From positions 1 through 34,178 of IMG/VR virus record IMGVR_UViG_3300037427_001513: a DNA stretch of 34,178 bases, one strand, 5' to 3'. Below, one piece after another: positions 1-34,178 of the stretch; positions within the stretch are counted from its first letter, which is position 1, and each line of letters starts with the position of its first letter. The notes beneath the pieces were generated by a model. The model was given only the letters and a program-made list of their open reading frames with translations, was not told where the DNA came from and did not search any database. This DNA is from a virus. Position numbers and translations under genes: made by a program.

Positions 1-35
1 GTGAAACCAGTATCTTCGTTTAATTCTTTTGCCAT
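1..35 (-). CDS. Partial CDS, N-terminus only, possibly a small membrane/holin-like phage protein
   Basis: An ATG at 35-33 opens a frame that runs off the left edge, reading MAKELNEDTGF. It has the same context as the other genes here: an A/T-only leader (ACAATATATAAAATGGC) and Ala as second codon. It starts 18 bases after the stop of the lipoprotein-like gene. Short phage proteins beginning MAKELNEDT are familiar to me as small membrane proteins, sometimes called holins, near lysis genes in marine phages. Only eleven residues are visible, so the function is an inference from memory and position. That a gene starts here is better supported than what it encodes. Confidence 0.45.
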   Translation of the reverse strand, partial: MAKELNEDTGF

Positions 36-53
36 TTTATATATTGTTATACT

Positions 54-1106
54 CTAAAAGATTACATAATTTATACCACACTTAAAGTCATACCACTCTC
101 TATTCCAATACTTATTGTATTTACCCTCAACAAACGTCCCTAAATGCTTATTTATTTTATACCCAAAGATCAAACCACCAGAATAATCGTACCATTGTTC
201 ACCATCATTGTAATTATGATAAGAGAACGTACCACCATCATCATAATGCCAAGGCATTAAGTTTGCCCAAGAGTGTAACCAAAAGCTTTTCTTATAATAA
301 TAGTAGTCTAAACCTAATACTAATGATTGCTGCATCTTACTATCTAATTGATCTCTTTTCTTTTCAGTATAGTCTGCTAAAACTTGAGGTATAACAACTT
401 CCTCCCAAATCTCAGGACTAGTGGCAACTACATTTCCAGATGGATCCGTATAGATAGAATTATAAACATCGATATTATATCCTTCTTGTAATGCTAAATA
501 AGTATAATGTATATCACCATTATCTAATACCCATTCTTCTAATGGATCATAACCATAAGGTTCAGATAATCTTTGTGCTAATCCTATGTTAAGAGATAAT
601 TTACCTATACTATATCTATACCTTTCCGATGTCTCAAAATATTTAATATCTGCAAAACCATCTTGTAAGTATTCACCTTTTAAAATATAGTTCTTAGCTA
701 CATATCTAATAAAATGATGTTGATCTAAATATTTAACACCTTCTTGTCTAGTGTAATCAGCTTCAAACAAAAACTCTAAACCTTTTACTTTACCCACATT
801 AGCACCATCACTCCAAGATGTTTCAGTACCGTCATAAAATGTTTGCGCTTTATTTTCATAACCAAACCTAGCAATCTTTCTTATACCAAATGCCAAGTTA
901 TAATCAAATGGAGTTTTAACCGTAGAGGTTTGTAAACCGTTTGTTACAGAGAAAACATCTACATCTGATATAGAGGTTCCTCCACTAGCAGCAGCATAGA
1001 ACGTTGCGAATTTAAAGTACTTCTTAATATTTTGTGCACAACAATCTTTTGGAGCCGCGCAAGCTGTTAAGACTGTTAAGAATAGTATAATTATTTTTTT
1101 CATCAT
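54..1106 (-). CDS. Secreted lipoprotein / outer-membrane beta-barrel-like protein, unknown function
   Basis: 350 residues. The N-terminus is a clear signal peptide: MMKK, a hydrophobic stretch IIILFLTVL, then the lipobox L-T-A-C with Cys16. A signal peptidase I site after CCA (residues 22-24) is also possible. The rest is very rich in Tyr, Trp and Asp and has alternating strand-like segments. The chain ends GINYVIF, and a terminal aromatic residue is typical of outer-membrane barrel proteins. The start overlaps the stop of the giant upstream gene as ATGA, suggesting translational coupling; the next codon is also ATG. A phage late gene exporting a barrel-like protein could serve in lysis, envelope modification or superinfection exclusion, but none of these is shown by the sequence. 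The signal peptide is sure, the barrel likely and the role unknown. Confidence 0.75.
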   Translation of the reverse strand: MMKKIIILFLTVLTACAAPKDCCAQNIKKYFKFATFYAAASGGTSISDVDVFSVTNGLQTSTVKTPFDYNLAFGIRKIARFGYENKAQTFYDGTETSWSDGANVGKVKGLEFLFEADYTRQEGVKYLDQHHFIRYVAKNYILKGEYLQDGFADIKYFETSERYRYSIGKLSLNIGLAQRLSEPYGYDPLEEWVLDNGDIHYTYLALQEGYNIDVYNSIYTDPSGNVVATSPEIWEEVVIPQVLADYTEKKRDQLDSKMQQSLVLGLDYYYYKKSFWLHSWANLMPWHYDDGGTFSYHNYNDGEQWYDYSGGLIFGYKINKHLGTFVEGKYNKYWNREWYDFKCGINYVIF

Positions 1107-4100
1107 CTTGTTCTAGTTCTTGTTCTAGTTCTTGTTCTAGTTCTTGTTTTTGTTGTTTTTCTACTACCAAATTTTTGTTTCTTCTTTTCTTTATCCACAT
1201 CTTCAATACCAAGATTCCATTTGCTCCAACCACTAAATAATAAAACTCTTTCTAAAGCATCATGTTGGTTGCTTAAAGATTCTCTTACGTTTTGTGTCTT
1301 GTTATACAATCTATTAAGAGGAACGTTTGTTAGTGCTTCTATATAACTTGTGTTAGCAGACCATTGAGGATTATCCATGTCAAACGTTTCCATTTCATCA
1401 ATAGTCTTTCTGTTGTAATTAAGGGTTCTTTCAGCATTAACTATCTTTCTAGCTTTAATACCAAGAGGAGGAGAGACATTTAGCGCTTCAACAAGAACTG
1501 AAGCTTCGTCGCCATTCCAATCTTTTGCTCTTTCTTTGTGATATGCGAAAGCCATGTTTTTCAACGTAGAAACCGCAGCACCCCAAACACCAGAACCTCT
1601 TAAAATAGAATCAATACTACCGTTTATAACTCTTTCTTTTTTAGCTAACATCCTTTTATCCTCTTCGTCATCATCAAACATCATCATGAACAACGCTGAT
1701 TGTAAAGAGTAAAACACTAAATTTTGTATCGCGAAATAATAAGCTATCCTTGATAGATTAGACATGTCACTTTGCAATTGCGTTTGATTGCCAGGTGTTA
1801 TTCTTCTATTTTTAATATCTAAAAATGCTTTCTTACCTAATCTATTGAACTGAGATGTAACATTTTGGAAAGCTAATATAACTTTACCAAGTGGAGATGC
1901 TTGCTGTTGTGAAACCATATCAGGTCTTGCTGACTGTTGAGTTGCTTCTGCTAGTATTTCGAAATCAACAAAAGCTTTTGCTTCAGCCTCTTTCTTACTC
2001 ATACCTTCTTTTAAGTAAGTATTAATTCTATTTCTTAAAAAAGTTGCGCCACCAGTAGCGATTGCTATATTATCCCCAATTTGTGTTGGTAAAAAACCTA
2101 ATTCTAACAATTTCTTTATCGCTGCTTGAGCTGGGTTTTTAGCACCTTTAACTGAAGCCGCTAATTCAGCGCCGTTAACATCTGTTTTAATTCCTTTACG
2201 TCTTTGCTTCATAAAGTCAGAATTAAATATAGTAGCCCAATCAGCCCAATATTGTTTTTGATTAGCGAAAGCTTTAGCAGCTGCTATTATATTATTATCA
2301 GCATAATTTATAAAGTTAACTAAAGACATTTGCTGTAATACGGCAGATCTAGCATTAAAGAACATTGTTGCAGCCACAGAACCGTTTAAGTAATTAAGCC
2401 ATTGGTTTGTCTGTTTATTTTGACCACTAGGTCTATTTTGACCAGTCTTAATTCTATATAACATGTCTTTAAGAGCGCTAACAACATCAGCTCCATAGGC
2501 TGCTTCTATTTTGTTTAAGTTTTCTCGCGAGAATATTGTTTCAACATTTTCATTAAACTCAGCGAAAAACTCTCCTCTTCCAATTCTACCAGTAGCATCA
2601 TCTAAATCCGTTCTTATGTCTCCAGCTTCCCAACTTTCAGTAGGTGCAACATATTTATCTTGTTTAGATATAACGTTTAAAGTTTCAGCGTAAGCCCGTA
2701 GCTCAGGATCAGACTTAACTAAGTCAACTAAATTTTGTTGATCAGTTGGAGATAATCCAGGCACTTTGTTACCATGTTTATCCCACAAATATACTCTAAT
2801 AGCATCTTGATACGTAAAATCACCATCTGGAGTTTTCTTAGTTAATTTCTTTTTAACATCTTTAAACTGTTTATTTAATGCTTTGTAATCGTTAGCTATA
2901 GACTGTTTAGCTGTATTTAATTCTCTGTACGCCCTGTTTAACGGTCTAATTAAAGCTTTTTCAAAAAAGTCTCTATGAGCATTACCCACTTTACCTTTGC
3001 CTATAAAGTTGTATAATAACCCTACAAAATCCTCGTGTGATGGTGGTATAAAGAATCTAAATCTACCTTTTTTCTCTCCACGCTTTCTAGCTTTAATAGC
3101 AGAGAATCTTTTCTTAGATTCAATACCAGTTATGTTTTCAAGTATATCGTTAAAGTCGGTGTTCATTGACTTGCTAAACTTAACTTTAGCTTGTTGAACT
3201 TTTGACTTAACATCGAACTGATCTAACATGTTTTTAACAGCTTGTACATTTTGTAAAGCGTCATCAGCGAAATAAAAGTCATTATAACCTTCACCAACTT
3301 TATCTGCTATCCATAATGCTTTAGCCTCTGCTGTAGAATTACCTAGACCAGTAATGTTTTTAATAGGTATATTTAAACCATTAGCTTTTAAGAAATCAAA
3401 TATAGCTTTTTGAGCAGCTGGTGGTCTAGCTGTTAACACAAACATATTTTCAGAACCAAATTTACCTTGTAGCTTTATTGCTTTGTTAAACAATGGCGCT
3501 AACTTACCTTTTACAACTTTATTAAATTCAGAAAAATCAAATGTATATCCTTGCTCTAATAAATCTTGATAATTGTTAGCGTACTCTTCAGCGTTTAAAG
3601 TACCAGTTGTTCCATCTGGAGCTGTAAACCTAACTAAAGATTTAGTTGTAGCTAATGTGTCGTCGAAATCTAAAACTGTAATACCTTTTGTTGAGTTTTT
3701 AGATGAACGAGAGAAATTAGAAGCTTTACTAATTGCTTTTCTTTTGTGTATATTTTTACTTAAAGGTGACTTAGTTGCATTTGTTTTACTATACCGCACT
3801 TTTCCCTCTTCAAATTGATTTATTATATCTTGCTTAGCTTCATCGGGACTTAAATGATCAACACTAAATTCTTCAGCTATAGTTTTCCCATTTAAAAGTT
3901 TAATACCAAAAGGATCAATACCATGCTTCATTAACCTATATATACCAGCGTGACCATCTTTTAATTTTAAAATACCTTTAACTATTTTAGGTAATACTTT
4001 TTCATAAAAATCGATACCTAAGGAAGCTTTTAATTTACCACTAGGATCATTTATTTCTAATATAGACATTTGACCTAACAACGCTTTTAACACAACCTCA

Positions 4101-7100
4101 ACCTCTTTAACATTACCTCTTATAGCAGCGTCCATAGCTATTTTAACTATTTCATTAATAGGTGTATGCTCTTCAATTACCGCTTGATCCATTATAGGTT
4201 TACCATTTTCATTAATTTGATAGCCCAATAAAATAGCAGCTTTTCTAAAGAAATTATTTTGATCTACAGACGAGTGAATTACTAACTCTTCCATTACCCA
4301 AGCATGAGCTTTGTTTTGGTCTGTGTTTAACCAGGTGCTTAAATCTTTGAAAAACTGTATATAGTTATTAAATTTTTCTTTCTCGTTTGTTTTTGTAAAA
4401 TCTAAACTATTTATAGGTTTTAATCTTTTACCTTTTTCTCCAGCTTCTTTTTGTGAATCTGTAAGACCTTTATGATACGGAAGCTTCTTGTGAAGCACTT
4501 GATCAGTGTTTCTGATTTTTTTAGTTTCAGGTATAAACTGCTCAAATCTATCTACATTCATAAAAACAGCCCTATCTCCTCCCGTTAATAATTCTCGCAG
4601 CAACATGTAGTATTGAGGGTATTTATCTAGAAAATTATTTAAAGGTTTAGTTAGACGCTCCCCCCATGTTATACCTAATTTCTCATTCCAAAGACGTTCC
4701 AACATTCTAATCTCAATATTTTTTCCTACTGTTTTTCCAGTTTTTGGATCATATGTTTCCTTAAAAGTTTTCTCTTTTGGGACTGACGCACTCCACACTC
4801 TTTTTATAGCATTTCTAACTTGTTCTATTACCCCAGTATCAGTGTTTTCTTTAGGAAACTCTGTTTTTATTGAATTAGAAAATCGTGCCTTACTATTATC
4901 AATAACTTGCTTAGCCTTTTTAACCATGCTAGGATCAAGTTTGTATTTGTATATTATTTTCTTTGCTATATTACTGTTAATATTATCACTTATACCCTCG
5001 TGTATCAACTCACCCATACCTTGCTTAACTTTACTACGAGAGTAATTAACAGTGTCAAAAGTTCTATTTTCCCCCTTTTGTTTTTCCATTGTATCTAAGA
5101 AACTATCTATTTCAGCTTCAACAATAGTGTTTATATCATTAGAATTTTCTATCTTAAACTTATTAATAGCATCTTTAGTGAGAGATGCGGCTATAAGTTC
5201 CGCTAATTTTTTTTGTCTTGCCAATAAAGTTGTATAACCGCCATCAATAAAATGCTTAGTAAATTTAGCTTTATTAGTTTCTATACTATATATACCTTTA
5301 CCAGGATATGTTACTTTACCAGTTTCAGGATTTACTCTTTTATCTTTTTCTCTACCTATCTTCTTTATATCAAATAAAGTCTTGTAATTATTTTTTATAG
5401 TATTAACGTCAAGAGCTTTTATATGGTTTGCATAATTTAAAGCATGATAAGCTTTATATTCTTCGCTTACAACAACCGTATTGCCTTTTTTAGAAATTTT
5501 ACCCATTTGTTTTATAATAACTTTCGCAAACTCTTTTTTTATAAGAGCGTTTAATTGCTTAGTTAAATTTTTAGGATTTTGTTCTAAGATATTAGTAATC
5601 TTGTTAAAAATAGTTTGAGATATCACATCTTTATTATCAAGATTAACCTCGCTTAAATTCTTTATTTTTCTAACTTTCTTGCTTGGTTTTTGTTTTGTTG
5701 GGGTTGGTGCTTTAATATCTTTAGCCGCTGATTCGTCTACACCTTCTTTTATTCCATCAATAGCCTTTGCTCTAATAAATATCTCAGCTTGTCTATTTCT
5801 TAATGTAGCGTCTAAAAATGTTGTTACTTCGTTTTCTTTATTATATGTATTAAATAAAGATGTTTTACGAGTTATTTTAGTTCCGTCTTGTAATATAATT
5901 CCTTCTTTAGGTGTAAATCCTAAAAACTGTTCGTATACAGCGTCTTTAACAGCCCGCATAGATATAGCTCCTGCTGGATCAAATTTTAATGCCTTACTAA
6001 TTATAGGCCAATTTTTTTCTAATATTAATTCAGCAGCGGCAAATCTTTCTTCTTGTGTAGATTGTGGAGAGTTTATTATATCAACTAACGATTTGTTATC
6101 CATTATACCCTCGTCTATCATTTGTTGATAATCTACCGCTTTTGGATTAACAAATTCTTGCGCTCTTTGGTTAGTTCTAGAAAAATCAGATTTATCTTTT
6201 GTTGGTTGTGGTTTACCTTTCGCAAATGCAACCATACTCTCACTAAGTTTACCCGCCTCAACACTCTTACTGTATTCTTTCATAAAGTTAAAGGCCTGCT
6301 CCCCAGTTTCTATACTTAATTTTTTGTATGGAGTATTTTCTCTAAATAAACCAAACGCAATATTATCTTTTATATTATTCCAAAATCCTTTGTTACCTTC
6401 GTATGTAATATTGTTTTTTGGATTTTCCACAATATCAGATAACGCGGTAAACCACTCCGATGTAGTTTCTAAATCTATCGTCACATTACCTTCTTTATCT
6501 GTATAAGCTGTTCTAAGTCTCTTATCAACAAGATCAAGAACTTTTTGACCAAGATTTTTTTTAATTTGAATTTTAAATTCTTTTATAAGTTTCTTTCTAT
6601 TTTCTGGAGTCATTTGGTTTAAAGCACCTTCCATAACACCATGTAACACTTCGTGAGAACCAACATTCATAGCGCCGTATTCAGCAGCAATCTCTCTGTT
6701 AATCATAATTTTAGTACTACCGTCAGCAGCGGTAATTACATTAACACCATCAGTATTGCTAGCTTCGTCAGCAAGTCTATTTGCCTCAGCCTCAATCTCC
6801 TGCTGTGACATGTTAGATAAGTCCATTCCCATCATTGATCTTTCAACAAAAGCACTTACATAATCCGCATTAGTATCAAAAGCCTCATACGGATCAAAAT
6901 CCAATTGCTCACTAGATATTTCAGCAAATTTTTCCGTAGCTTTTAAATATACTTTAACTCTTTCTTTTTTTACTTTTTTAGCTGTTTCTGTTTGCCCTAT
7001 ATCTACAGCACCTTCATATCCGCCTATAATATCTGCAATTTCTTTTTCAAGACCTAATATTTTATCGTCAATACCAGGCACGGCTGATGATTTATCTTTA

Positions 7101-8836
7101 TTTCCCTTTTTTAAATCATTATTTGCCTTGTTTAATTCTTTTTGTAATCTTATTAATTCTTCTCTATGTTTAGGATCTTTTATCGAAGCATCAATTTGAG
7201 AATCTAAATAAGCATCGTATATCATAGAGTTGACTTGATTTTCCATGATATTATTATTTTCAACTTTAACATCAGCCATAGCTAATGTTGTTCTATCCAT
7301 TTGATTAACTTGTTTTACAAACTCAGCCTCACTCATTTCTTCACCTCTAATACTATATTTACCTTTCTTTTTCAGTAATTGTGGTATAACAGTAATACCG
7401 GTCATAGCAATTCCTTTCTCAGCAAATCCTTCAGTTAGTATTTCTCCAGCATGATATTCTTGGCTACCAAGCGTTTGTCCCCCTATTTCACTAACAAGGC
7501 CACCACCAATCGCTGCACCTGTGCCTTTAATAGCTTTAGTTGTTCTAGTTGCAAGTTTTCTCTTTGGCGCAAAAATCCCTTTAGCGGTACCGCCAGATAG
7601 TATACCAGTAGCGGTATCTATAGTACCTATAGCCCAACCACGTCTAATAGATCTAGTTCTTTGTATTTCAGCTCTAGTACCTGTAACACTCATCCAAGGT
7701 AATCCATTCGGATCTTCATGTGTTATAACTTCAGGGTTTTGCAAATACTTCACTATATTTTCTGGAGTAAAATCTAGTCCATCTTTCTCCATTCCTTCTT
7801 GTAAAAACTCTTTATAAGATAAACCCGCATCCATAGTACCAGAAACAGAGCCAAATAATCCTGACAGAAATCCTATACTAAAACCTAGAGGATTTTTACT
7901 TGTTGGTAACCTACTTGTAGCAAGGCCAATTGCTGGAGCGGCTAGCATAGCGTTTTCTTGCACGTCTTTAGAATTTGCAAGTGCCGAACCCATCATTGCC
8001 ATTGACTGAACGCTGGTGTCTGCTAAATACATTGGGTTTTCAACTGCAGCAACAAAAAAAGCTACTGTTCCACCATGTTCTTCATTGACTTGATCATATC
8101 TAGATTGGTACGACTTCATGTTGTCAGTTGGTTCTTTGAACTTTTTGTCTTTCCCTATTTCGATCAAAGCTTTAGCTTCCTCTTCAGTAATATTTTTACC
8201 AGCAGTTCTTACGTCTATACTGGGTTGTACTTCTTCTCCAGATTCAACACCAAGCCCACCTGCCCTGTACCTTACAGATAATCCTTCCGCAACATAATTA
8301 ATAATCGGATTGTCAAGAATAAGTTTATCATTTCCCAAAGCTATATTAAGAGCAATTTGCGTTTTGACATATGGTAGTGTTTTTCTATCCGTTTCTTCTA
8401 TTTCTGTATAAGCTTTTTCTTTGCTAGGTCTAGTTATTTGTTTGAACCAATTCGCCACGCCTTCAGCAGTGTTTTTAATATTACTTACGTCTCCAATAAT
8501 AGGAATTAGTCGAGATGTATTATCGTCTTCTTCACTTCCAAATAAAATTTGCTTACCTACGTCACCCCATGTTTTTTTTGATGGTACTTTTTTTATATCA
8601 GGATTAATATCTAAAAGCTGTTGTAAAGATATATTATTATTCTTAGCTTTTTTATCAAGTTGATCATGACTAAACTCCTTATCACCAAGCATAAATATAT
8701 TATTAGATAGATCTTCTTTGAGTTTTATATCTGGATTCATCTCAAGAAGATCTTCTAACGACATATTATTTTCTATAGCCTTATTACGAAGTTGTGCCTC
8801 GCTAAAAACTTTTTCGCCTAATAGATATTCTTGCAT
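1103..8836 (-). CDS. Giant polyvalent internal virion/ejection protein with LysM-like, zincin-like and HAD phosphatase domains
   Basis: 2577 residues. Residues 3-38 and 47-82 are a tandem repeat ending SLEDLLEMNPDIK / SLQQLLDINPDIK, resembling LysM. Gly/Ala-rich hydrophobic stretches lie near 255-455. HEVLH at 728-732 is an HExxH zinc-protease-type motif, with E794 (SEWFTALSD) as possible third ligand. A HAD phosphatase domain spans about 1715-1885: DFDDT at 1723-1727, T1802 in VLTARP, K1839, and DD at 1858-1859 in YFADDAL. The C-terminal third has a hydrophobic segment near 2350-2380 followed by MMMFDDDEED, and ends in an Arg-Thr repeat. The motif [FY]-S-[KRN]-[ST] recurs at 885, 1319, 1682, 1708 and 1887, the last two bracketing the HAD domain. 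Its size, its place after the transglycosylase gene and its multidomain make-up fit the large polyvalent proteins ejected with phage DNA (T7 gp16 position). Enzyme activities are inferred from motifs. Confidence 0.85.
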   Translation of the reverse strand: MQEYLLGEKVFSEAQLRNKAIENNMSLEDLLEMNPDIKLKEDLSNNIFMLGDKEFSHDQLDKKAKNNNISLQQLLDINPDIKKVPSKKTWGDVGKQILFGSEEDDNTSRLIPIIGDVSNIKNTAEGVANWFKQITRPSKEKAYTEIEETDRKTLPYVKTQIALNIALGNDKLILDNPIINYVAEGLSVRYRAGGLGVESGEEVQPSIDVRTAGKNITEEEAKALIEIGKDKKFKEPTDNMKSYQSRYDQVNEEHGGTVAFFVAAVENPMYLADTSVQSMAMMGSALANSKDVQENAMLAAPAIGLATSRLPTSKNPLGFSIGFLSGLFGSVSGTMDAGLSYKEFLQEGMEKDGLDFTPENIVKYLQNPEVITHEDPNGLPWMSVTGTRAEIQRTRSIRRGWAIGTIDTATGILSGGTAKGIFAPKRKLATRTTKAIKGTGAAIGGGLVSEIGGQTLGSQEYHAGEILTEGFAEKGIAMTGITVIPQLLKKKGKYSIRGEEMSEAEFVKQVNQMDRTTLAMADVKVENNNIMENQVNSMIYDAYLDSQIDASIKDPKHREELIRLQKELNKANNDLKKGNKDKSSAVPGIDDKILGLEKEIADIIGGYEGAVDIGQTETAKKVKKERVKVYLKATEKFAEISSEQLDFDPYEAFDTNADYVSAFVERSMMGMDLSNMSQQEIEAEANRLADEASNTDGVNVITAADGSTKIMINREIAAEYGAMNVGSHEVLHGVMEGALNQMTPENRKKLIKEFKIQIKKNLGQKVLDLVDKRLRTAYTDKEGNVTIDLETTSEWFTALSDIVENPKNNITYEGNKGFWNNIKDNIAFGLFRENTPYKKLSIETGEQAFNFMKEYSKSVEAGKLSESMVAFAKGKPQPTKDKSDFSRTNQRAQEFVNPKAVDYQQMIDEGIMDNKSLVDIINSPQSTQEERFAAAELILEKNWPIISKALKFDPAGAISMRAVKDAVYEQFLGFTPKEGIILQDGTKITRKTSLFNTYNKENEVTTFLDATLRNRQAEIFIRAKAIDGIKEGVDESAAKDIKAPTPTKQKPSKKVRKIKNLSEVNLDNKDVISQTIFNKITNILEQNPKNLTKQLNALIKKEFAKVIIKQMGKISKKGNTVVVSEEYKAYHALNYANHIKALDVNTIKNNYKTLFDIKKIGREKDKRVNPETGKVTYPGKGIYSIETNKAKFTKHFIDGGYTTLLARQKKLAELIAASLTKDAINKFKIENSNDINTIVEAEIDSFLDTMEKQKGENRTFDTVNYSRSKVKQGMGELIHEGISDNINSNIAKKIIYKYKLDPSMVKKAKQVIDNSKARFSNSIKTEFPKENTDTGVIEQVRNAIKRVWSASVPKEKTFKETYDPKTGKTVGKNIEIRMLERLWNEKLGITWGERLTKPLNNFLDKYPQYYMLLRELLTGGDRAVFMNVDRFEQFIPETKKIRNTDQVLHKKLPYHKGLTDSQKEAGEKGKRLKPINSLDFTKTNEKEKFNNYIQFFKDLSTWLNTDQNKAHAWVMEELVIHSSVDQNNFFRKAAILLGYQINENGKPIMDQAVIEEHTPINEIVKIAMDAAIRGNVKEVEVVLKALLGQMSILEINDPSGKLKASLGIDFYEKVLPKIVKGILKLKDGHAGIYRLMKHGIDPFGIKLLNGKTIAEEFSVDHLSPDEAKQDIINQFEEGKVRYSKTNATKSPLSKNIHKRKAISKASNFSRSSKNSTKGITVLDFDDTLATTKSLVRFTAPDGTTGTLNAEEYANNYQDLLEQGYTFDFSEFNKVVKGKLAPLFNKAIKLQGKFGSENMFVLTARPPAAQKAIFDFLKANGLNIPIKNITGLGNSTAEAKALWIADKVGEGYNDFYFADDALQNVQAVKNMLDQFDVKSKVQQAKVKFSKSMNTDFNDILENITGIESKKRFSAIKARKRGEKKGRFRFFIPPSHEDFVGLLYNFIGKGKVGNAHRDFFEKALIRPLNRAYRELNTAKQSIANDYKALNKQFKDVKKKLTKKTPDGDFTYQDAIRVYLWDKHGNKVPGLSPTDQQNLVDLVKSDPELRAYAETLNVISKQDKYVAPTESWEAGDIRTDLDDATGRIGRGEFFAEFNENVETIFSRENLNKIEAAYGADVVSALKDMLYRIKTGQNRPSGQNKQTNQWLNYLNGSVAATMFFNARSAVLQQMSLVNFINYADNNIIAAAKAFANQKQYWADWATIFNSDFMKQRRKGIKTDVNGAELAASVKGAKNPAQAAIKKLLELGFLPTQIGDNIAIATGGATFLRNRINTYLKEGMSKKEAEAKAFVDFEILAEATQQSARPDMVSQQQASPLGKVILAFQNVTSQFNRLGKKAFLDIKNRRITPGNQTQLQSDMSNLSRIAYYFAIQNLVFYSLQSALFMMMFDDDEEDKRMLAKKERVINGSIDSILRGSGVWGAAVSTLKNMAFAYHKERAKDWNGDEASVLVEALNVSPPLGIKARKIVNAERTLNYNRKTIDEMETFDMDNPQWSANTSYIEALTNVPLNRLYNKTQNVRESLSNQHDALERVLLFSGWSKWNLGIEDVDKEKKKQKFGSRKTTKTRTRTRTRTRTRTR
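1107..1154 (-). repeat. 12-bp tandem repeat at the 3' end of the giant gene
   Basis: The plus strand shows three perfect copies of cttgttctagtt (1107-1142) and a fourth with two mismatches (1143-1154). In the gene's frame it encodes alternating Arg-Thr, ending the protein in (TR)n directly before the TGA stop. That stop overlaps the start of the next gene. Because the unit is a multiple of three, copy-number changes would lengthen or shorten the basic tail without a frameshift. Confidence 0.9.
8591..8830 (-). repeat. Tandem LysM-like coding repeat (two copies, 44-residue period)
   Basis: The first 82 residues of the giant protein contain two diverged copies: LGEKVFSEAQLRNKA...NNMSLEDLLEMNPDIK and LGDKEFSHDQLDKKA...NNISLQQLLDINPDIK. 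The pattern (short hairpin, helix with Ala, SLxxLLxxNPDI) resembles LysM peptidoglycan-binding units. The duplication is directly visible; the LysM identity is an inference. Confidence 0.7.
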
Positions 8837-8854
8837 ATTTATATTGTATTAATT

Positions 8855-11833
8855 TTACGCTTGCTTCTCACCATATTCTATAATTGATCTTTTAGTTATA
8901 TTCCCATTATCATCTCTCCACGACTTATTTTTTCTCCAAACATCTCCTGGGTAACCAGTACTATCAGGCGTAGCATAGATCTGATCCATACCAAAATTAA
9001 CGAGTGATTTACCCATAGCTACAGTAACATAAGGATGTTCTCCCTTTGTGTGCATTTCTGTAAAATATTCATCAACTAAATCTAATTGTTCTAAAACTGA
9101 CATTTCTTTAATATCATCTAGTTTATATTTAACACCGTTTATTGTTTTGTAACTCTCTCCTGTTTCAACTTCTGGTGAATTCGGATCTTTATAAAATTGA
9201 ATTAAACCAGTGGCTCCTTTATTTGGATTTCTACCTCGAGTATCAAAACTAGATTCGTTTCGAATAATACCTAATAATTGTCTCACATTAAACCCATGAT
9301 TACTAGCAATCTCACTTACTTTATTCATCACACCCTCTTCTTTTACAAAATCTTTACCCTTTTTAGATTTAATACCTAAATCTTTATAATACGCTTCGCT
9401 ATCTATTTTAACCCATTCCCCATCTGAACCCATCATTTGAGTTCCATCTGTGCTTGGGCTACCAAACATTGGATCAGGATTATTTGGTCCGGCAACTTGG
9501 TCCTCTGCATTCTCAACTTCCGCTGTAACCACTTCTTTTGTAGTTTCTTTCTTTTTACTTCCTTTTTGTTTTTCTAAAAATTCTTTCTCACCACCATCTA
9601 ATTCATTACCTTCCCAATACCAACTCACTTCCTCTTCACCGTCTAAAGTCCAAACTCCCTTTCCGTGCATCGTATCATCCTTAAATCCTCCTACGTATTT
9701 ATCTCCATTATCAGCATAAATATAAGCTCCTTGGCCATTTTTCAAACCATCTTTCCATTCTCCTACGTAGTTATCTCCACTTTCCCAAGTATAAGTTCCT
9801 TGTCCGGTATAGTTATCCATATCATCAGTTACCACTGTAGACGGGTCAGATGTATCTACTTCACCTTGGACCACCCCTAATTGAACTTTAAAAGTAACAT
9901 TTGATTTATCTTTTAATTTTTCGTATTCTATTTTAGAAATTTGTTTACCATTATTCTCATACTTAATAAAAGCATTGTCTATACCAGTAGTACCCTTAGC
10001 TTTTACTAAAGCTTTCTTAGCGGCGTTAATATCATCCCCTTTGTAATTGTAATATATTGTTCGTGACCCAGACTGTGTGTACGTTTTTTCCTCTGTTATC
10101 TCTAAATCACTAGCTTCAATAGTATCTAGTAGTTTTTTATCAAGTGATTTTTTAACGGGTTTTATATCTTTCCATTGTCCTACAGGCATTCCTGTAGCAT
10201 CAAGACCAGAAGCAGGAATTGGTACTCTTTGGCCAGTTTCGTTTATATATGTATACTTTTTACCTTTTATATATTCTTTTGCTTTTTTCAATTGATCCGC
10301 TGTCTTTTTCAGATCTTTTTTCGGAAGTATGACACCGTCGTTATCGGTTTCTGTTTCAATTTCTGGAGTTTGGCTTTGTTGACTTGGGACAGCGCTCGTT
10401 TTCAAACCACTAGGCATAGCGTTATTATCCCAAACCTGTTGTAATGTATAAATTTCATCATCAGTACCTTTAAATGTTTTACCCGGTTCTACAACCGTAT
10501 AATTATCATCTTCCATTACTATATTTCTACCTTTTCCATAAGTTTGTAGCTTATTTGCTTGGTCTCTAACAACTTCATTACTTCGGTATTGTCCACCAAG
10601 GTGTTTTGGCATAGCCATACCGTAATCAGTCTTATCAGTTTTTCTACTAACTTGTTCTGCTTCATGTCTAAAAACTTCATTATCTAATTTATCGATAAAT
10701 AAATCTCTTCGCAACTTATATGTATCTTCACCATTTAGAATCTCATTTACTATAGCATTGTAATTAGTACCCGCCATAAAGTCATTTTTATCTAACACAC
10801 CATGTCCTTCTTCACCTTCGGCTTGATCTTTTACAGTATATCCTAAATCACTTAAACTTTGTATAATAGCAGGTGATATTGCTGCTGTCCCATTTCTAAG
10901 AGAATCTGCAAAAGACTCTTCCATTCCACCATACTTTTGATTCATTAAATACTGAAGAGATTCTCCTTTTTGTACTGCTTCGTCTATTACTCTCTCTAAC
11001 CAATTTTGATTCATTAAAGAATCGTTGTCAGTATAAGTGCCAGTTGGATTTTCGGCTATAGTATTTAATCTTCCTTGAATAGTTGTTTCTGTTGTTATAG
11101 CTTTTTTATCTATCATTCCTGATAATTCAGAAGATTTTTTAGCTATAACTTCTCCATCAACACTAGTTATATATGTAAATTCATTCGTAGTTGGATCAAG
11201 ATATTTTACCATTTCACCTTCTTCAGCACCTAAATGATTCCATAAATCAGTTGGCGTCTTATCATCTGTTGCGCCAGTATTATTTGCCATATAATTAGTA
11301 GCGTTCGCGTTGTGTGCCCCTGATTTATCATCTACATTTTTAGCATATTTTGTTAAACTTGTAAGAAATTTATTATCACCAGGTTCTAATCCACCTATCC
11401 AAGAATCACTAGCATCAAACTTTTCCATAGCTTCTATTATACCAGTTCTATTGCTCTTGTGCTTGCTCATAATCTTATTGTTCTGCCTCTCCCATTCTCT
11501 TAATCCTTTAGAGTCATTTTGAAAACCACCATTTTCCTTCCATATAGCGACTTGAGCATCCATTTCATCACTAAACATGTTATAATCCGCATTGTTTTCT
11601 ATTCCTACTCCATATGTTTTAAGGTCTTTAACAGCATCTTCTAATTCTTTCTTACTTGCTTTTTTATCTGCCTCGTACTGTTTAAATGCTTTTTCAACAC
11701 CTACTAATAACGTTTTATTAGCATCAGCCATTATACCAAATTGCTTGCTATAATCGCCAGGTACATTTGACAAACCTTCTCTTGCCGCTGCTGTTACTAA
11801 TGTTGAATCTGCTTTTCCTATTAAACTTGCCAT
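8855..11833 (-). CDS. Internal virion protein with MORN repeats and C-terminal lytic transglycosylase (SLT) domain
   Basis: 992 residues. The N-terminal part is helical and Lys/Glu/Ala-rich (for example YEADKKASKKELEDAV). Around residues 668-735 there are MORN repeats: GQGTYTWESGDNYVGEWKDG, then NGQGAYIYADNGDKYVGGF and HGKGVWTLDGE. The C-terminus (about 840-985) has the soluble lytic transglycosylase signature: IIRNESSFD with catalytic Glu at E860, followed by GATGLIQF. SLT enzymes cleave peptidoglycan glycan strands to form anhydromuropeptides. Here the enzyme would open the wall locally during DNA ejection, as the T7 gp16 transglycosylase does. It lies between the gp14-like gene and the giant ejection protein, in the T7 gp15 position, although in T7 the lytic domain is on gp16. 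It starts 21 bases after the upstream stop, behind the leader AAATAATATGGC. The SLT and MORN calls are strong; virion location is inferred from context. Confidence 0.88.
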   Translation of the reverse strand: MASLIGKADSTLVTAAAREGLSNVPGDYSKQFGIMADANKTLLVGVEKAFKQYEADKKASKKELEDAVKDLKTYGVGIENNADYNMFSDEMDAQVAIWKENGGFQNDSKGLREWERQNNKIMSKHKSNRTGIIEAMEKFDASDSWIGGLEPGDNKFLTSLTKYAKNVDDKSGAHNANATNYMANNTGATDDKTPTDLWNHLGAEEGEMVKYLDPTTNEFTYITSVDGEVIAKKSSELSGMIDKKAITTETTIQGRLNTIAENPTGTYTDNDSLMNQNWLERVIDEAVQKGESLQYLMNQKYGGMEESFADSLRNGTAAISPAIIQSLSDLGYTVKDQAEGEEGHGVLDKNDFMAGTNYNAIVNEILNGEDTYKLRRDLFIDKLDNEVFRHEAEQVSRKTDKTDYGMAMPKHLGGQYRSNEVVRDQANKLQTYGKGRNIVMEDDNYTVVEPGKTFKGTDDEIYTLQQVWDNNAMPSGLKTSAVPSQQSQTPEIETETDNDGVILPKKDLKKTADQLKKAKEYIKGKKYTYINETGQRVPIPASGLDATGMPVGQWKDIKPVKKSLDKKLLDTIEASDLEITEEKTYTQSGSRTIYYNYKGDDINAAKKALVKAKGTTGIDNAFIKYENNGKQISKIEYEKLKDKSNVTFKVQLGVVQGEVDTSDPSTVVTDDMDNYTGQGTYTWESGDNYVGEWKDGLKNGQGAYIYADNGDKYVGGFKDDTMHGKGVWTLDGEEEVSWYWEGNELDGGEKEFLEKQKGSKKKETTKEVVTAEVENAEDQVAGPNNPDPMFGSPSTDGTQMMGSDGEWVKIDSEAYYKDLGIKSKKGKDFVKEEGVMNKVSEIASNHGFNVRQLLGIIRNESSFDTRGRNPNKGATGLIQFYKDPNSPEVETGESYKTINGVKYKLDDIKEMSVLEQLDLVDEYFTEMHTKGEHPYVTVAMGKSLVNFGMDQIYATPDSTGYPGDVWRKNKSWRDDNGNITKRSIIEYGEKQA

Positions 11834-11854
11834 ATTATTTGTTTATTTTATTAA

Positions 11855-12601
11855 TTACCCACCTTGTTTCCCATACATACCAGCGGCTTGCACACCCATT
11901 TGCATATATGTGGACGCCGCGTTAGAGTGCATTTGCATTTGGTTTGCCATAGATGACATTTGATTTGACATTGCTTGTTGTACCGCGGAATTAGCGCCAG
12001 TAGCTGAACCATATTGCATACCTAATAAAGTTGCTTGTCTACTTGATTCAGCTTCTTGTAACATAGCCTCACCACCTCTTTGAGCCATATCAACAGCTTG
12101 TGCACCTTGAGCTTCCATTTGTTGTAGTGACATAGCACCTTGCGCTCGCAACCCTTCATTTCTAAGCTGTTGTTGCTCTAAGCCAGCGGCTATTTGTCTA
12201 GTTTGCAAAGATCCTTGGTTTGCTAAAGATTGTGCTAACGCAGCAATACCAGAACCACCAGCAGCACCACGTAAGCCTTGTAGTATATTAGATCTTTGTT
12301 GCGCACCTTGTTCCACTTGGAAATCAGCGGCTTGAGTACCTACACGTAGATCTTCATAAGCGTTTTCTAATCCCGCAAACTGATTTTCCATTTCCGCGTA
12401 AGGATTTTCAAATTTCATTTTTCTATAGATATCTTTTTGCTTGTCTAATTCTGCTTGCTGTTTTTGTTTTTCAGCTTGAGCTATATTAAATTGCTCTTCG
12501 GACATAGCTTGCATACCTTTAGCTTGTTGATTAGCTTTATATGTTTGATAAAGACTTGCCGCGCCCATAACTCCCATTGCTATTGCTGTAAATGCTGCCA
12601 T
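11855..12601 (-). CDS. Internal virion protein (T7 gp14-like ejection protein)
   Basis: 248 residues, dominated by Gln, Ala, Met and Gly. It opens with a short hydrophobic segment, AAFTAIAMGVMGAASLYQTY, then long helix with many Q/A/E residues (NIAQAEKQKQQAELDKQKD; RQIAAGLEQQQLRNEGLRAQ) and a Met/Gln-rich C-terminus. This composition, the length and the place directly before the transglycosylase and giant proteins match the internal virion proteins of podoviruses that are ejected and help form the channel through the envelope (T7 gp14 is about 200 residues). The start follows the GNAT-like gene with one base between stop and ATG (TAATATG), suggesting coupled translation. No catalytic motif is visible. 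The family call rests on composition and synteny. Confidence 0.75.
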   Translation of the reverse strand: MAAFTAIAMGVMGAASLYQTYKANQQAKGMQAMSEEQFNIAQAEKQKQQAELDKQKDIYRKMKFENPYAEMENQFAGLENAYEDLRVGTQAADFQVEQGAQQRSNILQGLRGAAGGSGIAALAQSLANQGSLQTRQIAAGLEQQQLRNEGLRAQGAMSLQQMEAQGAQAVDMAQRGGEAMLQEAESSRQATLLGMQYGSATGANSAVQQAMSNQMSSMANQMQMHSNAASTYMQMGVQAAGMYGKQGG

Positions 12602-12602
12602 A

Positions 12603-13013
12603 TTATAAGTTTTTAATTATTTCATAAGATGGTTTTTTATCAACTTGCCATCCTAATTTTTCATGTGTTTTCATCAAGTGTTTACTTCTACCTATACTAA
12701 ACATGTATGTTATACCCATATTTTTACACACATCTTCAGCGTTTGTTATCAATAATTCTATAGCTTCTTTTCTATCATCTTCTCTATATTCTGGGTTTGA
12801 AACTATCCATTCTAAAAGAGCTCCAGTTGAATTCGTTAAATACAAAAACGCAGAAACTATTGGTATATTATTTTTTTCTACTATAAAACCACTTTTTCCT
12901 TTATCTGGTAGCATCTCCCTTGGTATAACCGGCCATCTCCACCATTTCCACCACTCACAAATAGTTTTATAATCCTCTTCTTTTAGAGGTCTAAAGTTTA
13001 ACTTATTGTTCAT
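12603..13013 (-). CDS. GNAT-like acetyltransferase-fold protein (T7 gp13-like position)
   Basis: 136 residues. The layout resembles a small GNAT fold: an N-terminal strand and helix (FRPLKEEDYKTICEWW), a strand pair (GFIVEKNNIPIVSAFLYL), a central strand (LLEWIVSNPEYR), a long helix (EAIELLITNAEDVCKNMG) and a C-terminal HLMKTHEKLGW segment like the one that closes the acetyl-CoA site. The Q/R-x-x-G-x-G/A pyrophosphate loop is not evident, so catalysis is uncertain. T7 gp13 (138 residues) is also a small protein with a GNAT-like sequence and sits directly upstream of gp14, as here. This protein may therefore assist virion assembly or acetylate a target. The 59 bases before it hold a weak hairpin and an A/T-only leader. 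GNAT likeness is fairly sure; the gp13 parallel is an inference. Confidence 0.7.
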   Translation of the reverse strand: MNNKLNFRPLKEEDYKTICEWWKWWRWPVIPREMLPDKGKSGFIVEKNNIPIVSAFLYLTNSTGALLEWIVSNPEYREDDRKEAIELLITNAEDVCKNMGITYMFSIGRSKHLMKTHEKLGWQVDKKPSYEIIKNL

Positions 13014-13048
13014 TATTTAATTTAATTTAATTTGATGTATATATAGTC

Positions 13049-13062
13049 ACAGTTTTCACTGT
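13049..13062. terminator. Weak hairpin beside a T/A run, possible terminator or processing site
   Basis: A five-base-pair stem (ACAGT/ACTGT) lies in the gap between the beta-rich tail gene and the GNAT-like gene. On the minus strand its loop is GAAA, and it is preceded, not followed, by seven A residues. Read on the plus strand it is followed by T7, the usual terminator arrangement, but no plus-strand gene is seen. It is short and may be chance. Confidence 0.3.
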
Positions 13063-13071
13063 TTTTTTAAT

Positions 13072-14697
13072 CTAAGAAGCTTTTATGAATTTTTCTACAT
13101 CAAAATAAAGTCTAAAGTTCGCTGCGTTCTTGTTAACGTTCTTAAATATCATGTTACCTGTTATGGTAATTATCTTACTTGTGTTTTCTACTGTTAATGT
13201 AACGCCCTCGTCTAACGTTTGAGCAGCGCTTAACGTCCAATTACCATCACCCTCATCTGTAGCGCTTGCCACTGTTGGGTTTGCTGAAGAAGCATCTATA
13301 CCTATACCGCTTATAGTAGAAATATTCTGTACAGTACCCCTTCTTTCTGCAACAGGTATTGTAACACTATTGTTAACTGCCGCGGTTGTGGTTGTTGTCA
13401 TTTTGCTTAATTCGACTTTTAAATCACTTATACTTATATCAGTATTGTGTATCGATTTAATATAATCAGTGCCATAACCGTAAAATAACTTATTACTTCC
13501 CCCTGACGCGTCGTTTGATATTTGATCGGCAAAAGTTATAGCTCCCAACTGTTTTGTTACCACACCGTTTGTTATAGTAGGTTTGTAACCTAAGGTGTCT
13601 AACGCTAAAGCGCTAGCATTGATTGCCTCGTTTTGTATTTCAACGATAGTACCATCTTCGTTATGCGTTTCAGTGGTGTAAGTTGTTTTATCTTCATAAG
13701 GAGCTACTGTTGACCTAGGTATAGTTGCTACATCACCATCATCATAAATCATTCCAGGCAATAATTCGTGCATCGTGCTACTAGCGCCAACGTTCCACCT
13801 ATGGTAGTATGGTGGAGTAAAAGTTAATGTAACTCCATCACCTATAGAAACAGCTTCAGATGTAACAAACGTATAAGTACCACTTAAAGAAGATACAGTA
13901 ACCACGGACGCGCTAGATATACCAGTACCAGTAACTCTATCTCCAACAGCCATTTTACTCGCAACAGCCGTGTCCATAGTTACTGTTGTTCCGCTAGAAA
14001 CCGAACCATTAGTAGTATCTGTGCTACGAGCTGATCCAGTCCAAATATTTTCTCCATGTATTTGTAGTGGTGTTCCAAAAGCAACCTGAGTAAAAGACAT
14101 TACATCGTTTTCCACAGGTTGTCTAAGTATTTCAAAAGCTTTATCTGTATTTGCTGTTAATTCCACTGAAAAAGGCCAAGTACCAGTAGAAGAACCCCTA
14201 CCAACAGTTATAGATGGTGTATTGGTAACACTCATACTAGCAAAACCCGCACCACCCCTAGATTCTGCTGATATAGATATTGCAACATCAGTATATTGGT
14301 ATATTATTTTTTGCAACAAGTTAGAGTTCGAACCTCTAGAAGAGTTTATATCTATACTATCATCACCAAATCTAACCTCATTATAATCTGCATGAATAGT
14401 GTCAAAGTGAGATTCTGCCCAAAGATATATATCATAGTGATCATTGTCTGTTACGGTTGGGAAATTTATCTCTCCTTGGTAAACACCGCTTTCTCCTGTT
14501 GATTTTCTATTCAATCTCGATTTTGTAGTTGTAAAAGTTTCGGTGTTAAAATTGTAGTATTTCGTAGGAGAATCTTCGTTTGTTATTTCTAAAGAAAATA
14601 TAGCATTAGCATCACCTTCAACAGTAAATTCTCTAATACCACCCTCAGCAGACATATCTCTTAGATCTATATTAAAATTTTGAATTATTTTTGCCAT
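13072..14697 (-). CDS. Beta-rich tail structural protein with duplicated marine-phage beta module
   Basis: 541 residues, rich in Thr, Ser, Val and Gly with almost no long helix, as in tail fibre, spike or tail-tube decoration proteins. The N-terminus (MAKIIQNFNIDLRD) leads into an Ig-like section with YNFNTETFTTTKSRLNRKS. Residues about 228-292 form a module of a type common in marine phage structural proteins (MAVGDRVTGTGISSASVVTV ... GVTLTFT). A diverged second copy lies at about 438-503 (ISGIGIDASSANPTV ... LDEGVTLTVE). The gene sits 8 bases after the 561-residue tail protein, with leader ATTATAATATGGC, and ends the tail block before the ejection cassette. The precise role is not recognisable from sequence. 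Confidence 0.65.
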   Translation of the reverse strand: MAKIIQNFNIDLRDMSAEGGIREFTVEGDANAIFSLEITNEDSPTKYYNFNTETFTTTKSRLNRKSTGESGVYQGEINFPTVTDNDHYDIYLWAESHFDTIHADYNEVRFGDDSIDINSSRGSNSNLLQKIIYQYTDVAISISAESRGGAGFASMSVTNTPSITVGRGSSTGTWPFSVELTANTDKAFEILRQPVENDVMSFTQVAFGTPLQIHGENIWTGSARSTDTTNGSVSSGTTVTMDTAVASKMAVGDRVTGTGISSASVVTVSSLSGTYTFVTSEAVSIGDGVTLTFTPPYYHRWNVGASSTMHELLPGMIYDDGDVATIPRSTVAPYEDKTTYTTETHNEDGTIVEIQNEAINASALALDTLGYKPTITNGVVTKQLGAITFADQISNDASGGSNKLFYGYGTDYIKSIHNTDISISDLKVELSKMTTTTTAAVNNSVTIPVAERRGTVQNISTISGIGIDASSANPTVASATDEGDGNWTLSAAQTLDEGVTLTVENTSKIITITGNMIFKNVNKNAANFRLYFDVEKFIKAS

Positions 14698-14705
14698 ATT
14701 ATAAT

Positions 14706-16391
14706 TTATTTACTACTTTCTGTTACCTCAGAGCTAACCGCAAACAACTCTGCTTCCGTTGTTGAATTATTTTTTAATTTTACCCTTGCGTAATAACCAG
14801 GTAAACTAGATGTGTTGATAATATTATTTTTAGAAAACAACACGTAGTCTCCTTGACTAGGAGTGTTTGCTGCTGTAACAACCGTTAAAGTATAATCTGT
14901 TGTGCTAGAAACAACACCAAACTCACTAATACTACCAGGTGATATAGTTGTGAAATTACCGTTAGTGGTAGGTGTTTGAAAATATACAGTATCTCCAACT
15001 TGTAAAGACATGTTTATATAATCAACAAATTCCATCACGTTCCCATCAACACTTTCTAAAACACCTATACCTTGTATACTTGATGTTCCAAAATCTGTTT
15101 CAGCATCTACAGCTGTATCTACACCTTTAATATAGTTAAACCACTTACCTTCTTTTTCTATAAATTCATTTAAACTACCCGTTTTCTCATTTGTTATTAT
15201 GCTTTCAACATACCAGCCATTTTTCCCTGTAAGATTGTAAATTTCGTCATCAGCTATCCCAGTGTTCGTATCAGTTTTAAACATATCTATTTTTGATTGG
15301 CTTCCTTCGTACTCTAAGGTATGATATGACTTTATACTACTAGGCATATCGTTTAAAAGCACATCTACCCAAGATTCTTCATACGCGCTATAAAAAGTAT
15401 TTCTAGGTTCTGTTTCAACGTAATGCTCGTACAGTTTACCGTCGTTTAACGTGAAATAATTATTAGCACAGCTCAAAGCGTTTTCTGGAGTAAACGATTT
15501 AAAACTCACCCAACCTTTTACATCTTCTTTAAACGAAACAGTTGTTGGATCAAGCCGCTGGTTAATCGTTCTATCTTTTAACGTAACATTATATTCATCG
15601 TTTCTATCATCGTAACTACCAACTATAGTATTTGTTATTTTTAAATTATCTCTAAACCAATCTTTCATACCATGGTCTGATATAGGTGTTAAACCATCTT
15701 TTGATAATCTAACAATAACACCTCTAATTTTATCAGCAAAGTAAACTCTATAATTTTCAGACGCAAATGATTCTGGATTTGTCGATATACCAAACTCGCC
15801 AACAAAAGGAATAGCTTGACCTAAAACGTTGTTTGTTGCTGTTAACTGCATGTTACCATCAGCGTTGTATAAAGCATCTTTATTAGCTTGTATCCTTAAA
15901 ACTTTATCTTCACACAGAGTAACTAAATCTGAGTCTCTTGTATGTAATTTCTGAATACTTCCGTATATTGGGTTTATATCTTTTGTTATTTTCTCCCCTT
16001 GAATAAATTGATTTAAGTTATTAGTACTGCTAATTCCGTTATAAATTCCAGAATATATTAAACCATACTTTCTACGTTCTTGTTTATAATCTTCAAACAC
16101 TGTGGAAACTTTAACCCCAGGTTTTATGCTTTGTGTATTAAAGTTATCTCTAATTTTATTAGACTCTACCCCGTTCCCAAAAGAAAAACAATTATGCCAA
16201 TCTAAAGTATGTTTAGCGTTGTATGAATCTACCATATCCACTGTGATTTTGTCACTTTCTTTAACACCATCTACAAATGACACATTGTCAGTATTATTAG
16301 AAGAAACTCTTAACCTAATAATACTACCGTCTGGTCTTGTTATCTTTAACCAGTCTCCACTATGAATATATACTGAATTTTTATATGCCAT
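14706..16391 (-). CDS. Tail stabilisation/hub-like protein, C-terminal partner of the 1671-residue protein
   Basis: 561 residues. It opens MAYKNSVYIHSGDWLKITRP, beta-rich. A central region around 190-250 has FVGEFGISTNPESFASENYR, YFADKIRGVIVRLSKDGL and TPISDHGMKDWF. This is the propeller-like pattern (a fixed gateway residue set followed by a screen line and TPISD) that I associate with the C-terminal part of crAss-type tail stabilisation proteins. The C-terminus (about 450-530) is a small VGDTVYF-type beta module. It follows the 1671-residue gene by 23 bases, and the two together may correspond to a single longer stabilisation protein in relatives. The role would be a structural part of the short tail below the ring proteins. 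Confidence is good for a tail protein, moderate for the family. Confidence 0.65.
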   Translation of the reverse strand: MAYKNSVYIHSGDWLKITRPDGSIIRLRVSSNNTDNVSFVDGVKESDKITVDMVDSYNAKHTLDWHNCFSFGNGVESNKIRDNFNTQSIKPGVKVSTVFEDYKQERRKYGLIYSGIYNGISSTNNLNQFIQGEKITKDINPIYGSIQKLHTRDSDLVTLCEDKVLRIQANKDALYNADGNMQLTATNNVLGQAIPFVGEFGISTNPESFASENYRVYFADKIRGVIVRLSKDGLTPISDHGMKDWFRDNLKITNTIVGSYDDRNDEYNVTLKDRTINQRLDPTTVSFKEDVKGWVSFKSFTPENALSCANNYFTLNDGKLYEHYVETEPRNTFYSAYEESWVDVLLNDMPSSIKSYHTLEYEGSQSKIDMFKTDTNTGIADDEIYNLTGKNGWYVESIITNEKTGSLNEFIEKEGKWFNYIKGVDTAVDAETDFGTSSIQGIGVLESVDGNVMEFVDYINMSLQVGDTVYFQTPTTNGNFTTISPGSISEFGVVSSTTDYTLTVVTAANTPSQGDYVLFSKNNIINTSSLPGYYARVKLKNNSTTEAELFAVSSEVTESSK

Positions 16392-16414
16392 ATTATTTTT
16401 TTAAAGGTTTAGAG

Positions 16415-19400
16415 TTAAGGTAGTTGTGTAAAGTTATAAGTGGGTATAGCTTGAAAAATAGAGTTCGTTGGATCTATTTCCATTATTACACTTTTATCTA
16501 ATATTATATTATTTCCATCAATCTCTTTTACCGTCGTTCCAGGAGGTATATTATCCGCTCGCTCAAACTCAACTATAGAACCAACCGGTATATGTTCAGA
16601 CAGGTCACTCTCTTCCAAGCTTATGTTTATTGGTAACGAACCTGATGCTTCGTAATATATATCAATATCTTCTTTTGGTTTAGGTTCTGTTTCCCATATT
16701 GCAGGGTTTTTAGGTAAAACCTCTTCTTCTGATCTTGATGTTTTTTCTTCAATCCACTCCATTGTGTAACCAACAGCAGCTGTACCATCTTTGGTATCGT
16801 TATAACCTTTACCTGATCTAAAAAAGTTCAGATTTTTAGCTGAATTAGGACTTAAATCATTTGTTGTAAAATAGTCAAATAAACACGTTTGACTACTACC
16901 AACACCATTACTTATACTGGTGCTAAGATCGTCGGTTCCATCATACGTTTTAAGGTATATTTTATAAATGTTTGCTGTTCCACCAGCTCCTCTTTCTATC
17001 TTAGTAACAACAGCTTTTTTGGTTAGGGCTGTGCTATTGCAATTGTAAAATACCATACCAATGGATAATTGTCTACCGTCCGCGCTTGTTATACTGTTTG
17101 TAACTATATAGTTGCTACTACCAGCCGCGGTGGTCGTTAAAGACACAGGGGTTGCGGTAATATCAACCCGCTTGTAACTGAGGTCAAATGGATTCCAATT
17201 ATTTCCAATATGCTTGTCTAATTTCAATCTCCAATTTTTCGTATAATTACTAGGCCTTAAATAAGTACTCGTAGCGTATGTTGTGTTTCCATCAGTTGGG
17301 GAAATTTTACTAGCTAGATATTTCCCTTTTGGCACAAAGGGACCAACAACGTTATTCGCGTTTACAATGTTATTATTTGGCGTGTTCCATCCAGAACCTT
17401 TACCAGACCTAGCTTTTGCATGGAAGGGGAATAGATCTATAGCTCTAAGGTGATCATTATCCGCGTTTCTATCAAAAGCAGTGGCGTGGTTTGAATAGTT
17501 TAATAAACTCTCGTATCTAACACGTAAAAATATATCAACGTTTTCTATAGTATATACTGTGTGATCTGGATCTTCTTTAAACCTAAATTGGCTACCAATA
17601 GCTAAATTTTTTATAAAATCCGCTTCTCTTTCTGAATAATTAACGTTTGAATCCGCTAAATCAAAGAAACTTGGATCATTGTCTAAGCCACTTATGTTCT
17701 CAGACCACTTAACAGGCTGCACACCACCAAACGAAACTTCTAAAGTACCTTTACCACCACCAGGATTTGAAACGCCCATAGAGTTTTTGTACCAAGTATA
17801 AGGAGATGTATCCCAACCAATGTTAGAGTCGGTTGTTGTTGAGTGGAAAAAATGTCCCGCGCTAATAGCTTTGTCAACAAACCAAACATCTTGAAACGAA
17901 TCATCATTGGCGTGTGTATCTTCTAAATTTAGTTCATCCACTCTATCGTGCAGAGCGTTATCGTTTAAGTTCACATTTATACCTCTAAAGTAAGCATCGT
18001 AATCAAGAAAAACATCTGCGTCTCTAGTGTTTACAACAACATTTGTACCGTCGTTTTTTCTTTTCTTTCCATTTAAAGTTCCTAAATATTTAGCAAAACT
18101 AGTAGATTTAGAGTAATACTCACTCCATAAATGGGCAGTTGGATTATTAGAAACTTTATCATGTAGTCCTACATTATTAACCTGTAAAGAAATATCTTTA
18201 AAAGCTTCCCGACTAGTACCGTTGTGGTGTTTTTTAAGCCTGTTCCCGCTGAAGGTGGTTAAAGAGTACATTTTTCTAGAAATACCAGTGCTTTTAAATT
18301 CTTTTTTAGTATCATCAACCTTTTCTTTTAAAGTTCTTGCGAATATATCGTCATTGTATATTTTCACAAAAAACCTACCGTCAAACTTGTGTGAAGCAGA
18401 TTTGTCTACGGCTGTTCTATAAATATTTAAATAAGTGTTGTCGAGTATTAGCGTAGAGTTTAACCCACTTTCATCGTTAGTAAAAGAGTTGATCTCGTTG
18501 GTGAATGGTTTTTCTAAGGTAAACTTCCACTTCTGCGAGGTGCCATCACTATCTAGTTGCATTACCTTGTACCTGTCTGAAACTCTATTGTTATCTGTAT
18601 TGTGTAAAGATATATGATACTCAACATCTGGGTCATTTGAAAACGTATCGTGAAGATTAGCGAATGAAGAATTTTGTATCTGGTTATAGTTAATTGCAAA
18701 ATTTATATCATTCTCTGATGGTAAATCAGAAGAAGCAAATAGACCGCCGGAATCATGTACTTTAGAACCTATCAAAGTTTCTTTCCTTTTTATAAAATCT
18801 GGGGCTTCGTTTTTTATATCTAAAACTTTATACCTAGCTTTTTCTTTTATAAGATCTTTGTCTGAAGTAACACTTCCAATACCTTTTTTTAATATTAAAA
18901 AATCGTCTATATCAACCTTATTTCTATCACTAGAAGGAAATGCTAACCAAATGTTATCATCTTCCGCATCGTAATACCTGTCCATTGCCATGTTATGGTA
19001 CTCTCCACCGTTGTCTTTAATATAGAATTTAAAATATTTCATATTGACAGGGCGTCCCTCGTTTAGTATATTTACCGAAAAACTATTAGTGTAGCTAGCT
19101 TGATCTTTGTTTACTTTTACAACCGAGTCAGAATTTGTTAAAACAGGAGTTTCTCTTCCGTATTTATCTGTGTAAACAACTCCTAATTGATATTCTCGTA
19201 AAGATTTAATTGACTTCTTCCCAGTTCTAGAATTATTAATCTCAGGGTTATGGTCTATATCTATATTTATTTTATAATCTGACGAGGTAATATCATCTAC
19301 TAAATCGTAATTCTGCTCATAATTACCGTAAACTATTCTGTTACCAACAATATCTTGAGCTAAAGCTTTTTTAGGAACATTATCCCATGGTCTAATCAAC

Positions 19401-21430
19401 TGGTTCTGAGGTAAAACCCCGTTTTTCAAAGCCTCTGTAGTTATAACGTATTCAGAGGTATTTAAATCTTTTATAGTATCTACTATATATATATTCGGTG
19501 AATTTTCTTCTTTGTACAATATATCTATACTAACAACATCTTCTGGTATAAGTTTGTTTAATTGTTTTATAGTTAGTGATTTTAAATTGTTTACCATACC
19601 TGTGTTGTATCCTTTTTTAGGATGGTAGTCGAAGTTACCCGCGGCAAAAGCTGGTTGTGTAAATGGAGAGAATGCGGAATATTCCCCGTCTTCGTACTTA
19701 TATCTATAAGCAAATCTAGGGAACTTAAATTCAAATAATTTTTCTGAAGTATCAAACTTATCTATCGCAAATTTTAATGATGTATTAGGAGAGGTGGTAT
19801 TTGGTGGAATTCCGTCTATGGCCTCCACCCGTATCTCCACAGCAGCTGAATTAGGGCTATTTAAATGTGTTACTTTAATTTCTGATATCGATCCTAAAAA
19901 TAGCGAATTTGGAGCACTTTGAGTATCTGAGTAACCAAATCTAGATTCGAAAACAATCGTATTTTTCCGACGATTTGATACCGTAGCGTTTGCCATATCA
20001 AACTCAGCGCTATATCTTCCCGTACCAGTTGAGGCACCGAAAATATTAGGGGTTACTGCTAAAGAAGTAGAGCTCAACACCTCGCCATCTTCGTCCCAAA
20101 TTGCTATATAAATATCTCCTTCTAAAGGAACTTGTGGATCTATTTTTTGAATTTTAAAATCCACCCTATACTTACCGTTTCCACTAATTTTTTTAGTTAA
20201 AGCGGATGAAGACGGGTTTGTGTCATCGAATTTTAATTCTATTTTCTCATTTCCATTACCATTGAGAAGTGGATTAAGTGCAAAATTTGGGCTGTGTGAC
20301 GCTGCTAAACTAGCTATTCTCGTGGATTCAGTTTGATAACCTGTAGAATTAGGATCTAATTCTGCTATTGTTAAATCCCAAGGATTGTATTCGAAACGCT
20401 TTCTTGCAGAAGAATATGTCCAAGTTCCATTATTTAGTGAGAAACTAACATTAGTATTATCTAAAGTACTTTCTTGTATTTCAGGTTCAAACACATTTGA
20501 GAAATTGTTATCTTCCCAATCTGTAATTTTACCCCTTATAGTATAGTTTGTAATTGGAACAGAGGGAGCGTTAGTGCCATCAAATTCTTTAATTGTCACC
20601 GACATCCATTTTCTCCAATCTAAATCAAATGATTTATTACCCTCTATATCTTCAATTATTTGGGTTTTAAATATATCCCCAACTTTTAAAAAACTAAAAT
20701 CGTGCTCATCACCTATAGAGGTAGATATTATCGAACTTGGCGTAGTGGGATTGTTCATGCTATCACTAATCTGCATCACACCCGTGTAGTTTTTAAGAGG
20801 ATCTCTTATGGTTTCGTATTCTAAAAGTGGAGGGTATTTTGGATATTTTTTTATAACCGTTATGTGGGATTCGTTTAAATTCACAGTTGTTCGCACTCCT
20901 CTTACAACAAGCTTTGTGGGTGTATCTCCTTTGTTGTTAGGATTACCAGCTTTACATCTTTGTATATTTATTTTTTTAGGCTCAGAATTATTGTCTGTCC
21001 AAAACAACATACCATCAATTATATTAACACCTGTTATTATGTTGTTTACGTCAAAATTTAAACATATAGGCAGACTAGAGTCTGCTTCATAAATGTCGGC
21101 AACCACAACAAAAGCTTCTTTTGTTTTAGTATTGTATTCAACAATCATATCCTTATCAGCTCCAGTTAGGAATATATATAATACGTCATTTTTTTCGTCT
21201 GGTACACTACCTACACATACGCAGTCGGTAGGTAAAATTATATCATCATCATTACCTCTTAAAGTAATCTCACTGTTACCTAATATATTTTGAATAGTAC
21301 CAACATCAGAACCCTCTGAAGTCGAAACCTGTACATTCATCGCGTCCCTATACTCTCCATTTGGAACAAGTCTCTCGTCGAGATCCTTATTCATTCTACC
21401 TTTAGTAAAATTATGCTTAATCTCTGGCAT
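16415..21430 (-). CDS. crAss-type tail stabilisation protein, very large
   Basis: 1671 residues. The N-terminus has the characteristic segment NFTKGRMNKDLDERLVPNGE YRDAMNV, followed by VSTSEGSDVGTIQNILGN. This resembles the start of stabilisation/tail-hub proteins of crAss-like and related marine podoviruses (G-K-M-N-K-D-x-D-E-R-x-x-P-x-G-E-Y-x-D-A). A central LGVVYTDKYGRETPVLTNSD is also typical. Residues about 400-520 look like an inserted jelly-roll or carbohydrate-binding-like domain (GNGKYRVDFKIQKIDP ... IYIAIWDEDGE ... SLFLGSISEIKVTHL). The C-terminal part holds a small beta module (SIGMVFYNC) and ends YNFTQLP. It starts 3 bases after the adaptor gene's stop. This is the second largest gene here and likely forms the bulk of the tail. 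The family call comes from motif recognition only. Confidence 0.72.
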   Translation of the reverse strand: MPEIKHNFTKGRMNKDLDERLVPNGEYRDAMNVQVSTSEGSDVGTIQNILGNSEITLRGNDDDIILPTDCVCVGSVPDEKNDVLYIFLTGADKDMIVEYNTKTKEAFVVVADIYEADSSLPICLNFDVNNIITGVNIIDGMLFWTDNNSEPKKINIQRCKAGNPNNKGDTPTKLVVRGVRTTVNLNESHITVIKKYPKYPPLLEYETIRDPLKNYTGVMQISDSMNNPTTPSSIISTSIGDEHDFSFLKVGDIFKTQIIEDIEGNKSFDLDWRKWMSVTIKEFDGTNAPSVPITNYTIRGKITDWEDNNFSNVFEPEIQESTLDNTNVSFSLNNGTWTYSSARKRFEYNPWDLTIAELDPNSTGYQTESTRIASLAASHSPNFALNPLLNGNGNEKIELKFDDTNPSSSALTKKISGNGKYRVDFKIQKIDPQVPLEGDIYIAIWDEDGEVLSSTSLAVTPNIFGASTGTGRYSAEFDMANATVSNRRKNTIVFESRFGYSDTQSAPNSLFLGSISEIKVTHLNSPNSAAVEIRVEAIDGIPPNTTSPNTSLKFAIDKFDTSEKLFEFKFPRFAYRYKYEDGEYSAFSPFTQPAFAAGNFDYHPKKGYNTGMVNNLKSLTIKQLNKLIPEDVVSIDILYKEENSPNIYIVDTIKDLNTSEYVITTEALKNGVLPQNQLIRPWDNVPKKALAQDIVGNRIVYGNYEQNYDLVDDITSSDYKINIDIDHNPEINNSRTGKKSIKSLREYQLGVVYTDKYGRETPVLTNSDSVVKVNKDQASYTNSFSVNILNEGRPVNMKYFKFYIKDNGGEYHNMAMDRYYDAEDDNIWLAFPSSDRNKVDIDDFLILKKGIGSVTSDKDLIKEKARYKVLDIKNEAPDFIKRKETLIGSKVHDSGGLFASSDLPSENDINFAINYNQIQNSSFANLHDTFSNDPDVEYHISLHNTDNNRVSDRYKVMQLDSDGTSQKWKFTLEKPFTNEINSFTNDESGLNSTLILDNTYLNIYRTAVDKSASHKFDGRFFVKIYNDDIFARTLKEKVDDTKKEFKSTGISRKMYSLTTFSGNRLKKHHNGTSREAFKDISLQVNNVGLHDKVSNNPTAHLWSEYYSKSTSFAKYLGTLNGKKRKNDGTNVVVNTRDADVFLDYDAYFRGINVNLNDNALHDRVDELNLEDTHANDDSFQDVWFVDKAISAGHFFHSTTTDSNIGWDTSPYTWYKNSMGVSNPGGGKGTLEVSFGGVQPVKWSENISGLDNDPSFFDLADSNVNYSEREADFIKNLAIGSQFRFKEDPDHTVYTIENVDIFLRVRYESLLNYSNHATAFDRNADNDHLRAIDLFPFHAKARSGKGSGWNTPNNNIVNANNVVGPFVPKGKYLASKISPTDGNTTYATSTYLRPSNYTKNWRLKLDKHIGNNWNPFDLSYKRVDITATPVSLTTTAAGSSNYIVTNSITSADGRQLSIGMVFYNCNSTALTKKAVVTKIERGAGGTANIYKIYLKTYDGTDDLSTSISNGVGSSQTCLFDYFTTNDLSPNSAKNLNFFRSGKGYNDTKDGTAAVGYTMEWIEEKTSRSEEEVLPKNPAIWETEPKPKEDIDIYYEASGSLPINISLEESDLSEHIPVGSIVEFERADNIPPGTTVKEIDGNNIILDKSVIMEIDPTNSIFQAIPTYNFTQLP

Positions 21431-21433
21431 GTA

Positions 21434-22834
21434 CTAGTGTTTTATTTGTTTAGATTTACCTCTAAGTATTTTTGTTAACTCTTCCAACTTAATGTTAGAT
21501 AATCTTAATTTAGCTTTTCGCGTTTCAGCAAACTTTTCTTTTTTAAACCTTGGGGCTAATTGTTGGTGTAGTTGCGAGGATGATGTAGATAAAATAGCAT
21601 AAGCTATATGCTTGTACATAGCTTCTTCAGCAAATTTATGAACTTGCATTTCGTTATCAGTTCCCAAACTATCACTTATATAATCTAATATCACAGTTTT
21701 TCCCGAAATATTAGAACTAAAATGAATCTTTCCAGAGATATTGTCTATATAAAAAGAACCATTAGCTTGAGCGTGTTGAGGATCAAGACCATATCTTTCA
21801 CCATCTAAAGGCCAGTAAGTATCATCTTCATAATCATCATTGTTATTTTCAGATGGGGTTGTTGATTTGTAATTTGACCAAGTGGTAGATGTTTCGCTAT
21901 TACCATCTCTAACTATAGAAATATTATCTATAGTAACACTATCACCACCACTACCAGTGTTATCGTTTCTAAAAGCCACCACTTGAGGATCCCAAGTATT
22001 ATTAGGAAAATAAGTATTAGATGCTGACATGTCAATTGTTTGCGTGTATGTACCATTAGCAGTAACAGCTGTGCCTACAAATAGTGCTCCGTTTTCATCA
22101 GTAATATGCCATTGATAACTACCAGCCACATAATTGCTTAATGTAAAAGTTAATGTATATGTTTCTCCACTGTATATAGGTACACCTACCTGTCTTATAG
22201 CATTATAAACCACACCAGTACTCCCATTAGGAATCCCAGCGCTTGTTTCTTCACCGTTAAAAAGTGTTAATTTATTATTATCCCAAACCCAACCGTTAGA
22301 TTTAGCCAATTCTGGCTCTTCTAAAACAACGCTTATAGCACTTCCATCCTTTGCGCTAACATTTGCTTCCCAACTACCTATACCACCTTGTAACGTTTCT
22401 CCACTTAACAAATTACCAGATGGTATTAAGTTACCATTTAAATCAAATAAGAAATCTCCATCTGTTTCTTGTTGAGGTTTAGTAGGGTTTGAAGTTTTAC
22501 TTGTAGGATACAATAAGTGTTTTATTCCAGCTGAATCCACCCAACTTATTTTTGTGTAATTTACATAGTCTTGTGGAAGTATCATTTGCAGTGTTGCTGG
22601 TACTGTTATTTCCTGTGCTTTTATAGATTTAAAAGTATCGAATGATAATTCTTGCATCGCTCTTTGAGCGTGAAAAGCTATGTCAGCTCTTTTTATTTTG
22701 GGTATTACTTTGTTTTCTCCAACATAAGCGATTTGGAATTGAGTTATAATATCGTTTAAAGATGTGAATTGATAGTTGCCATAATCATTTCCTTGATAAT
22801 ACTGTCCTTCTGATGTGCTGTCTAATAATCCCAT
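21434..22834 (-). CDS. Tail adaptor/tubular-A-like protein with inserted carbohydrate-binding-like domain
   Basis: 466 residues. The flanks look like a podovirus head-tail adaptor: N-terminal helices (FTSLNDIITQFQIAYVGE; RADIAFHAQRAMQELSFDTF) and a beta core (QEITVPATLQMILPQDYVNY), then after a gap GSFYIDNISGKIHFSSNISG and a helical C-terminus (EEAMYKHIAYAILSTSS; KAKLRLSNIKLEELTKILRG). Residues about 140-312 interrupt this. They resemble a galactose/carbohydrate-binding beta-sandwich: NLLSGETLQGGIGSWE, VPIYSGETYTLTFTLSNY and a closing SVTIDNISIV. The uninterrupted adaptor would be about 290 residues. Pro/Asn/Asp-rich linkers flank the insert. It lies 4 bases after the ring-protein gene, as in crAss-like gene order. 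The inserted domain could project from the tail neck and bind glycans; that is an inference. Confidence 0.7.
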   Translation of the reverse strand: MGLLDSTSEGQYYQGNDYGNYQFTSLNDIITQFQIAYVGENKVIPKIKRADIAFHAQRAMQELSFDTFKSIKAQEITVPATLQMILPQDYVNYTKISWVDSAGIKHLLYPTSKTSNPTKPQQETDGDFLFDLNGNLIPSGNLLSGETLQGGIGSWEANVSAKDGSAISVVLEEPELAKSNGWVWDNNKLTLFNGEETSAGIPNGSTGVVYNAIRQVGVPIYSGETYTLTFTLSNYVAGSYQWHITDENGALFVGTAVTANGTYTQTIDMSASNTYFPNNTWDPQVVAFRNDNTGSGGDSVTIDNISIVRDGNSETSTTWSNYKSTTPSENNNDDYEDDTYWPLDGERYGLDPQHAQANGSFYIDNISGKIHFSSNISGKTVILDYISDSLGTDNEMQVHKFAEEAMYKHIAYAILSTSSSQLHQQLAPRFKKEKFAETRKAKLRLSNIKLEELTKILRGKSKQIKH

Positions 22835-22838
22835 TTAT

Positions 22839-23522
22839 TTATTGTTTTTCTTGTTGAACTTTAGCTCCTTCCAATCCTACAGCTACTTGTGTTAATTGCG
22901 GTTTTTCTATAGCAACACCAGCTAAAGCTAATATTCTATATACTAGTTCGCTTTCTTCTGACGGGTGTAATTCAAAATTTTGTGACACATTGGAATCAGA
23001 GTTGTAAAGCGGTTTATCGTTTACAACTACATATCCCCACTGCGGTTTGGTTGGTTTTTTAATATAGGATAAAAACACACTAGTAATACTATTAGGGTAA
23101 ACATTGATAGTGTTGCTTGTATTTACATATACTGGCCTACTAAGTGTTGGTTTTGTAAGTGGAGACAAATTTCTTAATTTATGCTCATTGTAATTTATTG
23201 GTTCTATCTCTATATCACCGTCAATTATAGATCCAATTCTATAAACGTCAACGCCTAATTGAAAACTACCGTTAGTAACAGTTTCTGTACTACTATCTTT
23301 AAGAGCACTTAATTTTTCATCTAATAATTCTAGCATATCAGAGTACTCTGTGCTATTACCTGGCGTTCTACCAAACTGGTTAATATCGTAAAAGTACTGA
23401 TCTATAATTTCTTTTTGGGCTTTGTCAGCAAATAAATTAAACTCTTGAGGAGTTATATAACCCCTTTGCTCTTTGTTAGCCAATGCTAATACTTTTTGAT
23501 ATACTGTATCTATATTTACCAT
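22839..23522 (-). CDS. crAss-type ring/head-tail connector protein
   Basis: 227 residues. It begins MVNIDTVYQKVLALANKEQR, then GYITPQEFNLFADKAQKEII and DQYFYDINQFGRTPGN, a run strongly reminiscent of the ring/connector proteins encoded between capsid and tail genes in crAss-like and flavobacterial phages. A beta-rich middle (VDVYRIGSIIDGDIEIEPIN; INVYPNSITSVFLSYIKKPT) precedes a C-terminal helical part beginning HPSEESELVYRILALAGVAI. The role is probably a ring of subunits under the portal that joins head and tail. It follows a UUCG hairpin and a leader with nine A residues (AATAAAAAAAAATATGG). The next gene starts 4 bases downstream. I see no enzymatic motif. Alternative: a gp4/gp11-like adaptor of another family. 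Confidence 0.72.
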   Translation of the reverse strand: MVNIDTVYQKVLALANKEQRGYITPQEFNLFADKAQKEIIDQYFYDINQFGRTPGNSTEYSDMLELLDEKLSALKDSSTETVTNGSFQLGVDVYRIGSIIDGDIEIEPINYNEHKLRNLSPLTKPTLSRPVYVNTSNTINVYPNSITSVFLSYIKKPTKPQWGYVVVNDKPLYNSDSNVSQNFELHPSEESELVYRILALAGVAIEKPQLTQVAVGLEGAKVQQEKQ

Positions 23523-23542
23523 ATTTTTTTTTATTATAATAA

Positions 23543-23568
23543 AGTAACCACCCCGAAGAGTGGTTACT
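23543..23568 (-). terminator. Strong hairpin with UUCG tetraloop, likely terminator or mRNA-stabilising stem
   Basis: On the minus strand the transcript reads AGUAACCACUC, UUCG, GGGUGGUUACU: an eleven-base-pair stem with one U-G wobble and the extra-stable C(UUCG)G loop. It is followed by UUUAUUAUAAU. It lies just after the stop of the 288-residue virion gene and before the ring-protein gene, so it could end or attenuate transcription or protect the upstream mRNA 3' end. Confidence 0.8.
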
Positions 23569-23582
23569 CTACCATAGGGTTG

Positions 23583-24449
23583 TTACGAATTTAATCGTTT
23601 TTCTATATTGGAGTATATCTCCATTCCTTCATCAGTTTTAAACCAAGCAGCTAAAGCTGAATAAGGGTGTTCATCAAAAGGAACATTCACCAGTTTTCTA
23701 TCGTTAGATCCCCATGAAAAAGTTCTTTGATCAGTGGATAATTTTAATATCCCCATTTCAGTTGCTTTAATACCAAAGTTTCTAAGAACAACGTTTTCAT
23801 CATTTACTAAATCTAAGAATAAACCTGGGTTTTTCTTAGCGTATAATAGTAAATCTCTTTTAAGTTCCTTAGAACTCATCTCTGATACTTTAGAACCAAC
23901 TTCCACACGCATAACTGCTTCAGCCATATCAATATCTAGATTTTGTGCAGCGTTTAACGCTTCTATCTCCATTTCTAGTACATCAATTTCACTAGCTGCT
24001 ATTTGAGCTGGTTTATGTTCTTCAAATAATCTATCTCTATGCGGGTGATACAAAGATAGCAGTTTTTGTAAAATTGTTTTATTTTTAGGGACATATAGAG
24101 ATCCATTTTGGAAAATAATATGCTCTAATCTTTGCTCTCCAACCATTTCATCTACAAAACATGTTCTTTGGTTAGAAGTGTATTTTAGTTCTCTTTCATA
24201 ACCTTTTTCTTCATCAAACCAGTGGATATTACTACCTCTTATTAAATAGGTTAAAGGAGATCTACCTTTAGTCAAATTATACGTTCTATCTTTAATTTCC
24301 CAACTATCTTTTTTAGACGTTGGTAAAGGTTTTTCTTTAACAATTACTTCTGGTTCTTGAGTTATAGTTTCTTCAAAAAATTCTGTAACTGTTTTTTCTA
24401 ATTGAGGTTCTTTTATCTCAACTTTTTTTGTTTCTTTTTTCTTTGCCAT
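23583..24449 (-). CDS. Conserved-looking phage virion protein of unknown function, downstream of MCP
   Basis: 288 residues. Lys/Glu-rich N-terminal 50 residues (MAKKKETKKVEIKEPQLEKT) lead into a beta-rich part: NLTKGRSPLTYLIRG, WFDEEKGYERELKYTSNQRT, CFVDEMVGEQRLEHIIFQNG, SLYVPKNKTILQKLLSLYHP. A helical part with SSKELKRDLLLYAKKNPGLF follows, then LSTDQRTFSWGSNDRKL and a C-terminus FDEHPYSALAAWFKTDEG. I recognise this pattern from proteins encoded next to the capsid gene in marine phages, but no function is known to me. The gene has hairpins on both sides, so it may be expressed at a level different from the capsid and connector genes. Candidates are a head-completion or minor capsid protein. 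Confidence 0.65.
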   Translation of the reverse strand: MAKKKETKKVEIKEPQLEKTVTEFFEETITQEPEVIVKEKPLPTSKKDSWEIKDRTYNLTKGRSPLTYLIRGSNIHWFDEEKGYERELKYTSNQRTCFVDEMVGEQRLEHIIFQNGSLYVPKNKTILQKLLSLYHPHRDRLFEEHKPAQIAASEIDVLEMEIEALNAAQNLDIDMAEAVMRVEVGSKVSEMSSKELKRDLLLYAKKNPGLFLDLVNDENVVLRNFGIKATEMGILKLSTDQRTFSWGSNDRKLVNVPFDEHPYSALAAWFKTDEGMEIYSNIEKRLNS

Positions 24450-24480
24450 AATATAATATATAATAAAATTAATAAAAATA

Positions 24481-24512
24481 AAGGGACTGGGAAATTAATC
24501 CCAGTCTCTTTA
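24481..24512 (-). terminator. Rho-independent-like terminator after the major capsid gene
   Basis: The minus-strand transcript forms AAAGAGACUGGGA / UCCCAGUCCCUUU with loop UUAAUU, a 13-position stem with one A-C mismatch, followed by AUUUUUAUU. It begins 13 bases after the capsid gene stop. Position and shape fit a terminator or attenuator that sets capsid mRNA apart from the next gene. Confidence 0.8.
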
Positions 24513-24524
24513 AAATAATTGTGC

Positions 24525-25967
24525 TTAGTTCATTAACATGAAGTTATTAGCTCCTTGTGTAATTAAACATCTTTCAGATAAGTAATGTACTTCCATCACA
24601 TCTTTACCAGAAGTCGCAGCTCCAACTGAACCCGTGATCCATGTTTTTAATTTACGGTCATCAGCTTCAGAAGTTTTATAACGAACGTGTAAGAAAGGTC
24701 TTTTAAGATTTTTCCCTAATTGCTCATCGTAAACCGAAGATACTCCAGCAGGAATTATAACTCCTCTAATTGCGTTAACAGTATCGTTTAAACCACCACG
24801 TAAAGCTTGATCGTTTAAGTATTTCATGTCAGATTTGTAGAAATCGTAAGATCCACGTCTGAAACCAGAGAAACCTAAATTAAGCGCCATATCTTCAGAA
24901 TTGTTAAATACTCCGTAAGAAGTACCACCAGCTCCATAAGAATTCATTGAAGCCAACATGTCGTCAATAGCTAGCGAAGCGCCCCTATTAACAAACATCA
25001 TGTTTTCTTCAATTGCACCGTTTGCATCAAACACCGCTAAAGCAGCGTCAAATTCAGCTAAATCAGTAGCCGCGTTAACACCAGTAATACCAGTAGTTTG
25101 GTGACCTCTTGTAGTTACAGCTTTAAATAAACCTTCTGTACCAGCATCGTAACCAGTAGTAGAAGCACTTAATCCCATAGATGTGTTTTCTACAACAGAA
25201 CCTGCTACAGCTAATTCACCTTCTAATAAAGCCATTTCCATATAGTCAGTAAATCTAGCTCTAGTATCACCTTCGGCTTTTAAATACCAAAGATATCCAC
25301 TTTGTCCAGTTTCACCAGCCACTTCAACCCAACCAATATTTCCAGCATCAGATCCAGAAATTTCATAGAAATCTTTTAAAATGATGTGTTTATTGAAATG
25401 TGACTTGAAAGTAGGTTGATTAGCTTCAGCTTTTGCAGCAGTACCTTTAGCGTATTCTGAACCGTAAACCATTACTCTTAACATATCAGCTGTAGTCGCA
25501 GTACCGATAGCAGTACCTAAATCAGCAGCTCCGTATGGATACATAGTAATTTGATTGTTTGAATCGTTAACTGCTTGTACGTGACATTTTGCTGTATTAC
25601 CAGCAGATGAAGTTACAACAACTGTATCACCAACTCTAATACCACTATTAGTAGTCAAAGCGTTACCGTCAATGTCTTTAGTAATAGTTAGGATATGAGT
25701 AGATGTATATGTTGCTTTATAAGATAGATGTAATCTACCTTGTTCCGACCACACGACTCTATCAGAGTTAGACGCTTCTTCAGCCCCAACTTGAGATAAA
25801 AATCCTGCAACCGTTCTTTTACCGAAGATCTCTGCTTCTTTCTCCATAAGATCTGGTAAGTATTGTTGTGCCCATGCGCTACCCGCTCCCGTAAAGTCGA
25901 TATAATTTCCGCTTAACGTTTGTTTACGTGGGGCTGCATCCGGTGCACTTGCACTTGTAATTGCCAT
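24525..25967 (-). CDS. Major capsid protein (crAss-like HK97-fold family)
   Basis: 480 residues. The N-terminal arm (MAITSASAPDAAPRKQTLSG) is followed by AWAQQYLPDLMEKEAEIFGK. A small beta-barrel-like insertion lies at about 86-163 (NSGIRVGDTVVVTSSAGNTA), then the P-domain helix region GDTRARFTDYMEMALLEGEL. The C-terminus VMEVHYLSERCLITQGANNF is typical of capsid proteins of crAss-like and related marine phages (S-E-R-x-L-x-x-x-G-A-N-N-F). It follows the acidic scaffold-like gene by 20 bases and precedes a terminator-like hairpin, consistent with the high expression needed for a shell protein. Codon use looks GC-richer than its neighbours (frequent GCA, GGT, GAC), as expected for a highly expressed gene. 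It would form the icosahedral shell. The call is confident; the exact family is from memory. Confidence 0.86.
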   Translation of the reverse strand: MAITSASAPDAAPRKQTLSGNYIDFTGAGSAWAQQYLPDLMEKEAEIFGKRTVAGFLSQVGAEEASNSDRVVWSEQGRLHLSYKATYTSTHILTITKDIDGNALTTNSGIRVGDTVVVTSSAGNTAKCHVQAVNDSNNQITMYPYGAADLGTAIGTATTADMLRVMVYGSEYAKGTAAKAEANQPTFKSHFNKHIILKDFYEISGSDAGNIGWVEVAGETGQSGYLWYLKAEGDTRARFTDYMEMALLEGELAVAGSVVENTSMGLSASTTGYDAGTEGLFKAVTTRGHQTTGITGVNAATDLAEFDAALAVFDANGAIEENMMFVNRGASLAIDDMLASMNSYGAGGTSYGVFNNSEDMALNLGFSGFRRGSYDFYKSDMKYLNDQALRGGLNDTVNAIRGVIIPAGVSSVYDEQLGKNLKRPFLHVRYKTSEADDRKLKTWITGSVGAATSGKDVMEVHYLSERCLITQGANNFMLMN

Positions 25968-25987
25968 TTTAAATTTGTTTTAAATTG

Positions 25988-27169
25988 TTATTTATTTTTG
26001 TTTTTAATTTTAAACTTAAAATCAGAAGAGTTATCACCTAACACCTTAAACTTCATACCACCTGCTTCAATTTTTCCATGACTTTGTCGTGGATTCATAT
26101 TTACATTTTTAGATTTAGCAACACTATCTTTCATAGCGTCAGCTTTACCTTGTTCGTAAAAGTGTTTTGCAACAGCATCCGCATTCATTGCTGTAAATAG
26201 AGATTTGTGATAACCCTTAGCATTTGTTAAAGCAGAATTCTTATCCAAAAACTTTTTGGTGAAGTTGCTTATATCACTTTGAGTATTTTTAACCTCTTCA
26301 GCATTGTTTACATTAAATCTGTATCTTTTATCACCGACGTTATATTCAAAACCTTTGAATTTGTCGTTAAAAACATTATTTGTTTTCTGTGTAAAAATAT
26401 CAGAGTTCTTTTTTACTGTCTTTTTAGTTACTTCTGATTCCTTGTTGTATCTATTAAAGAAATCAACTGCTTTCTGTTGCTCACTCGTAAGCTTTGAACC
26501 AGATTTAATTTCTTCATAGTATTTGGACTTTTGCCCGTCCAGATGGGCTTTAGCGTCGGCAACTTGCTCTTTTAACGCTAATTTTTTTCTACGTATCTCT
26601 ATTTCTTCGTCCATATCTTCGTCATAAGAGAACGTGTCTTCCATAAGGAAGTTAATTTCTTCTGTGTTTAAGTGAGGTTTTGTTTGCTTATAATATTCGT
26701 ATAATAAAGCTTGATCATCTAACTTTGAATAATCTTGATTAAGTTTAACATAGTCACTTAAATCTCCACCAGTTTCTTCCATAAAATCCATTAACTTTTG
26801 AATGTTTTCTGGAACTGGTTTACCTGTTTCTTGAGCTTCTACTATAGCTTCGGCAACTTGCTCTTCTAGTTCTTCAGCCTCTTCTGTTATCTCTTCTAAA
26901 ACAGGTGTTTCATCATTTTCTTCTGTAGATTGTTCAACAACCTCTTCTTTATCAGCCGTTTCTTCAGTAACCTCTTCTTGAACTTCCTCGGTTTTTGTGT
27001 CATTAACTGGTTGTTCATCTTCTATTTTTTCTTTAGGTGGGTTACTTAAATCTACTTTTATCACGCTATCATCTCCAGCGCTTTCAAATTTACTTTCATC
27101 AACTTGAGACGTTTCCTCAGTTTGATCTTGTGTAGTTTCTTCAACTACGTTTTCTACGTTTTCTTCCAT
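25988..27169 (-). CDS. Acidic scaffold-like protein between portal and capsid
   Basis: 393 residues. The first ~115 are extremely rich in Glu, Thr, Val and Asp (EEVTEETADKEEVVEQSTEE). The middle is charged helix with EIRRKKLALKEQVADAKAHL, and the C-terminal ~150 are basic (MKFKVLGDNSSDFKFKIKNK). Placement between the portal and major capsid genes, strong charge polarity and coiled-coil potential are what scaffolding proteins show: they fill the procapsid and bind the shell through a basic C-terminus. A head protease is not evident, as no Ser/Asp protease motif is visible. Its leader is purely A/T (TTATATTATATTATGG). The scaffold role is an inference from context and composition. Confidence 0.7.
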   Translation of the reverse strand: MEENVENVVEETTQDQTEETSQVDESKFESAGDDSVIKVDLSNPPKEKIEDEQPVNDTKTEEVQEEVTEETADKEEVVEQSTEENDETPVLEEITEEAEELEEQVAEAIVEAQETGKPVPENIQKLMDFMEETGGDLSDYVKLNQDYSKLDDQALLYEYYKQTKPHLNTEEINFLMEDTFSYDEDMDEEIEIRRKKLALKEQVADAKAHLDGQKSKYYEEIKSGSKLTSEQQKAVDFFNRYNKESEVTKKTVKKNSDIFTQKTNNVFNDKFKGFEYNVGDKRYRFNVNNAEEVKNTQSDISNFTKKFLDKNSALTNAKGYHKSLFTAMNADAVAKHFYEQGKADAMKDSVAKSKNVNMNPRQSHGKIEAGGMKFKVLGDNSSDFKFKIKNKNK

Positions 27170-27197
27170 AATATAATATAATAATAATTAATAATTT

Positions 27198-29618
27198 CTA
27201 ACTAGGGTCAAATGCTCCTAAATCAAATCCCCCGCTTAGTATATCATTACCTGCGGACTCAAAGTTTTTAGGTGGTTTACCACTATTTCTTTGTTCAATC
27301 ATTTCTGATTGTTGTGTTGCTTGTATTTTTGTTCTTTCGTCTTTACGATCTTCTTTTTGTTTTTCTCTATCCTTCATTCCATCAACTTCAATTCCTTTAA
27401 GTTGCATATTGTACTGGAATTCTAATTCCATTAATTCTTTTTTGTGCATGACTTCTTGTTGCATTTTCTGTGATTCGAGTTGAGCTTTCATTTGCTCTAA
27501 CTGTGTTTGAGTTTGCATTAAAGCTTGGTTTTTTTGTATCTCGGTCTGAGCAGCCGCTTGAGCCGCTTGAGTATTAGATTGAGTTTGAGCTTGGATGTTT
27601 TCCATTTGCAACTGTCTATCTCTCTCTTGTTTCTTTTTTCTTCTAATTTTTAAAACTTGATTTGCTAACTTTATATTTTTTATCTCTCTAAGATCAATAG
27701 CGTCTTCAAGCTCAATGTTTTGTTGTTGTAATGCCATTTGAATATTATTTTCAAGCATACTTTTCTCTTCTTCATCTGGTTGTAATTCTATAAATATACC
27801 AAAATCGTAAAGATGTAAATCTTTCATCTCTTCTAAAGTAGCAACATTATGAACACCTATAGCTTGAATAAAAGCATCTTTAGTTGGGGAGTATTCTATA
27901 ATATCAGATATTCTCAACGACAAACACTCTGCAATTTCAGCAGTTAAGAATAGTCCAGCTTGTAATATATGTCTAGTAGCCACATTAGAGTTAGCTGCTG
28001 CTAATTTTTGAACTCCAACTAAAGCATTTTTATCTGGCATGCTACCATCTCTAGCTTCATTTAAACCAGTGCAATCTCTTATCATTTGTAAATAATAATT
28101 GTAATTACCTATAAGCGCTTGTATTTTGTTTCCACCAGATCCTGATGTAATTTCCTGAATAGGTACTTTACCTGGGTTCATATCACCTTCACTTGTAAAC
28201 GATCTACCAATTACAGATCCAGTTTGGAAGAACATATTTAAAGCTTCTTGTGGATTATAGTTTGTTCCATTACCAAGATCTATTTCAGCAAGACCATCAG
28301 CGTCTAAATAAACACCGTCTGGAACCATACGTGACATTACTTGTTGTAACTTTAAATGTGTTAATTGGATCATATCAGCAAAACCAGTTATACGTTTTAC
28401 TAATGAATCTATTTTTCCATTATACATTCTAGGCGCTACTATTGAATAATTCATTTTTACTTTAGTAAAATCACTTTTAGGGCGCATCATATTAGCAGCC
28501 ATCTCCCATTTAAGTAATTTATCAGTACCCAAAATCATAGCACCATCATAAAGGCATTCTATAGACCTTAGCATTCTACTATAACCACCCTCTTTATCTT
28601 TCGGAGGGTTGAAAGTATCATCTTTAGGTATAATTTTATCAGCGCCAGTACCAGTTTCTTTTACTTTATACACTTCGTTCATGTAAGTTTTATAATTAAA
28701 ATATAAAACTTGAATAGTGTTATTATCTTCTTTATCCGTAGAATATCTACTATTATAATTAGATCTATTATTAGATTTGTTTTTCATTATATCCTCAAGA
28801 TCGCTTTCTGTTAAATGAGGAAATTGTTTTGCTAATTCATTTACCGGAATAGACTTCACTTCTCCAACGTAGTATATATCATCAAAATAAGGAGAGTCTG
28901 TGTATGAATAAACTAAATTAGCAGGATCTACGTAATCTATAGTAACACCTTCAGATGTGTTAAAACAAGTTTTTACGGCGCCTATACCTAAAACAGTTAA
29001 ATCATAATAAAACCGTTTTTTTGTTAACTCATATTTATTACCTTCAAACAACACGTTTAAAGCTTGTTCTTCTGACAATTCCACAGCTTGTTTGTAATCT
29101 AGCTGCATATGGAGTTGTAGCTCTTCTTTTGTTTCTGGTAACTCTACGTTATTAGTTTGTGATATATCAAATCCAGTAGTTTCTAAAGCCTGTGCATTAA
29201 GCTCTTTCATTTGTATATCTCTTAACATCGACTCCATATACTTAGTTCTTTCTTTAACACCGTTAGGGTCTTGAGAAAACGCTTTTATATCATAAGTTCT
29301 TTCAGCTATACCATTTACCACTATATCTACAAACTTAGAGATAATTGGAACCGGTTTCCAATCTAAATTAAGATAGGACAAATCACCATTTATAGATAAC
29401 TCATCCTTATATTTTTGTATAGACTGTTCGCCTCTAGCGTACAACCTTAAGCTGTGAAAATTATTGTAGTTAGATCTATATCTATTAAGACTCTTATCAT
29501 TATTAAACCACTCTTGCTCTATAGCTTTACCAACTTTCAAACCATAATCAAAGCTAAGCTTTTCAGCATCGCTTACGGTTTGACTTGGGAAATAACTTTT
29601 TATGCCAGACTCTGCCAT
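27198..29618 (-). CDS. Portal protein (crAss-like family)
   Basis: 806 residues. The N-terminal region has NNFHSLRLYARGEQSIQKYK, DELSINGDLSYLNLDWKPVP and IISKFVDIVVNGIAERTYDI, a run I associate with crAss-type and marine podovirus portals. Further on, KKRFYYDLTVLGIGAVKTCF and EGVTIDYVDPANLVYSYTDS are typical portal core segments. The C-terminal residues about 650-745 are a Gln-rich coiled coil (EIQKNQALMQTQTQLEQMKA), likely the barrel or crown helices. Twelve copies would form the ring at the unique capsid vertex through which the terminase packages DNA and to which the ring/connector proteins attach. It starts 4 bases after the terminase stop and is followed by the scaffold gene, the usual late order. 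The call is confident from order and motifs together. Confidence 0.87.
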   Translation of the reverse strand: MAESGIKSYFPSQTVSDAEKLSFDYGLKVGKAIEQEWFNNDKSLNRYRSNYNNFHSLRLYARGEQSIQKYKDELSINGDLSYLNLDWKPVPIISKFVDIVVNGIAERTYDIKAFSQDPNGVKERTKYMESMLRDIQMKELNAQALETTGFDISQTNNVELPETKEELQLHMQLDYKQAVELSEEQALNVLFEGNKYELTKKRFYYDLTVLGIGAVKTCFNTSEGVTIDYVDPANLVYSYTDSPYFDDIYYVGEVKSIPVNELAKQFPHLTESDLEDIMKNKSNNRSNYNSRYSTDKEDNNTIQVLYFNYKTYMNEVYKVKETGTGADKIIPKDDTFNPPKDKEGGYSRMLRSIECLYDGAMILGTDKLLKWEMAANMMRPKSDFTKVKMNYSIVAPRMYNGKIDSLVKRITGFADMIQLTHLKLQQVMSRMVPDGVYLDADGLAEIDLGNGTNYNPQEALNMFFQTGSVIGRSFTSEGDMNPGKVPIQEITSGSGGNKIQALIGNYNYYLQMIRDCTGLNEARDGSMPDKNALVGVQKLAAANSNVATRHILQAGLFLTAEIAECLSLRISDIIEYSPTKDAFIQAIGVHNVATLEEMKDLHLYDFGIFIELQPDEEEKSMLENNIQMALQQQNIELEDAIDLREIKNIKLANQVLKIRRKKKQERDRQLQMENIQAQTQSNTQAAQAAAQTEIQKNQALMQTQTQLEQMKAQLESQKMQQEVMHKKELMELEFQYNMQLKGIEVDGMKDREKQKEDRKDERTKIQATQQSEMIEQRNSGKPPKNFESAGNDILSGGFDLGAFDPS

Positions 29619-29622
29619 ATAT

Positions 29623-31836
29623 TTATTTTATTATTTGTGAATTAGTTCCAGTATTACTATACTTAGAAACTGTTATGTTTAATTTAGGTTTTTCAACCTT
29701 TACATTTGGAGCGTATAAATGCCTATTGTTTGCCATTATCGCTAAACCAGAACTTATAGATGCATCAAACTTTGTTCTTTTGTTTATATCAAACTTTGAC
29801 CAATCGTTTAATAATGCGTTAAAATATAAATCCCCAAATGTTCCATCTTTTTTCATACCAACATGATCTTGAATATACATTTCAATCGCAGCGGCATGAG
29901 CTTGTTTTATATCTTCGCTAGAGTTAGGTATACCACCAACTTCTTTTTCTGCTACAGATAATTTGTTCCATACTTTATCTGGTCTGTTCATGCTAAACCC
30001 TCTATAACCTCTTCTTCTAAGATAATAAAGTAATCTAGGTTTATTATTCTCTGCAAGTATTGGCATGCCATAAAATACTAATGCCATTAAAACATCTTCA
30101 AAAAATATTTCAGCCGTAGGTGGTCTAGATAAGTATTCTAAAAAAAAGCTATTCGCAGGAGCGTCCTCCATACTAAACCTGGTTAAGCCGTGCAATGCTC
30201 CTTTTGATCCTTCTCCATCTACGGTTCCTGATATATCATACGAGTCACAACCAAATGCTCCCATGTGTTCATTACCAGGATACTTTACTCCGTTTTTCAG
30301 TACCACTCTATTTTGTAATTGCTGAGGTGGAACCCAGCTAAGTTTAAATCTACCTTTTGGATCTGGGTAGAATATTACTTGTGAATCTTTAACTCCATTC
30401 ACCCATTGAAAATTACCTTTTGTAATTCCTAGAGTCCTTGACATCTCTTCGTTATAGTCTATCTGCTCATATAACTTTACTAAGTTAAATATACTGTTTT
30501 TCGTTTCATCTCTAAACGCATGTTCTTCAGTTCTTGGGAACTGTCTATAGAATTCGTTTAAAGCATCTTGATCATCTTTTAAACCATCAGCTTCGTTCTG
30601 CCAATTGTCTACAACACCAACGTCTATTAATTCGCCGTCTGGGGCGAACACATCGATATCAGGTGTATCAAATACTGGAACTCCATACTCGTCAATAAAT
30701 CCTTCGTAGTTCCATTCCATTGGGATAAACAAAGAGTATAAACCAGACTTTGTCTGACCGTTTCTATTTCTTTTAGTGACATCGGATGATCTGTATAATT
30801 TTTTGAAATTTTCTCCACCTTTATCTAATGCGTTTGAGGTTGATCCCATCATACATTTACCAATAATCCTACTACCTAATCGTAAACATGTTTTTGTAAC
30901 CCTCCAGTTATTTAATATATTATCAGGTCTTTCCCACTTACCACTTTCATCATGTACTAATAAAGCTAATTTCTCACCATCATAACTATTATCACCAGTA
31001 TTCTTCCAATCAATAGTTGTATCTAATCCTTGTAAATCTTCTAGCTTTTCTTTAGATGTTATTTTCTTTCTTGTGAACTTACTAGCAGGCACTCTATACG
31101 CTAATTCTGTTTTAGGTCGATCCATACCATCTTGAATCGGTTTAAAAAAGAATGGATAGTTTATACTAATAGGTACGATTTTATCAGTAAACATTTTCTT
31201 AGCATCACTACCTGTTTTAGAAAGCACTCCATATCTACTATCACTTGCTAAAGTGGCTAAGTTAACTGTTTCTGCAGATGACATGAAAGAAAAGCCTGAT
31301 CTTCTGTTCTTTAAGTAACACATACCGTAACATCTTTTATCTGCTTTACAGGCTTCCCAAAATATAAAGAACAATCTATTTGCTTCTCTAAAGTCTGGAG
31401 CACCAACATCAATCTTACTCCATTGAAGGTACATATAGTGTGTTCCTACTATATAAGTTGATTTACCATTATTATTAAACCAAAACCCTTCTTCTCTTCT
31501 TTTAAACTCTTCATCTATATAATCGTGCCACTGATCTTTTTGTTCATCTGGATAATTTCTCCAATCAAATATATTTTTTAATCTAGCAAGTTCTTTAGGA
31601 TACTCTTGTTTTACCCATTTCTTTTTGGGGTGCATGTACACTCCTTTTGGTTCCAACGGCAAGCCAATTCGCAAACCTTGGATTTCATAGATTTCTCCAA
31701 TTTTCCCAGTTTTTGATATAACAACGATATCATGTTCTTTATTGTATCCATATTTCCATTTTTTGCCTTTATTAAGACGACTAATAGTAGTCTTTTTTAT
31801 AGGTTCGATTATTTTAACTAAACTTTGCTCGTACAT
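29623..31836 (-). CDS. terL: Terminase large subunit (packaging ATPase and nuclease)
   Basis: 737 residues. The ATPase half includes GKSTYIVGTHYMYLQWSKID, then CYLKNRRSGFSFMSSAE at about 173-189 in the Walker A position. This is atypical: NRRSGFS, without the usual GK[ST]. The Walker B motif is LALLVHDESGKW with D296-E297. The nuclease half begins AFGCDSYDISG, with D531 and D534 as likely metal ligands of the RNase H-like fold; acidic residues in EIFFEDVLMALVFYGMPILA follow. It powers DNA translocation through the portal and cuts the concatemer. The start codon overlaps the stop of the preceding small gene as TAATG. The portal gene follows after 4 bases. Length fits a TerL with an extended N-terminus. 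The odd Walker A is probably a family trait rather than damage, since the frame is intact. Confidence 0.86.
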   Translation of the reverse strand: MYEQSLVKIIEPIKKTTISRLNKGKKWKYGYNKEHDIVVISKTGKIGEIYEIQGLRIGLPLEPKGVYMHPKKKWVKQEYPKELARLKNIFDWRNYPDEQKDQWHDYIDEEFKRREEGFWFNNNGKSTYIVGTHYMYLQWSKIDVGAPDFREANRLFFIFWEACKADKRCYGMCYLKNRRSGFSFMSSAETVNLATLASDSRYGVLSKTGSDAKKMFTDKIVPISINYPFFFKPIQDGMDRPKTELAYRVPASKFTRKKITSKEKLEDLQGLDTTIDWKNTGDNSYDGEKLALLVHDESGKWERPDNILNNWRVTKTCLRLGSRIIGKCMMGSTSNALDKGGENFKKLYRSSDVTKRNRNGQTKSGLYSLFIPMEWNYEGFIDEYGVPVFDTPDIDVFAPDGELIDVGVVDNWQNEADGLKDDQDALNEFYRQFPRTEEHAFRDETKNSIFNLVKLYEQIDYNEEMSRTLGITKGNFQWVNGVKDSQVIFYPDPKGRFKLSWVPPQQLQNRVVLKNGVKYPGNEHMGAFGCDSYDISGTVDGEGSKGALHGLTRFSMEDAPANSFFLEYLSRPPTAEIFFEDVLMALVFYGMPILAENNKPRLLYYLRRRGYRGFSMNRPDKVWNKLSVAEKEVGGIPNSSEDIKQAHAAAIEMYIQDHVGMKKDGTFGDLYFNALLNDWSKFDINKRTKFDASISSGLAIMANNRHLYAPNVKVEKPKLNITVSKYSNTGTNSQIIK

Positions 31837-32111
31837 TATTTAGATCTACCTTCTGCGAATCCTTTAAAGACTTTTTCCTTTCTCTCTTCAGGTGCTTTGC
31901 CCTCGAGTAAGTTTTCTTCTTCTTGGATTCTATTAAGTATTTCGAATGCGTCAAATATAGCTAGTTTTTTAGTAGCTGCTGCATTCTTCAATCTATCAGC
32001 TGATATGTCGTCGTCTGAATCTACAATAGGTTCCTTAGCGACTTTAATCAGTTCTTCAACTGCTCTCTGCCCAGCTTGGATTATATTCTTCTTCGTCTCC
32101 TTGATATTCAT
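31836..32111 (-). CDS. Small protein in the small-terminase position
   Basis: 91 residues: IQAGQRAVEELIKVAKEPIV, then SADRLKNAAATKKLAIFDAF and EILNRIQEEENLLEGKAPEE. It is mostly helical and charged and ends directly at the terminase large subunit start (TAATG junction), the classic place for a small terminase subunit. A helix-turn-helix is not obvious, so the TerS role is tentative. It has no internal Met that would give a later start, so its first 56 bases overlap the 3' end of the co-chaperonin-like gene in another frame. The overlap suggests translational coupling. The gene is likely real. Confidence 0.65.
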   Translation of the reverse strand: MNIKETKKNIIQAGQRAVEELIKVAKEPIVDSDDDISADRLKNAAATKKLAIFDAFEILNRIQEEENLLEGKAPEERKEKVFKGFAEGRSK

Positions 32112-32646
32112 ATTTGATAGTTATAAAATTAGATAAAACTCGATATAGTCGTTCACCATCAATGATAAACTCATATTCACTACTTGGTCTAAAACCAATT
32201 AGATCGTCAACCTCTACAGTACCGTCTGAATATTTAACAATACCAATTAAAGGTCTTTCGGCATCAATATTAAATTGATCTTTAGCTTTTAAAGGTTTTA
32301 CAAAACAATAACCTTCCGGGACTTTCCACTCCCCATTACTTTTGTATAAAAAGATTTGATCTTGAGTTATAAAGTAAGTAGATTCATCAAAATAACTTCT
32401 ACTATTTTTCTCTATACCTTTTACATTATGCCATCTTCTAAATATATTGTGATGAACAATAATTTCATCTCCTGCTTTAATATCTGTATCACCAATAATT
32501 GGGGTGGATATAACAGTTGCTTTTCTGTTTACATATTGGTGATTGTAAATTTCAGTATTAAGTATTAACTCTGAATCACCAACTTTTTTAGTATTGTTAT
32601 ATCTTTCTCCTATTGGTTTTACAACAAAGTTGTAAACGCTTTTCAT
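32056..32646 (-). CDS. Tandem GroES/gp31-like co-chaperonin
   Basis: 196 residues that look like two Cpn10-like units. Unit 1 (about 3-107) begins VYNFVVKPIGERYNNTKKVG, has a loop region ELILNTEIYN, then ATVISTPIIGDTDIKAGDEI with the hallmark V-x-x-G-D and IVHHN, and ends YFITQDQIFLYK. Unit 2 (about 110-180) begins GYCFVKPLKAKDQFN and repeats the plan: LIGIVKYSDGTVEVDDLIGF, then GERLYRVLSNFITIKYE. GroES caps the GroEL chamber, and phages such as T4 (gp31) supply their own version to fold capsid protein. Placement beside the terminase and capsid genes fits that role. Its start overlaps the upstream gene's stop (TAATG), and its last 56 bases overlap the next gene. The tandem form and fold are inferred from pattern; sequence identity to GroES is low. 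Confidence 0.6.
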   Translation of the reverse strand: MKSVYNFVVKPIGERYNNTKKVGDSELILNTEIYNHQYVNRKATVISTPIIGDTDIKAGDEIIVHHNIFRRWHNVKGIEKNSRSYFDESTYFITQDQIFLYKSNGEWKVPEGYCFVKPLKAKDQFNIDAERPLIGIVKYSDGTVEVDDLIGFRPSSEYEFIIDGERLYRVLSNFITIKYEYQGDEEEYNPSWAESS

Positions 32647-32867
32647 TAGTATTCTAGATTATACTCTACAGATACAGCCATATTTTTGTTAAAGTCTTTC
32701 CAAGGTAAAACATCTTTATTCTTCTTAATATAAACAGAGAACTTATCTTCTTCTTCTATTATATCACAAATTTTATGACCACCATATACTTCTTGTCCAA
32801 CAGCATAATGCATCGCATCGTTCTTATAGTCTTTACCTATACTAATTTTTCTTATCAGCTTCGCCAT
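32646..32867 (-). CDS. Small hypothetical protein
   Basis: 73 residues, predicted mixed alpha/beta: MAKLIRKISIGKDYKNDAMH, YAVGQEVYGGHKICDIIEEE, then FSVYIKKNKDVLPWKDFNKN. The AVGQEVYGGHKICDI segment looks like a small beta hairpin, as in SH3-like folds, but I do not recognise a family. It overlaps the upstream gene by 26 bases and its TAA overlaps the next ATG (TAATG), so it appears coupled to both neighbours. It is probably a real phage gene of unknown function. Confidence 0.6.
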   Translation of the reverse strand: MAKLIRKISIGKDYKNDAMHYAVGQEVYGGHKICDIIEEEDKFSVYIKKNKDVLPWKDFNKNMAVSVEYNLEY

Positions 32868-33132
32868 TTTCTTCTGGATAATTTATAGCACCCGTTTGAA
32901 TATCTACATCATAAGTTCCATATTCTTTTTGAAACTCGTCTTGCAATAAAACAAGAGATTCTCTTAATGCTGCGACACTGTGCATTAACTCGTGTTTTTT
33001 AACCTCCATAGATCCAATTTCTAATTGAGCTCTATTTATCCCGTTTACTGTTTTTTGAACATTTTTTAATTGTTCATTATTAATTTTTTGTGGTCTAAGG
33101 TCTTTCACCTTAGGTGTTTTTCTTTTTGCCAT
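32842..33132 (-). CDS. Small coiled-coil protein, unknown function
   Basis: 96 residues. A basic N-terminus (MAKRKTPKVKDLRPQKINNE) is followed by a long helix: QLKNVQKTVNGINRAQLEIG, SMEVKKHELMHSVAALRESL, VLLQDEFQKEYGTYDVDIQT, ending GAINYPEENGEADKKN. The heptad-like spacing of Leu/Ile/Met suggests a coiled coil. Similar small proteins occur upstream of packaging genes in marine phages, but I know no function. HELMH at residues 47-51 also fits the letters HExxH, but lies inside a coiled coil, so I do not read it as a protease. Leader: TTAAATTAAATAAAATGGC. Confidence 0.62.
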   Translation of the reverse strand: MAKRKTPKVKDLRPQKINNEQLKNVQKTVNGINRAQLEIGSMEVKKHELMHSVAALRESLVLLQDEFQKEYGTYDVDIQTGAINYPEENGEADKKN

Positions 33133-33160
33133 TTTATTTAATTTAAGTTAATTGTTGTTT

Positions 33161-33382
33161 TTATCCTTTTAAAAGCTGTACTCCTTCAACGCTACCATAT
33201 TCTTCGTTAAATTCTGATTCAGTTAATTGTGTTTCGCTAGGCATAAACGTTTCGTTATCAGGAACTGTGAATGCCATAGAATCATTTTCTTCTATAAAGA
33301 ATGCTTGCAAACTAGTAGCGTCGTTCAAAGTGCTAAAATCTATTGAGCCTAAATCGTTTTTATTTACTTTTATATATTTCAT
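33161..33382 (-). CDS. Small hypothetical acidic protein
   Basis: 73 residues, acidic: MKYIKVNKNDLGSIDFSTLN, DATSLQAFFIEENDSMAFTV, PDNETFMPSETQLTESEFNE. I do not recognise a family. An ATG seven bases upstream is followed after one codon by TGA, so the start at 33382 is the usable one. It lies 13 bases after the LamG-like gene and 28 before the coiled-coil gene, in the same orientation, and is probably a real part of the operon. Confidence 0.55.
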   Translation of the reverse strand: MKYIKVNKNDLGSIDFSTLNDATSLQAFFIEENDSMAFTVPDNETFMPSETQLTESEFNEEYGSVEGVQLLKG

Positions 33383-33395
33383 TTCATTTTATTTA

Positions 33396-34175
33396 TTAAT
33401 AACTTACTATATCTGTACTATCCATATTTTGCATCAACAAATCGCAACTTGCTTTCTGGTCATATATATAAGCGCTACCACTAACATCTGCACCATCTGC
33501 CGTGCCATCACTGTCAGCACCATCACCCATTAACCAATAATGTTCTAAATTAGCAGCTTGGCTGTGAGTAGTCATGTCTAAAGTAGTGCCACTATTATAT
33601 GCTTCGTTTGCTTCAGATTCAGTAAAAGCAACTCCAAATATAGCAAAATCACTAAACTTTTGACCATTAAAATGAAACACTGTATCTCTTCTTCCTAGAG
33701 CAAGTTGATTCATAGCCGCTGTAAATTTAGGTCGTGCAGTTGTTGCTGTATTATTATGTACACTACCACCATTTACATATAATTTTATATCAGCTATTGT
33801 ATCACCTGTTGCGGTTAATGTTAATGTTACTTTTTCGTTACCTATTTCACCAGAAGTCGTATAAATTGGCGCATGTGTAGTGCCATCATTACCACTTATA
33901 AATAACCAAAATAAAGTTTCGCCAAAATTTTGTATATACAAATATATACTGTTACCACTACTATTCAAACCACTCCAATCAAGATCAAATAACCCCACAT
34001 TACCAGAAGTAGCGTGTTCAAAGTGCATAACCATAGCCCAATATTGATGAGCAGAAGCGTGTGTAAATGTTGTAGGTAAATTAGAATATGAAGATAGCCA
34101 TTTAGAAGTGGATGACATTCCATCAACACATTTATCGTCAGCAAATGGAGGTCCTGGTTTAGATACATTTTGCAT
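33396..34175 (-). CDS. LamG/concanavalin A-like structural protein, probably 5'-truncated by the window edge
   Basis: 259 residues are visible from the first ATG, but the frame stays open to the edge, so the gene may begin outside. Segments typical of LamG/concanavalin-like jelly rolls are present: HQYWAMVMHFEHATSGNVGL, VTLTLTATGDTIADIKLYVN, then LGRRDTVFHFNGQKFSDFAI and FGVAFTESEANEAYNSG. The C-terminus has LEHYWLMGDGADSDGT, a pattern I know from marine phage surface proteins. Such domains bind carbohydrates and occur in head fibres, tail fibres and decoration proteins. It lies upstream of the packaging genes, so a capsid-surface or fibre role is possible. The family fold is likely; location on the virion is an inference. 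Confidence 0.65.
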   Translation of the reverse strand: MQNVSKPGPPFADDKCVDGMSSTSKWLSSYSNLPTTFTHASAHQYWAMVMHFEHATSGNVGLFDLDWSGLNSSGNSIYLYIQNFGETLFWLFISGNDGTTHAPIYTTSGEIGNEKVTLTLTATGDTIADIKLYVNGGSVHNNTATTARPKFTAAMNQLALGRRDTVFHFNGQKFSDFAIFGVAFTESEANEAYNSGTTLDMTTHSQAANLEHYWLMGDGADSDGTADGADVSGSAYIYDQKASCDLLMQNMDSTDIVSY

Positions 34176-34178
34176 TTT

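Follow-up and report, generated by a model that had tools for sequence, protein, structure and literature searches.

A predicted HAD phosphatase with a variable cap in a giant, likely injected phage protein

The IMG/VR virus record IMGVR_UViG_3300037427_001513 was analysed over positions 1 to 34,178 (hereafter the window, 34,178 nucleotides). It encodes a giant protein of which residues 1715–1887 are, by sequence and predicted fold, a HAD phosphatase (Table 1). We infer activity, delivery and a macromolecular substrate for this domain, and tentatively put the probability of the combined reading, an injected phosphatase acting on nucleic acids or nucleic-acid ends, at roughly 0.4. The greater surprise is not the HAD motifs themselves, but the swappable C1 cap, which in some relatives holds a nested kinase.

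Sequence, fold and conservation of the HAD domain

An initial annotation of the window had listed DFDDT, a TAR with T1802, K1839 and an FADD with D1858 and D1859 as HAD motifs in residues 1715–1885. All of them are present and in HAD order, and these residues do correspond to positions 3182–3694. The annotation had also named loss of the DxD and DD residues in close relatives as a sign against a HAD domain; such loss did not occur, as each pair is kept in 321 of 321 relatives.

Table 1. Coordinates of the giant protein gene and of the features within it.
Feature	Position	Strand	Basis
Giant protein gene, polyvalent-protein-like	1103..8836	(-)	single ORF, 2577 aa
HExxH motif HEVLH, residues 728-732, of a probable zincin metallopeptidase	6641..6655	(-)	motif count over 278 giants
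HAD phosphatase domain (by sequence and predicted fold), residues 1715-1887	3176..3694	(-)	alignment A2, HMM, AlphaFold2, Foldseek
HAD motif I, DFDDT: D1723 (predicted nucleophile), D1725 (predicted general acid/base), T1727	3656..3670	(-)	DxDxT 321/321
Flap β-hairpin, residues 1735-1747, C1 cap site	3596..3634	(-)	strands E21-24, E30-33 of the model
HAD motif II, T1802-A-R	3425..3433	(-)	TAR 320/321, SQR 1/321
HAD motif III, K1839	3320..3322	(-)	K 321/321
HAD motif IV, D1858-D1859, Mg binding (predicted)	3260..3265	(-)	DD 321/321
C-terminal core, about 690 aa	1106..3175	(-)	found in each giant examined

A search with the HAD region showed that relatives of it are encoded on at least 595 viral contigs, and in the first 81 relatives collected all HAD catalytic positions are invariant. 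Added searches reaching more divergent copies were used to assemble 321 complete HAD domains, with some loci sharing one contig, and the ordered motifs I–IV that mark the HAD superfamily (DxDx[TV], S/T, K, DD) are found in every one of the 321. The 289 distinct sequences have a mean pairwise identity of 57% (minimum 38%), and just 18 of about 154 columns are invariant among them. These 18 include all seven catalytic positions (D1723, D1725, T1727, T1802, K1839, D1858 and D1859), an outcome with a hypergeometric probability of ~1e-7. Since most searches used peptides from the HAD domain, the collection was repeated with the C-terminal core of the giant as a bait that is independent of the HAD. 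Here, the domain is found in 51 of the 54 giants that could be assessed, with zero degenerate copies, and is absent altogether from three (L220, L224, L225) though the core is kept. It is therefore widespread, yet not strictly essential.

Seven relatives at first seem to be without motif I, but it has not been lost, as it sits upstream of an inserted domain; in L182 the sequence is truncated and ends before motif I. When the domain, its divergent forms, the entire giant and the C-terminal core were compared with annotated phages by tblastn, no match was found, and so no named phage bears the domain at the sensitivity of tblastn. A search of a genome collection found it on two MAG contigs only, which are probably phage contamination.

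The claim of a HAD fold was borne out by structure prediction. The AlphaFold2 model of the domain, based on alignment A2, has a mean pLDDT of 80.7 and a pTM of 0.73, and has the alternating strand-helix core of HAD proteins with a flap hairpin after motif I. Model and Foldseek together give the Rossmannoid arrangement in which motif I lies at the end of strand S1 and is followed by the squiggle and the flap hairpin. In the PDB, Foldseek ranks a plant vegetative storage protein and Lem4, a HAD effector domain from Legionella, as best matches (E 8.5e-4, with low TM-scores of 0.41–0.43), and in BFVD it finds the same domain in further giants of uncultured viruses, plus phage polynucleotide kinase/phosphatases. 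Sequence profiles also match, as the initial annotation had expected, if weakly: Pfam DUF2608 (PF11019) is found at cut-off in 27 of 27 members of A2, and the PF12710 HAD family in 8 of 27. The DUF2608 match scores 22.6 bits, which equals the gathering score, and covers just 33 of 244 positions, around motif IV. The match of the PHROG polynucleotide kinase to the window domain is likewise weak (2e-4 over 176 residues), and when the HAD profile was compared with a phage PNK by hhalign, motif I alone was aligned (probability 3.7%). Searches of Pfam, NCBIfam and PDB sequences with the single domain gave marginal or chance matches only. The HMM matches for the domain thus seem weak but directed at HAD.

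Domains inserted at the flap hairpin

The flap hairpin carries no insert in the window, and in some relatives it bears a kinase or an ART-like domain. In 31 distinct relatives, a P-loop kinase of ~199 aa, always inserted at the same site, separates motif I from motif II, so that motif I is found ~200 residues farther upstream; a search with the kinase gave 37 loci, mostly of this nested form. The insert is past the cut-off for two Pfam families, Zeta_toxin (2e-14) and AAA_33 (5e-14), and it matches the PHROG polynucleotide kinase (2e-11) as well as, by hhalign, the PNK of a Streptomyces phage (probability 95%), near whose gene there is an RNA ligase gene. The model of kinase and HAD together (pLDDT 86.8) is of higher quality than the one for the simple form. 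It places the kinase between flap strands E27-32 and E233-238, that is, in the middle of the flap β-hairpin, and it is by this position that a C1 cap is defined (PMC8069645). When the kinase-HAD model was used in Foldseek, zeta toxin and T4 Pnk led the matches by E-value, with zeta toxin lowest. Target-normalised TM-scores are 0.69–0.72 for bacterial Pnkp kinase, 0.68 for the T4 Pnk kinase domain and 0.47–0.51 for zeta toxin, and on the models the nested kinase appears structurally closest to polynucleotide kinases. One further relative (L196) has a 136-aa insert at the flap site (L196:7783-8175) with a weak match to ART-PolyVal (E 0.011, below cut-off), possibly an ADP-ribosyltransferase.

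A tree built on the C-terminal core requires at least nine gains or losses of the kinase, and close neighbours differ in whether they have it (L170/L171, L178/L179). The kinase cap therefore behaves as an exchangeable cassette. L196 and L197 are likewise unlike in their cap, despite very short sister branches on the same tree. It is possible, although we hold it with some doubt, that the HAD serves as a chassis within a protein that these phages inject. Its cap (small hairpin, PNK-like or possibly ADP-ribosyltransferase) would be swapped by recombination, changing the partner of the phosphatase while the active site stays fixed, and the nested form would be a virion-delivered end-healing enzyme that is built unlike Pnkp.

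RNA end repair usually involves RNA ligase as a partner enzyme. An ATP-grasp RNA ligase was found in just 2 of 74 distinct, mostly partial, phage records, and the set of 28 records with a kinase cap gave none; a search with a T4 Rnl1 model gave no match, but its control was silent too. RNA ligase association, which would have supported RNA repair, is thus not borne out, and the count of 2 in 74 weakens a T4-style reading of that kind. For 2H domains, Iyer et al. argued against RNA repair from the same lack of ligases (PMC5512222), and jumbo phages usually bear a tandem PNK-HAD along with ligases (PMC7824862). The likeness to T4 Pnk proposed in the initial annotation gains unexpected support from the PNK/zeta-like kinase nested in the HAD of the 31 relatives. 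Like T4 Pnk and PNKP, the window protein has a DxDxT HAD phosphatase, and some relatives couple the HAD with a PNK-like P-loop kinase. However, T4 Pnk is a free enzyme with kinase and then phosphatase in tandem and with RNA ligase as a partner, whereas the kinase of the relatives is nested within the flap of the HAD, inside a giant protein, and most members are without a kinase. The window domain possibly works like Pnkp, but it is not classed as Pnkp, because the window protein has no 5'-kinase, its lineage has no ligase association, and the hhalign match is to motif I only.

The giant protein and its phage lineage

In 144 complete giants, the HAD and the adjoining ~690-aa core can be aligned end to end. 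Coverage of the core is 1.0, with ~54% identity as far as residue ~2500, and the N-terminal 1300–2900 residues differ among these giants. Upstream of the HAD, a single HExxH is found in 264 of 278 giants, as opposed to 3 after shuffling, and it stands in several differing sequence contexts. The zincin is assigned by this motif, as the window protein has no zincin match in Pfam.

Polyvalent proteins have been described from conjugative elements as well as from phages (Iyer et al. 2017, PMC5512222). Like the window giant, they are giant multidomain proteins with variable enzyme modules, a zincin-like HExxH and synteny with virion genes, and their injection with the DNA is predicted. The window protein combines the HExxH motif and the HAD in one 2577-aa chain, to which set its relatives add the kinase and the possible ART domain; with its variable N-terminus, one putative HExxH zincin, HAD and fixed C-terminal core it fits the class in its architecture. 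It differs from the surveyed polyvalent proteins in that the HAD is near-universal in one phage lineage and hosts inserted enzyme domains. Zeta-like kinases are mentioned in the main text of PMC5512222, and in that main text there is no mention of HAD phosphatase or polynucleotide kinase domains.

Several smaller features were seen in and around the giant gene. The protein ends in RTRTRTRTRTR (alternating Arg-Thr), a basic low-complexity tail at its extreme C-terminus (1106-1150, (-)). Tripeptides of the form [FY]S[KR] adjoin its domain borders (residues 885, 1265, 1682, 1708 and 1887); they are ~twofold enriched over shuffles in the 278 giants, partly owing to one conserved site, and are possible protease sites. 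Downstream of the giant, a 350-aa ORF (54-1106, (-)) shares 4 bases with the stop of the giant and has a lipoprotein-like signal (LTAC) at its start. In some relatives the HAD is separated from the C-terminal core by extra inserts of about 175 or 445 aa (L178:7330-8664, L203:8128-8655), in which zero Pfam families were found above cut-off.

The window terminase is 64% identical and its portal 53% identical to those of the environmental podovirus MW202828. The terminase is also 33–47% identical to that of Elemovirus, Cellulophaga and Tenacibaculum phages, and the portal 49% identical to that of the Maribacter phage Panino. The same terminase is found in 28 of 28 relatives tested, and the HAD bearers are therefore one lineage, which probably infects Bacteroidota; the window's marine phage itself probably infects flavobacteria. 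By gene-order comparison, the giant gene is the last of the large genes in the window's virion run. Its syntenic counterparts, also the final large gene after the virion cluster, are a 3694-aa protein of Elemovirus elemoA (L088) and the 1691-aa gp101 of Cellulophaga phage phi38:1, where the label ‘structural protein’ is those records' own annotation. These giants share with that of the window the gene position, the terminase/portal lineage and, via the MW202828 phage, an N-terminal similarity (window giant against the MW202828 giant: weak match, 4e-7). They differ in that the cultured relatives have no HAD of this kind, and homology of their giants to the window's C-terminal core is not detectable. 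Evidence for a place in the virion thus transfers to the window by synteny and the weak N-terminal match only. On synteny and the annotations of relatives, the giant protein is likely carried in the virion and injected with the DNA. As for the records themselves, the structural notes of phi38:1 (KC821614.1) cite phi18:1 gene numbers, e.g. gp101; the phi18:1 record (NC_021790.1) has 65 genes and no gp101, and the notes probably name the wrong phage.

Mode of action and substrate

In the reading that we prefer, the HAD domain would be an active Mg2+-dependent phosphatase, one module of a virion-borne polyvalent giant that is delivered to a Bacteroidota host together with the phage DNA. The phosphoryl group would be transferred via D1723, with D1725 as acid/base, while T1802 and K1839 would hold the phosphate and D1858/D1859 would bind Mg. 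The single zincin may release the modules of the giant by proteolysis; zincins have been proposed to process the polyvalent protein chain (PMC5512222). Given the small cap and the probably open active site in the window phage, the substrate would most likely be macromolecular, either the terminal phosphate of a nucleic acid or a large phosphorylated molecule of another kind. Open, small-cap HADs, PNKP among them, usually act on macromolecules (PMC8069645), and the PNK-like nested kinase favours nucleic-acid ends as the target. Phosphate would be removed early in infection, undoing or pre-empting a host response. In some relatives the PNK-like kinase would take the place of the small cap, and the resulting nested kinase-phosphatase may act like T4 Pnk in end healing, though built otherwise.

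Zeta toxins phosphorylate UDP-GlcNAc. An alternative that we consider unlikely, if worth serious attention, is that the HAD dephosphorylates small nucleotides, sugars or defence signals such as nucleotide second messengers and UDP-sugars, with the kinase cap working on the same small-molecule pool. The kinase insert is past the Pfam Zeta_toxin cut-off, zeta toxin has the lowest E-value in Foldseek, RNA ligases are nearly absent, and polyvalent proteins have been proposed to bear zeta-like kinases and nucleotide-signal-degrading enzymes (PMC5512222). However, most members have a small cap, which suggests an open site, and HADs for small metabolites are usually closed by their cap (PMC8069645); the target-normalised TM-score of the kinase is also higher for polynucleotide kinases than for zeta toxin. 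Unlike in zeta toxin/PezT, the kinase of the relatives is nested in a phosphatase, and there is no kinase in the window protein.

It is less probable still that the domain is a protein phosphatase effector that dephosphorylates host proteins. This would resemble the Legionella proteins Lem4 and Ceg4 and the DUF2608 proteins, in which a HAD acts in another cell; Lem4 and Ceg4 HAD domains are among the top PDB fold matches, all 27 members have the weak DUF2608 match, and proteins are often substrates of open HADs. The likeness in fold and profile is weak, though, with low TM-scores (0.41–0.47) and a DUF2608 match spanning only ~33 residues around motif IV, the delivery route is another one, and the fold of the nested kinase is not that of protein kinases. 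We give little credence to a mainly structural or assembly role of the HAD fold in the giant, with catalysis incidental: nearly all giants do have the HAD fixed beside the C-terminal core and differ in their N-terminus, but a structural fold has no need of the catalytic residues that are among just 18 invariant columns, and three giants keep the core without the HAD. That the motifs match by chance in an unrelated protein, or stem from an assembly artefact, would agree with the marginal single-sequence profile scores, but is refuted by >300 loci with invariant motifs and by the predicted HAD fold.

The first minutes after entry, in which nothing but the factors that accompany the DNA can act, are when a phage is most vulnerable. 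In an abundant marine lineage, a strictly conserved phosphatase delivered at entry would point to a phosphate-based process of the host that has to be countered before phage gene expression. The nested kinase in relatives suggests that the delivered enzyme modifies the phosphates of nucleic acids or of molecules related to them, and the series of no cap insert, kinase and ART-like domain on one catalytic core may serve as a natural test of how the cap sets substrate and function.
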